Shown here: positions 1-64,000 of the stretch, one piece after another
Position numbering within the stretch: the stretch's first letter is position 1
How the letters are laid out: each line of letters opens with the position of its first letter
Assembly: GCF_016595495.1 (NCBI RefSeq)
Contig: NZ_JAENIM010000039.1
Location: 622,989-686,988 of the forward strand
Reading direction: 5' to 3'
Origin: Persicirhabdus sediminis
GTDB lineage: Bacteria > Verrucomicrobiota > Verrucomicrobiia > Verrucomicrobiales > Akkermansiaceae
DNA: 64,000 bases
The notes under the pieces: model-generated
What the model saw: only the letters and a program-made list of their open reading frames with translations
The model's database searches: none
What the model was told of the DNA's origin: nothing
Program-made: the position numbers and the translations under genes

Positions 1-1202
1 TGAAACTGGTGAGCCCGACTTCTTGCACACGAATTGGCATAGATCTCGATTGAGAGTCAGCCAGCTGGAAGTATCTGTACTATACAGGTACTTTTGACGA
101 TGTGGACTGGGAGTGGTCGGCGCACATGGATTGATCCTTTGCTTGAAATTGGCAGATGAAGCAGGGGAAGAATTTTTCCGACTGACTCGGCTCGCCACAT
201 GCGCTTGAATGGCTCGAATGGTTGAGCATCTGCACGATCCCTAGTTGCTGCATGAGATGCATAAGCTTGTGATACTCATGATGCTCGTGAAACTGGTGAG
301 CCCGACTTCTTGCACACGAATTGGCATAGATCTCGATTGAGAGTCAGCCAGCTGGAAGTATCTGTACTATACAGGTACTTTTTACGATCTGGACTGGTGA
401 TGGTCCGCGCAGATGGATTGATCCTTTGCTTGAAATTGACGGACTCAGCTGGACTAGAATTTTTCCTACGCGCTCGACTGGCTCGACTGACTGCATGCGC
501 TCGAATGGTTCGAGCATCTACACGAGGCCGAGTCGCTGAATAAGCTGTATATGATGGTGATGCTCGTCACCCTAGTTGCTGCATGAGATGCAAAAGCTGG
601 TGAGTTTGACTAGACTGCTCATGAGTTTCCATGGAGCTCGATTGAGAGTCAGCCAGCTGGAAGTATCTGTACTATACAGGTACTTTTGACGATCTGGGCT
701 GGGGATGGTCCGCGCATGGATGGATTGATGCTTTGCTTGAAATTGGCAGATGAAGCAGGGGGAGAATTTTTCCGACTGACTCGACTCGCCACATGCGCTT
801 GAATGGCTCGAATGGTTGAGTATCTGCACGATCCCTAGTTGCTGCATGAGATGCATAAGCTTGTGATACTCATGATGCTCGTGAAACTGATGAGCCCGAC
901 TTCTTGCACACGAATTTGCATGGGACTCGCTTGAGAGTCAGCCAGCTGGAAGTATCTGTACTGTACAGGTACTTTTGACGATGAGGATTGGGGATAGTCC
1001 GTGCATGGATGGATTGATGCTTTGCCTGAAATTGACAGAATTCAGCAGGGGGAGAATTTTACAGACGCACTCGACTGGCCCGACTTGGTGCGTGCACTCG
1101 AATGGTTCGAGCATCTACACGAGGCCGAGTCGCTGAATAAGCTGCATGTGATGGTGATGCTCGTGAACCCTAGTTTCTACATGAGATGCAAAAGCTGGTG
1201 AT
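1..1202. repeat. Degenerate tandem repeat, four units in A-B-A-B order
   Basis: Four diverged units of about 288-304 bp follow one another. Each contains GAGAGTCAGCCAGCTGG (near 52, 339, 643 and 932) and then an 11-bp hairpin with a 3-nt loop and one G-T wobble (69-93, 356-380, 661-685, 950-974). Units 1 and 3 resemble each other (type A), as do units 2 and 4 (type B), giving a super-period of about 591 bp. Type B units also carry a perfect GCTCGAA-TGG-TTCGAGC hairpin (499-515 in unit 2). Open frames of 60-104 codons occur, but the frame is not kept between units, so I see no gene. The array may extend left of the window. Confidence 0.9.
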
Positions 1203-1357
1203 GTTCGTTTCACCATCCATTGTGTTGAGATTTTTGCCTGGTTCAGCTGTCAGTTGTCTTGCGGGTCATTTGGCTTGCTGAAAGTTATTTTCCTTGATGG
1301 AATAAATTTTCACACACCGCTGCGGCGTATTTTGTCGCGACAAACCATCCCACTACC

Positions 1358-1672
1358 ATGGCCTACCTTATCTCCCTAGCACTACTCATTTTCAGTCACA
1401 TCACCTTCAAGCGCGGCGTGGGTGGCTGCCGCATTGCCAAGCGAATCGAAAAGGGCACGATTTTGCTTACCACGCTGGCATTCATTTATGCCTTGGTCGA
1501 GCTGGCTGATGCGATGCTGACTCGCTTTGCCAGCCAGCTGGAAAATTACCCACCGCACACTGGAGATGCCATTGCCGTGATCGGCGGCATCGTCGCCTTT
1601 TTAGTTTTTGTATTCATCCTGCTGCCAAAACCGATTCCTAGCGTTAACGCTACGGTCGCGGAACTAGTTTAG
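1358..1672 (+). CDS. Small membrane protein, unknown function
   Basis: A 104-residue protein with three hydrophobic stretches: residues 1-14, 32-52 and 69-90. The first could be a signal anchor. No catalytic motif is visible and I do not recognise the family. It is the first open frame after the repeat array and lies only 3 bp from the next gene on the same strand, so the two may be cotranscribed. The ATG at 1358 gives the longest frame; no clear ribosome-binding site precedes it. Confidence 0.6.
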   Translation: MAYLISLALLIFSHITFKRGVGGCRIAKRIEKGTILLTTLAFIYALVELADAMLTRFASQLENYPPHTGDAIAVIGGIVAFLVFVFILLPKPIPSVNATVAELV

Positions 1673-1675
1673 CTT

Positions 1676-2131
1676 ATGATTAAGTTATCAAATATCATTG
1701 GCAGAATATTCATTTTGCTTATCTGCACAGTGGTGGGGTTTGTCATTTTTGCGATCGGCGGGATTTGTCTATTGAGCTATTTGGGCAGTACAAAAACAGC
1801 CACTGCCGAAGAGGCCTTCAGGGAAAGAATAAGCAATGACATTCCAGCCAGTGTGAGCGGTATGGAGTTGATCTCTTATTCTGCAGGCTGGGGGTTAGCC
1901 GACGGCGAGTGCACGATACGATTCAATATAGCAGCTGAGGACTGTAAGAGATTAATCAATGATCTCAATCTCCATGAGAGCTCTCCGGGTTCCTACGAGA
2001 TAGAGGCCCATGTTGATTTTCTTGGTGAGAACCCTAGACATTTTGATGAGCCAAACCCAAGCACCTCGTTTAAATATATATACTGCTCACAAGACATGAA
2101 AAAAGTCGTCTTTCGCTTTGTTCAAATTTGA
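1676..2131 (+). CDS. Membrane-anchored hypothetical protein
   Basis: A 151-residue protein with one strong N-terminal transmembrane segment or uncleaved signal (about residues 10-35), followed by a polar, probably extracytoplasmic domain with two cysteines around residues 80-90. It has a higher A+T content than its neighbours. It starts 3 bp after the preceding membrane protein and probably shares its transcript. Family not recognised. Confidence 0.6.
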   Translation: MIKLSNIIGRIFILLICTVVGFVIFAIGGICLLSYLGSTKTATAEEAFRERISNDIPASVSGMELISYSAGWGLADGECTIRFNIAAEDCKRLINDLNLHESSPGSYEIEAHVDFLGENPRHFDEPNPSTSFKYIYCSQDMKKVVFRFVQI

Positions 2132-2171
2132 TTTGAGATGTAATCCGGTGCACTAGTGATACTCGCGGCAC

Positions 2172-3539
2172 TCACTGTTTTAGCTGGTTGATTTTCCAGC
2201 TGATATCTTTTTCCTCTACTTTCAGTTTACTGGCTTGTAGCGCAGTCGGTGGTGAGTAGTCGATTTCTGGTCGCCCGGCGATTAGCTGGTAGCGAAAGGG
2301 AGTACCGTCATAGGCGCTTACTGGAGTTTTGGTGAAATATTCACCCTCCAGCTGGCTGAGCGCGCTAGGGAACCTGCCGGTTTTTAAACGATGCAACTCA
2401 ATGGCAATGGCTATGCGCGCCATGGTGATTTGATTGGTCGACTGCAAATATTTCAAGCCGCCAAAAACATGGGCAAAAAGTGCCTGGTCGCCGAGATGTT
2501 CGGCTAGCGGTCTCATCCAGCCGCTGTTTTGTTGCTCAATAAACTCGTGTAACAAAACTTCTCCAGCTGCTTGGTTTTGCACGATGTCATCAATCATGTC
2601 TTGCGTGCGTGTAGTCACGTTGATCTTGTAAAATGGATCAACCAGCTGCCCGAGCCACTTCCAACCTTCGTCATCATCAGGGTCGGCAAAATCATCTTCG
2701 GTGTACATTTTTGCGCCGAGATTGAAGCAGCGCTCGCTGCGCATCATCGCGACGATGGCCTCGGGTGCAGGCGCGACTGCGGCAAAATGGCGATCCAGCT
2801 CAGCTAGCTGGCTGGCTGAAAATGCCTGGCTATCGATGGCCTGACGAACCAATGCGCACAGGCTGCTTTTTCCTGCGGCAGCGAGTAAAGTTTTGACAGC
2901 ATTGCCATTAACCCGCGGCAAATTGAGCGACTCGGCTAATGTCACCATCAGCTGAAATGCCTGTCCATGATTACCAAGAACCAAATGTGCAGAGCATTGT
3001 CGCGCCAATAATTGGTTCATCGCTTTGATTTTATACGTCAGCGGCGCGCTGCTTTGTAGCTCACCATCTTTGATGATTACGGTATTGATAAAATCTGCCT
3101 GCAAAAGTGCCTGACGATATGAGCCAACCAAACCAGCTAGCGGCTTTGTTTGCGCCAAGTAGACCTTTGCACCTTGTTCGTAACTTGATTCTTGTCCATG
3201 TGGTGGTCGATGACCGGTCCAGATTGAATGAAAGCTATAAGCTGGTATTGCACAGGGATCAGTAGCAGCTCTGCGGGGGCTGTATTTTGTGTCTAGTGAT
3301 GACGGACCATTGGTGATGAGCTCGTTATCAGCGCTGGCGAATTCTTTCCAGAATGGCGAGTCGGCGAGGTTTTTCCCGGCTGGCTGGCTGGATTTTTGGT
3401 GATCGGCAAGGTTGAGAAACTCACCACGATCAGCCAGTTCGGTTTGCAGTTTTGCCCAGTCATAGTGAGCTTTTCTGACGATAATAATGCCAGCTATGAC
3501 GAGCAGGGTGAGCGCGACTAAGGATATTCTGAGAATCAA
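2172..3539 (-). CDS. Secreted or anchored paralogous-family protein (copy 1)
   Basis: A 455-residue protein with an N-terminal hydrophobic segment (residues 5-21) that should anchor or export it. The rest is alpha-helical. The C-terminus carries AIAIELHRLKTGRFPSALSQL then a PVSAYDGTPFRYQL-like stretch. This 'helix, GxxP, LxxL, P-x-G-x-PFxY' ending is frequent in planctomycete and verrucomicrobial hypothetical proteins. It is one of three paralogues here, with 3599-5060 (broken) and 59357-60841. All share the N-terminal anchor, a 'L-x-x-RGE' motif just after it and the C-terminal motif. The function is unknown. Confidence 0.75.
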   Translation of the reverse strand: MILRISLVALTLLVIAGIIIVRKAHYDWAKLQTELADRGEFLNLADHQKSSQPAGKNLADSPFWKEFASADNELITNGPSSLDTKYSPRRAATDPCAIPAYSFHSIWTGHRPPHGQESSYEQGAKVYLAQTKPLAGLVGSYRQALLQADFINTVIIKDGELQSSAPLTYKIKAMNQLLARQCSAHLVLGNHGQAFQLMVTLAESLNLPRVNGNAVKTLLAAAGKSSLCALVRQAIDSQAFSASQLAELDRHFAAVAPAPEAIVAMMRSERCFNLGAKMYTEDDFADPDDDEGWKWLGQLVDPFYKINVTTRTQDMIDDIVQNQAAGEVLLHEFIEQQNSGWMRPLAEHLGDQALFAHVFGGLKYLQSTNQITMARIAIAIELHRLKTGRFPSALSQLEGEYFTKTPVSAYDGTPFRYQLIAGRPEIDYSPPTALQASKLKVEEKDISWKINQLKQ

Positions 3540-3598
3540 CCGGGATTTGGTTAATTTCCATGCGGGTAGTGGTTTTTTTCATTTTGGGATAGGGAGAA

Positions 3599-5060
3599 TT
3601 ATCGGCGATGACGCCAGTCGACCGCACATGTTTCAAAGATCCATTCAAGATCTGGATACTCAGTGAGGTCTGGTGATTTAATCACCGGTGTGCCATTTTC
3701 CAGCTGGTAGCTGAAGGGCGAGCCAGTCAGAGGAGAAATAGGGGGCTTTGGTAAAAATTCTGGCACCAACTGGCTGAGCTCAGCTGGATAATCACCGTGT
3801 TGCATTTTGTATCGCTCCAGCGCAATGGCTGTTTTGGTTGCATGGTGTAAATGATCCATTGTCACCAGCGCTGATAATACACTCATTGAGCCGAGTGCTA
3901 TTGACTTAGATAGCCACTTATCGACAGGCCATCCATGATGGCGCGTCTTTCATTCTAGCGGCTGCTTGCATGAATAGGCTGGCGATTTGCGCAACTTGAG
4001 CTTCTGGCTGGCCGTCTGGATTTGCTTCGCAGGCATCGATTAACGACTGGGTGAACTTAGTGGCTTCATGAAGAAATTTCGCTTTCAAGTAGAGAAACAG
4101 ACGCAGCTCAGCCTGATCAAAAGATCTTTCCAGCTCGGCTGGATATTCAAGCAATCCGAGGCCCCAAGCGCGCTCGGCACGCATAGTCTGGGTATAGATC
4201 TTGATTGAATCGAAGTCGTGATGGTAAATTTCAGCCAATCGGTCCAGCTGGCTACTGGTGAATTGTTCATTGCGTAAACCTTGCCACACGAGATTAGCTG
4301 CAATGCGATGTGGCTCCATAAGCAGAGATATATCCACCATAGTAGAAGCGGGAGTATACATGTGAGATAGCTTGTTGAAGCGCGCAATTTCTTCAATGCA
4401 GGCATCAGTTTCTCCAAGCGCGAGTTGAACTGAGGCCAATTTTTCTGAAATATAGCAGTATTCGAAGAGCTGCATAGTGCCCGCCATGGATTGCCCGTAG
4501 TGAGGCTCCAGCAAATAGGAGCAGGAGTCGATGCTTGCGGCTAGTTCAGCAAGTAGCCCGACTGATGTTTTGCACGCTTCGATGAGTTCGCGCGCGGCTA
4601 GCTCATGATCCGTATTTTGTTTGCCAAATTGGCTGGACCAATCGGTGAAGTCGTATTGGCCAGGAGAATTTATTGGGCTGCAGAGAGGGTCGTAAAATGA
4701 GCTTTGGGAGTTGATATGAAGAAACTCGTTGAACAATTGGGCGATGTCGGCGTCTGATTCAAAGCGCTTGGTAGCCAATAACTCAGCATCGGCCAAATTT
4801 TCGCCAGCTTGATGATTGGCCAGCACGGAATCAACGAGCTTTTGGTAATCGAGAATTTCACCGCGGGATTCGAGTTGGACACGATAATTTTCCCAGCTGC
4901 GTTTCATCCAGTAATGTGAGCCGACAATGGTGACAACGAGAAGAATGGAAAAACCAATGGCGCAGCGCAGAGAGGCCTTGAGCCATGAGAGTGATTTCTT
5001 GGCGCGTGTATGATCTGAAGAATGATCGTCGGCTGATTCAAGATCGTCGGCTTTGCGCAT
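3599..5060 (-). pseudogene. Frameshifted paralogous-family protein (copy 2)
   Basis: Two minus-strand frames together make one full-length member of the family at 2172-3539 and 59357-60841. The upstream frame (5060-3918, 380 residues) has the N-terminal anchor and the LESRGEIL motif, and stops at a TAA at 3918-3920. A second frame reads across this stop (GWPVDKWLSKSIALGSMSV...) and continues to 3599. It contains the family C-terminus TAIALERYKMQHGDYP and PLTGSPFSYQLENG. A shift between about 3905 and 3935 restores the family length. It could be a true disruption, a sequencing error or, less likely, programmed frameshifting. No slippery heptamer is obvious. Confidence 0.75.
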
Positions 5061-5409
5061 GCAGAAAACTGATCAGCTGGAGCGGTTAGAATCAAGCTCG
5101 ATTTGAAATTCTGGGTCAATACATGCGTGCAAGCATAAGGCTGAAAGCAATGAAGCTAGCTGGATGAAACAATACACCCCTTGTTTTGGGTATTTCTATA
5201 AGTTCACACAATATATGTAATGCGTGGTATTTACTATGCAGACTGGCCTGCATGTCGCCTAGTCAGCCAGTGAATGAAATTATCTTTGGTAAACGAACGT
5301 TTCTCGCTGGACAAGCTGTATACCGTTCCTTAATCATTGTTAAGTCCTTACAGGGCAAAGAACCCTCGAGTTTTTGAGCCTGACCATCACCCATCACTGA
5401 TTTCATTTA
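5061..5409. other. Intergenic spacer, no gene seen
   Basis: This spacer separates the divergently placed frameshifted gene and the acidic small protein. It contains short open frames without coding character. I see no RNA gene, and no hairpin longer than a few base pairs. Confidence 0.5.
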
Positions 5410-5706
5410 ATGAGAATTATAGGCATCATCTTTGCACTTATCAGCATCGCAGCCACGCTCAGCATCACGGCAATTACCGCCAGCTACCAGAACAACCAGA
5501 TGGAGCAAGCGGCCCAGCTATTTGAGGATTTTGGTTACGGCGATGACTTTTTAGATGATGACTATGTCTACGAAGATGATGCCAGCTACTTTTTCGAAGA
5601 CGAATCTGAGGCCGAGGAATCATCCGTAGATAAGCCGGAGGAAAAAAGACCACTGCTTGAACCTATGCCTGAGGACTACTTGCCGCCAGGTGTTGAGAGG
5701 CTGTGA
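5410..5706 (+). CDS. Small acidic exported protein
   Basis: A 98-residue protein with an N-terminal hydrophobic signal or anchor (residues 3-24). Its body is extremely acidic: residues 38-75 are mostly Asp and Glu with Tyr and Phe. A Pro-rich tail, PLLEPMPEDYLPPG, ends the protein. Low-complexity acidic exported proteins often bind cations or basic partners, but nothing here shows a specific role. The ATG at 5410 has no obvious ribosome-binding site. Confidence 0.55.
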   Translation: MRIIGIIFALISIAATLSITAITASYQNNQMEQAAQLFEDFGYGDDFLDDDYVYEDDASYFFEDESEAEESSVDKPEEKRPLLEPMPEDYLPPGVERL

Positions 5707-5724
5707 TTTTCTGCCCTGCTATCG

Positions 5725-5907
5725 CTAGCTGACGGTCTCAGTGCTTGATTGTCTGCGGTTGAATCTTCGCAGTTCCTTGATGAATGAGCTGAGCACGGCG
5801 ACGGACGCCAAGATGCAGAATACGAGGATGACGGTTAATGGGTCATTTGATGGTGAGAACCAAATGGCGACCACCAGCATGCTGAGGAATGTGATGAGGG
5901 TTTTCAT
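5725..5907 (-). CDS. Possible small two-helix membrane protein
   Basis: From the internal ATG at 5907 the frame encodes 60 residues starting MKTLITFLSMLVVAIWF, with a second hydrophobic helix (LTVILVFCILASVAVL) and a basic tail. The frame stays open upstream to 5952, but that extension lacks hydrophobic or coding character. It is convergent with the acidic protein gene and ends 18 bp from it. Small size and lack of recognised relatives keep this tentative. Confidence 0.4.
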   Translation of the reverse strand: MKTLITFLSMLVVAIWFSPSNDPLTVILVFCILASVAVLSSFIKELRRFNRRQSSTETVS

Positions 5908-6172
5908 TGCGCAAATGAATTTAGTTAGTCCCTCTCGTTGAATCAAGTGCATTCGGCTAATCGTTTTACCGCATTTGTGATGGGAAAGCGCCGTTTATAG
6001 CTGACTGGGCGAATGCCTGCACGAGACAACTGTTTCACAGTCAATCGACAAGTTCTGCGCCAATTCTGAGCAAGTGAAAGGCAACAGTTGTTTGATAAAG
6101 CAGCTCGTTTTAAACAAATTAGAATAGACAAATATGACCGTAGCCCCGTTGGGCTATCCAGTTTGTTGTCGA

Positions 6173-6580
6173 TTATTCAGCTGGTTTGAGCTTCTGCTCG
6201 ATGTAATTTTTCAAAGGCACCCCTGCTGATCTGGCTTCAGAGAGCAAAATTCCCGCCGTGTGTGGATCCAGCTCGATGGTGACGGTTTTGAAATCACTAG
6301 TTCTTTTGCGCATGCGCGATTTGCGTTTGCGCTCAGCGGCTGTCATGGGACGTTTTTTTTCAGGCTGTGTAGTTGGCTGATTGCTTGATTCGTCCATACG
6401 CATTAATAAATGGATAAATCTACGTGCCATGTCACGTCCGATTTGCGAAACACCCCCACTATTACTAACGAACTCGCTGGTAGTGAATCCATTCGCCACG
6501 GACATATTTTTCTTAAGTTCTGTGGGATTTCTTGTTGAGTTAAGAAATATCACGCTAAGCTGGCGCATCTGGGTTGACAT
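6173..6580 (-). CDS. Ribbon-helix-helix-like small regulator (putative)
   Basis: The C-terminal 60 residues look like a DNA-binding protein. A strongly basic run (AAERKRKSRMRKRTSDF) is followed by KTVTIELDPHTAGILLSEARSAGVPLKNYIEQKL, which fits the strand-helix-helix order of ribbon-helix-helix proteins. The upstream frame would overlap the divergent ketoacyl synthase gene, so the ATG at 6580 (135 residues) is the longest plausible start. ATGs at 6505 and 6397 are alternatives. It lies divergently 36 bp from the 6617 gene, so it may regulate it; that is inference. Confidence 0.5.
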   Translation of the reverse strand: MSTQMRQLSVIFLNSTRNPTELKKNMSVANGFTTSEFVSNSGGVSQIGRDMARRFIHLLMRMDESSNQPTTQPEKKRPMTAAERKRKSRMRKRTSDFKTVTIELDPHTAGILLSEARSAGVPLKNYIEQKLKPAE

Positions 6581-6616
6581 TCGGTGATTTGCTGTGAATG
6601 AACATGCCAGTTCGAC

Positions 6617-7828
6617 ATGGCAAAAATCCACACATCGCGCGCAGTCATCACCGGTCTCGGTCCCGTCACTTCTATTGGGCTGGGTGCGCAGTCGTTTTGG
6701 CAGGCATTGGTGGATGAAAAAATGGCTGAGTATCAGCCAGCGCCAGTGACTCGCGATCATTCCGCGCCACACTGCCACCGTGTAGATATCACAAATTTCC
6801 AATTTCCCCACAGCGTGCGGCCAAAACGGCTCGATCGCTTCACTCAGCTGGCCTTGGCGTCAACCCAGCTGGCATTGGAAGATGCGGGCATTTGCCCAGC
6901 GGAGATGGAAAATACCTACGATGTGGGCATTTCTTACGGGTCAGCTGCGGGTGGGCTTTCATCCGCTGAGGCCGACATTGGCCAACCAGCTGACAAAATC
7001 CCCCCATCATTGCCATTTAGAATCCTCTCGGCCTCGGCAGCTGGACATATTGCCATTGCGCATCAGATCCACGGGCCGGTGCAGGTGAATAATAATACCT
7101 GTGCCGCTGGCAATGCAGCGATTGCCGATGCTCTTAATATGATTCGTCTTGGTTCCGCTAAGGTGGTGATTGCAGGTGCAGCTGAAGCTCCCCTTGCGCC
7201 AACCACATTTCAGGCGATGGATTGCATCCGCACGATGAGCCGCAAAGGCGCGGCAAGACCATTTGATGTCGAGCGCGATGGATTTGTCATGGCTGAAGGT
7301 GCCGGCACCTTGATTGTTGAGGAATATGAACACGCCGTGGCGCGTGGAGCCACCATCTACGCGGAGGTTTTATCCGCTGGCGCTGGCTGCGAAGCCTACC
7401 ACATGACCACTCCCGAACCGAGCGCTCAGCCAGTGGTGCGTGTGATGCAGCAAGCGGTAAAACTAGCTGGGGCCCAGCTGGATGAGGTTGATTTCATCAG
7501 CGCACACGCTAGCTGTACCCAGCAGAATGACATCAATGAAGCGCGCGCCATTCACCAAATCTTTGGTGACTCCCCCTACGTTCACGGATTAAAAGGTGCT
7601 ATTGGCCATACGCTTGGCGCTAGCTCAGCCATTGAGGCGTGCCAGATCTGTCTGTCGCTGAAAAATCAAGCGATTCCAGCCACCGTGGGATTACAAGAAC
7701 TCGATCCCAAACTCGCTCCGATCCAAGTATCGCAGAAATTCCAGCCAGCTGAAATTCATCTAGCACTTAATAATGCCTTCGGATTTGGTGGTTTGCTGCA
7801 CTGCGTGGCATTTTCACGTATCAGCTAG
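6617..7828 (+). CDS. Beta-ketoacyl-ACP synthase, KAS I/II family
   Basis: A 403-residue thiolase-fold condensing enzyme of the FabF/FabB type, which elongates acyl-ACP with malonyl-ACP. The catalytic triad is intact: Cys162 in NNNTCAAGNA, His297 in SAHASCTQQND and His331 in GAIGHTLGAS. It ends with the family NAFGFGG motif. The motifs differ from housekeeping FabF (HGTSTPLND and GHLLGAAG there), and no acpP or fabG is adjacent, since fabG lies at 63 kb. It may therefore serve a specialised lipid or polyketide-like pathway rather than bulk fatty acid synthesis. Calling it fabF would be premature. Confidence 0.85.
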   Translation: MAKIHTSRAVITGLGPVTSIGLGAQSFWQALVDEKMAEYQPAPVTRDHSAPHCHRVDITNFQFPHSVRPKRLDRFTQLALASTQLALEDAGICPAEMENTYDVGISYGSAAGGLSSAEADIGQPADKIPPSLPFRILSASAAGHIAIAHQIHGPVQVNNNTCAAGNAAIADALNMIRLGSAKVVIAGAAEAPLAPTTFQAMDCIRTMSRKGAARPFDVERDGFVMAEGAGTLIVEEYEHAVARGATIYAEVLSAGAGCEAYHMTTPEPSAQPVVRVMQQAVKLAGAQLDEVDFISAHASCTQQNDINEARAIHQIFGDSPYVHGLKGAIGHTLGASSAIEACQICLSLKNQAIPATVGLQELDPKLAPIQVSQKFQPAEIHLALNNAFGFGGLLHCVAFSRIS

Positions 7829-7974
7829 CTGGTGAAATTGCTGGTTTTTGCCGAATTTCCCAATTTTTGCCATTTTCAAACACGTGATTAGCGTGATTTA
7901 GTCAGATTTCCTTAATTTTCGATTTACATTTATTCACATTGTGAGAAGTTTCTCTCGCAAACCGCAATGTTGCT

Positions 7975-9702
7975 ATGAGTAATGTAAATTTAGACGGCGC
8001 ACAGGCGCTGGTAAAAACACTCGACGATTTAGGCGTTGATCACATCTTCGGATATTCCGGTGGTGCGGCCATTCCTATCTTTGATGCCCTGGAGACAGTA
8101 GACACTAAGATCAAATTCGTCCTCACCCGCCACGAACAAGGAGCCTGCCACATGGCTGACGGCTACGCACGCGCAACTGGAAAACCAGGTGTCGTGCTCG
8201 TAACTTCAGGTCCAGGCGCCGGAAATACTGTTACTGGTCTGATGACCGCGCAGATGGATTCCGTACCAATGGTCGTGCTTTGCGGACAGCAAGTATCATG
8301 GATGCTCGGGCTGGATGCCTTCCAGGAAGCCGACATCTTTGGTATCACCATGCCAGTTTGTAAGCACAACTACCTGATCACTTCTACAAATGACATCCCG
8401 CGCATCACTCGCGAGGCATTTCACGTAGCGACAACCGGTCGTCCAGGTCCTGTGTTGATTGATATTCCTAAGAACTTCTCACAAGGTGAGTTCACTGGTG
8501 ACCTCAACCCAGCGCTCGACATCCCAGGTTACAAAGCTGATGAAGAATCTCACCTGATCGACAGCAAGGCCATCGCCGCCGCTGCTGCTCTGATCAGCCA
8601 AGCTAAGCAGCCAGTGATTCTCGCTGGTCACGGGATTTTGATTTCCGGCGCGGAAAACGAGCTCGTTGCTTACGCTGAAAAACTCAACTGCCCGGTAACC
8701 ACCACATTGCTTGGTAAAGGTGTGATTCCTGAATCACACGATTTGGCACTTGGTATGCTCGGCATGCACGGCACCGCCTACGCCAACAAAGCCATCTGCG
8801 ACGCTGACCTGATCCTCAACATCGGCTCACGATTTGACGACCGCATTGTTGGTCAAGTCGACAAATTTGGCGCCAATGCAAAAATCATCCACGTGGACAT
8901 CGATCCAGCTGAGATGAATAAAATGATTGTTCCTGACGTGACCATCGTTGGTGATGCTAAAGATGCTATCACTCAGCTCGATGCGTACGCCAGCCAGCTG
9001 GATACCGAAGCATGGATGCAGACGGTAAATCAAAACCGCAAAACATACCCGCTGGGCTACCGCAAACAAGGTGGTCTGCGCATGCAGCAAGTCATCGACG
9101 AACTCAATGACATCACTGAAGGTAAAGCGATCATCAGCACCGACGTTGGTCAGCACCAGATGTGGGCCGCTCAGTTCTACCGCTCATCCGCACCTAATAA
9201 CTGGCTGTCATCTGGCGGCGCAGGCACTATGGGCTTTGGTTTCCCTGCTGCTATTGGTGCCGCCTTTGGTCGCCCGGGTGAAGATGTAGTTGCCATCTGT
9301 GGTGACGGCGGATTCCAAATGACATTATTTGAGCTGTCTACTGCAGTGATTCACAAGCTGCCAGTGAAGATTCTGGTTCTCAACAACCACTACCTCGGCA
9401 TGGTTCGCCAGTGGCAGGAGTTGTTCTTTGATAACCGTGAGTCTGGTGTAGACCTCGAAGGTAACCCAGATTTTGTTAAGCTAGCTGGCGCCTACGGCAT
9501 CCCAGCATTCAACATCAAGCGTCCAGCTGATGTGCGCAAGACACTGGAGAAAGCATTTGAAATTGAAGGCCCAGTGCTGATCAATGCCGAGTGCATCAAA
9601 ACTGATAACGTTTTCCCAATGATTCCAGCTGGCGCGGCCCTCGAAGACATGCTCATCGAGCCGCCGAAGCACAAGATGGAAAAACCAGTGGGTTCCACCT
9701 AG
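7975..9702 (+). CDS. ilvB: Acetolactate synthase, large (catalytic) subunit
   Basis: A 575-residue thiamine-diphosphate enzyme that condenses two pyruvates, or pyruvate and 2-oxobutyrate, in branched-chain amino acid synthesis. The catalytic glutamate is Glu54 in [17 protein letters not shown]. The ThDP and Mg2+ motif is GDGGFQMT at 443-450 with NN at 470-471, followed by the substrate-channel region [10 protein letters not shown]. The FAD-domain region around residues 200-340 is intact and the length is typical. It is followed 44 bp later by the regulatory subunit gene. The 146-bp leader shows no obvious leader peptide or attenuator. Confidence 0.97.
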
Positions 9703-9746
9703 GTCACTCGCCCGCATTTATTCACTCACATCAAATTTTAGAAAAA

Positions 9747-10256
9747 ATGTCAGACTCTACTCCTAAGCGCATTCATACGCTTTCTGTATTGGTAAATAAC
9801 CAGCCGGGTGTGCTGATGCGCATCAGCCAGGTATTCGCACGCCGTGGATTCAACATGGATTCCGTGGTTGTTTCCGAAGGTCGCGATCCTAAATTCTCGC
9901 GCATGACCATCGGCATCAGCGGTGATCCTAGCCGACTCGATCAAATCATCAAACAAGTTACCAAGCTGGTTGACGTGATTCATTGCTTCGAGCACACCAA
10001 AGCCGACGCCGTTGCCAAAGAACTTCTTTTGGTCAAATTCCTCGCCGGCCCAAAAGAGCGCACCGACGCGCTGAACATCATCGACCACTTCGCTGGAAAA
10101 ACCGTCGACCTCACGCCTACATCTATGGTGGCGATGATCGTTGGCAATAGCTCAAAAGTGGACGCAGCCCTGAGCATGTTCACTAGCCAGTTCGACGTCA
10201 TCGAGACCGTTCGCACAGGTAAAGTGGTGATGGCTCGCGGCGAGCAAGCAACCTAA
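9747..10256 (+). CDS. ilvN: Acetolactate synthase, small (regulatory) subunit
   Basis: A 169-residue subunit with an N-terminal ACT domain (TLSVLVNNQPGVLMRISQVF, then RRGFNMDSVVV), which binds valine for feedback inhibition. The C-terminal ALS-associated domain follows. It activates and regulates the large subunit encoded just upstream. The length matches the usual IlvH/IlvN of 160-175 residues. A strong terminator begins 47 bp after the stop codon, closing an ilvB-ilvN operon. Confidence 0.96.
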   Translation: MSDSTPKRIHTLSVLVNNQPGVLMRISQVFARRGFNMDSVVVSEGRDPKFSRMTIGISGDPSRLDQIIKQVTKLVDVIHCFEHTKADAVAKELLLVKFLAGPKERTDALNIIDHFAGKTVDLTPTSMVAMIVGNSSKVDAALSMFTSQFDVIETVRTGKVVMARGEQAT

Positions 10257-10264
10257 TTCATTTA

Positions 10265-10336
10265 TTTCCAGCTGGGTCACTCGAGTCAGCTGGAAAATTT
10301 CCATCCCACCGCGCCATCTGGCCGGTGGGATTTTTT
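10265..10336 (+). terminator. ilvBN terminator preceded by a paired CCAGCTGG hairpin
   Basis: ATCCCACCG (10303-10311) pairs with CGGTGGGAT (10323-10331) and is followed by TTTTTT, a standard intrinsic terminator. Just upstream, TTTCCAGCTG (about 10265-10274) can pair with CAGCTGGAAA (about 10287-10296), giving a second hairpin built from two copies of the dispersed AGCT palindrome. Confidence 0.85.
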
Positions 10337-10345
10337 ATTCCCCCG

Positions 10346-11527
10346 CTACTCTTTCATCCAGGCATTGCCAAACTGGATGTAAAATGCCGTTGTCTCTTCG
10401 CTGAATGCCAAGTCCGCGCCCATGTGCAGACCAACTTCGCGGGCAATCAGATAACGGAAACCAAATCCTCCAGCCACCACATCATCAGTGCGGTCGCGCA
10501 TGCCAGTCGTATCATTAGTTACGCCAATTCCGGCAAATCCCAACAATGACCAACGATCGAGAAATTGCCAACGCAGCTCAGCTTCAGAAAAGGCCACACG
10601 ATTCGCTTGATATTTGCGCATCGGCACACCTCGCAAGCTGACGTAGGGTTGGCGGTAAAATGGTGCGTCGCCAAAACTTTCCTGGTAGCTAGCCAGCAGG
10701 CTAAATGTCCACTTATCACACCATTGGTGGTGGTTCATCAAGGTGAGGTCAAGTAGCTGGAATTCATCGTCGCTGCCCAGCGCAGGGTCAAAAAAAGTAT
10801 ATTTGGTCTCAAAATTCACCCCGCCAGTAGGTGTGAAGAAATTATTCCTCGAGTCGTAATCAACAATCACCGAGAGACCGCCAAAATTATTTCGTTTTTC
10901 CAGCTGCGACAATCCGGGCAAGTTCGGGATATCAAATTTCGCTTTGGTTTCAGAATAATCGTAAGAACCACCAAGCATCCACTTGCTCTCGCCTACCCGA
11001 TACATGCCTTCGAGAAAAATCCCGCGGGTATCTAGGTTGTAGCCGACGTCACCATTGAGGTCGATGTCACCAATGCTGTAAAAATCGAGGTTAGCCGAAA
11101 CATCGTAAACCGCCACACGAGTTTGCAGTTTATCTTCAAACCACGAACCAATGTGCATGCCAAAATATCCGCGCGTGCCATTTTCTGTCGCCATGCCACC
11201 GAGCAAGGTCAGGTTCGGGCGAACGTATTGGCCGCTGCTAGTCGGCTCGTTAGGAGAAATAAAAACCAACGCGCCGCCAGCACCGTAACCCACTGCGGGC
11301 TCGGTAATTGGCATCACCACGGGCACAAAACCCAGCGGTTCTTTGATGAATTCGCTGAGGTCAAAACAACCATCAAGCGGATCGTGGAAACTACGTTTTT
11401 CCTCATTCACCGGTGGGCTTGCAGCCAGTTCCTCGTCGATCTCGCCGCGCGCACTGATAGTGAGGCTGCCGACGATGGCAAAAGTAAGCGTTAGGTTGCC
11501 AATGGCTGGTTGGAGCAATGAATGCAT
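10346..11527 (-). CDS. Omp85/BamA-type outer-membrane barrel protein
   Basis: A 393-residue protein with an N-terminal export signal (about residues 8-27). The rest is rich in beta-strands alternating aromatic and polar residues. The SLRGVPMRKYQANR motif near residue 300 corresponds to the conserved L6 'VRGY/F' loop of the Omp85 surface-antigen (D15) barrel, followed by EAELRWQF. The protein is too short for full BamA or TamA and shows no clear POTRA repeats, so it is a barrel-only relative. Such proteins may act in lipid or protein transport at the outer membrane; the exact role is not evident. It is convergent with ilvBN. Confidence 0.75.
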   Translation of the reverse strand: MHSLLQPAIGNLTLTFAIVGSLTISARGEIDEELAASPPVNEEKRSFHDPLDGCFDLSEFIKEPLGFVPVVMPITEPAVGYGAGGALVFISPNEPTSSGQYVRPNLTLLGGMATENGTRGYFGMHIGSWFEDKLQTRVAVYDVSANLDFYSIGDIDLNGDVGYNLDTRGIFLEGMYRVGESKWMLGGSYDYSETKAKFDIPNLPGLSQLEKRNNFGGLSVIVDYDSRNNFFTPTGGVNFETKYTFFDPALGSDDEFQLLDLTLMNHHQWCDKWTFSLLASYQESFGDAPFYRQPYVSLRGVPMRKYQANRVAFSEAELRWQFLDRWSLLGFAGIGVTNDTTGMRDRTDDVVAGGFGFRYLIAREVGLHMGADLAFSEETTAFYIQFGNAWMKE

Positions 11528-11563
11528 AACCCCAAGTTAGCGAAACGTTTCGCCGAATCAAGA

Positions 11564-11599
11564 AATCTATCACCTCCAGCTAGACGGAGGTGATAGATT
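11564..11599 (-). terminator. Perfect 14-bp hairpin between two envelope genes
   Basis: AATCTATCACCTCC (11564-11577) and GGAGGTGATAGATT (11586-11599) are exact reverse complements around the loop AGCTAGAC. It lies 54 bp beyond the end of the 11654-12751 gene and 36 bp before the barrel-protein start, both read on the minus strand. The following T-run is weak (ATTTCTTGATT). It may be a terminator or an intercistronic RNA processing or stability hairpin. Confidence 0.6.
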
Positions 11600-11653
11600 G
11601 AAAATGACTCAGCTGGCCGAACCCAGCCAGCTGGAAATAACAGATCTTGTTAA

Positions 11654-12751
11654 CTATTTGGTTCTGAGCAGGTCTTCAATGCTCATTGCCATGAATGCGC
11701 TTGGGAAATCTTTGAAGCGAATGACGCCAGATTTGTCTAGCACGATGCATGTTGGCCAATTTTTGATGCGGTATTGTTGTGAGATTTTACGCTGCGCATC
11801 AGTGAAGTTATCCCAAGTTGCGATAGCTTCTTTTTCTACCAGAGCAAGTTGTTGGGGTGAATCCACATTGACGCCGAGCAGCTCAAATGGCTGACCTTCA
11901 TATTTACTTTTCAGCCCGCGCATCATCTCCAGCGTCTGCGCGATGTTGTCATCTTGTGACGACCAGAAATACAAACAAACTACCTTGCCGTGGTAATCAG
12001 ACAGTTTTTTCATCTGTCCATTACTCAGAGGGCCATTGATTTCTGGTGCTTGGCGACCTTTTGATAGATAGGTGATGATATAAACTTCCTCGCTCGCCAG
12101 CTGGCCCACGGTGGTATTAAAAAATTTCACATCGGCACTTTCGGTGATGGCTTCGCGCAGCAATGTGAGTCGCTCGCGCACGCCAAAACTAGCATCCCCC
12201 ACATCCCCCATCATCAAGGCCAGCGCCAAGGCCGCCTGACCTTTGACAATTTTATCTGGGTTCTTTTCGTGTACCGAGCGGATGGTTTCTGAAAACTCAC
12301 GGCGCAGCGCCACTTGCTGCAGCGCATCCGTGCCTTCTGGTAGAGGCATTAATGCCATGGCGAGGCAGATTTTGCCCACTTTTGGACTCAGCAAATGATT
12401 ATTTTTCACTGCATTGGTTAGCAGCTTCACCTGAGACACGGTCATCGATTGGTCGTGAATCAATAACCAAGCCGAATAATCTAATGTCCAGTCATTGGTC
12501 AATTCACCCTGCAGCTCAGCCTTCATGCGGCGGGAGAAATAATCAATCTTGGGATATTTCTCCTGCAGCGCTTGCTGTTGCTCCAGCGTGGTTGCCGCCT
12601 TCATCTTGCGCTCCCAGCTGCGCACTAGCAGTTGATGGTCATCAACTAACTGCTGCGCTTGTTTTTGCGTGCCAGCTAGGCAGGTGCCCGCGATCATGCT
12701 CATGCTGAGCGTCGCCATTAATGTCCATTTTTTGCTCACCATGATGATCAT
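11654..12751 (-). CDS. Secreted thioredoxin-fold (TlpA/redoxin-like) protein without CxxC
   Basis: A 365-residue exported protein with a signal peptide (LMATLSMSMIAGTCLAG, cut near residue 27). A helical region covers about residues 30-230. The C-terminal domain is TlpA/AhpC-like: GRQAPEINGPL, KVVCLYFWSSQDDN, FELLGVNVD and NWPTCIVLDKSGVIRF. The cis-Pro 'WPT' is kept, but the active-site CxxC is replaced by SSQDD, so thiol-disulfide exchange is unlikely. It starts directly at the stop of the upstream gene (TAA then ATG), which indicates translational coupling. Alternative start: the ATG three codons downstream. Confidence 0.75.
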   Translation of the reverse strand: MIIMVSKKWTLMATLSMSMIAGTCLAGTQKQAQQLVDDHQLLVRSWERKMKAATTLEQQQALQEKYPKIDYFSRRMKAELQGELTNDWTLDYSAWLLIHDQSMTVSQVKLLTNAVKNNHLLSPKVGKICLAMALMPLPEGTDALQQVALRREFSETIRSVHEKNPDKIVKGQAALALALMMGDVGDASFGVRERLTLLREAITESADVKFFNTTVGQLASEEVYIITYLSKGRQAPEINGPLSNGQMKKLSDYHGKVVCLYFWSSQDDNIAQTLEMMRGLKSKYEGQPFELLGVNVDSPQQLALVEKEAIATWDNFTDAQRKISQQYRIKNWPTCIVLDKSGVIRFKDFPSAFMAMSIEDLLRTK

Positions 12752-13189
12752 TTATTGTTGTTGCAGCAGCGATTGCAGCTGGGTTTGGAAACTCATCACA
12801 TCATTTTCGCTAGGCTGATAGCCCGGTGTGTCGGCATCGAGCCCGAGGCGCCCTTCTTGGTCGAGATACCAAATGGCACGCTCACCGTCAGCAAATTCCA
12901 CCTGACCACTAACGAGTGCGCCCGGCTTGACAATTTCATCCACTGACACGGTGACGTGGCCGGTGGCAACTTTCTGCTGCAGCGGTGCGTCTGCGGCTAC
13001 TTTTTCTTCAGTTGGTGATTTGATCTCTAGTCCCAGGTCGGACACTAAAAATCGTGTATCCATATAGGTAATGCGAATGCCTAACTCAGCATCGATTTTC
13101 TTTTGGAGTTCGGCGAGCTGGCAGCCGCCATCGATCCACTGGGAAATCTGCTCAACTTGTTCTGGTGATAAACTGGATGCTTGAAACAT
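12752..13189 (-). CDS. Conserved hypothetical protein, coupled to TlpA-like gene
   Basis: From the ATG at 13189 this is a 145-residue soluble protein. The N-terminal part is helical (SLSPEQVEQISQWIDGGCQLAELQKKI, a helix-turn-helix-like segment). The C-terminal half is beta-rich: a VATGHVTVSVDEIVKPGALVSGQVEF stretch and then GERAIWYLDQEGRLGL. The frame stays open upstream into the divergent alanine racemase gene, so a longer start is not credible. Its stop codon abuts the ATG of the TlpA-like gene. I do not recognise a named family. Confidence 0.65.
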   Translation of the reverse strand: MFQASSLSPEQVEQISQWIDGGCQLAELQKKIDAELGIRITYMDTRFLVSDLGLEIKSPTEEKVAADAPLQQKVATGHVTVSVDEIVKPGALVSGQVEFADGERAIWYLDQEGRLGLDADTPGYQPSENDVMSFQTQLQSLLQQQ

Positions 13190-13283
13190 AAATCTATTCT
13201 TTGTGGCCACACACTGAACGATTCTGGTCATTTGGCAAGCTTTCGACTTTTGTCTTTTGCAATTATTAGGCAATAATAGCTGC

Positions 13284-14420
13284 GTGACCAAGATACCTAG
13301 CTCACCGCCTCGTACATGGGCGGAAATCGACCTCGCCCAGCTGCGCCATAACCTCAATTTCGCCAAACAGCACAGCGGCATGAACATCATGGCAATTATG
13401 AAGGCGGGTGCCTACGGACACGGAGCAGTCACCATGGCTAAGTCGCTAGAAGATCAAGGACTCAGCTACATTGGCGTGGCTAGCGTGATTGAGGCGCGTA
13501 AGTTGACTCAGGCGGAAATTCAAACTCCCATCTATCTACTGGGTCCAACATTTCCTGATGAGCGTGAGGAAATCGTCTATCATGGGTGGACAGCAAGTAT
13601 CTCTAATCTCGCTGAAGCCCACCATTTCAGCCAGCTGAATCAACAGCTTCACGGCCAGCTAGCTAACACTGAGAAAAAATTACCCGTACATCTCACCGTG
13701 GATACCGGCATGGGTCGCGGTGGATTTTTGCCAGCCCAGTTAGTCGAGCAGATAGACGAGCTGCGAGCTGTTCCTAATTTGATCATCGAGGGCATTGGCT
13801 CACACCTGCCTAGCGCGGATGAAGATAGAGAATTCACTCTCGATCAATTTGCTAGATTTGACCAACTCATAGAAGATCTCGGCGGCGCTGAGTCATTCAA
13901 GTGGATTCACTTATCCAACAGCGCTGGCTTGCTAGATTTCGCATCCAAGTACTGCAACCTATGTCGCCCAGGCTTGATGCTCTACGGGATTTCCCCGCTG
14001 CCCGACTATCAATCGCAGCTAACCCCTGTGATGGCGCTGAAATCACGTGTTTCTATTGTGCGTGAGCTGCCAGCTGGCCACAGCATTTCCTACGGTCGCA
14101 GCGCGATTCTTGAAAAAGACAGCCGAGTCGCTACTGTTGGCGCCGGTTACGGTGATGGATTTCCACGCGCGCTATCCAATGTCGCTGGCGCTTCGGTGAT
14201 GATTGACCAAACGGAATGCCCAATCCTCGGGCGCGTGACCATGGATCAAATCATGGTGGATGTTAGCCATCTTCCTCAGTGTCAACCAGGTGACGAAGTC
14301 GAGCTGTTCGGCGAGAATAAACTGGTCTCGGAAGTGGCGGCTCAAGCTAACACCATCGCTTGGGATGTGCTCACTGGGATTACTCCACGAGTGACTCGAA
14401 TTTATAAAAACCAAGCGTAA
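13284..14420 (+). CDS. alr: Alanine racemase
   Basis: A PLP enzyme interconverting L- and D-alanine for peptidoglycan. The PLP lysine lies in AIMKAGAYGHG (usual form VVKANAYGHG). The TIM-barrel motifs HLTVDTGMGRGG and HLSNSAG follow, and the catalytic tyrosine is in VGAGYGDGFPR. The C-terminal domain has GRVTMDQIMVDVS. No ATG lies near the start: the GTG at 13284 (378 residues) begins just before PRTWAEIDLAQLRHN, the family's N-terminus. A TTG at 13257 would add nine residues. It is divergent from the 13189 gene, with about 95 bp for both promoters. Confidence 0.95.
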   Translation: MTKIPSSPPRTWAEIDLAQLRHNLNFAKQHSGMNIMAIMKAGAYGHGAVTMAKSLEDQGLSYIGVASVIEARKLTQAEIQTPIYLLGPTFPDEREEIVYHGWTASISNLAEAHHFSQLNQQLHGQLANTEKKLPVHLTVDTGMGRGGFLPAQLVEQIDELRAVPNLIIEGIGSHLPSADEDREFTLDQFARFDQLIEDLGGAESFKWIHLSNSAGLLDFASKYCNLCRPGLMLYGISPLPDYQSQLTPVMALKSRVSIVRELPAGHSISYGRSAILEKDSRVATVGAGYGDGFPRALSNVAGASVMIDQTECPILGRVTMDQIMVDVSHLPQCQPGDEVELFGENKLVSEVAAQANTIAWDVLTGITPRVTRIYKNQA

Positions 14421-14449
14421 GTTAGTCTCAGCTAGAAATGTCTAGCTGC

Positions 14450-15037
14450 TTACGACTGCCACAGTTGCAGCAAGTAGCTAGGCCACAATTCCGCTGGCAC
14501 CACAGTCACTTTGCTGGATTTTTTGTCGTCATCTACCTGCAGCACCATCGGGAATGCATAAACTTCACGTTTACCCTGCGGCAGGTCCCCTTCGTTGAGT
14601 TGAAGTTTAGAATAACCGCAGTCGATGTGCGGGCTGATTTTTTCTGGCACCTTGATGCCACAGGTTGATTCTTCCTTGCTGTCGACGTACTCAGCAATTT
14701 CCTTCAGCTCAGTGGCTCGTTTAGCCGAAGTATTGAGCACAGAAATTTTATAGGCAAGTTCTTCGAGGTAATCTGGCGCCTGCTCTGATGGTGCCAGTGC
14801 ATACACTGCCGCGCCACGCTGGCTAGACATGTCTTGCAAGTCGCGTTCCAAGCTAACAAGCCTGCCCCACACCACAGTACCGTTAGCTATCTTGTCGCCA
14901 TGGCAGGCAAAATACTTTGCTAGATGAAAGCTAAGTTGCGTGCGATTAGACTCGCCATTCAGCTCGCTAGGATCTTGCTGATATTCGCGGTAAGCCTGTT
15001 GAATATTGGCCTCACATTGACTTAACAAATCGTTCAT
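14450..15037 (-). CDS. Hypothetical soluble protein
   Basis: A 195-residue protein without a signal peptide, predicted mostly helical in the first 115 residues. The tail has beta character and ends AELWPSYLLQLWQS. There are cysteines at CEANIQ, FACHGDK, STCGIKV and DCGYS, but they are not spaced as a recognisable metal site. It is convergent with alr (30 bp between stops). Family not recognised. Confidence 0.6.
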   Translation of the reverse strand: MNDLLSQCEANIQQAYREYQQDPSELNGESNRTQLSFHLAKYFACHGDKIANGTVVWGRLVSLERDLQDMSSQRGAAVYALAPSEQAPDYLEELAYKISVLNTSAKRATELKEIAEYVDSKEESTCGIKVPEKISPHIDCGYSKLQLNEGDLPQGKREVYAFPMVLQVDDDKKSSKVTVVPAELWPSYLLQLWQS

Positions 15038-15164
15038 GTAATCGGGTATTTAAGAAGCTTCTCTCGGGGTATCGGGCGGATTTTTTATAAGGAGCAAGTC
15101 GACTAATATGAAAGTAAAATCGCGGTTAAATCAGCATCTTAAAACGTTCATTTTGTAGGACAAA

Positions 15165-15206
15165 TGAGAAAAAACCCTCTGACTGAATGGGGTCAGCCAG
15201 AGGGTT
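15165..15206 (-). terminator. Terminator of the porin-like gene
   Basis: AACCCTCTG (15173-15181) pairs with CAGAGGGTT (15198-15206). Read on the minus strand, the stem is followed by a run of T (A-run at about 15168-15174 on the plus strand). It lies 20 bp beyond the stop codon of the 15226-15978 gene. Confidence 0.8.
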
Positions 15207-15225
15207 GATCAATGTGTATTGGTAG

Positions 15226-15978
15226 TTAGAATTTTACGCTAGCAGAGAGACCGTAAATGAACTCTTCTCCTTCGCTAACATTTCCACCAAGAAGTTTGGA
15301 GTAATCGTTGTCGATGGCGCTAAATGCATAGGTGTAGCTGATGAATGGTGACAGCGTTAGATTCTCTGTCACTGCGATAGGTGCGGACAGCGTGATGAAC
15401 GCGTGGTTGAGGCCGTCGCTCTCAGTCCAGTAGTTGTAGGCAGCTGAAATGCCAGCGTCGAGGCGCACGTCCACATTGGCTGTGAGCTCGTAGCCTTTGC
15501 CTGCGCCCAGCTCGATGTATGTACCTTCGAGGCGCTGTGTATCGTAAGCAGCTAACAATGAGAGATCGATGCCGGTGACAGCACAAGTTGTGCTCGCGCG
15601 ACCGTAAACTTCACCAGTGTGAGCTGGTGATCCGTCAGTGTAGAACGCCTGCCACATGTAGCCGAGCTCGAATGTGAATCCTTCCAGCTGGTACTGGAAG
15701 CCTGCACTGTAAAGGTTGTGGCCGTCGATCTGACCAACACCAGCTGATGGAAGGCCAGCTGCTGTGGCACTACCAACTAATCTGAATTCATCTGACAATG
15801 AGTAGCCAATGTTCGCAGTGGCGCCGATGCCATTTTGGTTTGCGCCCAGTGAGTCGCTGAGACCACGGAATGAATACTCGCTCACGTAGCCAAGGCTAAG
15901 GTCACCATCTAATTCCGCATATACTGGAGCGGCCAATGCTACTGCTACTGCAGTTGCTGTGATTGTTTTTTTAAACAT
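15226..15978 (-). CDS. Small outer-membrane beta-barrel protein (TorF-like porin)
   Basis: A 250-residue protein with a clear signal peptide (MFKKTITATAVAVALAAPVYA, cleaved before ELDG). About a dozen amphipathic strands follow, and the C-terminus is SASVKF with the terminal Phe typical of barrel proteins. The opening 'DGDLSLGYVSEYSFRGLSDS' closely fits the TorF family of putative porins. It is monocistronic, with its own terminator downstream. The specificity of the channel cannot be read from the sequence. Confidence 0.8.
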   Translation of the reverse strand: MFKKTITATAVAVALAAPVYAELDGDLSLGYVSEYSFRGLSDSLGANQNGIGATANIGYSLSDEFRLVGSATAAGLPSAGVGQIDGHNLYSAGFQYQLEGFTFELGYMWQAFYTDGSPAHTGEVYGRASTTCAVTGIDLSLLAAYDTQRLEGTYIELGAGKGYELTANVDVRLDAGISAAYNYWTESDGLNHAFITLSAPIAVTENLTLSPFISYTYAFSAIDNDYSKLLGGNVSEGEEFIYGLSASVKF

Positions 15979-16349
15979 ATTTTGTCTGGTTAACTAATTG
16001 TCGACATCCCCTAATCAAAAATGACTACTCATGATTAGGTTGTCATTAGTACAGCGCCGCTGAATCCCCTGTATTGCTTATGAAACGGTGGATTCCAGCT
16101 GGCATACGTGCTTTTCAAACTACTCTATCAAATGGATTAATCACCTAAAAATAAGCATCTAATGAAACAATATTTTAATATGAAATAGATAAAATGATGA
16201 CACAAAAACTTCTCGCCAGCCCCAGTTATTGCTGCCATCTGGATAATTCCCTGCGTTCTATCAGGCACAAAAAATCCGCGCTGCTGGACTCAGCGGCGCG
16301 GATTTTTTGTCATCTGGCTGTGGCCAGTGAATGAGATAATTTTTAACGG
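15979..16349. other. Spacer with porin promoter region and a terminator
   Basis: This 370-bp spacer is AT-rich near 16120-16200 and contains no credible open frame. It should hold the promoter of the porin-like gene on the minus strand. It also contains the bidirectional terminator at 16268-16308. Confidence 0.5.
16268..16308. terminator. Bidirectional terminator
   Basis: AAAAAATCCGCGCTGCTG pairs with CAGCGGCGCGGATTTTTT with one mismatch around the loop GACT. A-runs and T-runs flank both sides, so it can stop transcription on either strand. It is placed to terminate the lipoprotein gene (16350-16955, minus strand). Confidence 0.85.
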
Positions 16350-16955
16350 CTAACGGCCCATCATCGAGCTGGTCTCACTGATGCTCATGCCGCCGGATTG
16401 TTGATCTTTCCAGTTGGTGATGCTTGGCTGAGCAAATGTCTTTTGTGTAGACGCGCTCGCGGCGTCCTGCTGTGTGCGCATGCGTTTTTGCTGAGTGGTA
16501 GAAGTTGACCGCGACGAATAACTACCGGTGCTATATCCTTTATCTGACCCGTATGCTGTCTGCCCTTGGGCATTGGCTTGTGATTGGTAGTTGAGGAATG
16601 CTGGCGACTCGTTGCCGTAGTTGCTTGTTGTATTTCCTTGGTACGACTTCCCTTGGTTATATTTTGTATTGCCGTTCCAGCTAGATCTTCCACGATCTTT
16701 AGCGGCGTAGTCTTGGCTGCCAAATGGCAAGTTGTTGCCGTATTTGTTATTCGAATTGCGATCGTACTGGCTGCGCTTGCCATTTTCCACCTTCACGCTG
16801 CCATCCTCTTGAGTGGTCATTTTGACGTCAGTGGTGTATTTATCACCAAATCCATCTTTCGACTGCACTTTTCTAGTCGTCACGGTGCGCTCGGTGGCAC
16901 ACGAAGCGACCAGCACTGAGGCAAAACCCATATAGATAAGAGAACGGCAATTCAT
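16350..16955 (-). CDS. Lipoprotein with Asn/Gly/Ser/Gln-rich body
   Basis: A 201-residue protein with a type II signal peptide. The hydrophobic stretch SLIYMGFASVLVASC ends in a lipobox (VASC), predicting acylation at Cys19. The mature part is low-complexity and rich in Asn, Gly, Ser, Tyr, Gln and Lys, with a basic patch (QQKRMRTQQ). No enzymatic motif is seen. It is probably a structural or surface lipoprotein; the family is not recognised. Confidence 0.65.
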   Translation of the reverse strand: MNCRSLIYMGFASVLVASCATERTVTTRKVQSKDGFGDKYTTDVKMTTQEDGSVKVENGKRSQYDRNSNNKYGNNLPFGSQDYAAKDRGRSSWNGNTKYNQGKSYQGNTTSNYGNESPAFLNYQSQANAQGQTAYGSDKGYSTGSYSSRSTSTTQQKRMRTQQDAASASTQKTFAQPSITNWKDQQSGGMSISETSSMMGR

Positions 16956-17064
16956 GATTTCAATCTGTCATTTTTCGCCGTCAGGTCAAGCCGCGAAACC
17001 AGACATGGGAATTCGTGCTGCACATTCTTTGACAAGAAACGTTTGCTATCTATAGTCGCCGTCA

Positions 17065-18219
17065 ATGCAAACAGAGGGCCCTATTGATACTAACTTTCAC
17101 TCACATTCACCTGGTTACTGGCCCATCGAAGCGATGGACCAATGGGGTGACTACAAATGGCAGCTGAAAAATGCCGTTAAGTCACTCGAGGGCATTGAGC
17201 GCCACATTCAGCTGACCGAGGAGGAACGCGCTGGGATTCTGCTTTCAGGCACGCGGCTCGCCATGTCCATCACCCCACACTTTTTCAACCTGATCGACAA
17301 AAACAACCCGAATTGCCCGATTCGCCGCCAAGTCATCCCGCGTGTAGAGGAAACTTGGGATGATCCACAGGAAATGGCGGATCCATGTGGTGAAGATTCT
17401 CACATGCCGGTGCCCGGGCTGGTGCATCGATATCCAGATCGTGTCTTATTCCTAGTGACTGATCGCTGTGGATCGTATTGCCGTTACTGCACCCGCAGCC
17501 GGGTGGTTTCCGGCGTCGGCGAGCAACACCTCGAGACGCAGTGGGAAGCTGCCTTTGAGTATTTAGAAAAAACACCGCAAGTGCGCGACGTTTTATTATC
17601 CGGTGGCGATCCACTATTATTATCTGACGCGCGGCTCGAGCGCATTCTTAGCCGGCTGCGCGAAATCCCCCACATTCAGTTTATCCGCATCGGCTCGCGG
17701 CTACCTATCTTTTTGCCGCAGCGCATCACCCCAGAGCTGTGTGAGATGTTGAAAAAATTCCACCCGCTCTTTATTTCCATCCACGCCAACCATCCAAAAG
17801 AACTCACCTGTGAAGTGCGCGCCGCGCTTGGTCGCCTCGCTGATGCGGGAATTCCTATGGGAAACCAGAGTGTTTTACTCAAAGGCGTCAACGACAGCGT
17901 GGAAATCCAGAAGGCTCTGGTGCATAAATTGCTCATGTGTCGTGCCCGTCCGTACTATTTATACCAGTGCGACCTCATTAAAGGATCGTCCCATTTGCGT
18001 ACTAGTATCTCAAAAGGGCTAGAAATCATCGAAGGGCTGCGTGGACATACGTCTGGGTATGCAATTCCTCAATATGTCATCGATGGACCCGGCGGCGGTG
18101 GCAAAATTCCACTCAACCCAGAGTATATCGTTGAGCGTGATGAAACTAAGGTTGTGCTTAGAAACTACGAGGGAAAACAGTTCACCTACCCAGAGCCGCA
18201 AAGCTGCATAGCAAAATGA
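17065..18219 (+). CDS. kamA: Lysine 2,3-aminomutase (radical SAM, PLP)
   Basis: A 384-residue member of the KamA family. The radical-SAM cluster is CGSYCRYC (Cys135, Cys139, Cys142, i.e. CxxxCxxC), followed by SGGDPLLL. The PLP lysine is Lys347 in DGPGGGGKIPL. The residues that bind the substrate lysine amino groups in clostridial KAM are conserved: Asp303 in YQCDLIKG and Asp340. This supports L-lysine to L-beta-lysine conversion. Uses in bacteria include the osmolyte N-acetyl-beta-lysine, EF-P modification and lysine fermentation. No ablB or epmA is adjacent, so the use cannot be chosen here. Confidence 0.9.
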   Translation: MQTEGPIDTNFHSHSPGYWPIEAMDQWGDYKWQLKNAVKSLEGIERHIQLTEEERAGILLSGTRLAMSITPHFFNLIDKNNPNCPIRRQVIPRVEETWDDPQEMADPCGEDSHMPVPGLVHRYPDRVLFLVTDRCGSYCRYCTRSRVVSGVGEQHLETQWEAAFEYLEKTPQVRDVLLSGGDPLLLSDARLERILSRLREIPHIQFIRIGSRLPIFLPQRITPELCEMLKKFHPLFISIHANHPKELTCEVRAALGRLADAGIPMGNQSVLLKGVNDSVEIQKALVHKLLMCRARPYYLYQCDLIKGSSHLRTSISKGLEIIEGLRGHTSGYAIPQYVIDGPGGGGKIPLNPEYIVERDETKVVLRNYEGKQFTYPEPQSCIAK

Positions 18220-18317
18220 AAAAAGATCAATTTAATGCACGAGAGAGCTTGACTCTTTAGCCATTTTGCGCTTTTTTCTGGCCGCGCGCCGCAAGCGGCA
18301 AGCAGACAAAACAAAGT

Positions 18318-18394
18318 GCACCCTTAGCTCAATTGGATAGAGCGTCTGACTACGAATCAGAAGGTTAGGGGTTCGACTCCCTTAGGGTGTACCA
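18318..18394 (+). tRNA. tRNA-Arg (anticodon ACG)
   Basis: This is a complete cloverleaf. Acceptor GCACCCT pairs with AGGGTGT (G-T at the end), the D arm is GCTC/GAGC, the anticodon stem is TCTGA/TCAGA with loop CTACGAA, and the T arm is AGGGG-TTCGACT-CCCTT. The discriminator A is followed by an encoded CCA. The anticodon ACG would be edited to ICG by TadA and read CGU, CGC and CGA. Confidence 0.97.
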
Positions 18395-18434
18395 TTTGTC
18401 TACTTACAGCTTAAAGTGCCACATCAGAACAAGT

Positions 18435-18511
18435 GCACCCTTAGCTCAATTGGATAGAGCGTCTGACTACGAATCAGAAGGTTAGGGGTTCGACTCCCTT
18501 AGGGTGTACCA
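18435..18511 (+). tRNA. tRNA-Arg (anticodon ACG), second identical copy
   Basis: This tRNA is identical in sequence to the one 40 bp upstream, including the encoded CCA and a few flanking bases. It is clearly a recent tandem duplication or is kept identical by gene conversion. A strong terminator follows. Confidence 0.97.
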
Positions 18512-18526
18512 TTCTGATCATCATAT

Positions 18527-18552
18527 AAAAGCCACGGTTCGCCGTGGCTTTT
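18527..18552 (+). terminator. tRNA operon terminator
   Basis: AAAAGCCACGG (18527-18537) pairs exactly with CCGTGGCTTTT (18542-18552) around a TTCG tetraloop. It starts 16 bp after the second tRNA-Arg. Confidence 0.9.
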
Positions 18553-18639
18553 GTGCGTCTGGGTATTCGCGCCAATTACTTTTTAGCACCCTCCCCTTTT
18601 CTTCTTTACCTATCGTTAGAGCGCGCCCAATCTATCAGC

Positions 18640-19647
18640 ATGTCATGCGTTTCGCTCAGATGGAGGAAAATATTCACGCTCAGCCACATGATTGCCAGCT
18701 GCGCGCTCCTAGCCCCCTCGCCTGCCGCTGCTCAGCTAGATGAAAAAGCGCAGCCGGTGCCAGATTTATCCGCTGGACCTGCTCAGGAAGAAGTTTATCA
18801 ATTCGGCAGACTCAAGGTAGATCCTCGGCTGCTTGAACAGCTATTTCCCACCCCAGAGGAAAATGATGATCCATTTGCCGCAAAAGCTACCGTCAGAGCC
18901 AATGCCCAGCATGCCATCAATGCCCAGCATGCGCCAATCATCACCGCAGCTCACCGACCACCCTGTCTGCCGGACGTGTATTCACGAAATATCAGCGAGA
19001 ACGTATTTCACTATATAGCGGGTGAGCCAAACGCAAACGAATGGGTCATCTACCAGCAAGCTATCGATCAGAGTTGCGTCTATTTTCTACTCAGCCCTAG
19101 AAATACGGCAGCCATCGAGCAATTGCTAATATCAAATTCTGACCACACTTTCAGCCAGCTGGAAAACTCAGCGCAGCTGATTGTCACACCAAACACCGTC
19201 GACAGCCTGGCTGGCGCACCGAACTTCGACCCAAGCGTGGATCCATACAAAATCCTCGCGCGCTACGGAGTAAGCAATCGCAGTGGCGAGAAAGCCATAT
19301 CCAGAAAACTCAGCCAGCAAGGAGATGAACTGACCCGCTATGAAGTCACAACAACTCTGGGTCCAGCGAACCTACTCGTTGATCAAGAAATCTCCCTGAA
19401 CGATACCGTCGCCATAGACGGTCGCGACCAGCAGATCAGGCTGAATTTCTCCGTCACCAATGAGCATGGCCAGCCAGCAGTTTACTACTGCGGGCTCAGC
19501 CACGATGGCAGCCAGCGAATTTACCTGCGCACACACAACCAGCTGAAATCTGTAATTTCATCTCCAGCTAGAAATCTCACCATTCTGAAGCGTATGACAG
19601 AGATCAATGATGACTACAAGCTGGCAAAACCATCACCTCAGCCATGA
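18640..19647 (+). CDS. Secreted hypothetical protein, first of a coupled pair
   Basis: From the ATG at 18640 (335 residues) the N-terminus is a good signal peptide, MSCVSLRWRKIFTLSHMIASC..., ending SPAAAQ. A longer frame would begin with a GTG inside the tRNA terminator and is rejected. The mature protein has a short imperfect repeat (NAQHAINAQHAP), and a C-terminal beta-rich half with 'RYEVTTTLG' and 'IRLNFSVTNEHGQP' that faintly recalls secretin-type strands. It overlaps the next gene by ATGA, and that gene has a similar layout, so the two products probably work together. Function unknown. Confidence 0.65.
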   Translation: MSCVSLRWRKIFTLSHMIASCALLAPSPAAAQLDEKAQPVPDLSAGPAQEEVYQFGRLKVDPRLLEQLFPTPEENDDPFAAKATVRANAQHAINAQHAPIITAAHRPPCLPDVYSRNISENVFHYIAGEPNANEWVIYQQAIDQSCVYFLLSPRNTAAIEQLLISNSDHTFSQLENSAQLIVTPNTVDSLAGAPNFDPSVDPYKILARYGVSNRSGEKAISRKLSQQGDELTRYEVTTTLGPANLLVDQEISLNDTVAIDGRDQQIRLNFSVTNEHGQPAVYYCGLSHDGSQRIYLRTHNQLKSVISSPARNLTILKRMTEINDDYKLAKPSPQP

Positions 19648-20498
19648 TGAAAGCATCAACCAAATCAATGGAATCTATGCCATGCCATAAACTAATCTTA
19701 TCCATCCTGGGCGTTTTCCAGCTGGCGATTGCCACTGCATTTGCCGGCGAAACGATGAGCGAGCGCGCACTCCCCTGCAGCCAATCATTTCTACCCATCT
19801 ACAATAACCCACCCATTGAGGTGAATCATGCATCTAGTCATTTTGCAAAAGGCAGCCAGCTGGTTGATGCGCGCAAGAATGTTCACAAGCAAGTCGGCAT
19901 TCAACTCGCTGATGATGAATGGGCGTATTTTTCCGCTGAAAAATCCACCCTGTACCTAAAAGCCAAATCGCCAAATGATGAGATTGTGGCCATCTGGCTG
20001 TGGCAGCAATTTCTTGATGCTGCAGTCATGACGCAAACCACGGCAACCATCGTCCAGCTGGAGAAAAATGACCTCGATCCGGTCAGCTGGAGCGCCGAGA
20101 AAATCAAACAATACCCGTTCAAAATCATCGCCCAGCGCACACTTACAACACGAAGTGGAACGCCAGCTAGTCTAGGAAAACAGCCGGATAAGAAGGTGCA
20201 AGATGATAGCAGCAAAGCGGCTGACTCCACCTCAGAGCCGCGCGATTTCTTCCGGGTCGAGCCAAACATCGGCCCCAACAAGAAAGTCATCGACCTCAGG
20301 TTCGAAATCACCCAGCAGATCGACAACGGCAATTACATTCAGCTAAATAGCAGCTTCACTCTACACAACGAGATCGCCAGCTATAGCGAAATTTCTAGCC
20401 CAGCCCCCCAATTCACCTACTTGCTCATCCTTCACTGCCAGCTGCAAGATGTCCGCGGCAGACCACTCAGCGAAATCAAAAAATCTTTACTCAAGTGA
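19644..20498 (+). CDS. Secreted hypothetical protein, second of a coupled pair
   Basis: A 284-residue protein with a signal peptide (LILSILGVFQLAIATAFAG). The central block, 'DDEWAYFSAEKSTLYLKAKS' with 'IVAIWLWQQFLDAAVM', mirrors 'NEWVIYQQAIDQSCVYFLLS' in the preceding gene. The C-terminal 'IDLRFEITQQIDNGNYIQL' mirrors that gene's C-terminal strands, so the two look like distant paralogues. Translation is coupled through the ATGA overlap. The residue block 175-190 is Lys/Asp/Ser-rich and probably a linker. Function unknown. Confidence 0.65.
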   Translation: MMKASTKSMESMPCHKLILSILGVFQLAIATAFAGETMSERALPCSQSFLPIYNNPPIEVNHASSHFAKGSQLVDARKNVHKQVGIQLADDEWAYFSAEKSTLYLKAKSPNDEIVAIWLWQQFLDAAVMTQTTATIVQLEKNDLDPVSWSAEKIKQYPFKIIAQRTLTTRSGTPASLGKQPDKKVQDDSSKAADSTSEPRDFFRVEPNIGPNKKVIDLRFEITQQIDNGNYIQLNSSFTLHNEIASYSEISSPAPQFTYLLILHCQLQDVRGRPLSEIKKSLLK

Positions 20499-20756
20499 TG
20501 GCCCTCAGCCAGCCGCGATTGTTTTTCTCCCATAGTTAGAACAGATACCCTGAGGCCTGAAGTTTGATCCCTTCGGGATGCTTTTGTAATCCACGCAGCC
20601 TAGCAGCTAGCTGGATTTCCCTTCATCACCCAAAGCTACCCATTCGCCATTACCAAGAATTACTTATCTAAACACAAAGTTTCAGTCAGTTCCAAGGACG
20701 GGGGCATTCCACAAGCTCCGCCTCAGTTTTTACTATGCAGCTTGCCCTCTTTCAAT

Positions 20757-21431
20757 CTACCTCATCCTAAATTTCTTTATACAAAAAAGAATACCCCCGA
20801 ATAATAAAACAAGAACACCAAACCACACAAATAAAACCCCAGTTCTTTCTTCGCGGGCAGGCACATAAACTTCAGATTTCTCCGCTTTACCAGCAACCTC
20901 ATCATCACCCTTAGATCTACTTGAATCTATAAGGCTTGATTCCTTTTTTACCTCCACCTCTATCTCTGAATTTGGCACTTCTTTAAATTCACCAAACCCA
21001 CTAAAGTTCACTCTTTTTAATTCCTCATCAGTAAGCGCACCTATATCCTTTAGATTCGACAAAGTACAAAACCAAGTATTTCGATCCTCTAACTCAGCAA
21101 AAACCCTACTTGCAGAAGCTCGAAAGAATTGATTTTTTCTAGTCTCATCAAGCTTCGTCAAATGTACTAACCAAGTTAATCGAGCTAATTCGTTATCTGT
21201 TTGAGCCTCCTTTTGGATACGCAATAACACAGGATAATTGTCCTCAGCTAAGTGGATATAGAAACCTTGCTCCTCCTTAGAAAGAGGGCCGTGGCCTTGG
21301 CTTAGTTTTTTGAGAAACCACCCTTCATCTCTCCCCTCCCTGAAAGTATTTTTATAAGTCTCACTTTCGTGCGCTGTGACTAAGAAACAGGCTCCCAAAT
21401 AGAACCATACATATATAATAAATAATTTCAT
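20757..21431 (-). CDS. Exported, C-terminally membrane-anchored protein
   Basis: A 224-residue protein with an N-terminal signal (residues 1-20, MKLFIIYVWFYLGACFLVTA) and one C-terminal transmembrane helix (VLFVWFGVLVLLFGGILFCI) with a basic tail. This gives a periplasmic domain held in the inner membrane. The middle is charged, with a Lys/Glu/Ser-rich stalk (residues 150-195). It is A+T-rich and almost free of the AGCT palindromes common elsewhere. It is the last of five minus-strand genes of similar composition. Family unknown. Confidence 0.55.
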   Translation of the reverse strand: MKLFIIYVWFYLGACFLVTAHESETYKNTFREGRDEGWFLKKLSQGHGPLSKEEQGFYIHLAEDNYPVLLRIQKEAQTDNELARLTWLVHLTKLDETRKNQFFRASASRVFAELEDRNTWFCTLSNLKDIGALTDEELKRVNFSGFGEFKEVPNSEIEVEVKKESSLIDSSRSKGDDEVAGKAEKSEVYVPAREERTGVLFVWFGVLVLLFGGILFCIKKFRMR

Positions 21432-21487
21432 TCTCTTAAAAAGTAGCCTCTAAATCCGCAGTGAGCTCTAATATCTTAAGATATAAC

Positions 21488-21530
21488 ACCTAATAGCATC
21501 GTTTTATTAGCTGGAATCGCTGAATTCCAA
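21488..21530 (-). repeat. Partial copy of the island upstream element (copy C)
   Basis: Read on the minus strand, the sequence AGCGATTCCAGCTAATAAAA followed by CGATGC matches the core of the elements upstream of the 23261-23884 and 22494-22898 genes. The outer inverted-repeat arm found in those copies is absent here. It lies 57 bp upstream of the 20757-21431 gene. Confidence 0.5.
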
Positions 21531-21556
21531 CCCACATCACAGATGCGCTCAGCTAG

Positions 21557-21988
21557 TTATACAAGTGGCTTGGCCAGTACCTTGCGTATTTTACTCCAAC
21601 AGATGATCAAATGATGTGCTACGGCTAGAATAAACAAATTTCTTGAGACAAGAACACACTCAAAAGATGAGCAGCCACCAAACAAATTTGCGCCAATAAA
21701 TTTTGAGGTAGATATCAGCGTAAGTAATAAAGGGCTCAAAATCCCAAATAGATATACAGCTTCAAGAAAAGCGTACTTCAAAAAACTGTTATAACCTCCA
21801 TCATCAGCTGTTAAAAAGAGATATAAAGGGAAAATCCATATCAAAGATACAATCAGATATAGCAAGTTGACTACAGCGGCTCTTGTGGATCCTACATCAA
21901 AGCCCGACAAGGGTACGGCTACAAGTTCAAATAGAACTAGCAGGATGCCAATTGCATGTAGGAATATTAGAACTTTCTTTAGTTTCAT
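21557..21988 (-). CDS. Four-helix integral membrane protein
   Basis: A 143-residue protein with four predicted membrane helices, at about residues 5-25, 36-60, 68-92 and 112-132. Only short loops separate them, and there is a Cys pair in the third loop (GGCSSFEC). No transporter signature is seen. The gene is AT-rich, within the one-strand accessory run, and begins 44 bp after the upstream lipoprotein gene. Confidence 0.55.
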   Translation of the reverse strand: MKLKKVLIFLHAIGILLVLFELVAVPLSGFDVGSTRAAVVNLLYLIVSLIWIFPLYLFLTADDGGYNSFLKYAFLEAVYLFGILSPLLLTLISTSKFIGANLFGGCSSFECVLVSRNLFILAVAHHLIICWSKIRKVLAKPLV

Positions 21989-22032
21989 GATGCTCCACCC
22001 CTCCTCAGCTCGCCTGCCTACCCGTACTCTGT

Positions 22033-22458
22033 CTATTCATTCAAATAGAACTTAAGTTCCGAGTTAGTCGCGTAAGCCTTATAGGTTAAGCTTTTACGAT
22101 CTTCCGAAAATTCTGCAGAGGCAAACATTATTCGCTGATCATCAATTGACGTCGGCTTATGATCCGTTGAGGGATCAAATATATTCTGATCATAAGTATA
22201 CAAAATTAACGCCCCATCGTGAAGGGTCTCATAATACAGACTAAAGTCGTAACGAGCGTCGTCATTATATCCAAGATATGTAAATTTCACCGTATCTCTT
22301 TTGATGGCCAATTGATACTTAAAATCTCCTACCTCAGTTTCGTCCCAATCCAATGTTTTCCAGGTTGTGAACGCTGGAAATTTAAAGAGATCTCTACACC
22401 CAAAGTAAGCGACTAAACACAGCCCTAATATCGCGACTTTGATATATCTACTCTTCAT
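22033..22458 (-). CDS. Putative lipoprotein
   Basis: A 141-residue protein with a lipoprotein-type signal, KVAILGLCLVAYFGC, with Cys21 as the likely acylation site. The mature part is predicted beta-rich (YQLAIKRDTVKFTYLGY, then GALILYTYDQ), with Asp-rich loops. It has no recognised family. It sits 35 bp downstream of the next gene in the run and is AT-rich. Confidence 0.55.
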   Translation of the reverse strand: MKSRYIKVAILGLCLVAYFGCRDLFKFPAFTTWKTLDWDETEVGDFKYQLAIKRDTVKFTYLGYNDDARYDFSLYYETLHDGALILYTYDQNIFDPSTDHKPTSIDDQRIMFASAEFSEDRKSLTYKAYATNSELKFYLNE

Positions 22459-22493
22459 GACTGCTCAGTTTGTCTGTCTAGAACTATGATATA

Positions 22494-22898
22494 TTATTTC
22501 TGATCTATAGTTACAATGATGGGGAATTCCTGCCCACCATCGAAGGAAATCATGCCTATTTGTATACTTCTAGAAGTGTCGCTTTGCTTGATAACGGCCA
22601 CATTTTCTTGAGTATAGAGCCTGATCTTACTGCCTGCTATACTCGTATAACTAAGATCTTTACCACTAACACTATTTCTATAAATCTCGATTCTATTCTT
22701 TTCCTTATTAAATTTTACAATTATTTCTCTAGGCTTTTCAGTCGACTGAACAGTGTAGATCGACTGTTTTTGATCCAAGGTAAATGTACTCGAGGCATCA
22801 ACATGGAAAGATAAGTCTGCTAGCAGCGGACTATAGAACAATATGAAAAAAATAGTTAACTTCCTTAGATGTGTTACATGTCTGCAATTATTTTTCAT
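22494..22898 (-). CDS. Small secreted beta-rich protein
   Basis: From the ATG at 22898 (134 residues; ATG 22904 is an alternative) the protein begins with a basic region and a hydrophobic export segment (LTIFFILFYSPLLA). A beta-rich domain follows (FTLDQKQSIYTVQSTEK, KNRIEIYRNSV, QIGMISFDGGQEFPIIVTI). The frame extends upstream only through a TTG into the repeated element, so the ATG is preferred. Function unknown. Confidence 0.5.
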   Translation of the reverse strand: MKNNCRHVTHLRKLTIFFILFYSPLLADLSFHVDASSTFTLDQKQSIYTVQSTEKPREIIVKFNKEKNRIEIYRNSVSGKDLSYTSIAGSKIRLYTQENVAVIKQSDTSRSIQIGMISFDGGQEFPIIVTIDQK

Positions 22899-22925
22899 AT
22901 CCATAATATTTAGTAATCTCCCTAT

Positions 22926-23090
22926 TACAAAACAAGTTTTGCAATAGACTAGCAAATCTCGCAATACCCAACCGCATCTTTCTGTTAGCTGAAATCACTC
23001 AATTTTAACACCTCAGCAGGATTGAACATTCCTGCTGGCCGGATGTTTATGCTCTGCTTCAACATATCTCAAAAAACGCCAATGCAGTTA
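22926..23090 (-). repeat. Island upstream element (copy B)
   Basis: This region is about 60-65 percent identical by eye to 23950-24180. Shared blocks, read on the minus strand, are GGCGTTTTTTGAGATAT, GGAATGTTCAATC, a TTTCAGCTAACAGAAAG core, and ACTTGTTTTGT close to the gene start. The terminator half present in copy A has lost its partner arm here. It ends 28 bp before the ATG of the 22494-22898 gene. Confidence 0.6.
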
Positions 23091-23260
23091 GACGAATCAT
23101 CAGGTCCAATATCAGCAGATGACGGCCAACCAATTTCTCCCTTATTATTAACCCTTTTTATCTCAGTTTATCTATCTAGTAGTTTTGTTATGAAGCCTTC
23201 ACAGGCATGATCCTCTGTCTAGTCATCAAGATGAAACCTGACTGAATTAGGTATAGTTTG
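23091..23260. other. AT-rich spacer
   Basis: This is the downstream part of the spacer between the 23261-23884 gene and the copy-B element. I see no open frame with coding character and no clear terminator. Confidence 0.4.
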
Positions 23261-23884
23261 TTATTCGCTATTATTTTCCAATGAGAGTATCAATTTAGCT
23301 TCCAATAAACTAAAATCTTTATTCGTTCCTCTGAATAAAATCATCCTTTTATCTACATCGTAACTTCCAGCATTAAGCTTAAACCAAGAAAATTTAGCAC
23401 TCTCATAACGTTCACGCAGTTCATACTGATAGTCTATGTCACTGACCTCGCTACTAATTTCCAGTAACTGGTCTAACAGATTGCTTCTAGGTAAACGCCT
23501 TGTTATGTATAAATCTCGATAGTCTCTATCTGCATTATATAAATAAAGAGTGTTATTGTGATAATCCAGAACAGAGCCCATTACGTTAGAACAATAGATC
23601 AGGGCATGCCGATATGTTAGGATATTTTTTGGAGCTTTAAATTTGACCGTCCTCCTTAAATTAGAATGGTCTATGTTCTTACTAATTATCAGGTTTATTT
23701 TTCCATTTCCTTCAGTTTGCACTCCCCCGTTAATTTGAAATACAATCAAGTTTAAGAGGCCTACTACATCACCATTATATTCAATTTTATCAGAATTCTT
23801 GTTTCCAAGCATCAAGCTTAGATCCAAGTTATCCTGAGCAAAGGATAAACTGGTTAAGACTAACAAGATCAGACAAGCTTTCAT
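23261..23884 (-). CDS. Secreted protein with STN/secretin-N-like segment
   Basis: A 207-residue protein with a short signal peptide (MKACLILLVLTSLSFAQ). Residues 40-115 follow the order of short STN or secretin N-type domains: 'VVGLLNLIVFQ', 'KINLIISKNI', 'RRTVKFKAP', 'TYRHALIYCSNVMG' and 'VLDYHNNTLYLYN'. The pattern is a helix, a strand, an 'l-x-f-x-x-v-x-l' strand, a helix and a final strand reading as a self-contained fold. The rest is not recognised and there is no secretin pore domain, so this is resemblance only. It is the first gene of the AT-rich run. Confidence 0.5.
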   Translation of the reverse strand: MKACLILLVLTSLSFAQDNLDLSLMLGNKNSDKIEYNGDVVGLLNLIVFQINGGVQTEGNGKINLIISKNIDHSNLRRTVKFKAPKNILTYRHALIYCSNVMGSVLDYHNNTLYLYNADRDYRDLYITRRLPRSNLLDQLLEISSEVSDIDYQYELRERYESAKFSWFKLNAGSYDVDKRMILFRGTNKDFSLLEAKLILSLENNSE

Positions 23885-23949
23885 TTTAATTAATTCTGAA
23901 TGGATCTACATCACTTATGTTATTCATATAATCATCAAACCTTTCCTAG

Positions 23950-24180
23950 TCCATAGGACAAAACAAGTTTAGCAACAATCTATCAGGAACACAACCTCCA
24001 ATCGTAACATTTTGTTAGCTGGAGTCGCTAAATTTTTACCCCAAATGTAGATTCAACATTCCAGCTAGCTAGATTGTTGGTCACTGGGCTTCAACGCGTA
24101 AGTAATTTAGCTAGCTTGCTGAAAAAGAGGTCAATATCTCAAAAAAACGCCGAGTGAGCTGAGCTCGGTTGGCGTTTTTA
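23950..24180 (-). repeat. Island upstream element (copy A)
   Basis: Read on the minus strand it contains GGCGTTTTTTTGAGATATTG, GCTGGAATGTTGAATC, the core CCAGCTAACAAAATG, and ACTTGTTTTGT. All have counterparts in copy B, and the core also occurs upstream of the 50895-51641 gene. Outer arms ACAAAA (23958-23963) and TTTTGT (24010-24015) are inverted repeats bounding a 58-bp segment. It lies 73 bp upstream of the 23261-23884 start. Confidence 0.6.
24143..24179. terminator. Bidirectional terminator at the island edge
   Basis: AAAAACGCC (24143-24151) pairs with GGCGTTTTT (24171-24179), with an inner CCGAG/CTCGG extension. It is placed to terminate the hemF-like gene (24270-25307, minus strand) before the AT-rich run. 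Confidence 0.8.
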
Positions 24181-24269
24181 GGATTAAATTCATTTGTCCT
24201 GTGCGGCAATCCTTCCAGCTACGACACGATGACTCAACTACTAGCAGTTGCTGGCAATAAGCTCTATGC

Positions 24270-25307
<1,038 letters not shown>

Positions 25308-25345
25308 GGTAGGGTGAAGTGTGGGAGGGGTGATTTGTTTGTGAG

Positions 25346-26443
25346 TTAATGGGCTGGCTCAGGTTTGACTGGTGCTGTGAGCACCCACATCAGACCTTTA
25401 CCGGCTGGATAATTTTTCAAATGACTGAGTTTGCCAGAGTTTTCATCAATGGCGTGAACTTGAAGTTCGCCTGATTCGTGGCCCGCGACAACCATAAATT
25501 TATCATCCGGTGTGATGGTGAATGAACGAGTCACGTCACCAATGTCCTGCTGGCCAGTTGCGGTGATCTTGCCTGACTCGGTATCCAGCTGGAACATGCC
25601 GATGGAATTTGGTCCGCGGTTGCCTACGTAGGCAAATTTCCCATTGCTGGTCACCTGTACGTCTGAGCTGTGGTTTTTGCCCTCAAATCCAGCTGGCAGT
25701 GACGATGCGGTATCCACTAGCTCAAGCGCGCCGGTTTCTTCTGAGTAGCTAAATGAGCTCAAGCTGCCACCTTTTTGGTTGGACGTGTAGAGGAATTTCT
25801 CGTTCGGGCTGAATCGCAAGTGGCGTGGAGCCAGTGATTCATCCACCGCGACGGACGCTGTGCTCTGCGGCTTCAGCTCGCCAGTCTCGGTATTAAATTG
25901 GAAACATTCGATGGTATTGGATCCACAAGTTGGCGCGTACGCGTAGCGGTTGTTGAGGTCGATCTCAAATGCGTGAACTTGCTTAGGGGCAGCAATTTGC
26001 TGTGCCTCTTCTTCGATGATGTCGCCAAAATCGCCCAGCTTATTGATGGTGATTTGCCCCTCTTTATAGCTCGCGCCAAATAGGTACAGGCCAGCTTGGT
26101 CGATAGAAATGTAGGCCAGCTGAGCGTCAATTGATGCGACATTCATTTCCTCCAGCACACCAGATCCTTCTTTGATGGTATAGCTGCCTACTTTTTTGTC
26201 ATCGCGAAATACAACATAAAGCACATTGCCAGCTGGATCAGTAGCCATCGCCCAAGGTGTGTGCGGAGTGGCAAAAGTCGTGCGATCACTGAGTTCACCA
26301 GTCTGTTCATCCATGCGATAGCGCACGATTTCTTTTGACTCAGATGGCGAGGTAAATACCCAAAGATCAGCTAGAGCTGATGGGGCGAGCAAGGACAATG
26401 ACAGTGCTCCTAACGCAGTGCGAATGATCTTAGTGGTCGTCAT
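25346..26443 (-). CDS. Secreted lactonase-family beta-propeller protein
   Basis: A 365-residue protein with a signal peptide (ALGALSLSLLAPSALA). Seven propeller-like repeats follow, many with the family phrase 'F-x-x-D-x-x-x-G-x-L' (YRMDEQTGEL, FNTETGELKP, SYSEETGALEL, LDTESGKIT, IDENSGKLS). This matches the lactonase (6-phosphogluconolactonase, YbhE/Pgl) family. Because it is exported, the true substrate is probably not cytoplasmic 6-phosphogluconolactone. It lies 38 bp upstream of the hemF-like gene on the same strand. Confidence 0.8.
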   Translation of the reverse strand: MTTTKIIRTALGALSLSLLAPSALADLWVFTSPSESKEIVRYRMDEQTGELSDRTTFATPHTPWAMATDPAGNVLYVVFRDDKKVGSYTIKEGSGVLEEMNVASIDAQLAYISIDQAGLYLFGASYKEGQITINKLGDFGDIIEEEAQQIAAPKQVHAFEIDLNNRYAYAPTCGSNTIECFQFNTETGELKPQSTASVAVDESLAPRHLRFSPNEKFLYTSNQKGGSLSSFSYSEETGALELVDTASSLPAGFEGKNHSSDVQVTSNGKFAYVGNRGPNSIGMFQLDTESGKITATGQQDIGDVTRSFTITPDDKFMVVAGHESGELQVHAIDENSGKLSHLKNYPAGKGLMWVLTAPVKPEPAH

Positions 26444-26507
26444 GACACATTGGTACAGCGAGTCATTTATGTGGTCAAGTCATCTGCGGCTACAGCTTGC
26501 GCACAAA

Positions 26508-27200
26508 TTACTCATTTGTATGGCTGCGGCCAGCGTCGAATTTTTGTGGCGCCACGAGACCAGCGGAAAATACCAGCTTGCTCGCTTCTTCTAGTGACAT
26601 GTCACTGTCGTAGACTTTGTCGTCATCCACCACCACGACAAATCCAGTCATTGGGTTCGGGCTAGTGGGCACAAATACAGCGGTCACATCTTTGCCGGTT
26701 TGCTTGTCGAAATAATTCCCCGTGACAAATCCAATCATGCGGTGGCCAGAATTTGGATACTCGATATACGCGACGCTTTTGAATCGATCTTTCTCGCCGC
26801 CGAGTCCTTCGACCGCATCAACAACCTGCTTGAAGGTGGTGAGCACAAAACCAAAGATAGGTAATTTTTCGACAATGCGCTCAGCGAGCTGAAGTGATTT
26901 GCGGCCAGCTGATTTTCTCAGCGCCAGGCCAATGACAAATAACAAGATAATGGGCAGCAGGAAATGCAGGATGTCTGCGCCGGGAAATTCCAAATCCAGC
27001 GGCCTCAGGTTCAGCAGCCGAATCACCGTGGCATTCAGGGCAATCAATAAACCATCAATGATCACCTCACCGATGCGCAGCAGGATGCGGTACAAAAAGA
27101 CAACTAGCCAGATAGTCGCCACTAAGGGCGCGATGGCAACAAGCCCGGAAAAGATCAACTTCATGCCGGGTTTGGTCCACTCCGGCTGGGATTTTGGCAT
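26508..27200 (-). CDS. DUF502 family membrane protein
   Basis: A 230-residue protein from the ATG at 27200 (a TTG at 27227 would add nine residues). It has two membrane helices (residues 15-40 and 78-97), then a cytoplasmic or periplasmic domain. The DUF502 hallmarks FVPTSPNPMTGFVVVV and a late 'SAGLVAP' are present. Members are widespread in bacteria and one plant relative is LCV; the biochemical role is not known. Confidence 0.85.
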   Translation of the reverse strand: MPKSQPEWTKPGMKLIFSGLVAIAPLVATIWLVVFLYRILLRIGEVIIDGLLIALNATVIRLLNLRPLDLEFPGADILHFLLPIILLFVIGLALRKSAGRKSLQLAERIVEKLPIFGFVLTTFKQVVDAVEGLGGEKDRFKSVAYIEYPNSGHRMIGFVTGNYFDKQTGKDVTAVFVPTSPNPMTGFVVVVDDDKVYDSDMSLEEASKLVFSAGLVAPQKFDAGRSHTNE

Positions 27201-27358
27201 CTGGTCTTTGAGGTTCACTAGAACCAATATAACGACCTATCAGCAGAGCTCAATGCAATATTATACAAGCAATTGTCAGGCGCGATGAGAAGTTAGCGCG
27301 ACTGCGAATAAGCAACTCGGCCAGCCGGATGGATTCCAGCTGACCGAGGTCATAAATA

Positions 27359-29848
27359 TTATTCTTCGATCAAAATGGCACGTCCAGCTGGAGCGAGCGG
27401 AATTGGCTGGTCGCCGCCGCCAAAGATGCTGGTTTCACCATCTTCGTCTTCATCAACCAAAACAGCACGCTGCGCAGTATTCACCTCGCGAATGATGTCT
27501 TCTTCAGCCATCTCGATCTCTTCTTCGATCACCATCGCGCGCGGCGGTGGCTGGATGGTTGCTTTGATTTCGTCTTTGAATTCGTTGAAAAATGCCTTCA
27601 CCATTGGTGCCGCTTTGCGACCACCGGATAGCTGCTCGTTTGGTCTACCCTCGTAGAGCACAGCATACGCGTAGCGTGGGTTCTCAAATGGGAAGAAACC
27701 AGCAAACCAAGCAAGTCGTTGGTTTTTGCTTTCTGGCCCCCACTGTGCGGTACCGGTTTTACCAGCCACCACAGCAAAATCGAGCGCGGCACTTTTACCT
27801 GTGCCCCACGGTTCATTGACCACCTCGCGCATGCCATCTTTGACGATGTCTGCGGATCGTGGATCGACATAAAGTTTATTTTGCTCGTCAGGCATAGCAG
27901 CCTCAAGGACTCGACCATTCACATCCTGAATCTGCTTGATCAGGTGAAGTTTTGGCAATGCCACACCGCTACCTAAGCCAGCCATGCCGTGAGCCACCTG
28001 CAGTGGCGACGCCAGCAGAACCCCCTGACCAATGGACAAGTTGGCGGTATCACCATCCATGATGCGGCGACCGTGATGTTTGCGCATCCACTCACCAGTG
28101 GGCACCAATCCTGATGTTTCGCCAATCAGCGGCAGGCCGGTTTTTTTGCCGTAGCCGAGACGTCTAGCTAGCGAGAGGAATGATGTTGGGCCCGAACGGA
28201 TGCCTACTTGGTAAAACCAGGTATTACATGATCTAGCAATCGCGCGCTTCACGTCGATGTCCCCTTCCGCCACTTTGCGGTTCCAGTTGTGGAATAGGTG
28301 GTTGCCGATCTGGATGGCAATCGGGCAGTTGATTAAGGTGAATTCACCAATCACACCTTCAGACAGCGCAGCTAGCGCAACGATAGGTTTGAAGGTAGAT
28401 GCTGGCGGGTAGCTGGCCTGGAACGCACGCGCATACAGCGGGCGACCCGGATCTTCCTTCAGCGCGGTGAAAGTTTTGGTAGAAACAAATGGAATGAAAT
28501 CATTGAGGTCAAAACCCGGACGCGATGCCATCGCGAGAACTTCGCCGGTGTGGATGTCGATGACCACAAATGCGCCGCGGTCTGAGTATTCTTTGAGCAC
28601 GTCCTCGGCGTGTTTTTGCCAGCGCGCATCCAGCGTGGTCACTACCGTGCCGCCCGGTTTTGGTCGCCGCGCCAGCTCGTTAAGGCGCTCGCTGCCGTCG
28701 GAATCGTAAATCAATCGCTTCAGGCCAGGTTTGCCCGTGAGCTCGTCGTTGAAAAGTTTTTCAAACCCAGCGCGTCCTTCGCTGAATTCAAATAATGGAT
28801 CGCCGTAGTTGATTGGTCCGCTTTCCAATTTCCCTGAAGCGCCCACGTAGCCGAGAATGTGACAGGCCGAATCATTGCCTGGGTAGTAGCGAGCGTAACG
28901 TGCTTGCAAAATCAGCCCGGGAATCAACTGCTCTTTGATCACATCAAGTTCTTCTTCCTCGACGATTTTGGTAAATGGATAAGCTAGCCAGCGGCGATGG
29001 CGGTAATGTTGCCACAGCGCATCATCACTGAGCTCCCAGTTGACCATGAAGATCTCGTTGAGTTTATTCAGGCGCTCGCGGCCCCAGTTGATAACAAATT
29101 CTTTGCTTGGGTTGTCAAACTGTGGGTACTTGATTGCTGGATACCAAACGACGCGGTTTTGCGCCATCGGCACGCCATTGCGGTCGATGATTTGGCCGCG
29201 CGGCGCTGGAATGGAAAGTGTGATGGCGCGAGCATTTGGTCGCACACGCAGCGCCCCTTGATCGGCGCCGAGGCCCTCGTCGTCATTCGGATCAGCTGAA
29301 AATTCTTTAAGAATGGGATCCAGCTCAGGTTCGGCCATGGCATCTTCATCCACCTTGGCCTCTAGGCTGACGGTCTGCGTTTTCAGCTTTGGTGAGGCAT
29401 TGCCTAATGGTAATGCATTGGGTTGTGGTTTTTCAACCACCTCAACCACGGCTGGCGCAGTATCCACGCTGATTTCAGCTGGAGCCGCTGGTTCTACTTC
29501 AGCGGGTTCAGGATTCTCCACCTCAGCCACCTCTTCAGGGGTAGAAACGGGAACGACTGCTGGCTCAACAATCTGCGGCTGAACCGGCTTTTCTTCATCA
29601 GCTACCGGCTGACTAGCTGGAGCCGCAGTGCTTGGAGTCACCGGGGCTGCTGGCTGAGCCGGAGTAGCTGGAGTGGCGGCGGGAGCCGCAGGTGTTTGTG
29701 TCTCTGGCTCGGCGGGTTCTTCCACCGTGCGAGGTTTAGGTACAAATTCAACCCCCGGGGGCAAATCTTGAGCTGACAGCGGGCCACACAGGATCGTTGA
29801 TACCCCTGCAGCCATCGCCAGCTTTGAATTCCAGTTAATAAACCTCAC
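27359..29848 (-). CDS. Penicillin-binding protein 2 (D,D-transpeptidase) with unusual N-terminus
   Basis: An 829-residue class B PBP of the MrdA type, the transpeptidase of the rod-elongation complex. The order is: export signal (residues 8-27, STILCGPLSAQ); a Pro/Ala/Glu/Val-rich linker to about 200; the dimerisation domain from APRGQIIDRNGVPMAQN (215-231); and the transpeptidase domain with STFK (484-487), SCN (540-542) and KTGTAQ (697-702). An acidic tail of about 70 residues follows. Usual MrdA proteins are near 630 residues with a non-cleaved membrane helix. Here the N-terminus looks cleavable and no other membrane helix is visible. No rodA or mreC is adjacent. Confidence 0.88.
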   Translation of the reverse strand: MRFINWNSKLAMAAGVSTILCGPLSAQDLPPGVEFVPKPRTVEEPAEPETQTPAAPAATPATPAQPAAPVTPSTAAPASQPVADEEKPVQPQIVEPAVVPVSTPEEVAEVENPEPAEVEPAAPAEISVDTAPAVVEVVEKPQPNALPLGNASPKLKTQTVSLEAKVDEDAMAEPELDPILKEFSADPNDDEGLGADQGALRVRPNARAITLSIPAPRGQIIDRNGVPMAQNRVVWYPAIKYPQFDNPSKEFVINWGRERLNKLNEIFMVNWELSDDALWQHYRHRRWLAYPFTKIVEEEELDVIKEQLIPGLILQARYARYYPGNDSACHILGYVGASGKLESGPINYGDPLFEFSEGRAGFEKLFNDELTGKPGLKRLIYDSDGSERLNELARRPKPGGTVVTTLDARWQKHAEDVLKEYSDRGAFVVIDIHTGEVLAMASRPGFDLNDFIPFVSTKTFTALKEDPGRPLYARAFQASYPPASTFKPIVALAALSEGVIGEFTLINCPIAIQIGNHLFHNWNRKVAEGDIDVKRAIARSCNTWFYQVGIRSGPTSFLSLARRLGYGKKTGLPLIGETSGLVPTGEWMRKHHGRRIMDGDTANLSIGQGVLLASPLQVAHGMAGLGSGVALPKLHLIKQIQDVNGRVLEAAMPDEQNKLYVDPRSADIVKDGMREVVNEPWGTGKSAALDFAVVAGKTGTAQWGPESKNQRLAWFAGFFPFENPRYAYAVLYEGRPNEQLSGGRKAAPMVKAFFNEFKDEIKATIQPPPRAMVIEEEIEMAEEDIIREVNTAQRAVLVDEDEDGETSIFGGGDQPIPLAPAGRAILIEE

Positions 29849-29925
29849 AGCGCCAATCTATACACATTTTTAACAGCAATCCAGTTACATTTAGCTAGAT
29901 GCTGTTCGAAATCATTTGCCCTCGA

Positions 29926-30696
29926 TTAGAGAGACAGCAGCGCATGCCATTCTTGGGCTTTGTCTGCAAAACTACGATCCATCTCATTATAGCTGATGCC
30001 ACGGGAAACATTCACCGTGTCTGGAGCTGTGCGACCGCGTCCAGCTAGGCTGTCGAGATCACCACCCTGAGCACCGAGACCAGGGATCAGCAGTGGCGCA
30101 TCCATGATGCGATCGAGCACTTCTGAGCTCGCATTAGTCAGGCCAACCACAAAACCAACGTCAGTGGCTGATTTTTCTGCAACCGCACGCACAGCAAGTT
30201 CTTGCACCAGCTCAAAGACGTAGCGGCCGTCAGCGAGTTTCTGACGCTGAAAATCAGCACTGCCGGCATTTGAGGTCACCGCTAGCAGGTAAATTCCCTT
30301 TCCTTCCCAGTTGAGAAATGGCTCGATTGAATCGTAGCCGAGAAACGGGTTCAGCGTCACCGCATCCACGTCCCAGTTTTCAAAATACGACTTCGCGTAG
30401 TATTTCTGCGTCTCGCCAATGTCAGAGCGCTTGGCATCCAAAATCACTGGCACTTCTTTGGGCATTTCACCCAGCATTTCTTCTAAAATCTCCAGTCCGC
30501 GCAGGCCCATGGCTTCAAAATACGCCATGTTTGGCTTGAAAGCAGCAGCGTACTCAGCGGTCTCACCAACCAAACGACGCAAAAATTCTGGCACATTTTC
30601 AATGCCTCCTGACAGCTCTGGGCGTGGATCGATTCCCACACATAGACGAGCACCCGTATCTACAATTCGTTTTTCAAGCTTTTCTGCGTAGCGCAT
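29926..30696 (-). CDS. pyrF: Orotidine 5'-phosphate decarboxylase
   Basis: A 256-residue TIM-barrel enzyme making UMP in pyrimidine synthesis. The type-2 (longer) form is indicated by CVGIDPRPEL near the N-terminus, FKPNMAYFEAMG, and the catalytic block ILDAKRSDIGET with Asp87, Lys89 and Asp92. It ends with LIPGLGAQGGD and NVSRGIS, the phosphate-binding loop. It lies 77 bp downstream of the next upstream gene on this strand. Confidence 0.95.
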   Translation of the reverse strand: MRYAEKLEKRIVDTGARLCVGIDPRPELSGGIENVPEFLRRLVGETAEYAAAFKPNMAYFEAMGLRGLEILEEMLGEMPKEVPVILDAKRSDIGETQKYYAKSYFENWDVDAVTLNPFLGYDSIEPFLNWEGKGIYLLAVTSNAGSADFQRQKLADGRYVFELVQELAVRAVAEKSATDVGFVVGLTNASSEVLDRIMDAPLLIPGLGAQGGDLDSLAGRGRTAPDTVNVSRGISYNEMDRSFADKAQEWHALLSL

Positions 30697-30766
30697 GCAT
30701 TGGCTTTACCATCGATCTCTAATCGGCAAAATCCCAAAAAATGGAAAATTAGCAATAATTACAAAT

Positions 30767-31237
30767 CTACTCACTGCCAGCTGGCTGCATCACTCTGAAA
30801 TGCCCATCCGCCCAACTAGGATCGAGCGCAGGCACTGGTGATTTACCCAAGACATGTTCACCTGCTACATATCTTGTCATTTCCGCAATTCTAGCTGGTT
30901 GTGTTACTTTAAAAGTTCCATCCGCCCAGCTGCGACCAAGCGTAGGCGGCAATATTTTACTTAACTCAGATTTGGGCAATTCACCCACATCCAGCTGCAA
31001 CTCAGAGTGGATTTCTCTGGCTTCAGCTAGGCTGTCGTAACCAGCCACAAAAACATAACTCTCGCCGTGCCGGTAATAGACGTGGATTGTCTGCCGCGAT
31101 TGTTTATCCATCTGGCTGTCTGAGTAACCGTGACGATAAACGTGCTGGATGGCATCAAGCAGCTGATCATCAGCTGAAGAAATTACAGCCGAGCTGGCAA
31201 TCAAAGTGACGGTCGTTGCGATCCTAGCTAAACACAT
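30767..31237 (-). CDS. Secreted protein with two SWADG repeats
   Basis: From the ATG at 31237 (156 residues; ATG 31267 possible) there is a signal peptide (ARIATTVTLIASSAVISSA). The middle part contains 'HVYYRHGESYVFVAGYDSLAEAREIHSEL', which looks like a SPOR-type or similar small alpha/beta fold. Two near-identical C-terminal motifs follow, RSWADGTFKVTQPA and PSWADGHFRVMQPA. It is divergent from the zeta-toxin-like gene. Function unknown. Confidence 0.6.
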   Translation of the reverse strand: MCLARIATTVTLIASSAVISSADDQLLDAIQHVYRHGYSDSQMDKQSRQTIHVYYRHGESYVFVAGYDSLAEAREIHSELQLDVGELPKSELSKILPPTLGRSWADGTFKVTQPARIAEMTRYVAGEHVLGKSPVPALDPSWADGHFRVMQPAGSE

Positions 31238-31356
31238 GTTCCATATCTGAGCGAGTAGATTAACCATGTCAAACACACAGAACCTGTAATTTATCACAAA
31301 TAGCTCAGCGGTTTAACTAAAGCCACGACTTAAATGATCTTGCTTCTCAATCACTC

Positions 31357-31938
31357 ATGGCCAAAACTGCTACAGTGACCCGACCAACATTATTTCTCAT
31401 TGGCGGCCCGAATGGCTCAGGGAAAACCACCTTCGCCAAAGAGTACCTACCCAATGAAGCCAACTGCCTCAGATTTCTTAACTCTGATGAAATTGCGCGT
31501 GGGATCTCGCCATTTGATAGTTCAGCTGGCCAACTTCAAGCTGGCAGAATATTGCTCAAAAACCTAAAAAGTCATCTACTCAAACGCCAATCATTTGCGC
31601 TAGAATCGACACTTAGCGGAAAAACTTACCTTAAGTACCTGAACGAGGCAAAACGACTTGGATACCAGATCGAATTTCATTTTCTCTGGCTGCCATCAGC
31701 CGAAGAATCGTATCAACGCGTCCAACAGCGCGTCATCGAAGGTGGGCACGATGTCCCCAAAAAGGATATTTACCGACGCTACCCGAGAATCATGCAGCTG
31801 GTTTTTGATCATTACCTCAAGCTGGCAGATCATTGGTATTTCTGGAACGCTGAAAAATATCCGCTCGAAATCATCAACAGCCATGTTAACGTCTCTATAG
31901 ATCAACTCAAACGCGACCATGATTCAGGAAAATTCTGA
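31357..31938 (+). CDS. Zeta-toxin-like P-loop kinase
   Basis: A 193-residue protein of the COG4185/zeta toxin type. The Walker A motif is GGPNGSGKTT (16-25, Lys23). Then come NSDEIARGI with Asp44, ALESTLSGKTYL with Glu83, and an arginine-rich 'RVQQRVIEGGHDVPKKDIYRRYPR' region. Family members phosphorylate UDP-N-acetylglucosamine or act as toxins, though many chromosomal ones are untested. It overlaps the following small gene by 20 bp, so they form a two-gene unit closed by a terminator. Confidence 0.8.
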   Translation: MAKTATVTRPTLFLIGGPNGSGKTTFAKEYLPNEANCLRFLNSDEIARGISPFDSSAGQLQAGRILLKNLKSHLLKRQSFALESTLSGKTYLKYLNEAKRLGYQIEFHFLWLPSAEESYQRVQQRVIEGGHDVPKKDIYRRYPRIMQLVFDHYLKLADHWYFWNAEKYPLEIINSHVNVSIDQLKRDHDSGKF

Positions 31939-32107
31939 TTACAAACCACTCAACAATGGATCTCCACCAGTCAAGATGGATGAGGTTGGACGTCGTGCTC
32001 AAGCCGCAGCCAACCGCGCTGCAGAAAAAATGATCGAGCGCAAACGCAGGCTCGGTCACAAAGTAGTGATCTACAAAGACGGCAAAGTTCTCACCGTTGA
32101 TCCATAG
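31919..32107 (+). CDS. Small basic partner of the zeta-like kinase
   Basis: A 62-residue protein with a helical centre (VGRRAQAAANRAAEKMIERKRRLG) and the ending HKVVIYKDGKVLTVDP. Its start lies inside the kinase gene, showing translational coupling. Small proteins with an Ala/Arg-rich helix and a 'v-x-x-DGK-v' end are often found next to COG4185 kinases. Here it could be an antitoxin, but unlike classical epsilon-zeta it lies downstream, so this is inference. Confidence 0.65.
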   Translation: MIQENSDYKPLNNGSPPVKMDEVGRRAQAAANRAAEKMIERKRRLGHKVVIYKDGKVLTVDP

Positions 32108-32144
32108 GCAGCTAGCCAATTTCACATTCCAGCTGGAAATCAAA

Positions 32145-32198
32145 AACCACCGTCACGCCAGAGCTCACAGAGCCGACCGCAACGGTGGTTATTTTTTT
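32145..32198. terminator. Terminator between zeta-kinase unit and metY
   Basis: AACCACCGT (32145-32153) pairs with ACGGTGGTT (32182-32190) and is followed by seven T. The plus-strand T-run serves the kinase unit, and the upstream A-run allows minus-strand use for metY as well. A CCAGCTGG copy lies just before it (about 32129-32136). Confidence 0.8.
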
Positions 32199-32210
32199 AA
32201 ATAGATTCGA

Positions 32211-33500
32211 CTAGCTAGCGCTCACTTCGATCGCCTGCTTGAGGTCGGCGAGAATATCGTCGATGTGCTCGATGCCCACGCTCAGACGGATGAGCCCCGG
32301 CGTGATACCGCCAGCTGCTTGCTGCTCTTCACTCATCTGGCTGTGAGTAGTAGTAGACGGGTGAATGGCCAAGCTCTTGGCATCACCAACGTTAGCGAGG
32401 TGGCTGAACAATTTGAGCCCTTCGATGAGTTTTTTACCCGCTTCTGCGCCGCCTTTGATTTCAAAGACAACCATGCCGCCACCTTTGCCTTTGAGGTACT
32501 TCTGGTTGCGCTCGTATTCAGGGTCGTCTTCCAGTCCTGGGTATCTCACCCACTCTACCAGCTCTTGCTGTTGGAGGAATTTAGCGACTGCTAGTGAGTT
32601 CTCACAATGCCTCTCCACACGCAGCGGCAATGTTTCCACGCCCTGCAGAAGCTGCCACGCATTGTCAGGTGCGATGCATGCGCCGAGGTTACGCAATGGT
32701 CCAGTACGCATGCGCAAAATGAATGCTAATGGCGCCAGCGGCTCAGGCAGATCGTGCCCCCAACGGAGTCCGTGGTAGGAACTATCTGGCTCGTCAAACA
32801 ATGGGTGCTTGCCTGCCCCCCAGTTGAATTTTCCAGAATCAACCACCAGACCGCCAATGGCTGTGCCGTGACCGCCAAACCACTTGGTCATGGAGTGCAC
32901 GACGATGTCAGCACCAAAATCTAGCGGACGGTTGAGGTATGGCGTGGAGAATGTGGCGTCAACGATGAGCGGCAGACCGTGGTCGTGGGCCACTTTGGCA
33001 ATCGCCTCAAGGTCAGCAATTTCTAACGCTGGATTAGAAACCACCTCGCAGAAAAGCGCGCGGGTATTTTCATCAATCGCCGCGGCAAAATTCTGCGGAT
33101 CACGGGAATCGACAAAGTTCACGTTGATGCCCATCTTTGGCAGGATATCCTTAAACTGCGTATAAGTACCGCCGTAGAGGTTCTGTGCAGAAACGATGTT
33201 ATCACCCGCTTCAGCTAGGTTGATGATAGAGTAGAAAATTCCAGAAGTACCTGAAGAAACAGCCAGCCCGCCCAATTCTGGCGCGCCTTCTAGTAGGGCC
33301 ACGCGCTTTTCTAGCACGTCTGTCGTTGGGTTCATCAGGCGGGTGTAAATATTCCCCAGCTCTTTAAGTGCAAATAAGTTAGCCGCATGCTCAGTAGAGT
33401 TAAATACAAATGAGCTAGTGCGATAGATAGGAACGGCACGTGAGTTGGTCACCGGGTCCGGCTGGTGACCACCATGGAGGCAGAGTGTTTCGAGTTTCAT
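32211..33500 (-). CDS. metY: O-acetylhomoserine aminocarboxypropyltransferase/sulfhydrylase
   Basis: A 429-residue PLP enzyme of the Cys/Met metabolism family. The start is the ATG at 33500 (METLCLHGG-type beginning, here MKLETLCLHGGHQPDP); the frame stays open upstream without family similarity. Motifs are YTRLMNPTTDVLE, SSGTSG, the 'IVDATFSTPYLNRPL' region and the PLP lysine in HSMTKWFGGHG. The C-terminus NVGDAKSLAIHPSTTTHSQ with LIRLSVGIEHIDDIL is typical of MetY. It makes homocysteine from O-acetylhomoserine and sulfide. No SAM riboswitch is evident in the 115 bp upstream. Confidence 0.93.
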   Translation of the reverse strand: MKLETLCLHGGHQPDPVTNSRAVPIYRTSSFVFNSTEHAANLFALKELGNIYTRLMNPTTDVLEKRVALLEGAPELGGLAVSSGTSGIFYSIINLAEAGDNIVSAQNLYGGTYTQFKDILPKMGINVNFVDSRDPQNFAAAIDENTRALFCEVVSNPALEIADLEAIAKVAHDHGLPLIVDATFSTPYLNRPLDFGADIVVHSMTKWFGGHGTAIGGLVVDSGKFNWGAGKHPLFDEPDSSYHGLRWGHDLPEPLAPLAFILRMRTGPLRNLGACIAPDNAWQLLQGVETLPLRVERHCENSLAVAKFLQQQELVEWVRYPGLEDDPEYERNQKYLKGKGGGMVVFEIKGGAEAGKKLIEGLKLFSHLANVGDAKSLAIHPSTTTHSQMSEEQQAAGGITPGLIRLSVGIEHIDDILADLKQAIEVSAS

Positions 33501-33616
33501 AAAGTTTATAAAATAGACGTCACCGTTAGCACAGATCAGCCAGCGCGCAAAGATCAGAATCTTATCCGCACGAAAAATCAAAAATTTGGCCAATCTAGCT
33601 AGCTGGCTCCCCAGCT

Positions 33617-33823
33617 TTACTCCTTAAGTAGCGCGTCAGCTTGCCTCCGCTGTTGCATAAACAAGCGATGACGCCTTGCTTCCTCAGGCCTAACTATAGA
33701 GTAAAACGCCAGAGGAATAGTTATCATCATGATGATCTCTGAAAATCTATCGCCATGCTCGACATTAAGCTTGGCCCTATCAGCTAGCTGGCTAGAAATA
33801 TCAATCCATGAATGCTTCCACAT
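33617..33823 (-). CDS. Possible small hydrophobic protein
   Basis: A 68-residue frame with one hydrophobic stretch (IIMMITIPLAFYSIV) and a basic C-terminus (RRHRLFMQQRRQ). Its start overlaps the divergent secreted-protein gene by 16 bp, and no family is recognised, so it may be chance. Confidence 0.3.
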   Translation of the reverse strand: MWKHSWIDISSQLADRAKLNVEHGDRFSEIIMMITIPLAFYSIVRPEEARRHRLFMQQRRQADALLKE

Positions 33824-34353
33824 TATGCCTTGCTTTGATTGCCCTAACTATCCAGCTCGCGCCAGCTGGCGAGATTGCTACGATAGACAATCAAGTTGTC
33901 TTTTCCGCAGTGATCAATGAGGAGAAAATCATCGTCACCATGTCGTCGGCTGTATTTGATCCCGCGGCATACAAAACCACGGATTACAAAGTAGATAACT
34001 CCGGTCACGAGCCGAGCTACGTATTGCCAACCATCGAAGGCATCGAATGCATTGGCTGGGACAGCCAGCTGCCCAATAAAGAAAACCCACGCACTCATCT
34101 CAGCCAGCTCACCGTTCAATTTGGCGAAAAAACCATCTCTGCGCCGCGCGAGTTGATTGCTCATGTCATCATGCCGCATGCAGATTTTTCTTTTGACGGA
34201 CACATTATGGCTGGCGGCGTGACTCTATCAGCTGACGGTAAATGTGTGATTGTAGAAGTGCCAGCTGGCGACGGTGGCACCGCCAGCAGTCAATGTTTCA
34301 CCTTCTCAGCTGCTGGCGAGGTGATCGTTGGCAAACCTGAGCAGCCATTTTAA
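33808..34353 (+). CDS. Secreted hypothetical protein
   Basis: A 181-residue protein with a signal peptide (MNASTLCLALIALTIQLAPAG). The mature domain is beta-rich, with paired cysteines (EGIECIGW and SSQCFTF) and a DGKCVIVEV strand. No motif identifies a function. It is followed by another plus-strand gene 82 bp on. Confidence 0.6.
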   Translation: MNASTLCLALIALTIQLAPAGEIATIDNQVVFSAVINEEKIIVTMSSAVFDPAAYKTTDYKVDNSGHEPSYVLPTIEGIECIGWDSQLPNKENPRTHLSQLTVQFGEKTISAPRELIAHVIMPHADFSFDGHIMAGGVTLSADGKCVIVEVPAGDGGTASSQCFTFSAAGEVIVGKPEQPF

Positions 34354-34435
34354 GTCTGCTCACTCTAACTAGCTGGCGCGCTGGGCAAAAATTCACCAGC
34401 TTTCCTGCTTGCGCAGATCGACGTTAGAAACTGAA

Positions 34436-34993
34436 ATGCGTCGCATGCAACTGATTTTCACGGGCCGCGAGTTAGCCTTCCACGGCAAAGACGAAGAGAT
34501 CCAAGCGATCCTAAAAATGCTGCCTAGCGGTGATGAAACCTGGTTCAACATCCACACTCACGCTGGCGACATGATTCAAGGGTTTTCGCTAGACGGCGGG
34601 TTCATTCAGATCGAGCACCTACTCGCTGGCGACGAGCATGTTAGCGTGCTAACTCAGCCGCTAGACGAAGAGCAAAGTTTTCAGATCGTGAAGGCATTTT
34701 TGCAAAACCCAAAAAATGCCGTGGCTGGCTACCAATGGGTCGCCGAAGCGATTGATGGCGACCAGCCAGCGCAAGCGCAGCTAGAACATGATGATGCTGG
34801 CGCCCGTCCGCTCGGCACCTTTAGCCATTTTGAAACCAAGAAGTTAGTGCCCAAATTCGAGCAAGCAGGCCTCGGCTTCGACGTCTCTGTTGACCAGAGT
34901 TGTTCGTCTGGCTGCGCAACTAACTTCTCCATCATCATTGCTAACGAAGACTATGCGCGCGCCAAAGAGATAGTGAAATCCTCATTGCTTTAA
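34436..34993 (+). CDS. Hypothetical cytosolic protein
   Basis: A 185-residue protein from the ATG at 34436 (a TTG nine codons upstream is less likely). It has no signal peptide. It has an alpha/beta composition, with 'IQAILKMLPSGDETWFNIHT' and a C-terminal 'CSSGCATNFSIIIANEDYARAKEIVKSSL' ending that resembles a ferredoxin-like or signal-transducing DUF2007-like module. That ending, with 'IIIANEDYARAKEIV', is the best clue but not enough for a name. Confidence 0.6.
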   Translation: MRRMQLIFTGRELAFHGKDEEIQAILKMLPSGDETWFNIHTHAGDMIQGFSLDGGFIQIEHLLAGDEHVSVLTQPLDEEQSFQIVKAFLQNPKNAVAGYQWVAEAIDGDQPAQAQLEHDDAGARPLGTFSHFETKKLVPKFEQAGLGFDVSVDQSCSSGCATNFSIIIANEDYARAKEIVKSSLL

Positions 34994-35044
34994 GTCGTCT
35001 CTTTCTCATCATCGCCCCAGCTGGATTATTGATTTCAGTCATTA

Positions 35045-35626
35045 TCATTTCCTAACGCGAGATTCGATCTGGCGCTGTAGATTATCTAATTGCGGCTGGA
35101 TGCAGGTGTAATGAAAGAGCCAGCTAACCACCATGCTGATGCCGCCGAGCATAACAAACCTGAGGCCAAACTCAGGCTCGACGAGATATTCCCCCACGCT
35201 CAGTGCGGCGCAAAAATACAGCAGCTGAATCAATGCCCACGGCAAGATCATGGTGCAGAATGTTAGCAGTGGCAGATAGAGCGAAAATACACGTCGCTGA
35301 CGGTTGATTTTCCGCGTCTCGTTCTCCAGCCAGCTAGCCGCACCGCTATCCTGCCACTTCTCACGCAGCTCCAGAATAAACTCGCGGCGCCCTTGCTCAC
35401 CTCGATCACCAAAATTATCTAAGTTCACAAGGATGCGTGATTTATCTTTCAGGGTGATAGAGCGCGCGTCTGTGCTGACAATATCAGCCCAGTCGATGTG
35501 CATTTTCTTGTACGTCCGCGGACCGAAGGTTTCGGTAAATTCCACGCCACCATCAGTGACTAACCAATGTTGAGTTTTGCAGTTAGGGGTCGCTGGGGCA
35601 ATCAGGGTATTTGTTATTGTTTGCAT
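35045..35626 (-). CDS. Membrane protein, unknown function
   Basis: A 193-residue protein from the ATG at 35626. The N-terminal 100 residues form a beta-rich cytosolic domain (HWLVTDGGVEFTETFGP, ADIVSTDARSITLKDKSRILVNL, resembling a PH-like/YcxB-like domain). Two membrane helices follow (about residues 115-142 and 155-175) and then a basic helical tail. It is convergent with the 34436-34993 gene. Confidence 0.6.
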   Translation of the reverse strand: MQTITNTLIAPATPNCKTQHWLVTDGGVEFTETFGPRTYKKMHIDWADIVSTDARSITLKDKSRILVNLDNFGDRGEQGRREFILELREKWQDSGAASWLENETRKINRQRRVFSLYLPLLTFCTMILPWALIQLLYFCAALSVGEYLVEPEFGLRFVMLGGISMVVSWLFHYTCIQPQLDNLQRQIESRVRK

Positions 35627-35769
35627 GCACAAAAAGATAATTCCCTGGTCAATTTCAGCATATTATAATCCCCAGCCATTGTTGCAATCACCTGCTCTCG
35701 CGCCCATCAGCTCGCTGCGAAGTTTAAATTTCACTTCACCTATCACCCTAACCCACCTATTGTTAAGGC

Positions 35770-36648
35770 ATGGCTGAAAATCACTCCGCGTGGAGGAAAT
35801 ACATCATCGGTGAGCTGTCGTGGAAGCGGCTCATCCGCTCAGTTATCATCATCTACCTGATTTTCCTATGCATAGGCCTGTTCGCACCTAATTTTTTCAT
35901 CTTTCCGGTCAAGCCAAGCCGCTACGAGCTACCGCGCCCGCACCACAGCCTAATCAAATCAACCAATGGCGATGATATCTGCATCTACTACCGCGCGCCA
36001 GCTAGCGATGATCAACCAGTCATTTTATGGTCACACGGCAATGCGGAAGACCTCAGCTTCATGCCCGACTTATTAGTCGACTACCAGCTGCGTGGGTTTG
36101 GTGTGGCTAGCTACGATTACCCTGGCTACGGACAAAGCACTGGCGCGCCGACGGAGGAATCTTGTTTTGCCGCCATCGAGGCTGCCTATCAATTCCTCAC
36201 AAAGGAACAAAACATCTCAGCCGATCGCATTGTCATCATTGGTCGCTCGGTCGGCGGTGGACCGTCTAGCTGGCTAGCCAGCCAGCACGAATGCCGCGGA
36301 TTAATCTTAATTTCCAGCTTCACCAGCGCGTTCAAAGTGGCCACTCGCTGGCCAATTTTCCCCGGCGATAAATTCCGCAATGACGTGCATCTAAAATCAG
36401 TCAGCTGCCCGCTATTATTAATTCATGGCACGGACGATAAAACCATCGCCAGCTGGCACAGCGGAAAGTTATTTTCCCAATACCAGCACGCTAAATCATT
36501 GCTGCTGATAGACGGCGCTAACCACGACGATCTCTTTCTACAAGCTGGCATCCAGCTGGTGAATCAAATCTGCGCGTTCAGCGAGAATCCGGCTGAGTAT
36601 TGCGCAAAACAGAAATCACCTAGCGAAGTGGCCGCCAAGGTGGATTGA
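35770..36648 (+). CDS. Alpha/beta hydrolase with N-terminal membrane anchor
   Basis: A 292-residue serine hydrolase. A membrane helix (residues 22-40) is followed by a canonical alpha/beta-hydrolase domain. This has an oxyanion HGNAED motif at 89-94, the nucleophile Ser160 in GRSVGGG, an acid in LLLIHGTDDKT (Asp222 or Asp223), and His252 in DGANHDDL. This pattern matches the ABHD13/17-like group (acyl-protein or lipid esterases). The catalytic domain probably faces the periplasm or lies at the membrane. It appears monocistronic. Confidence 0.85.
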   Translation: MAENHSAWRKYIIGELSWKRLIRSVIIIYLIFLCIGLFAPNFFIFPVKPSRYELPRPHHSLIKSTNGDDICIYYRAPASDDQPVILWSHGNAEDLSFMPDLLVDYQLRGFGVASYDYPGYGQSTGAPTEESCFAAIEAAYQFLTKEQNISADRIVIIGRSVGGGPSSWLASQHECRGLILISSFTSAFKVATRWPIFPGDKFRNDVHLKSVSCPLLLIHGTDDKTIASWHSGKLFSQYQHAKSLLLIDGANHDDLFLQAGIQLVNQICAFSENPAEYCAKQKSPSEVAAKVD

Positions 36649-36693
36649 GATTTCCCCGCTAGATTACAATGCCTCCAGCTAGCTGGAAATTGC

Positions 36694-37374
36694 CTACTTA
36701 GCTGGTTTTTCTGCAGTGTAGACAGAGGCGACACCAAAGCTCAGCGGCAACCACTCGGCGTCGGCAAATCCATTGGCTTCAATCATGTCAGTCATGTCTT
36801 TGCCGCTTGGGAATTGCTCGATTGACCCCGCGAGGTAATCGTAAGCGCCCATTTCGCCGGTCAGCAGGCCAGCGATTTTTGGCAAAACTTTATTGAGATA
36901 CCAACGATATGGCCCGCGCAGAATGCCGGTTGGCAGTGAGAAATCGAGCACCAATAGATGCCCGCCTGGCTTGATCACCCGCTGCATTTCCTTCAGCGCA
37001 TCTGGGTAGCTAGCCATGTTGCGTAGACCAAAAGCAACCGTAAGCACATCAAAGCTATTGTCATCAAATGGCATGTCGAGCGCGTCAGCCACTAATGTTT
37101 TTGCCACCCCACGGCTAGTGGCATGGGCGAGCATTTCGGCGCAAAAATCAGATCCAGTCACCTCGGCATCTGGGCAGCGGTCTTGGATTTCCAACGCCAA
37201 GTCACCCGTGCCAGTAGCCACATCGAGCACAGATTTTGGTTGCCACGCTTTGACGATGCGACCGACTTTTTTGCGCCACAAAATATCCGTGCCCATGCTG
37301 AGCACATGATTGGTCAGCACGTAGCGGTCGGCAATTTTACTGAATGCCTTGCGGACAAAGTTTGGATCTTGCAT
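36694..37374 (-). CDS. menG: Demethylmenaquinone methyltransferase, UbiE/MenG family
   Basis: A 226-residue SAM-dependent methyltransferase. Motif I is LDVATGTGDLA (50-60). Family signatures are FSKIADRYVLTNHVLSMG at the N-terminus, DFCAEML, and 'VLTVAFGLRNMASYPDAL', with RVIKPGGHLLVLDF later. It methylates demethylmenaquinone in the last step of menaquinone synthesis; a ubiquinone role is less likely in this phylum (inference). It lies downstream of pheS, with the pheS terminator in between. Confidence 0.93.
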   Translation of the reverse strand: MQDPNFVRKAFSKIADRYVLTNHVLSMGTDILWRKKVGRIVKAWQPKSVLDVATGTGDLALEIQDRCPDAEVTGSDFCAEMLAHATSRGVAKTLVADALDMPFDDNSFDVLTVAFGLRNMASYPDALKEMQRVIKPGGHLLVLDFSLPTGILRGPYRWYLNKVLPKIAGLLTGEMGAYDYLAGSIEQFPSGKDMTDMIEANGFADAEWLPLSFGVASVYTAEKPAK

Positions 37375-37406
37375 GGATGCGGGTCGGTAAGATGTTTGAG
37401 CGGGAT

Positions 37407-37437
37407 AAAAACGAGCGCGGCAAGGTGGCCGCGCTCG
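37407..37437 (-). terminator. pheS terminator
   Basis: CGAGCGCGG (37412-37420) pairs exactly with CCGCGCTCG (37429-37437). Read on the minus strand the stem is followed by TTTTT. It lies about 30 bp after the pheS stop codon. Confidence 0.88.
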
Positions 37438-37467
37438 GGTCAGCTGGCAAGTCGAGCCAGCTAGAAA

Positions 37468-38484
37468 TTATGAAAATTGCTTGAGGAATCGGGCGTCGTT
37501 CTCGATCAGCAGACGGATATCTTTAATCCCCCACTGGATCATGGCGAGGCGGTCGAGGCCCATGCCAAAAGCAAAACCAGTCACTTTCTCAGAGTCGAAC
37601 AGCTCGTCTTTACGACCAGCATTGATGGAATCAAATACCGCTGGATCCACCATGCCGCAGCCAGCGACTTCGATCCACTTTGGCTCTTCGCCTTTGACGT
37701 GCAATTTCACATCAATCTCGAAGCTAGGCTCGGTGAACGGGAAGAAATGCGGACGGAAGCGAACTTCAGTCTTCTCGCCAAACATGTGGCGCAGGAAGAA
37801 CTCGAGCGTGCCCTTGAGGTCGCCAAGTTTTACATCTTCAGCAACAAACAGGCCTTCCAGCTGGTTGAAAACACAGTGGTGAGTGGCATCGATATCGTCA
37901 CGACGGTAGGCTGAGCCCGGCGCGATGATGCGCACTGGCGGCTTGGCTTTTTCCATCGTGCGGATCTGCACGCTAGATGTGTGGGTGCGCAGCAGTTTGC
38001 CGCTATCAAAATAGAAAGTATCTTTCTCGTTACGCGCTGGGTGGTCTTGCGGAGTATTCAGCGCGTCAAAACAATGAAATTCATCTTCAATCTCAGGACC
38101 TTCAGCGAGAGCAAAGCCCATGCGGCGAAGAATCTGGATGGCACGATCTTTAACAATCGTCAGCGGGTGAAGTCCACCAGCAGCCAGCTCAGCGGCAGGC
38201 ATGGTCATATCCACTCCAGCTACCAGCAACTCGTCAGCTTTTTCCTGCAGAACGACTTGCTTTTCGTCCAGCGCAGCTGAAATCGCCTGGCGTGCTTCAT
38301 TCAGCATCTGGCCAGCGGCAGGTTTTTCCTCTTTAGACAGGTGGCGCATGCCAGCTGCAGCTCCAGTGAGCTTGCCTTTTTTTCCTAAAATCGCAATGCG
38401 CGCCTCTTCAAGCTGGGCTTGATTCTCGGCGGCTCCAATAGCGCTCAGCGCCTCGGCTTGAATGGTTTCAATTTCCTGCTTCAT
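37468..38484 (-). CDS. pheS: Phenylalanyl-tRNA synthetase alpha subunit
   Basis: A 338-residue class II synthetase subunit. It starts at the ATG at 38484 (a GTG at 38496 would add four residues). An N-terminal coiled-coil tRNA-binding region comes first, followed by the catalytic core: FDALNTPQDHPARN, motif 2 in HTSSVQIRTM with IAPGSAYRRDDIDATHHCVF, and motif 3 in GFAFGMGLDRLAMI. The beta subunit gene pheT is not adjacent, although pheST are usually together. Confidence 0.96.
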   Translation of the reverse strand: MKQEIETIQAEALSAIGAAENQAQLEEARIAILGKKGKLTGAAAGMRHLSKEEKPAAGQMLNEARQAISAALDEKQVVLQEKADELLVAGVDMTMPAAELAAGGLHPLTIVKDRAIQILRRMGFALAEGPEIEDEFHCFDALNTPQDHPARNEKDTFYFDSGKLLRTHTSSVQIRTMEKAKPPVRIIAPGSAYRRDDIDATHHCVFNQLEGLFVAEDVKLGDLKGTLEFFLRHMFGEKTEVRFRPHFFPFTEPSFEIDVKLHVKGEEPKWIEVAGCGMVDPAVFDSINAGRKDELFDSEKVTGFAFGMGLDRLAMIQWGIKDIRLLIENDARFLKQFS

Positions 38485-38659
38485 GAACTCGGCCACGACA
38501 TAATCACGAATCCCCCATTATACAAGCTGATTCTGGCTAGATGGCTGCGCAGCATTCCAGCTGGGAAAATCTTCAGTTGCACGCGAGTTGGTGAGCCGCA
38601 AAGTGGATTTGGCAGTTGGTGACGCAGCTAGCTCTGGCGGCTTCCTTTCTGGGCAGAAC

Positions 38660-39262
38660 TTACTTAGATTTATTCCATGGTGCGGGTGACTCGAAGTTCA
38701 TTTGCTTCTTTTCGCTGTCTAGCCACCAGTCGTTGTCGCGAATCCTCACATTCTCAGCGCTAGGCAGCACATCTTCATCAGTTGATAAATCTTCACCGCG
38801 GCTTTTAACGACCTGTAGAACATAAGCCCATGTATAAGATAGAGCCTCGTAGATTTCATCTTCTTTCATGCTTGGCATGAGCTTATTCAAATTTCCGCCA
38901 GCGCGATATTGAGTAGCCTCAGACCCGAGCCCATTCATGTGAACCGCCAAAAACAGCAGATAAGCAATTTTCGGGTTTTTAGAAACCCCTAGCCCATCGC
39001 GGTACATCACACCGATATTATTTAACGCATCTCCGTCAGCTTTCTCAAAGGCCATCAAATACCAAGTCATTGCCGCCTTGTAATCCTGCTTAACACCATC
39101 GCCAAGATGGTAGGCGAGCCCAGCTGAGACCATCGCTTCCACATCCCCATTCTTTGCCATGGTTTCATATGTTTCCAGACTAGGCTCCTCACTAAGTAGC
39201 TGAGCGTGAGCTGTGATTGGCGATAAAATGAACAACGGAATGAGTGCGATTATTGATTTCAT
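38660..39262 (-). CDS. Secreted Sel1-repeat protein
   Basis: A 200-residue protein with a signal peptide (SIIALIPLFILSPITAHA). At least two Sel1-like repeats follow: 'AMVSAGLAYHLGDGVKQDYKAAMTWYLMAFEKAD' and 'ALNNIGVMYRDGLGVSKNPKIAYLLFLAV'. Sel1 repeats form TPR-like helical solenoids for protein contacts. The C-terminal third has no clear repeat. Confidence 0.8.
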   Translation of the reverse strand: MKSIIALIPLFILSPITAHAQLLSEEPSLETYETMAKNGDVEAMVSAGLAYHLGDGVKQDYKAAMTWYLMAFEKADGDALNNIGVMYRDGLGVSKNPKIAYLLFLAVHMNGLGSEATQYRAGGNLNKLMPSMKEDEIYEALSYTWAYVLQVVKSRGEDLSTDEDVLPSAENVRIRDNDWWLDSEKKQMNFESPAPWNKSK

Positions 39263-39466
39263 AGATAGCTAATTCGATTAGATAACAAAATCTATCTGAA
39301 TGGTTGCATTTAGCAAACATTCTATCACGTTGCAACAAACGCCCGTTATAGATCGGCGGAAAGCCCAGCTCTATGTATGCATAGCTATTTGGCGCTGCAG
39401 CGCACGGATGATTGACAGGCTATCAGACTCTGCTAGAAATGATTAGAATTCGCAACTAATTGATTT

Positions 39467-40372
39467 ATGATGAGATCTCTACAGCTAACCTTCATTTCTC
39501 TATATTCATTTCTGGCATGGATTCACTGCCTGCATGCGCAATCACCAGAGCCAGCCAGCTACCTTCCATTGATAGAAAAGCTGGCACCCTTACATAAAAA
39601 AATGGGCCCGCCAAAACCGGGCGACTGGCTAGCCACGCACAAAGAACCGGGTCAGACATTTGTAGAATACGTGCGCAGTAATCCAGTCAAGCCATCTGGC
39701 TATCGACAGATATTATACGTCCAGCCGCTGGGCGAATTCACCCCGAGCCAGCTGAAGATTGTGCAGCAGACGGTGCAATACATGCAGATTTATTTTGGCC
39801 TCACCGTGATCACCAAACCAGCTATTGGACTCGAAAAAATCCCAGCAAATGCGCGCCGCAATCACGGCAACCAACTGCAACTTCATACCAAATACATTCT
39901 CCATCAGCTACTGAAACCGCAGCTGCCAAAAAATGCGCTCGCCACCATCGCCTTCACCGCCGAAGACTTGTACCCGGGAGATGGCTGGAATTATGTTTTT
40001 GGGCAGGCGTCGACACGAAACCGCGTCGGCGTGTGGTCGCTGCGCCGATTTGGCAATCCTGATGATTCCGCTGAAGCCTATCATCAATGCCTGCGCCGCA
40101 CGATTCAAGTGGCGTGCCACGAAACTAGCCACATGCTCACCATGCGTCACTGCACGGCATACGAATGCCTGATGGCTGGCAGCAATAGCCTGGATGAATC
40201 CGATAGGCGACCAATTTACAACTGCCCCGAATGCGTGGCCAAGGTGAGCTGGGCGACAGGTTCTGATCTACTCACCCGCTATCGCGCCCTGCACGAGTAC
40301 GCTGACGAACTTGATCTCACCGACGCTCGCGTCATGTTTGAGCGCTCGATACTTGAGCTGGAGAAAAAATAA
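39467..40372 (+). CDS. Secreted archaemetzincin-family metalloprotease (M54)
   Basis: A 301-residue protein with a signal peptide (LTFISLYSFLAWIHCLHAQ) and a metzincin domain. The zinc site is HETSHMLTMRHC (His218, Glu219, His222, His228), followed by the second, structural zinc motif: Cys229, Cys234, Met236, then Cys253 and Cys256 in NCPEC. This is the archaemetzincin pattern HExxHxxGxxHCx4CxMx17CxxC, with Thr in place of the usual Gly and a spacer of 16. The phrase 'CLMAGSNSLDESDRRP' resembles animal AMZ1/2. Archaemetzincins of archaea and animals are generally intracellular, so an exported one is notable. Confidence 0.85.
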   Translation: MMRSLQLTFISLYSFLAWIHCLHAQSPEPASYLPLIEKLAPLHKKMGPPKPGDWLATHKEPGQTFVEYVRSNPVKPSGYRQILYVQPLGEFTPSQLKIVQQTVQYMQIYFGLTVITKPAIGLEKIPANARRNHGNQLQLHTKYILHQLLKPQLPKNALATIAFTAEDLYPGDGWNYVFGQASTRNRVGVWSLRRFGNPDDSAEAYHQCLRRTIQVACHETSHMLTMRHCTAYECLMAGSNSLDESDRRPIYNCPECVAKVSWATGSDLLTRYRALHEYADELDLTDARVMFERSILELEKK

Positions 40373-40419
40373 GCCAGCTGAAATGGAAGACTAAACGCGC
40401 TTACTTATTTTAAGTAAAT

Positions 40420-41541
40420 TTAACTCGCAAGTCGCACCTTTACAACGCCCTGCATCTCCTTGGATGACTCATCCACGCACTGGGCTAATCGTAGCTGATT
40501 GCGAGCGCGGTCGAGGTTGTGATGTTCGCGGGTGGTTTTGAAATAAACATCCCCATTGAGGTAATCGGCGAGGAATCGTGTACAAAGCTCGAGCGCGCAA
40601 AGTTTCACCGAAAAGACCATCTCGTTGATTTCTTCTGCGGTGAGCGACGGGCAGGCATCTAGGTAACCATTCACCATCGCTTTGAAAATGGGCATGGATA
40701 AACCGACATTTTCAATGCAGCCGTCGTCCTCAGCGGTCTCATTAGCAGCTGAACGCACCATGTCGCCAAAGTCGTAGAGCGAGACGCCGGGCATCACCGT
40801 ATCAAGATCAATCACGCAAACCGCTTCATCGGTCTCCGCATTGATCATCACGTTGTTGATTTTGGTATCATTGTGCACAATGCGCACCGGCAAAATGCCT
40901 TCAGCCTGCATGTCCACGAGGCGAGAAAGCTGTTCGCGCTGGCTGGCGAGAAACTCCAGCTCTGGCTGGACGGATTTCACCCTGCCGGCGACATCATTCT
41001 CCACTGCCTCCACCAGCTGCTGGTAGCGTTTTGGCGTGTGGTGAAAATCGGGAATCGTCTCAACAATCAAAGTTGGGTCGAGATCGCTGAGCAGATCAGA
41101 AAAAGCGCCAAATGCATAAGCCGCTTGATACGCTTGATGTTCATTTTGCACCTGATCGTAAGTGCGGCAACCCTCGATGAATCGATAACAACGCCACGTG
41201 CCGCCATTGGGCCCGCCGGCGTAGACTTCTCCAGTCTTAGCTGGGCACAAATTCAAGCTCTGTCCGCTGAAGTCACGTTTTGAGCGCAAGACGCGGTCAT
41301 TGACGTGACGTGTCACCCGCTTGATGTTTTGCATCACATCGCCAGGACGTGGAAAAACCTGCTCATTAATGCGCTGGATCAAATAGCGCCTGATCACCCC
41401 ATCATCCTCCACATAACTCAGGCAGACGCTGGTATTGATTAATCCTGTCTGAATTTCTTCGCCTGAGACAAATTTGCCACCGATGGCAAACAAGTCGCCA
41501 ATCTGGCGCATTTTTTCCTGAGCTAAGCGTTGGTTTTGCAT
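40420..41541 (-). CDS. Aminoglycoside-phosphotransferase-fold sugar kinase (NahK-like)
   Basis: A 373-residue kinase of the APH/choline-kinase fold. The catalytic loop is VHNDTKINN (Asp225, Asn230), and the metal-binding segment is CVIDLDTVMPGVSLYDFGD (Asp245/Asp247, Asp260). Length, 'QRIN-x-x-VF' at residues 56-64 and 'HNDTKxNN' fit bifidobacterial N-acetylhexosamine 1-kinase (NahK), which phosphorylates GlcNAc or GalNAc at C1. Substrate is inferred; no lacto-N-biose phosphorylase or galT lies nearby. Confidence 0.8.
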   Translation of the reverse strand: MQNQRLAQEKMRQIGDLFAIGGKFVSGEEIQTGLINTSVCLSYVEDDGVIRRYLIQRINEQVFPRPGDVMQNIKRVTRHVNDRVLRSKRDFSGQSLNLCPAKTGEVYAGGPNGGTWRCYRFIEGCRTYDQVQNEHQAYQAAYAFGAFSDLLSDLDPTLIVETIPDFHHTPKRYQQLVEAVENDVAGRVKSVQPELEFLASQREQLSRLVDMQAEGILPVRIVHNDTKINNVMINAETDEAVCVIDLDTVMPGVSLYDFGDMVRSAANETAEDDGCIENVGLSMPIFKAMVNGYLDACPSLTAEEINEMVFSVKLCALELCTRFLADYLNGDVYFKTTREHHNLDRARNQLRLAQCVDESSKEMQGVVKVRLAS

Positions 41542-41562
41542 GGGATTTGAGAGGCACAGCTT

Positions 41563-42018
41563 TTAGTCGCTGTAATGCAAAGCGTCAATGATTTCTGGCA
41601 TAGCAGATTCAAATACACGCGCAACCTGCTCGTAGGCGTGCATGCCGAGGCCGATTGGGTCTGGCACTTCGCCGCCGCCAATGAAATCACCCAGCAGGCA
41701 GTAACGACCTTCAAACTGTGGGTAGGCGCGCAGCAGCAAGCTCAGGTGTGAGTTGGTCATAGCAATCACAGCGGTAGATTCTTCGAGGATTTCCTCGTTC
41801 ACCATTGTGCTGCGCAGGCAACTTGGGTCGATATCACGACCACGCAAAATCTCTTGAGTTTCCTCGCTAGCTGGCTGGCCGTCCATGGCAGCTACCCCAG
41901 CTGATCCCACAGTGATAGATTCATCTGAGCCCAGAGCATCGCGAAGCATTGCCTCAGCCATTGGGCTGCGGCAGGTATTTCCAGTACATACAAATAATAC
42001 GTGTTTGGCATTAGACAT
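41563..42018 (-). CDS. Low-molecular-weight protein tyrosine phosphatase
   Basis: A 151-residue protein from the ATG at 42018 (ATG 42048 adds ten residues). The phosphate loop VCTGNTCRSPMAEAM has Cys11 and Arg17 in the C(x)5R order. The acid is in VPDPIGLG. This is the LMW-PTP family, which also includes arsenate reductases. The RPIB/YwlE-type 'GNTCRSPMAE' favours a protein arginine or tyrosine phosphatase. It ends 21 bp from the NahK-like gene start and probably shares its transcript. Confidence 0.88.
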   Translation of the reverse strand: MSNAKHVLFVCTGNTCRSPMAEAMLRDALGSDESITVGSAGVAAMDGQPASEETQEILRGRDIDPSCLRSTMVNEEILEESTAVIAMTNSHLSLLLRAYPQFEGRYCLLGDFIGGGEVPDPIGLGMHAYEQVARVFESAMPEIIDALHYSD

Positions 42019-42246
42019 GGCCGCGGCAGAATAATCAGCTTGCCGCATAGGTCAAATAACAATCTAGCTGAATAAGAAAAAACATTGTCAGCGTTTTTGC
42101 CAGCCGACTGTGAGACGCGTGCAAAAAGAAAATCGACCGCGGAAGCCATTGATTTTCAGTGGGCTGAAAAATTAATCAGAAATCGATGCCGTTTTTTCTT
42201 GCGCAAACGCAATATTCAGTGCAGTTTCCCGCCGCCGCAAGGCCAG

Positions 42247-42624
<378 letters not shown>

Positions 42625-43488
42625 CTAAACAACCACCTCAGTGACCAGCGACCACATATACGGGTCGAGCTGCTCACAAGCGCGTTTGGCAAGCGCTTCA
42701 CCATCGGCACCATCATGCAGAAATGCCAGCATCGTCGACCCTGAGCCACTCATCATGGCAGCGCCCACCTCATCTTGCTCGAGCAGCCAGAGTTTTACTT
42801 GAGCCAGGAAGAGATGCTTTTCAAATACTGGTCGCTCCAGATCATTGACTAGCTGGTAGCCGCCAAATGATTGCGCGCCATACGGCACCCCATCCAGCTC
42901 ACGCGACCCCTGCCAGCGTTTGTAAGCATCTGGCGTAGAGACCGGGAAATTTGGTTTGAGCAATAAAACGGCAACTGGCTGGCCAGCGGCAACTGGCTCG
43001 ACCTGTTCGCCGCGACCGCGACATAGCGCGTGACTGCGGTAGATGAAAAATGAGGTATCTGAGCCAAACTGGCCAACCAGCTCAGCCATTTCACCTTCGC
43101 TGAGCTGAGTATTTTCCAGCTGGTTGAGCGCCAGCACCGCAGATGCGGCATCTGAGCTGCCGCCGCCGAGCCCTGCTCCGTGCGGTGTTTGTTTTTCCAG
43201 CTGGATGCGCCAGTTGCACGGCGCGCCAGTTTTCTGCTGAAAGGCACGCACCGCCATCGTTACTAGATTATCTTCACCCGTAGGCACGGTGGGATCTGAA
43301 CACTCCAGCTGGTAGCTGTCAGCTGGGGAAATTTTCAAGCGATCACCAAATGCCAATGGCGCCATCACGGTTTCTAGCTCGTGAAATCCATCGTCACGCT
43401 TGCGTAAAATGCGCAGCGATAAGTTGATCTTGGCGGGCGCAAAAATGTGATAGCTGCCGTCGGCCAGCTGGTTAAGTTCTACTTTCAT
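42625..43488 (-). CDS. ispE: 4-diphosphocytidyl-2-C-methyl-D-erythritol kinase
   Basis: A 287-residue GHMP kinase of the MEP isoprenoid pathway. FAPAKINLSLRIL contains catalytic Lys20, the ATP loop is PHGAGLGGGSSDAASA (102-117), and the catalytic Asp is Asp144 in FGSDTSFFIY. A C-terminal MMSGSGSTMLAF Gly-rich motif follows. The upstream gene ends 20 bp away on the same strand, so the two are probably cotranscribed. Confidence 0.95.
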   Translation of the reverse strand: MKVELNQLADGSYHIFAPAKINLSLRILRKRDDGFHELETVMAPLAFGDRLKISPADSYQLECSDPTVPTGEDNLVTMAVRAFQQKTGAPCNWRIQLEKQTPHGAGLGGGSSDAASAVLALNQLENTQLSEGEMAELVGQFGSDTSFFIYRSHALCRGRGEQVEPVAAGQPVAVLLLKPNFPVSTPDAYKRWQGSRELDGVPYGAQSFGGYQLVNDLERPVFEKHLFLAQVKLWLLEQDEVGAAMMSGSGSTMLAFLHDGADGEALAKRACEQLDPYMWSLVTEVVV

Positions 43489-43508
43489 CTTCTCCTCGTC
43501 CAGCTGGA

Positions 43509-44168
43509 TTAATCTTCGCGCGCAAGCAATGCCAGCATGCGACCAGTATTGCCTTCTTCCACGCGGTAGCTGTAGAATTTCCCCAAATCACCCGCTGTAT
43601 CCAGCTGGCAATCGTGGTAATGGAAATCTAAAACGCCAGCTGCCATCGCCTGGTCACGGATTTGCGCAGCAATATCTACCTCGTAATGCGGCGGACGAAT
43701 GCACGGGCCTAAAACCACAACCAAATCTTCCGCACGAGTTTTAAAATTTTCCTCCATGGCGGCAATCGTGGCCGCGCAGATATTTTGTTCCGTCCCCTTT
43801 TTTCCCGAATGCGCTAGCCCAATCGCTCCCGTGCGCTGGTCGTAGAAATAAATCACGCCGCAATCAGCCACGTAAATCCCCAGCACCACCTTGGAGTCAT
43901 TAGAAATCAACGCATCCGCACCAACTGCTATCGGCTCGGTTTTGTGATACGCTACCGCTACCTGATTGCCATGTACTTGCTCGGCGCGGCGCAGTTGACT
44001 CCACTTGTAGCCGAGCTTTTTCACCGCCTTTTCGTGAGTCGGTTTGAGCTTAGCCAATGTGGCCTCGCGGTCGGTTGATGTTTCCACTCCCGCTACACGC
44101 GCAACAAAATCGGCGCGCACCAGTCCATCCGCCATCATGGGCAATAAAAAATCGGGCTTCTGCGTCAT
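43509..44168 (-). CDS. YfiH/laccase-domain (polyphenol oxidase) family protein
   Basis: A 219-residue protein of the DUF152/YfiH family, whose members act as purine nucleoside phosphorylases or adenosine deaminases. Motifs are AEQVHGNQV (His71), ADALIS, 'YVADCGVIYFYDQRTGAIGLAHSGKKG' with the zinc Cys and His, and LGPCIRPPHYEV. The usual 'VHAGWRG' reads 'AHSGKKG' here, a deviation close to the active site. It lies upstream of ispE, possibly in one operon. Confidence 0.82.
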   Translation of the reverse strand: MTQKPDFLLPMMADGLVRADFVARVAGVETSTDREATLAKLKPTHEKAVKKLGYKWSQLRRAEQVHGNQVAVAYHKTEPIAVGADALISNDSKVVLGIYVADCGVIYFYDQRTGAIGLAHSGKKGTEQNICAATIAAMEENFKTRAEDLVVVLGPCIRPPHYEVDIAAQIRDQAMAAGVLDFHYHDCQLDTAGDLGKFYSYRVEEGNTGRMLALLARED

Positions 44169-44231
44169 GCCGAAATGGTAGACACAGAGCCCGACTAAGC
44201 CAAGCTTCCTTGGCTGTCTGATACTTTTTTC

Positions 44232-44684
44232 TTACAGAATTTTTCCTGCGATAGCGCGATCAGCGTGCGTAACAGTTTCCGCTTCTTCCTCATCCATCTC
44301 AGCCATCAGAGTGGATAGGTTTGAGGCGATCTCTTCACGCATCTGCGCGACGAGTTCTGTGCCCTTATGGGTAATACGCACCATGATTTTGCGGCGGTCT
44401 TCTGCTGCATGCACACGTTCGACGTAACCAAGCTTCTCAAGTCGATCAACTAGCCCAGTCGTAGCGGCGGTTGAGTGACCCATCTTTTTGGCGATGTCTG
44501 ACATAGTAAGGTATTCTTCGCTAGAGAGGTAGGCCAACAGGAAAAACTGCGGGAAGGAAACGTTTCCGCTGTTGAGCTTGCCTGATAAGTTTAGAATACA
44601 TGAACGCTGTGTAAACAGTACGAAGTCCGCGAGCCGATTGGTATCAACAAACGGTCTCGTCTCTTGGGAGGGATTCGCTTTCAT
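44232..44684 (-). CDS. MarR-family transcriptional regulator
   Basis: A 150-residue winged helix-turn-helix protein from the ATG at 44684. The DNA-binding core is LTMSDIAKKMGHSTAATTGLVDRLEKLGYVER (recognition helix SxAATTGLVDRL), and the wing is EDRRKIMVRITHKG. Flanking helices would form the MarR dimer. Its ligand and targets are not apparent; the nearest gene downstream is yfiH-ispE. Confidence 0.88.
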   Translation of the reverse strand: MKANPSQETRPFVDTNRLADFVLFTQRSCILNLSGKLNSGNVSFPQFFLLAYLSSEEYLTMSDIAKKMGHSTAATTGLVDRLEKLGYVERVHAAEDRRKIMVRITHKGTELVAQMREEIASNLSTLMAEMDEEEAETVTHADRAIAGKIL

Positions 44685-44850
44685 AGTTTGATGCTCCACA
44701 GATCGGGTTGTTGTATGATCCGTGAGTTACTGACAAATCAAAATATAAACAAAACTTAAGCATTGGCACAAGCCAATTCCGTCAAAGTTTTTAAAAAATT
44801 AAAGAATCCTTTATAAATAAGGGCCTCAGCACGGCCTCATTTTTAAATTT

Positions 44851-45279
44851 TTATAATTCTTCCTCCACCATTGGCTCAACTGGCCCAAACCCAGGCGCTA
44901 CTTTTGGAGTTAATGATTGCGCTTCTGATTCACTATCAACTAGTTGCATCACATAAACACCGTCACCAACCTCCACTTCACCGCTGCGAATATCGGCTGA
45001 AATGTACTCGCCAAGCCGCTCACGAGACGGCTGTAAGCTAGCCATCCTGCCATTATCTCCTTGCGATGTGACAATTGCCCCAAAAGGAATGCGCCAGCTG
45101 CCGTAGCGGCGGATTTGCACGTGTTGCCCTTGTTTATTTACCGAGGCGACGCGCCCAACCAGCACGGATCGTGGCTGAGATGAAACCGGTTTTTCTTCCT
45201 CTTCATTGCCGCCGCACGAACAAACGAGGCCAGCTGAGCCGGCTGCCATCAATGAGATGATAATGGGTAAAATCTTCAT
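44851..45279 (-). CDS. Small lipoprotein with beta-barrel-like domain
   Basis: A 142-residue protein with a type II signal (ILPIIISLMAAGSAGLVCSC; lipobox around VCSC) from the ATG at 45279. The mature part has a short acidic spacer (GGNEEEEKP). A compact beta domain follows (SVLVGRVASVNKQGQHVQIRR, GVYVMQLVD) like those of MreC-type or OB-like modules, then an acidic C-terminus. Function unknown. Confidence 0.65.
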   Translation of the reverse strand: MKILPIIISLMAAGSAGLVCSCGGNEEEEKPVSSQPRSVLVGRVASVNKQGQHVQIRRYGSWRIPFGAIVTSQGDNGRMASLQPSRERLGEYISADIRSGEVEVGDGVYVMQLVDSESEAQSLTPKVAPGFGPVEPMVEEEL

Positions 45280-45312
45280 GGGTCTCAAAATTTTATTTTT
45301 ACAATTTTCCAG

Positions 45313-45786
45313 CTAGCCCGGCAAAATATCGACATAGATGCCAGGGTCTGAGCCGGGGATTTCGATAGCGCCACAGGCTTTTTCATAAAATTCTTTTGGC
45401 CCCACACCGCCGATGATGCCGTAGACGTACCCTTGCTCGCGCAGGCCTTCCAGACACTTAAATAACAGCGCTTTGCCGATGCCAGTGCCGCGCGCGGATT
45501 CGCTCACCCCAGTAGGCCCAAAGTACGCTTTGGCGGTAGAATCGTAGCAGGCAAAACCGAGGATTTTTTTATCTTTAGTGGCGATGTAACAAGTGACTGG
45601 CTGGCGCGTGCAGGCAATCTCTACCTCGCTTTTCCACTTCGGCGCAAAATTTTCTTCCGCCCAGTTGGCAACGATATGTTTTTCATACGGTCGAGCGCGG
45701 CGAATGATGATGCCTTGGTCTTCCACTCGCTTCACCAACTCATCTGATGCTGGCAATTCCAGCAGTCGTACCAACATATCAATCAT
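45313..45786 (-). CDS. GNAT-family N-acetyltransferase
   Basis: A 157-residue protein from the ATG at 45786. The acetyl-CoA loop is VSESARGTGIGKALL (the R/Q-x-x-G-x-G/A pattern as RGTGIG), preceded by the strand 'KILGFACYDSTAKAYFGPTGV' and followed by GIIGGVGPKEFYEKACGA. The substrate is unknown. It is 41 bp after the MscS gene on the same strand and 33 bp before the small lipoprotein gene. Confidence 0.85.
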   Translation of the reverse strand: MIDMLVRLLELPASDELVKRVEDQGIIIRRARPYEKHIVANWAEENFAPKWKSEVEIACTRQPVTCYIATKDKKILGFACYDSTAKAYFGPTGVSESARGTGIGKALLFKCLEGLREQGYVYGIIGGVGPKEFYEKACGAIEIPGSDPGIYVDILPG

Positions 45787-45833
45787 GACCAATTTCTAAA
45801 CAATACAGGTGGATGCAGCAACTCCGGAATCGC

Positions 45834-47102
45834 TTATTTGCCGAGAATTGATTTGATGGAAAATCCACCCGGTTGGTAATCCTGCGGCAAGGCGTCAGCT
45901 GGCAGCGTGAGTGCATTACCATCACGTAGCGCCGAGAATGTTGGCGACATGATCTCCACACCAGCTTCGGCAAATTTATCCTGCACTTGCTGGCTCAGCT
46001 GGCTGAGAATCTTGGCAGTTTGTCGTGGGCGTCGGGTGTACAAGTTGATCTCGTAGCGCACGGAAAAATCATCCAGGCTTTTCTGCAGCACAAAGGGGTC
46101 TTTTTCCACATCCACGTCATCCACCGCGCGCGCAGAAGCGATCAAGAGCTCGTGCACTTGTCGCCACGGCACGTCGTAGCCGATGGTCACCTCAGCGTGC
46201 AATATCAGCCCGTTGACTTTGGCGTGGGTGGAATAATTGACGATGTGGTTATTCATCACCATCGAGTTTGGGATGGAAATCTCAACATTTTTAGGTGTGC
46301 GAATCCTCGTCACCAGCAATGATTTTTCCACCACATCCCCTTCCGTATCGGCAATGCGCACACGGTCACCATCTTTAAAGGCGCGCATATAGGTCAGCGC
46401 GATGCCGCCAATGATATGGGCAATCGCCGATGTAGACCCCAGCGAAACCAGCAAGCCAAGGAATAAAGAAAGTCCTTTCAGCGCAGGTGAATCCGCGCCC
46501 GGCAAGTATGGGAAAATCACCACAAGGGCAAAAACCACAATCAAGATGCGCACCAGCACAAAGGTCGGTTTTGCCCAGTCTGGGTAAAATCCACGAATCT
46601 GCACACGACCACGCGCCACCCCTTCAAATAGCAAGCGCACCACGCGGATGACAAACCATGTGATCGCCGCAATGATCAAAACAAATCCCAAATCCGGCAA
46701 GTAGGTGACAAAATCGCGCCCCAGCTGGATGATGGTTTTTTTAATATAAGCCGCAATCGCTAGCGGATATTTGCGTGTCTGCGGGAACTCGGTGAGCAAG
46801 ACCGCCAAATAAAATAAAAACATCAACAGCAAAACCAGCCGGTAGCTCCAGGTGGCGACAACCTTCAGCACATGCTGCAGCTCAGACGCGCTCATCACCA
46901 CCTGTTTCTGAATCTTCCAGTCTTTCAGCGGCCATTTGAAAAACTTCTGGTCGTCTAGGTTGAGCTTGCGAAAACAAAACCGCAGCACCAGATAGGCAAA
47001 AACAAAGACCACCGTGGCAATGCCCGCTGCCAAAAATTCTACCAGATAGAACTTCAAGCCGCGCTCGTCAGCAGACGCTAATATATTATTTAAAACAAAC
47101 AT
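45834..47102 (-). CDS. MscS-type mechanosensitive channel
   Basis: A 422-residue protein with about five membrane helices: residues 20-46, 80-100, 138-165, 185-210 and 220-250. The pore helix region LGLLVSLGSTSAIAHIIGGIALTY is followed by the MscS beta domain (FKDGDRVRIADTEGDVVEKSLLVTRIRTPKNVEISIPNS) and a C-terminal alpha/beta vestibule. The order fits the larger MscS (YbdG/YkuT-like) subgroup. It releases solutes on hypo-osmotic shock. Confidence 0.88.
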   Translation of the reverse strand: MFVLNNILASADERGLKFYLVEFLAAGIATVVFVFAYLVLRFCFRKLNLDDQKFFKWPLKDWKIQKQVVMSASELQHVLKVVATWSYRLVLLLMFLFYLAVLLTEFPQTRKYPLAIAAYIKKTIIQLGRDFVTYLPDLGFVLIIAAITWFVIRVVRLLFEGVARGRVQIRGFYPDWAKPTFVLVRILIVVFALVVIFPYLPGADSPALKGLSLFLGLLVSLGSTSAIAHIIGGIALTYMRAFKDGDRVRIADTEGDVVEKSLLVTRIRTPKNVEISIPNSMVMNNHIVNYSTHAKVNGLILHAEVTIGYDVPWRQVHELLIASARAVDDVDVEKDPFVLQKSLDDFSVRYEINLYTRRPRQTAKILSQLSQQVQDKFAEAGVEIMSPTFSALRDGNALTLPADALPQDYQPGGFSIKSILGK

Positions 47103-47289
47103 ACCTTTCAGAGCTATCTGTTAAACCAGCTCTAACCTATCATGTAAAGCCTAGCTGGAAATTTCTCCTGCTGAGACGAGCATTTTCCCCTCATCCAGCT
47201 ATAGCGCTTGCTATTATCGGCGCATTCCAGCACAAGCATGGTGTTCGCACATTGCATCGCGTACCGACGAATCCACCATACCCACTGAC

Positions 47290-48432
47290 ATGTCATTTTC
47301 ATCACTCGGGCTCACGCCTCAGCTGCTTCCAACATTCAGCCAGCTAGGCTACGAATCCCCTACACCCATCCAGACCGAGGCGATCCCCGCCATTCTCGCT
47401 GGTCGTGATGTGATGGGCATTGCCAAAACAGGATCGGGAAAAACCGCTAGTTTTGTCGCCCCGATTATCCACCAGCTAGCTAGCCAGCCGCTGGCCAAGC
47501 ACCGCCAGCCAACGGTGCTCGTTCTCGTGCCTACACGCGAGCTCGCCGAGCAGGTCCAGCAGGTCTTTGTGGATTTCGCCCCAGCTATCAGCGAGCGCCT
47601 TATTTGCCGCGCCGTCTACGGTGGTGTTTCTATCAACCGTCAAATGCAGGCGGTTTCGCGCGTCAACGTGCTGGTTGCCACTCCTGGCCGACTCATCGAC
47701 CTCGTTGGCAAAAATGCTATCAAGCTGGATAAAATTTCCACCCTCGTGATTGATGAAGCGGATAAACTTCTCAACCTCGGGTTCAGACAGGAAATCGAAC
47801 AAGTGCTCGAGCAACTGCCTGCCCAGCGCCAGAACTTGCTCTTCTCAGCCACCATGACGGCTAACCTCGAGCCGATTCACGAATCATTGCTCAACGAGCC
47901 AGCGGTCATCAAGATTGCCGAAGAACCCGACGAACCACAGCTGATCAACCAGCTAGGCTACTTTGTCACCGCCGAGCGCAAAGGCCCACTGCTGCGGTAT
48001 TTGATCAAAAAAGAAAGCCGCTACCAAGTGCTCGTCTTCGCTTCATCCGCACGCAAAGTTGAAGGCATCGTCGACAAACTGCGCAAAAATAAAATCCAAG
48101 CCAATGCCATCCACGGCGATATGAGCCAGTCAGCGCGCCGTGAGTCGCTGCGCCGGTTCAAATCTGGCCAGCTGCGTGTCTTGGTCTCCACTGACCTGCT
48201 CGGCCGCGGCATCGACATCGATTTCCTCCCCTGCGTGATCAACTACGAGCTACCACGCTCACCTAAAGATTACATCCACCGCATCGGCAGAACTGGCCGC
48301 GCCGAGGCTCCAGGTGACGCGCTCTCGCTCATCACCATGGACGAGCTGCCACACTTCCGTGTCATTCAGAAAAAAATGAAAATGCGCGTAACCATGCAGC
48401 ACACCGACGAGCTCGACCTGCACGGATATTAA
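47290..48432 (+). CDS. DEAD-box RNA helicase, RhlE-like
   Basis: A 380-residue helicase with both RecA domains and little else. The Q motif region is SPTPIQTEAIPAIL. Then come motif I AKTGSGKTASF, Ia PTRELAE, GG, TPGRL, motif II DEAD (VIDEADKLL), motif III SAT, motif IV 'VLVFASSARK', motif V 'RGIDI' and motif VI HRIGRTGR. It is shorter than most RhlE proteins because it lacks a basic C-terminal tail. The role is in RNA unwinding in ribosome assembly or cold adaptation (inferred from the family). Confidence 0.93.
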   Translation: MSFSSLGLTPQLLPTFSQLGYESPTPIQTEAIPAILAGRDVMGIAKTGSGKTASFVAPIIHQLASQPLAKHRQPTVLVLVPTRELAEQVQQVFVDFAPAISERLICRAVYGGVSINRQMQAVSRVNVLVATPGRLIDLVGKNAIKLDKISTLVIDEADKLLNLGFRQEIEQVLEQLPAQRQNLLFSATMTANLEPIHESLLNEPAVIKIAEEPDEPQLINQLGYFVTAERKGPLLRYLIKKESRYQVLVFASSARKVEGIVDKLRKNKIQANAIHGDMSQSARRESLRRFKSGQLRVLVSTDLLGRGIDIDFLPCVINYELPRSPKDYIHRIGRTGRAEAPGDALSLITMDELPHFRVIQKKMKMRVTMQHTDELDLHGY

Positions 48433-48579
48433 AGAGTGAATGGTGAAGAGAGAAGAGTGAGTTCCAGTCAGATGAAACCGCTGGCGGCATCACACCGGCC
48501 TGACAAGCTAGCTCTACTCGCTGGCTGAGCGGCGTCTCTAGCTAGCACAGGGATGTGCCCGTTTGCGCCATAAAAGTCG

Positions 48580-49359
48580 CTACTCCTCAGTTTCTAATTC
48601 AGACTCTAAAATCAGTTGGTAGTAGGAAATTCTTGGCTCACTCTTCTTACGCCCCCTTTGACTGGTCCTTATGATCCCATTTTTCATATCAAAATATCCT
48701 AACATACCTGAACCTAAAGGGATATTCCACGCATGTAGAGTCTGGGTCACTGGGTTATAGAGACATAGAGCCATACGCAAAGAATCGTAGTGGTTGTCTA
48801 GGGCGGATATAGCACATGCAAGGTCATTGGTGACCCACCGCCATTTGCCGCTAATTAGTCCTCGCCCGCTCAGCTCCGCATTATAGTTTACTTTGGGAAA
48901 TTTGACTTTCTCATTGAGCCTATATTCTGAGCCATCATCACTCAACTCGTAGAGCCTCGCATCATCTCCTTGAGTGATGATCAGTTTTTTGCGATCGAGA
49001 TTTAATGATGCCGACCGAATACGACTCTCTGTACTTTCAAACTTCCATTCACCATCGGCTAGAGCAACCGTCACAGAGAAGCCTGTGATTTTCATGTCAG
49101 ACGGGTACCTATACTGCGAATTTCCGTTAGATTCCGTCGCTAATGTCTCGTAAACAGGATCGAGCCCACCATCTATCTTCTTGATGGTGTATGGAGCCCC
49201 GATACTTAGCCAAGCTGGTGTTTCTTGATGCAAAAAATCAGCTTGGCTTTTTGCAATAACTATATCCCCCAGATCCACCATTTGCGCGTTAGCCAGCCCG
49301 CTCGCTGCGACAGTGGCTGCCACTGCGCACGTCATCCATTTTACTCTATTAATTCTCAT
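48580..49359 (-). CDS. Secreted hypothetical protein, duplicate 1
   Basis: A 259-residue protein with a signal peptide (MTCAVAATVAASGLANAQ). The mature part is beta-rich, with conserved phrases shared with its duplicate (DFLHQETPAWLSIGAPYTIKK, SLNLDRKKLIIT, LYELSDDGSEYRLNEKVKFPK). The pattern of about 45-residue strand groups hints at a propeller-like fold. It differs from its twin mainly at residues 140-230. No named family. Confidence 0.7.
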   Translation of the reverse strand: MRINRVKWMTCAVAATVAASGLANAQMVDLGDIVIAKSQADFLHQETPAWLSIGAPYTIKKIDGGLDPVYETLATESNGNSQYRYPSDMKITGFSVTVALADGEWKFESTESRIRSASLNLDRKKLIITQGDDARLYELSDDGSEYRLNEKVKFPKVNYNAELSGRGLISGKWRWVTNDLACAISALDNHYDSLRMALCLYNPVTQTLHAWNIPLGSGMLGYFDMKNGIIRTSQRGRKKSEPRISYYQLILESELETEE

Positions 49360-49421
49360 TTGTTAGTTTCATTTGTTATCCATCTGATTGCCCGGTGAGC
49401 CCGTCTGCGCCATAAAAATCG

Positions 49422-50201
49422 CTACTCCTCAGTTTCTAATTCAGACTCTAAAATCAGCTGGTAGTAGGAATTTCTTGGCTCACTTTTCTTACGCCCCGTG
49501 TGATAGGTCTTTATAATCCCATTTTTCATATCAAAATATACAAACTGACCCGAACCTAAGGGGGGATTCAATGCATGCAAAGTCTGAGCCTCTGGGTTAT
49601 AAATACATGCATACATACCAAAAATGGCATCCCCATCCTCTCGAGTCGCTATAGCATATGCAAGGTCATTGGTGATCCACTGCCATTCGCTGCCAATTAG
49701 TCCTCGCTGGCTCAGCTCCGCATTATAGTTTACTTTGGGGAATTTGACTTTTTCATTGAGCCTATATTCTGAGCCATCATCACTCAGCTCGTAGAGCCTC
49801 TCGTCAGCTCCTACAGAGATGAGTAGTTTTTTGCGATCGAGATTTAATGACGCGGAGTTAATCAACCCCTCTGCATTTTCAAACTTCCATTCACCATCGG
49901 CTAGAGCAACCGTCACAGAGAAGTCTGTGATTTTCATGTCAGATGGGTACCTATTCCGCAAATTACCGTTCGAGGTCGTCACTAATGTCTCGTAAACAGG
50001 ATCGAGTTCCCCGTCTATCTTCTTGATAGTGTATGGAGCCCCGATACTTAGCCAAGCTGGTGTTTCTTGGTGCAAAAAATCAGCATAGCTTTTTGCAATG
50101 ACCATATCCCCCAGATCCACCATCTGCGCGTTAGCCAGCCCGCTAGCTGCGACAGTAGCTGCCACTGCGCACGTCATCCATTTTACTCTATTAATTCTCA
50201 T
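49422..50201 (-). CDS. Secreted hypothetical protein, duplicate 2
   Basis: A 259-residue paralogue of the downstream gene; the first 30 residues are identical apart from single changes. A signal peptide is present. Differences cluster where the twin has 'CAISALDNHYDSLRM' and this copy has 'YAIATREDGDAIFGM', suggesting surface loops under divergence after duplication. Nothing identifies a function. Confidence 0.7.
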   Translation of the reverse strand: MRINRVKWMTCAVAATVAASGLANAQMVDLGDMVIAKSYADFLHQETPAWLSIGAPYTIKKIDGELDPVYETLVTTSNGNLRNRYPSDMKITDFSVTVALADGEWKFENAEGLINSASLNLDRKKLLISVGADERLYELSDDGSEYRLNEKVKFPKVNYNAELSQRGLIGSEWQWITNDLAYAIATREDGDAIFGMYACIYNPEAQTLHALNPPLGSGQFVYFDMKNGIIKTYHTGRKKSEPRNSYYQLILESELETEE

Positions 50202-50894
50202 TAGTTGATATGTCCTCGTCTCAGGTATAATTTCAGTAAATTAAGCATTCATGTTCTCGCCTCCATCACTGATCTGCCTAGACCTGCTGACCTTTGTGCG
50301 TCGGACTCTATGGACTTAGAGGCTAAAAATTTTCTGGCACACGGAGCCTTACCTAGCTCATCGCCAAAAAAATCATATAACAAGACAGGTTTACCATCAT
50401 TCTGTTGGGGTGCACAACTTCAAATTGAATCCATTTTTTGGCAGTTATGATAAGCACCCTATCAGAATGACTTATCCATAAAAAAAGGCTCCGCACATAG
50501 CCTGCCTAACTCAATTGCCGCTGGGGCTAGCTAGAAAGAACTAGAGCTTTTATAGCGTCAATTTAGCCCGAAGGGCTATCAGACTTTAGCTGCGGGTCAG
50601 TGAGCCCAGCGAGCGCCACCCGTGGTCAAGCAGCTAGTAAAATGGTTCCCCGAAGGGGAAATGGAAATGCAACTCTCCAGCTAGCTCTCAGTTAATTCGG
50701 GGCACTGCATCTACCCCATGAGTATGACCGTTCAGCTATTCATGCATCGCGGCTTTGCTCATAGACGAGGTGCTTTTAACTACCTCCTCCTTCAGAAGTT
50801 TATAGCCGTACTCCACATGATATCAGTCCGGCGCTGAAGGCGACAGGGCTCAGAGCTTCAGCCCTGAGTTAGCGCTCCGTAGCGATCTAAGTAG
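50202..50894. repeat. Cluster of REP-like hairpins, no gene
   Basis: This 690-bp stretch lacks a credible gene. It holds a minus-strand terminator (AGGCT/AGCCT with a T-run, 50478-50503). It also holds the hairpins AGCCC-GAA-GGGCT (50565-50577), TTCCCC-GAA-GGGGAA (50646-50660) and AGGGCT/AGCCCT (50845-50865). Around 50590-50625 lies a GCGGGT...ACCCG block of a type dispersed in many PVC and proteobacterial genomes (from memory). An 81-codon frame at 50205-50450 shows no coding character. Confidence 0.6.
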
Positions 50895-51641
50895 CTAATC
50901 ACGAGTGCCATCAGAGTGATCAACTTCATCCTCCTTGAATGATTCAAATTGCTGATTCAAGCTCTTCTCCAAGTCTTCTATTTTCGACTTTCTCATCTCA
51001 TCAATGGAGAGAACTGTACACAGGCCGTCTGAAAAAGTTGGTTCGCTATCATCTCTGCCATCATCTACATATTCAAACAAATCAATTTTAGGTTCAGCCC
51101 CTACCACCTCGTTCAGGTATTGAGCAAAATCATTAGAAACATCTATTCTTTTTTCGTAAGTGAACAAATCTACATGATAGCCAAATAATTTCTTTGGTTT
51201 CACGTTAAGCTCCACTTTAGTTAATCCATCCCAACCTCTCAGTCGCATGTACTCAGAAATTTTGCCTGATCTTCCATTATGAACTTCCCTGCGCATCACA
51301 TAATCCAAGCTATTCTTGTAAGGTGGACATAACCAATAAAACCTTGAGGATGTTCTCAACATCGTCAGCACTACTTGATCATTATATGCTGACATGACTG
51401 ACTCATCGAAACTGGCGCTAGAAATAAGATTCAGAAAGCTTGAATTATTTACCTGAAGCGCCAAATCCAACAAGTCTAGATCATTAGTGGCAGCTACTTC
51501 AGTTGCAATTTGATCTAGAGATTTACCTAAGGGCTTACCGTGTTCAACGCTCTCGAGTAGACGCCGCAATTCAACATGAGAGTCCTCAGCTAGAGCCATA
51601 TTGGCTAGAAAAAGTGTTATTAGTGTAATTTTAATTATCAT
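50895..51641 (-). CDS. Secreted hypothetical protein, AT-rich
   Basis: A 248-residue protein with a signal peptide (IIKITLITLFLANMALA). The mature part is helical and charged, ending in an acidic coiled segment (SKIEDLEKSLNQQFESFKEDEVDHSD). It contains almost none of the AGCT palindromes and is more A+T-rich than its surroundings. It is flanked on both sides by hairpin repeats. Its upstream region carries the same CCAGCTAACAAAATG core as the 20.7-24 kb genes. Function unknown. Confidence 0.55.
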   Translation of the reverse strand: MIIKITLITLFLANMALAEDSHVELRRLLESVEHGKPLGKSLDQIATEVAATNDLDLLDLALQVNNSSFLNLISSASFDESVMSAYNDQVVLTMLRTSSRFYWLCPPYKNSLDYVMRREVHNGRSGKISEYMRLRGWDGLTKVELNVKPKKLFGYHVDLFTYEKRIDVSNDFAQYLNEVVGAEPKIDLFEYVDDGRDDSEPTFSDGLCTVLSIDEMRKSKIEDLEKSLNQQFESFKEDEVDHSDGTRD

Positions 51642-51725
51642 CTTAGTTAAGCTGTTTTTGATTTATGAGTGAGCCATCGTTCCACCATTTCTTGTTCCCA
51701 CCTAGACGCATATAACTTCATAAAT

Positions 51726-51795
51726 GTAACAATACGGAGCCATCAACACTGGCATAAGACATAACGGTTGGCAGTGTCATTTTGTTAGCTGGCGA
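51726..51795 (-). repeat. attC-like inverted-repeat element (copy D)
   Basis: TAACAA (51727-51732) and TTGTTA (51782-51787) are perfect outer inverted repeats. ACACTGGC (51746-51753) and GGCAGTGT (51770-51777) form an inner pair with one mismatch. The whole is 61 bp. Read on the minus strand the left end is CCAGCTAACAAAATG, as in copies A and B. It sits 85 bp upstream of the 50895-51641 gene. Confidence 0.55.
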
Positions 51796-51891
51796 ATAAA
51801 ATAATCACAGAATGAATTGCGTCTGGGTGAAGATGATATCACCACTCCAGCTGGTGAACTCCTTCAGAGTTCGTCTTCTGTTTTGCCCTCC

Positions 51892-51957
51892 CCTGGGGTT
51901 GCCTTGCCCATTCTGGGCTGCCTTACCCCAGGCTAGGCTGTGTAGCGCCGTTGGCGT
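51892..51957. repeat. Nested REP-like hairpins
   Basis: CCTGGGGT (51892-51899) pairs with ACCCCAGG (51925-51932), enclosing a GCCC-ATTCT-GGGC hairpin. A CGCC-GTT-GGCG hairpin follows near 51947. This looks like a mobile repeat rather than a terminator, since no T-run follows. Confidence 0.65.
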
Positions 51958-52114
51958 ATTGCCAAGACAGCTAGAACGTCCTAACTAGAAGAATCGTGCC
52001 AGTCTGAGAGGATAATTAACCATCTAGAGCTCCTATTACTCCCGCTACGTTAGAAACATCCAACCTTAACAGCCAGCTAGGAATGCCTAGTTCAAACTCT
52101 TCGCTGAGGGCGGT
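51958..52114. other. Spacer without gene
   Basis: No open frame or structured element stands out between the REP-like hairpins and the terminator at 52115. Confidence 0.4.
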
Positions 52115-52162
52115 AAAAAAAAGAGACCACCAGGTGGATGTGGATTTCCCCCTGATGGCCTC
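52115..52162 (-). terminator. Strong minus-strand terminator with no clear gene
   Basis: GAGACCACCAGG (52123-52134) pairs with CCTGATGGCCTC (52151-52162) with two G-T wobbles. On the minus strand the stem is followed by eight T. The purF terminator already lies 280 bp upstream, so this one should end a separate short transcript (52165-52435). Confidence 0.75.
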
Positions 52163-52437
52163 AAATACTAGCTCTGTAAACAGAGCTCATCTGCGGTTTG
52201 ACAGGCGGCTTGTGTGACGCAATTCCGCCGAGGAGTCAAATGAATACCGCGGATGAATAGATTTTACGTGAAAAAATGGCCTCGCTGCAGCTGCTGCCAG
52301 CGGACGATTCCCCCTTACAGCTGGAGATTTGATCTTATCCAGCCAGCTGCTCTGAGTCACTATCCAGCAGCTTGGGCCAAATAACACGCTCGCTAAGCTT
52401 TCAAACTGCATGCTGAATGATCACGTCTTCTCATCAT

Positions 52438-52474
52438 AAAAAAAAGAGGCCACGATTGCTCGTGACCTCTTTTA
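52438..52474 (-). terminator. purF terminator
   Basis: GAGGCCACGA (52446-52455) pairs with TCGTGACCTC (52460-52469) with one mismatch around TTGC. It is extended by A/T pairs and followed by a T-run on the minus strand, 28 bp after the purF stop. Confidence 0.85.
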
Positions 52475-52501
52475 TTTTTGATTTGCTTAAAACTCAGCGC
52501 G

Positions 52502-54427
52502 TTACGACGGCAGGTCGTAGCTGCGGCCAGTAGCACCTTCGTACCAGCGCACGAATGCGAGGTTAGCGGTGGCGCGACCGCCGTGAGTTGGGAAGTTACC
52601 GGTGAAGTACCAATCGCCGGATGGTCCGTCGATGCACTTGTGCAGGTTGTCGATAGTCTGGAAGATCACTTCCACTTCGCCACTCCACTCGAGTTCTTCT
52701 GGGTAAACCATCTGGCTTACCTCAGCTGAGATCTCTTCGTCGGTGAATGGTTCGTAGATGCGTACCACTTTGTTTTCGATTTCCTCAAGCGGCTTCTGCA
52801 GCTCCGCTTTACAATCAGCGTAGACTTCGTCGATGTAGGCTTGTTTGCCTGCACGGCGCAGTAGGTTGATGGTCGCAGCGAAGGCGATGAATTTACCCAT
52901 CTCAGACATGTCGATGCCGTAGCAATCTGGGTAACGAATCTGAGGTGCTGTGGAGAGGATGACAATCTTGCGAGGATTGGTGCGCGCTAGGATCTTGAGG
53001 ATGGATTTCTTCAAGGTGGTACCGCGTACGATGGAGTCGTCGAGCACCACAAGCACATCGTCTTCTTTGACCACACCGTAGGTGATGTCGTAGACGTGAG
53101 ACACCAGCTGGGCGCGACCATCTTCCTGAGAAATGAAGGTGCGCATCTTGATGTCTTTGTGTGCCATTTTCTCAGCACGTGGCCAGTTGCGCATGATCAG
53201 CTCGTCGAGCTTTTCTTCGCTGAGTTCACCTTTCTGGCTGGCTTCGAGGATTTCCTCGCGCACTTCCATACGGCGGCGCAGACGTAGTCCGTCCATCAGC
53301 CCGTAGTAGGCAGTTTCCGCTGTGTTTGGCACAAAGCTAAATACCGCTTTGTCAAAATTGTTGTCGATCGCCTTGCAGACCTGATCCGCCATCACAGCAC
53401 CCATGGCCTTGCGCTCTTTGTAGATTGCAGGGTCATTGCCGCGTGAGAAGTAGATGCGCTCAAACGAACATGGGCTGTGTGGCCACTCTGGAGAGAAACG
53501 AGTTTCCAGCATGGTGCCATTGCGTTTGATGATCACTAAGCCGCCTGGCTCGAGCTCTTTGACTTGATCTTCGCTGGCCTCATAAACGGTCATCAGAGGT
53601 ACACGCTCAGAGGCAAATGAAATCACCTCGTCATCCATGTACATGTAGCACGGACGAATGCCGCGTGGATCGCGCATGACAAACATGTCGCCATTGCCCA
53701 CCACGCCAGAGATGGCGTAACCACCGTCCCAAGCTTTACCAGCTTCGGTGATGATAGAGTGCAGGTCGAGCTGCTCAGAAATATGTGCAGGTGTGCTTTG
53801 ACCATCGACACCATCCTCGCGCAAACGGCGGTAGATGTCGGTATGATGTTCGTCGAGATGGAAACCAATTTCCTCAAGAACAGTTTGGGTATCAGTGCCA
53901 AATACTGGGTGCTGACCGCGCTCGATGAGTTTGCGGTTCAGTTCGCCGGCATTGGTCATGTTGAAGTTACCCATCACCATCAAGGTGCGAGTTGGCCAGT
54001 TAGACCGACGCAAATACGGGTGACATGACCCTTCGCTAAACTCACCAGAGGTGCCGTAGCGCAGGTGACCCATGAGGACTTCGCCACCGAAGTCAAAGTT
54101 ACGTTTAACGCTTTCAGGATCTTTGGGATCCAAGTGCCCTTTACGAGCCATCTTGTTGTAGCGCTTGATCTCGCGGCGGAATACTTCGCTTAGAGAATCT
54201 TTAGTGGCATCGCGACGGCGGAAAATATATGGTTGGCCCAGTGGAGTATCCAGCTTGGTACAGCCGATGCCTACACCATCTTGGCCACGGTTGCGCTGCT
54301 TCTCCATCAGTAGGAAAAGCTTATTAAAACCCCAGAGCGGGGTCTCATACTTATCAAGATAGTAAGCTAATGGCTTGCGTAAGCGTACAACGGCAATGCC
54401 GCACTCGTGCTTCAGAGGATCACTCAT
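52502..54427 (-). CDS. purF: Amidophosphoribosyltransferase, long form
   Basis: A 641-residue enzyme for the first step of purine synthesis. The glutaminase nucleophile is in KHECGIAVVR (Cys9, after a short leader). LMGHLRYGTSGEFSEGSCHP and 'MVMGNFNMTNAGEL' complete the Ntn domain. The PRPP site is VLVVLDDSIVRGTTLKKSI. Extra segments (for example residues 70-105 and 395-440) and a C-terminal extension make it much longer than the E. coli type (505). It resembles the Bacteroidetes form that starts 'LKHECG'. It lies 73 bp downstream of purM. Confidence 0.93.
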   Translation of the reverse strand: MSDPLKHECGIAVVRLRKPLAYYLDKYETPLWGFNKLFLLMEKQRNRGQDGVGIGCTKLDTPLGQPYIFRRRDATKDSLSEVFRREIKRYNKMARKGHLDPKDPESVKRNFDFGGEVLMGHLRYGTSGEFSEGSCHPYLRRSNWPTRTLMVMGNFNMTNAGELNRKLIERGQHPVFGTDTQTVLEEIGFHLDEHHTDIYRRLREDGVDGQSTPAHISEQLDLHSIITEAGKAWDGGYAISGVVGNGDMFVMRDPRGIRPCYMYMDDEVISFASERVPLMTVYEASEDQVKELEPGGLVIIKRNGTMLETRFSPEWPHSPCSFERIYFSRGNDPAIYKERKAMGAVMADQVCKAIDNNFDKAVFSFVPNTAETAYYGLMDGLRLRRRMEVREEILEASQKGELSEEKLDELIMRNWPRAEKMAHKDIKMRTFISQEDGRAQLVSHVYDITYGVVKEDDVLVVLDDSIVRGTTLKKSILKILARTNPRKIVILSTAPQIRYPDCYGIDMSEMGKFIAFAATINLLRRAGKQAYIDEVYADCKAELQKPLEEIENKVVRIYEPFTDEEISAEVSQMVYPEELEWSGEVEVIFQTIDNLHKCIDGPSGDWYFTGNFPTHGGRATANLAFVRWYEGATGRSYDLPS

Positions 54428-54448
54428 GATAATACAGGTATTGTGGGT

Positions 54449-54486
54449 GAACGAGAAAGGGGAAGCTCAGCCTCCCCTCTTCGTTC
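54449..54486 (-). promoter_or_regulatory. purM-purF intercistronic hairpin
   Basis: GAACGAGAAAGGGGA and TCCCCTCTTCGTTC (about 54449-54462 and 54473-54486) form an imperfect 13-bp stem in the 73-bp gap between purM and purF. No T-run follows on the minus strand, so it is more likely an mRNA processing or stability element than a terminator. Confidence 0.5.
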
Positions 54487-54500
54487 AAAATTGGTTTTGT

Positions 54501-55493
54501 TTAACTAATGGTTTTAACACGAACGCCCTCTTGAGCCACCACTTTACCGATGACTACACCGCCGTTGCCGGCTGAGAGAATTTTCTCAACTTCGTCAGGA
54601 GAAACAATGCTCACCCAGCCGAAGCCCATGTTAAACGTGTGGAATTTATCCTCGGCATCCACGAAGTCAAAAAGTTTAGCCATGCCTGGGTGGTTCCACT
54701 CAGGAATTTCGATGTCGGCTCCGAGACCTTGGAAAAGACGCTCCAGGTTTTCAGGAAGACCACCACCGGTGATGTGTGCGTAGGCTTTAGGTTTTACCCC
54801 AGATGTACGGATATCGCGCACCACATCATCATAGAGACGAGTAGGAGCCAACAGAGCTTCCATTTCTTCTGCAGTGAAAAGATCTGGGTTTTGCTCCATA
54901 ACGCGGCGGATGAGACTCCAGCCATTTGCGTGTGGACCGTCTGATGGATAGCCAACCAGCACGTCACCTTCAACAACTGTAGTTGGGTCGATGAGGTCTG
55001 GCTTCTCGGCAGCACCGATACAGAATCCAGCTAGCTCGACGACGTCTTCAGGCACGATGCCTGGCATCTCGGCGGTTTCGCCACCGGCGAGAATACATCC
55101 ACACTGCTCGAGATAATCAGCCATGCCGGCGATTAAGCGAGTGATCAATGCTTTGTCTAGCTTGGCAATGCCAACGTAATCCAAAAATACCAGCGGATCA
55201 CCACCAGTAGTCATGATGTCATTGACACTCATAGCCACCAAATCTTTGCCGGCTACTTCAAGCATGTCCTGCTTGAGAAGTACTTCCAGCTTGGTGCCTA
55301 CGCCATCACAGCCAGTGACCATGACTGGCTCTTTGTAGTCGCTGAGATCATAAAGAGCTGCAAAAAGCCCAAAGGCTCCAAACAACTGACGCTTTTGTTG
55401 CGTTCTTTTGACGTGTGCCCCGATATCATTCACAAAAGCAGCTGCTTCGCGAGTATCGACGCCCGATTCCTTGTAGGTTAGCTTGTCGGCCAT
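54501..55493 (-). CDS. purM: Phosphoribosylformylglycinamidine cyclo-ligase (AIR synthase)
   Basis: A 330-residue enzyme of purine synthesis making AIR from FGAM with ATP. It starts at the ATG at 55493; the upstream frame has no family similarity. Motifs are YKESGVDTREAAAFV, TGCDGVGTKLEVL, 'VAMSVNDIMTTGGDPLVFLDY', GGETAEMPG, SDGPHANGWSLIRR and the late HITGGGLPENLERL. It forms an operon with purF downstream. Confidence 0.96.
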   Translation of the reverse strand: MADKLTYKESGVDTREAAAFVNDIGAHVKRTQQKRQLFGAFGLFAALYDLSDYKEPVMVTGCDGVGTKLEVLLKQDMLEVAGKDLVAMSVNDIMTTGGDPLVFLDYVGIAKLDKALITRLIAGMADYLEQCGCILAGGETAEMPGIVPEDVVELAGFCIGAAEKPDLIDPTTVVEGDVLVGYPSDGPHANGWSLIRRVMEQNPDLFTAEEMEALLAPTRLYDDVVRDIRTSGVKPKAYAHITGGGLPENLERLFQGLGADIEIPEWNHPGMAKLFDFVDAEDKFHTFNMGFGWVSIVSPDEVEKILSAGNGGVVIGKVVAQEGVRVKTIS

Positions 55494-55671
55494 AGCGTGA
55501 GGCGCTTCTTTTACCACCAGATCGCATTCTGTAAAACCGAATATGAGAAAAATGCATCCACCAGTTTGCATCTCGCCAATCCACACAGCGCCAATCACTT
55601 GACATAACAGCTCAAAGCACCCCGATTAACTGAGCTTTCAAATTTGTCACCCGTAAGGTAATTTTTTGCCA

Positions 55672-55932
55672 ATGCAGCTGCGAATTAAAGCCACTCCGAA
55701 CGCCAAAACCAATGCCATCGTGGGCTGGGAAGAGACCCCGCTAGCGGGTCGTGTATTGCGCATTCGCATCCAGGCACCTCCCGTTGAGGGCAAAGCCAAC
55801 AAGGCGATTCAGGTATTTCTCGCCAAGCAGCTCGGCGTGGGCAAATCAAAAATCCAGCTGCAAAAAGGCGATACCTCGCGCATCAAAACATTCGAGATCC
55901 CCGACGACTGCCAGCTGCCGGACAATTTTTAA
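55672..55932 (+). CDS. DUF167/YggU family protein
   Basis: An 86-residue protein from the ATG at 55672 (a TTG two codons upstream is possible). The family core is complete: LRIKATPNAKTNAIVGWEE, LRIRIQAPPVEGKANKAIQVFLAKQLGV and IQLQKGDTSRIKTFEI. It is a small conserved fold of unknown biochemical role. Confidence 0.9.
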   Translation: MQLRIKATPNAKTNAIVGWEETPLAGRVLRIRIQAPPVEGKANKAIQVFLAKQLGVGKSKIQLQKGDTSRIKTFEIPDDCQLPDNF

Positions 55933-55993
55933 CCAGCAAGTGGCATCATCCAGCCAGCTGGAAATTTTCCCGCTGGCTAGCTGGGAAATTGGG

Positions 55994-56611
55994 TCACTTG
56001 TGCGCTGACCACTCGCTCGGCTGCATCGTGACCTGTGAGAAATCACACACAAATGACGATTCCTCTGGGCTACACGCATAAAGCCCAACTGGCACCGTTG
56101 GCGCGTCTTGGTCGTCAGCTACCCCATCAAGCTTCTTCATGCGGAAAATCCTCAGCTGGTAGAAATCCTGACCGTCGAGCGAGTATTCCAACCGGAAATC
56201 TGGCCCGCGCTGGCTAAGCCGATACCACATGCTCGCTGGCGTCGGGATATCTTGTGTAGCCCAATCAGAAAATCCATCATTCGTCACCACACTGCCCAGC
56301 TTGGAAACCCCCTCTGATTCAAATTCCACCGAGGCTTTAAACCAGTTCCTCTCATCCAGATAGATCAAAATGCCACATTGGTCAAAGCGACGGTAGTAGG
56401 TGAAATCGACCTTAGTGGTGAATGTGAATGCCTCGTCCACATCAAACAAATACGCTGGCGCATTGGCCTTGCTGAAGCCGTAGTACGTCTGCTGCCACAG
56501 ATCTGTGTGCGGCTCGGTGGTGATCGAGATCCCATCCACAAATACGATGAACGACTCAGGTTTATTCAGCCAGCGACCTTTCTTGAAATTTAATACATCT
56601 TCCACCCACAC
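55994..56611 (-). CDS. DUF1349 (concanavalin-like) domain protein
   Basis: A 205-residue protein, start GTG at 56611. The DUF1349 features are TKVDFTYYRRFDQCGILIYLDERNWFKASVEF, SVVTNDGFSDWATQ, and 'SMWYRLSQRGPDFRLEYSLDGQDFYQLRIF'. This is the beta-sandwich fold related to the C-terminal domain of GH43 xylosidases. No signal peptide is seen, so it is probably cytosolic, as many stand-alone DUF1349 proteins are. Confidence 0.85.
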   Translation of the reverse strand: MWVEDVLNFKKGRWLNKPESFIVFVDGISITTEPHTDLWQQTYYGFSKANAPAYLFDVDEAFTFTTKVDFTYYRRFDQCGILIYLDERNWFKASVEFESEGVSKLGSVVTNDGFSDWATQDIPTPASMWYRLSQRGPDFRLEYSLDGQDFYQLRIFRMKKLDGVADDQDAPTVPVGLYACSPEESSFVCDFSQVTMQPSEWSAHK

Positions 56612-56726
56612 AATTTTGCAGATATCAAAAAATGCGCAAGCCCCGAGAAATACGAAACCTCTCGGTACATAGGGAAAGCCCCAACTACGAGATGGCTAAC
56701 TTCACCAACTAGAAATCACAACTAAG

Positions 56727-57029
56727 CTACTTTGCTTCTAGATTCTCCAGCCGAAGCAGTCGCTCCGCCCTCATCACGTAGACAATATAGACAATCTCAC
56801 CCTCAATACGATAAAACACCCTCAGCGGCGGGATAGACAAATGACTATATCTTGTGCCGGGAAGATCATGCGGGTGAGGACACATTTCCGGAAAATCCTC
56901 CAGCAGCGAGACTCTGGAAAATACCTCCTTTATCAAATTTGACGCCGCAGAAGGTCGATCTAACGCGATGTAATCAGCTATCGCATCTAGCTCAGCCAAG
57001 GCTGGCCCTGACCAAATTATTCGAGCCAT
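56727..57029 (-). CDS. ParE/RelE-superfamily toxin
   Basis: A 100-residue protein: WSGPALAELDAIADYIALDRPSAA, then FSRVSLLEDFPEMC, and 'LSIPPLRVFYRIEGEIVYIVYVMRAERLL' with the terminal strand and basic tail of the ParE/RelE fold. ParE toxins inhibit DNA gyrase, RelE toxins cut mRNA; the helix-rich start and 'R-x-FYRIE' favour the ParE side. Its start overlaps the antitoxin gene by 13 bp, the usual type II arrangement with antitoxin first. Confidence 0.88.
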   Translation of the reverse strand: MARIIWSGPALAELDAIADYIALDRPSAASNLIKEVFSRVSLLEDFPEMCPHPHDLPGTRYSHLSIPPLRVFYRIEGEIVYIVYVMRAERLLRLENLEAK

Positions 57030-57274
57030 CTTGCCATGCGAGTTTGCGCCTGCTCATGGTCAACGGTGCGCCCATCTGCAATTGCCTTTTCACCGCGTGC
57101 AATGCCCTCTAGCAATGCCATCCTAGATTCCATAAGCTCAAAAGTATCTACATCCACGAGGTAGGCTGCAGGTTTACCGTGCTGCGTGATCAAAACCGGC
57201 TCATGGTCATCCGCTAGCTGAGTCAAAATATCAGTCGCTTTACGCTTCAATGTCGTGACCAGTTCCGTCTTCAT
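57017..57274 (-). CDS. Phd/YefM-family antitoxin
   Basis: An 85-residue antitoxin. The N-terminal DNA-binding domain has ATDILTQLADDHEPVLITQHGKPAAYLVDVDTFE, the Phd/YefM signature. The C-terminal helix (EGIARGEKAIADGRTVDHEQAQTRMARWLE) would wrap the toxin. It is likely to autorepress through the palindrome that abuts its start codon. Confidence 0.9.
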   Translation of the reverse strand: MKTELVTTLKRKATDILTQLADDHEPVLITQHGKPAAYLVDVDTFELMESRMALLEGIARGEKAIADGRTVDHEQAQTRMARWLE

Positions 57275-57275
57275 A

Positions 57276-57293
57276 GTATCACTATAGTGATAC
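57276..57293. promoter_or_regulatory. Operator palindrome of the toxin-antitoxin operon
   Basis: GTATCACTATAGTGATAC is a perfect 18-bp inverted repeat ending one base before the antitoxin ATG (57274). TATAGT inside it could serve as the -10 box on the minus strand. The transcript would then have almost no leader, and bound antitoxin would block RNA polymerase directly. Confidence 0.85.
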
Positions 57294-57442
57294 TCATTGC
57301 TGGCGCAACCGCAATTTAATCAACTAGCTGTAGCTTGTGGAGCTCAGCAACCAGTACACTTGCTTTAAAACATCATGCGCAATCGACTTGCCATGGACTA
57401 ACAAACCATTAGATTTTAAATCTATCACAAACATCTATCTAC

Positions 57443-58099
57443 ATGTTCAAAAAGACTCATTCATCATCCATACCGCCAGCTAGCCAGCCAGCACATCTTC
57501 ATCTGGAAAATGATCCCATTGCCCAACAAACCGACTGGGGGCCGGCAAAAAGTGGCGGCGCAAATTTCAAAACCCACAAGCTTCAGCGCCTATCAGACAC
57601 ACGTTATCAATTCAAAGCCAGCGCTGGAGCGCTTATCTTTTACCTCATTTTCATCGTTGCGGGCATAGGCGCTTTCATCCTTGCAGCAAGCGGGGCGCTA
57701 GCAGATAAAGGCCCTATGGCTATTGGCATAGTCAGCATCATCGGCTTAACCTTCACCACAGCCGGCAGTGCCATGCTGTATTTTGGCGCCATGCCAATCA
57801 ACATCGACAGCAAACATCAGGCTTTCTGGCGCGGCAAAAAAGACCCCACACAAGTCTTTGATAAAACCAAACTCAAAGACTATGCCGCATTTTCCGATAT
57901 CCACGCCATCCAGCTGGTCTCTGAGTATTGCACTGGCTCGAAAAATAATGGCTCGTATTATAGCTATGAGATCAACTTGGTACTCACCAATAGCGAGCGC
58001 ATCAACGTCATCGACCACGGCAACAAATATGTTGTTGTTGATGATGCCTGCAAACTAGCTGAATTCACCGGCAAACCACTGTGGAATATGATCAGCTAG
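57443..58099 (+). CDS. Membrane protein with two helices
   Basis: A 218-residue protein: a polar N-terminus, two close membrane helices (about residues 62-84 and 92-115) and a C-terminal beta-rich cytosolic domain (AIQLVSEYC, SYYSYEINLVLTNSERINVIDHG). The layout resembles small PH-like membrane proteins. It is convergent with the next gene and ends 28 bp from it. Function unknown. Confidence 0.65.
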   Translation: MFKKTHSSSIPPASQPAHLHLENDPIAQQTDWGPAKSGGANFKTHKLQRLSDTRYQFKASAGALIFYLIFIVAGIGAFILAASGALADKGPMAIGIVSIIGLTFTTAGSAMLYFGAMPINIDSKHQAFWRGKKDPTQVFDKTKLKDYAAFSDIHAIQLVSEYCTGSKNNGSYYSYEINLVLTNSERINVIDHGNKYVVVDDACKLAEFTGKPLWNMIS

Positions 58100-58127
58100 A
58101 TGCTGAAAATCAACTAGTTAGACTTCA

Positions 58128-59243
58128 TCAAGCTAGCTGGGTGACAATATCTGCTCTGGTTAATAATGATTTCTCATCGCCAGCTAGACTGAATACCTTG
58201 CAGCCATTGGTGAAATACAGCTGGTCGCCAATGGTTTCAAAGGCCACCACATTGGTGCTGAGCTTTTCGCCATTTTCATTGACCAATTCCCACGAATTAG
58301 GAACCAGCTCGTAACTTTGGTCGCCCTTATCGCGCTTGAGTTTCACGCAATCTACCAGCGTGCCCATAACGTCGACATTTTTGCTCTGTTTGCCCACGTT
58401 AGTCGCCATCTCCTGAGTTGGCGGTTTCTTGATGTTAGCAATCATCGTAGCTAGATGATAGAGCGACATAACAAAATAATACGGCAATAAGAGCACATGC
58501 AAAATCCGCCGACCAAGGCTAACGCCCTCTGGGTACATCTGGTAAGGACGGCGAATGTAATATAAGGTGCCATTGGTCGATTTTACTGGCGCGAGGTAGT
58601 CGAAGTTTTCATCACCAGCGAGCACCTTGCTGTCACCAGTTTCCAGGTGCAGCGACATCACCTCCATCGGCGCATGCGCCATGATGTAGCCATCTTCGCT
58701 GCGCCCAATGCCACCACTTTGATAGATTACTTCATCGCCGTGAAATCGCGGCAGCACATCGCGAGAATCACCACCTGTTAGCGTTTTCTCGTGGCGGCCA
58801 AATTCATTATGTAGGTGCACGTTATAAGCGCCATCTTCATCACTGCTAGAGATGACAAACTGCTGGCGCTCAGGGCTAAAATCAAAACCACAGACGTGAT
58901 AGTCTTGTTTATGAAAGAGTCGGCGCTCGTAATCGTCGCTGAAGCGATAGGAAAAGAGCCCAGTCATCGCCCCATTGGTGATGATGTAGTAGGCCATGTC
59001 ATCAAAACAACGCACCGCCAGACAACGAAATTCCACATCGCGTGACGAGCGCTTCGCCCCACCCCACGCTGAGCCAAACATGCCGCCGTCACCTGCAGAG
59101 TTTTGTTTCCAGCCATTGAGCTCAGCGTGGCGTTCCGCCTCAGCTACCTTTTGCGCCACAAACTCACTCACATGTTCTTCGTATCGGCCGCCGCCTTTAG
59201 AAAACATCAGCCTGCCATCAGAAATTATCGCCTTCACATTCAT
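58128..59243 (-). CDS. Hypothetical protein with propeller-like repeats and one membrane segment
   Basis: A 371-residue protein. The central 230 residues show repeated 'strand, D/E-G, strand' units (CGFDFSPERQQFVISSSDEDG, DVLPRFHGDEVIYQSGG, YLAPVKSTNGTLYYIRRP) like a TolB/WD-type propeller. A hydrophobic helix (ILHVLLLPYYFVMSLYHLATMI) interrupts at about 250-270. There is no signal peptide. Function not recognised. Confidence 0.6.
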   Translation of the reverse strand: MNVKAIISDGRLMFSKGGGRYEEHVSEFVAQKVAEAERHAELNGWKQNSAGDGGMFGSAWGGAKRSSRDVEFRCLAVRCFDDMAYYIITNGAMTGLFSYRFSDDYERRLFHKQDYHVCGFDFSPERQQFVISSSDEDGAYNVHLHNEFGRHEKTLTGGDSRDVLPRFHGDEVIYQSGGIGRSEDGYIMAHAPMEVMSLHLETGDSKVLAGDENFDYLAPVKSTNGTLYYIRRPYQMYPEGVSLGRRILHVLLLPYYFVMSLYHLATMIANIKKPPTQEMATNVGKQSKNVDVMGTLVDCVKLKRDKGDQSYELVPNSWELVNENGEKLSTNVVAFETIGDQLYFTNGCKVFSLAGDEKSLLTRADIVTQLA

Positions 59244-59356
59244 AAACCGTTACAGCCAATCAAAGCAATCTAGCGGATAAGGTCAAACAAACAATTAGTT
59301 ATCACGCTAACTGGTTTTCACTGTCTCTTCTAATCTACACGATCTATCATTAGAAG

Positions 59357-60841
59357 ATGTCACGATTCACCAAGTGGTTTTTCATTGTTCTAGCCAGCAT
59401 TCTACTTGTCTTTGTCGCCCTGCCAGCTAGCTGGTATGGATATTATGCTTGGAAGTTAGACCGCGACTTTAAGCAACTCAGCGAATCGCTTCACGCTGCT
59501 GATCCGGCACGAGCTAATCAGGTAGATCTCATGTCCCAGCTAGCTGAGATTGACGATTCGATTAGGGATTGGAGATCGAACTTCAACTCGTACCCTCAGA
59601 TGCTTCCTAGCTACGCCGGCCTATGGCAATATCACGACCGTAGATGGTTCGCTGAAAGACGTGGCCGAACCTTCGATGAATCGATCACCTCAGCACATCA
59701 ATTTGCCTACTGGCTAGAGCGCAAACACTATCGCAGCAGCGACAGCGAAGCAGCTAAAGCTGAAAAACCACGCAAAGTTTACCGCACTGAGGGGCAGGTC
59801 GCGGCAGATCCCTCGCTGCTCACCCGTTATTCTATTACTAATGAAAAAAACACACGCCAGCTGGTTGTGATCACCGAGGCCGACGCCGCTGAGAAGTTTT
59901 TGCACGACCATGGTGAGGAAATTAATCAACAACTCGCACCTTGGATTGCGAGATTCAAAGCCAGTGATTATTGGCACAGCAAGTTAGGTAAATATAAGTT
60001 AGAATTCGAGCTGGTCGCTGCTTGCCAACTACTCAGCCTTACTACCAGCGCGCGGCTATTGATAGGTGAGATCGACGCGGCTATGGATGATCTAATGCTT
60101 TTGATCAAGATGAGCCAAATGCCGACCATTGGTGACTCTATCTACAGCCATCATCTTCAAGCCAGCATTCAAGAATACGTCATCGATCTGGTTTGGCAGA
60201 TTCTCAATAACAAAACATTAGACGGCAACCAGCTGCAAGCTCTCCAGCCAGCATTTCCTAAAGGAAACAATGCTCAGGAGATGGCTAAATACATTGCGGC
60301 GTCGAGCATCTGGGTGAGCTCAAAGTGGCAAGATTTCGCTAATGATAAAATGCTCCATGGTGAGCTCTCAGCTGGCGATCGATTCATGCTACCCTATCGT
60401 CTGAGCAAACAAAATAAATCACTGCGAGAGCTAAGCAAGCAGCTGAGCCAGCTTGCCAGCCAAGGCGAGGAGATGTCCTATCCAGCTAGCAAAAAATGGA
60501 TTCCTTCAACTGATGATTCGTTAGATCTGCTCTTTAAAGTTGATGTCGGGTCTATCTTACGCCAACAACTCACGCGAAATACGCTCTACCAACAAATGCG
60601 CACCGCCATTGCGCTGGAAAGGTTCTATCTAGACCACGGCAGCTACCCGAGCCAGATGAATCAACTTGTGCCCATCTATCTAGCCGATGCACCTATCAAC
60701 GGGCTCAGCGGAGAGGCCATCAGCTGGCAACTCGACAAAAATGGCCCGGTCATGCAGCATGATAGAACTACTACGACATTGGGTAAAAATGGTGAGTGCT
60801 CTGAGCAAATAGAACCATTCGTCTGGAGGTACTGGAGGTAA
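59357..60841 (+). CDS. Secreted or anchored paralogous-family protein (copy 3)
   Basis: A 494-residue intact member of the family at 2172-3539 and 3599-5060. It has an N-terminal membrane segment (FFIVLASILLVFVALPASW), a long helical body, and the C-terminal motif TAIALERFYLDHGSYPSQMNQLVPIYLADAPINGLSGEAISWQLD. The end 'PFVWRYWR' matches the layout of the broken copy's 'AVDWRHRR'. It is followed directly by the 202-bp repeat array. Function unknown. Confidence 0.75.
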   Translation: MSRFTKWFFIVLASILLVFVALPASWYGYYAWKLDRDFKQLSESLHAADPARANQVDLMSQLAEIDDSIRDWRSNFNSYPQMLPSYAGLWQYHDRRWFAERRGRTFDESITSAHQFAYWLERKHYRSSDSEAAKAEKPRKVYRTEGQVAADPSLLTRYSITNEKNTRQLVVITEADAAEKFLHDHGEEINQQLAPWIARFKASDYWHSKLGKYKLEFELVAACQLLSLTTSARLLIGEIDAAMDDLMLLIKMSQMPTIGDSIYSHHLQASIQEYVIDLVWQILNNKTLDGNQLQALQPAFPKGNNAQEMAKYIAASSIWVSSKWQDFANDKMLHGELSAGDRFMLPYRLSKQNKSLRELSKQLSQLASQGEEMSYPASKKWIPSTDDSLDLLFKVDVGSILRQQLTRNTLYQQMRTAIALERFYLDHGSYPSQMNQLVPIYLADAPINGLSGEAISWQLDKNGPVMQHDRTTTTLGKNGECSEQIEPFVWRYWR

Positions 60842-60869
60842 CCAGCTGGCTAGATTTTCCAGCCAGCTA

Positions 60870-62966
60870 GCTAGATTTTCCAGCTCCCCCGTCGTGCGGG
60901 GCTGGAACTGAAGGTCATTTGACTTGTGTGAGCGGATGGTTGCCTTTTGGTATTTCTACCCGCTAGGCAAAAGCGGCGAAGGATCGCCGCAGTCCAAAGC
61001 CTGCGGCCGAACTAGCTAGCTCTTTTGGTTTTTTCCAGCTGGCTCTGACATCACGGGCCGAAAGTTATCATGCTAGATTTCCCACCTCCCCGTCGTTCTG
61101 GGCTGGAACTGAAGGTCATTTGATCTCCTGAGAGCGGATGTTTGTCTTTTGGTATTTCTATCCGCTAGATGAAAGCGGCGAAGGATCGCCGCAGTCCAAA
61201 GCCTGCGGCCGAAGTAGCTAGCCGATTTGGTTTTTCCAGCTGGCTCTGACATCACGGGCTGAGAGCTATTTAGGTAGATTCACCCTGCTAACCCGTCGTT
61301 CTGGGTTGGAACTGAAGGTCATTTGACTTGTGTGAGCGGATGTTTGTCTTTTGGTATTTCTACCCGCTAGGCAAAAGCGGCGAAGGATCGCCGCAGTCCA
61401 AAGCCTGCGGCCGAACTAGCTAGCTCTTTTGGGTTTTTTCCAGCTGGCTCTGACATCGCGGACTGAGAGCTATTTAGGTAGATTCACCCTGCCAGCCCGT
61501 CGTTCTGGGCTGGAACTGAAGGTCATTTGATCTCCTGAGAGCGGATGTTTGTCTTTTGGTATTTCTATCCGCTAGATGAAAGCGGCGAAGGATCGCCGCA
61601 GTCCAAAGCCTGCGGCCGAACTAACTAGCTCTTTTGTTTTTTCCAGCTGGCTCTGACATCACGGGCCGAAAGCTATCTCTTCTAGATTTACCCTGCTAGC
61701 CCGTCGTTCTGGGCTGGAACTGAAGGTCATTCGACTTGTGTGAGCGGATGGTTGCCTTTTGGTATTTCTATCCGCCAGGCAAAAGCGGCGAAGGATCGCC
61801 GCAGTCCAAAGCCTGCGGCCGAACTAACTAGCTCTTTTGGTTTTTTCCAGCTGGCTCTGACATCACGGGCCGAACTAGCTAGCCGATTTGGTTTTTCCAG
61901 CTGGCTCTGACATCGCGGGCCGTAAACTATCTCTGCTAGATTTCCCAGCTCCCCCGTCGTTCTGGGTTGGAACTGAAGGTCATTTGACTTGTGTGAGCGG
62001 ATGTTTGTCTTTTGGTATTTCTACCCGCTAGGCAAAAGCGGCGAAGGATCGCCGCAGTCCAAAGCCTGCGGCTAAACTAACTAGCTCTTTTGGTTTTTTC
62101 CAGCTGGCTCTGACATCACGGGCCGCAAACTATCTCTGCTAGATTTCCCAGCTCCCCCGTCGTTCTGGGCTGGAACTGAAGGTCATTTGACTTGTGTGAG
62201 CGGATGGTTGCTCTTTGGTATTTCTACCCGCTAGGCAAAAGCGGCGAAGGATCGCCGCAGTCCAAAGCCTGCGGCCGAAGTAGCTAGCCGATTTGGTTTT
62301 TCCAGCTGGCTCTGACATCACGGGCTGAGAGCTATTTAGGTAGATTCACCCTGCTAACCCGTCGTTCTGGGTTGGAACTGAAGGTCATTTGACTTGTGTG
62401 AGCGGATGTTTGTCTTTTGGTATTTCTATCCGCTAGATAAAAGCGGCGAAGGATCGCCGCAGTCCAAAGCCTGCGGCCGAACTAGCTGAGTGTTCTGGAA
62501 TTTCCAGCTGGCTCTGACATCGGGGACTGAGAGCTATTTAGGTAGATTCACCCTGCTAGCCCGTCGTGCGGGGCTGGAACTGAAGGTCATTTGACTTGTG
62601 TGAGCGGATGGTTGCCTTTTGGTATTTCTACCCGCTAGGCAAAAGCGGCGAAGGATCGCCGCAGTCCAAAGCCTGCGGCCGAACTAGCTAGCTCTTTTGG
62701 TTTTTTCCAGCTGGCTCTGACATCACGGGCCGAAAGTTATCATGCTAGATTTCCCACCTCCCCGTCGTTCTGGGCTGGAACTGAAGGTCATTTGATCTCC
62801 TGAGAGCGGATGTTTGTCTTTTGGTATTTCTATCCGCTAGGCAAAAGCGGCGAAGGATCGCCGCAGTCCAAAGCCTGCGGCCTAACTAAGTAGCTCTTTT
62901 GGTTTTTTCAAGCTGGCTCTGACATCGCGGGCTGAACTAGCTAGCCGATTTGGTTTTTCCAGCTGG
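60870..62966. repeat. Ten-copy tandem array, 202-bp unit
   Basis: The core GGCGAAGGATCGCCGCAGTC recurs at 60975, 61177, 61379, 61584, 61787, 62040, 62243, 62445, 62647 and 62849. Spacings are 202-205 bp except one of 253, explained by an extra partial unit around 61866-61915. Each unit has a perfect GCGGCGA-AGGA-TCGCCGC hairpin, an overlapping CCGCAG/CTGCGG hairpin, a C/G-rich hairpin (as at 61290-61307 and 61494-61511), AGCGGA/TCCGCT arms and one CCAGCTGG or close variant. No protein frame is conserved; two 60-codon minus-strand frames are products of the repetition. Confidence 0.95.
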
Positions 62967-63013
62967 CTCCATCGTGCTGGACTGAAAACTGAAAACTTTA
63001 ATCTGAAAACTAA

Positions 63014-63052
63014 AAAAACCACCATCACGCCAGCTGGCGTGATGATGGTTTT
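63014..63052 (-). terminator. fabG terminator centred on CCAGCTGG
   Basis: This is a near-perfect palindrome: AAACCACCATCACGCCAG against CTGGCGTGATGATGGTTT with one mismatch. Its dyad axis falls in the CCAGCTGG at 63030-63037. A T-run follows on the minus strand. It lies 20 bp after the fabG stop codon. Confidence 0.85.
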
Positions 63053-63071
63053 AAGGAAATTAGAAATCTAA

Positions 63072-63818
63072 TTACATCGTCATTCCGCCGTCAGTGGCAA
63101 CTACTTGACCAGTGATGTAGCGAGCTTCTTTGCTGGCGAGGAAGAGTGTAAGTGCAGCGACGTCGTCAGTGCTGCCCAGCTCACCGAGCGGGATGTTGCC
63201 GAGGATGGCATCTTTGACTTTGTCGTTGAGTTCGTCAGTCATTTCAGTAGCGATGAATCCTGGAGCGATGGCGTTACAAGTCACCTTGCGGCCAGCTAGC
63301 TCTTTAGCTACAGCTTTAGAGAAACCAATCAGACCAGCCTTACTTGCGGCGTAGTTAGTTTGACCCGCATTGCCCATCAGACCGATTACTGAGCTGATGT
63401 TAACGATGCGTGGATCTTCCGCTTTCATCAATGTGCGCTGGAATGCTTTCACGGTGTTGAATGCACCCTTGAGGTTAGTATCGAGCACTGCGTCCCAATC
63501 CGCTTCTTTCATGCGCATGAGCAGGCCGTCGCGAGTGATGCCCGCGTTGTTGACGAGGATGTTGACGGTGCCAAAATCAGCAACCACCTGCTTGCCAAGG
63601 GCTGCTACTTCGTCGTGATTAGCCACGTCTACAGCGTAGGCTTTAGCGCTTTCAGGAAACTCAGCATTGATGGCTTCTGCAGCTGCGCCACAGCTGGACT
63701 CACTGCGGCTCACCACAGCAACTTTAGCACCTTCAGCTGCAAATGCTTTTGCGATCTCTTGTCCGATTCCGCGACCACCACCAGTGACCACGACAACTTT
63801 GTTTTCAAAACGTGACAT
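63072..63818 (-). CDS. fabG: 3-oxoacyl-[ACP] reductase
   Basis: A 248-residue short-chain dehydrogenase from the ATG at 63818 (upstream extension to 63857 lacks similarity). The NADPH loop is TGGGRGIGQ (12-20), then NNAGITRDGLLMRM (90-103). The catalytic tetrad is Asn115, Ser143, Tyr156, Lys160 in 'NISSVIGLMGNAGQTNYAASKAG'. The ending ITGQVVATDGGMTM is typical of FabG. It reduces 3-oxoacyl-ACP in fatty acid elongation. The partial gene upstream is on the same strand. Confidence 0.93.
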   Translation of the reverse strand: MSRFENKVVVVTGGGRGIGQEIAKAFAAEGAKVAVVSRSESSCGAAAEAINAEFPESAKAYAVDVANHDEVAALGKQVVADFGTVNILVNNAGITRDGLLMRMKEADWDAVLDTNLKGAFNTVKAFQRTLMKAEDPRIVNISSVIGLMGNAGQTNYAASKAGLIGFSKAVAKELAGRKVTCNAIAPGFIATEMTDELNDKVKDAILGNIPLGELGSTDDVAALTLFLASKEARYITGQVVATDGGMTM

Positions 63819-63927
63819 GCACGTATTTGTCACGCTTTTCAGCGACTGCCAAATCAAAAAGTTGAGTTATTTACAATTGTTAGTCAGGAATGTAAGTATT
63901 GACAGGTGATCTGCGCACGCGGATCTG

Positions 63928-64000
63928 CTAGTCAACCACCTGCATGCCGCCGTCTACCAGCTTGATTTTGCGCTCACGGTACAGTTTACCCACTGCCATT
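63928..64000 (-). CDS. C-terminal end of a gene cut by the window edge
   Basis: The minus strand reads MAVGKLYRERKIKLVDGGMQVVD and then TAG. Only these 23-24 codons are visible. The Met may be internal, as nothing upstream is available. Basic and hydrophobic alternation looks coding, but the family cannot be told. Confidence 0.4.
   Translation of the reverse strand, partial: MAVGKLYRERKIKLVDGGMQVVD

Follow-up and report, generated by a model that had tools for sequence, protein, structure and literature searches.

A tandem array of ten units, lying at positions 60888 to 62990 (+ strand) of a 64,000-nucleotide stretch of Persicirhabdus sediminis DNA (the window), carries in every unit a short palindromic core that recurs elsewhere in the genome and around genes for a REP-associated tyrosine transposase (RAYT), a single-tyrosine HUH nuclease. 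These are very probably REP-type DNA elements partnered with the RAYT, which would have spread them; local duplication and expansion into an array may have followed. The array belongs to a known kind of bacterial mobile repeat (REP/RAYT), of which it represents a seldom described variant, and is not a new RNA structure. Within that kind it is unusual in its tag, TTTGGA(G/C)T, and in how frequently it forms direct tandem arrays.

Repeat finders and unit alignment placed the unit starts at 60888, 61089, 61292, 61496, 61700, 61953, 62156, 62358, 62560, and 62761. Most units span 201 to 204 bp (~202 bp); unit 5 is longer, at 253 bp, owing to a duplication of 50 bp within it (61817 to 61922, + strand), and a similar duplication ends unit 10 (62880 to 62990). 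Larger blocks are also repeated: 60888 to 61168 is identical to 62560 to 62840 (281 bp, 100%), and 61172 to 61421 matches 62238 to 62487 (250 bp, 98.8% identity). A preliminary description made from the sequence alone had proposed ten ~202-bp units with several hairpins each, block duplications, and two block subtypes, TCTCCTGAG and CTTGTGTG, all of which our analysis confirmed, the subtypes by unit alignment. Since the left neighbor, an open reading frame (ORF) at 59357 to 60841, is on the + strand and the right neighbor, a fabG-like gene at 63072 to 63857, is on the − strand, the array sits between convergent genes. A near-perfect 19-bp inverted repeat without a spacer, bordered by runs of A and of T, lies between the array and fabG (63015 to 63052) and is probably a bidirectional terminator. 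An Rfam scan of the window returned three tRNAs and no other family above threshold.

Every unit contains a 47-nt core in which a linker separates a 7-bp hairpin, capped by a four-base loop, from a second hairpin of 3 bp. The sequence common to the arrays of the genome is AAAGCGGCGAAGGATCGCCGCAGTCCAAAGCCTGCGGC, with close variants, and its fold as single-stranded DNA has a z score of about −2.4. In copy 1 (60966 to 61012), which folds as DNA in this way, hairpin 1 is GCGGCGA-AGGA-TCGCCGC (60973 to 60990), the linker is AGTCCAAA, and hairpin 2 is GCC-TGC-GGC. A covariance model of the core, R1, scored this copy at 68.7 bits (E value of 2.9e-25). The other nine copies, also on the + strand, are at 61168 to 61214 (65.8 bits), 61370 to 61416 (68.7 bits), 61575 to 61621 (66.9 bits), 61778 to 61824 (68.7 bits), 62031 to 62077 (65.7 bits), 62234 to 62280 (67.6 bits), 62436 to 62482 (67.4 bits), 62638 to 62684 (68.7 bits), and 62840 to 62886 (65.4 bits). 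A single dispersed core outside the array (42435 to 42474, − strand; R1 score of 42.7 bits, E value of 5.1e-15) lies ~110 bp downstream of a tRNA-Pro gene (42247 to 42323).

Read on the − strand, the core runs 5′-TTTGGA(G/C)T, 7-bp hairpin, TTT, with the small second hairpin beside it. A conserved unpaired tag thus stands directly 5′ of the hairpin foot, as in REPs; among 105 distinct cores its variants are GAGT (65), GACT (33), and GAGC (6). None of the 105 had GTAG or GTGG, the mark of the GTAG super-family, immediately at the foot, and one had it within 2 nt; CGTC, the mark of the other super-family, was at the foot in none. We found no earlier report of the TTTGGA(G/C)T tag in the openly accessible literature, which does not prove that none exists.

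The preliminary description had also inferred a maintained structure from a hairpin at the unit junctions, in which AGCCC/GGGCT becomes AACCC/GGGTT. We checked all ten junctions and found all five pairs at five of them (units 3, 4, 5, 8, and 9). The AACCC/GGGTT version pairs in units 3 and 8 only (61290 to 61307 and 62356 to 62373, + strand), and since both lie inside the same 98.8% identical 250-bp block, the change reflects a single event that was then copied. In unit 6, GGGTT faces a left arm, CCCCC, with which it does not pair. The paired changes therefore trace to a single duplication, which the description itself had named as an outcome that would defeat its argument, and the junction hairpin was rejected as a covarying structure. 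The covariation argument was the correct idea applied to the wrong hairpin: a maintained structure is supported for the 47-nt core, which covaries between arrays and genomes, but not for the junction.

Because the core is nearly invariant within this array, its covariation is visible only between arrays and genomes. Among 31 diverse cores we counted 23 two-sided changes, compared to 3.3 in shuffles. The alignment of R1 matches (150 matches, 105 of them distinct) contained 87 two-sided changes versus 12.8, with 96.8% of cells paired, compared to 25 to 69% in slid versions of the structure. Since that alignment had been fitted to the structure, we added a home-made analogue of the R-scape check that the preliminary description had suggested, in which Fitch states were assigned on a FastTree tree and substitutions were reshuffled along its branches. 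It returned three significant pairs (E value of ≤0.007), all of them within the stems and with both hairpins represented; the window's genome alone gave one significant pair. On the tree of cores, both partners of a pair changed on the same branch in about 22 cases. Only 2 of 735 cells of stem 1 are G-T or T-G. This near absence favors a DNA hairpin over an evolving RNA stem, and where the preliminary description had allowed for either, the sequence pattern points to a core that acts as DNA. The matched stem changes may have arisen by template switching in palindromes, without selection.

A search with the array unit across the 47 contigs (4.17 Mb) of its own genome gave 77 matches, namely, the ten units and sites of only ~37 to 86 bp. 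About 16 other regions carry the core, mostly as tandem arrays whose units measure ~120 to 350 bp and differ from array to array; these arrays share only the core with that of the window, and the remainder of their unit sequence is unrelated. A search for a second motif common to the arrays outside the core yielded mainly AGCTGG-type words, which are frequent genome-wide. The genome has more than 60 core copies, which by a rough count lie between ORFs, in keeping with the many, mostly intergenic copies that characterize REPs. Of 22 sites classified roughly from ORFs, 12 had convergent neighbors and 2, which share one gap, had divergent neighbors. Of the 190 genomes of the order, 125 contained R1 matches (up to 32 counted per genome). 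In relatives, the cores often form inverted pairs ~100 bp apart, and both orientations occur; singletons, inverted pairs, and clusters were all found, as is typical of REPs. A well-sampled genus of the family (g3; 2- to 3.5-Mb genomes) has zero or one core and no RAYT of this clade.

Other repeats share the window. Outside the arrays, AGCTGG occurs 278 times versus 25 expected (e.g., in 1251 to 60840), CCAGCTGG 45 times versus 0.9, and AGCTAGCTGG 18 times versus 0.1. Genome-wide, AGCTAGCTGG occurs 551 times and its reversed word 3 times, with 0 to 8 occurrences in 19 relatives. The density of AGCTGG-type words in the window is 4.3 per kb in coding and 6.0 per kb in noncoding DNA; the word seems to be lineage specific and is reminiscent of cyanobacterial HIP1 or of an uptake word. 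A second tandem array, at 1 to 1200, has a unit of ~287 bp and starts upstream of the window. Its hairpin is a different one (~27 nt, GTATCTGTACTATACAGGTAC), also present at a few other genomic sites, some of them ~480 bp apart, and it probably represents a different REP-like family.

The preliminary description had recommended looking for a REP-associated transposase, and the genome does encode a cognate RAYT. It has 25 Y1_Tnp matches, and two RAYT genes, C46:47968-48504 and C46:90585-91136, each lie between core arrays that are in opposite orientation on either side. The gene at C46:90585-91136 is flanked by tandem arrays with units of 195 and 174 bp and a diverged core, AAAGCGGTGCTAAAGCACGCGCACTC. 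The gene at C46:47968-48504, with two cores (−) to its left and four (+) to its right, was found with a profile of the C46:90585-91136 and G126 proteins, and the cores around it were already known beforehand. In the relative G126, a homologous RAYT, 46% identical to the C46:90585-91136 protein, has cores on both sides. The NCBIfam model NF047646 (REP-associated tyrosine transposase, cutoff of 80 bits) scored the two proteins of the window's genome at 75.3 and 78.1 bits, just under the cutoff, and the G126 protein at 85.4 bits, above it. The HUH motif, as NHYH, and the catalytic tyrosine, in YVHENP/YINQNP, are present, and TnpA-REP (PDB 4ER8) was matched with an E value of 5e-4. Neither RAYT gene is near the window's array.

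RAYT genes flanked by their own elements, a mark of REP systems, were found well beyond these two loci. Among the best 30 RAYT loci of the order, 29 had a core at an E value of ≤0.01 and the last, the diverged one of the window's genome, had 0.012, a count that is slightly circular in that cores of L031 and G024 (through L059/L174) were in the model seed and the G126 locus had contributed to the discovery of the gene. Among RAYT loci from several phyla, 53 of 62 (counted from the table) had a core at the same threshold; the nine without were mostly the most distant or partial. A search independent of the model, for TTGGA(G/C)TGC leading into a perfect hairpin, found 101 sites at 35 of the 62 loci, compared to 1, 0, 0, 0, and 0 sites for five scrambled tags and 1 site at 40 other Y1_Tnp loci. 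The core was present in every one of the 63 genomes that gave a strong RAYT match, 61 of which had three or more copies (raw counts across related genomes). No core at an E value of ≤0.01 was found near IS200-type ~150-aa transposases among the loci examined or near ~400-aa Y1 proteins at the four loci examined (L053 to L056). The latter belong to a set of more than 10 long proteins (~370 to 445 aa) with a partial Y1_Tnp match, others of which lie elsewhere in the window's genome (G000). IS200-type ~150-aa genes at four of its loci (L047, L048, L049, and L051) stand beside tandem arrays of other hairpins with units of 149 to 223 bp, L049 having them on both sides.

Hairpin recognition and guide-adjacent cutting have been studied for TnpA-REP of E. 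coli (PMC8266576). By analogy, the RAYT would recognize the core hairpin in single-stranded DNA and be guided by the unpaired tag; it would cut beside the tag, and copies of the element would spread. We infer the binding, cutting, and spreading of the core by the RAYT from this likeness. How an array is born is less certain: a core with ~150 bp of neighboring DNA may be duplicated locally, through hairpin slippage or repair of a RAYT cut, and the array would then be expanded and homogenized by recombination between copies. A role for the RAYT in driving tandem growth is likewise an extrapolation, and ordinary host recombination may be enough. Since hairpin families with no relation to the core are likewise arranged in tandem here, such growth is possibly a habit of the host.

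The same observation lends something to a simpler account, in which replication slippage and recombination built the array as they would any ordinary tandem repeat, the core survives from an old REP, and both RAYT and hairpin are now idle. The near invariance of the core within the array and the exact copying of blocks are what recombination would give, and no RAYT lies beside this array. If the core were irrelevant, however, its presence in ~16 other regions, in most cases as arrays with unrelated units, would be unlikely, and both RAYT genes of the genome keep core arrays on both sides. We consider this account rather unlikely as a whole and possible for the growth step alone. Another alternative, proposed for E. 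coli BIMEs, is that such elements are DNA platforms for a host protein (gyrase or a nucleoid protein) or bidirectional transcription stops. Roles of this kind have been put forward for REP/BIME sequences (PMC3733652, PMC8266576), and the excess of convergent over divergent sites (12 versus 2 of the 22, by rough ORF-based classification) fits them, but the company the core keeps with RAYT genes across phyla explains it without them. As the primary explanation a platform or stop is very unlikely; as a secondary role it may be compatible with REP-type elements spread by a RAYT.

An RNA function is the least credible of the alternatives, with hardly any probability left to it. Here the array would be transcribed into a regulatory repeat RNA, for example, a CsrA sponge acting through its AGGA loop. 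The hairpins do covary, and the loop is AGGA in 59 of the 105 distinct cores, mostly from the window's genome. The loop differs in relatives, where the cores also occur in both orientations; stem 1 almost lacks G-T pairs, and the window has no Rfam match except tRNAs. Since a search of the genome for CsrA gave no gene at an E value of ≤0.001 and the loop is not conserved, the CsrA sponge was rejected.

REP-type elements partnered with a RAYT thus account best for the array, and they matter in three respects: they form an order-wide palindromic repeat family tied to a RAYT clade whose guide falls outside the GTAG and CGTC classes; they make guide recognition by RAYTs directly testable; and they repeatedly become, in this genome, tandem arrays with array-specific units, a behavior described elsewhere and not explained. 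A bolder proposal, which we regard as doubtful, is a separate REPtron class with a TTTGGA(G/C)T guide, spread across Verrucomicrobiota, Planctomycetes, Acidobacteria, Armatimonadota, and other phyla, in which the transposase would also trigger tandem amplification of the element, locally and along with neighboring DNA.

Among the closest parallels are the REP/BIME elements of E. coli with TnpA-REP (YafM, PDB 4ER8), which are likewise short intergenic palindromes, single or clustered, with an unpaired foot tag and a homologous HUH transposase. The tag here is TTTGGA(G/C)T instead of GTAG, and the clusters are direct tandem arrays with units of 120 to 350 bp that vary by array. REPINs of Pseudomonas fluorescens SBW25 (PMC3116915) resemble the inverted core pairs ~100 bp apart in relatives, and their RAYT is also flanked by elements, whereas the window's genome has mostly direct tandem repeats and a different tag. 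Large clusters in which REPs are repeated in tandem along with varying lengths of flanking DNA have been described (PMC3733652), and the GTAG and CGTC super-families, which include Opitutus terrae, share with our elements the occurrence of REPs in Verrucomicrobia and tandem clusters with flanking DNA; neither tag stands at the foot of the 105 distinct cores. In the RAYT classification of PMC6006769, most subclasses have GT[AG]G, 2.6 and class 3 have atypical structures, and 2.1 and 2.3 are without REPs. By eye, and by motif only, our RAYTs resemble subclass 2.8 (NHYH, W-H, Y..NP, and a proline-rich start), but that subclass was reported with GT[AG]G REPs and Cyanobacteria. IS200/IS605 elements similarly place a Y1 HUH transposase beside hairpins; the genome's 150-aa IS200-type genes, however, have no core nearby, and the RAYTs described here match the REP_Tyr_transpos model best.
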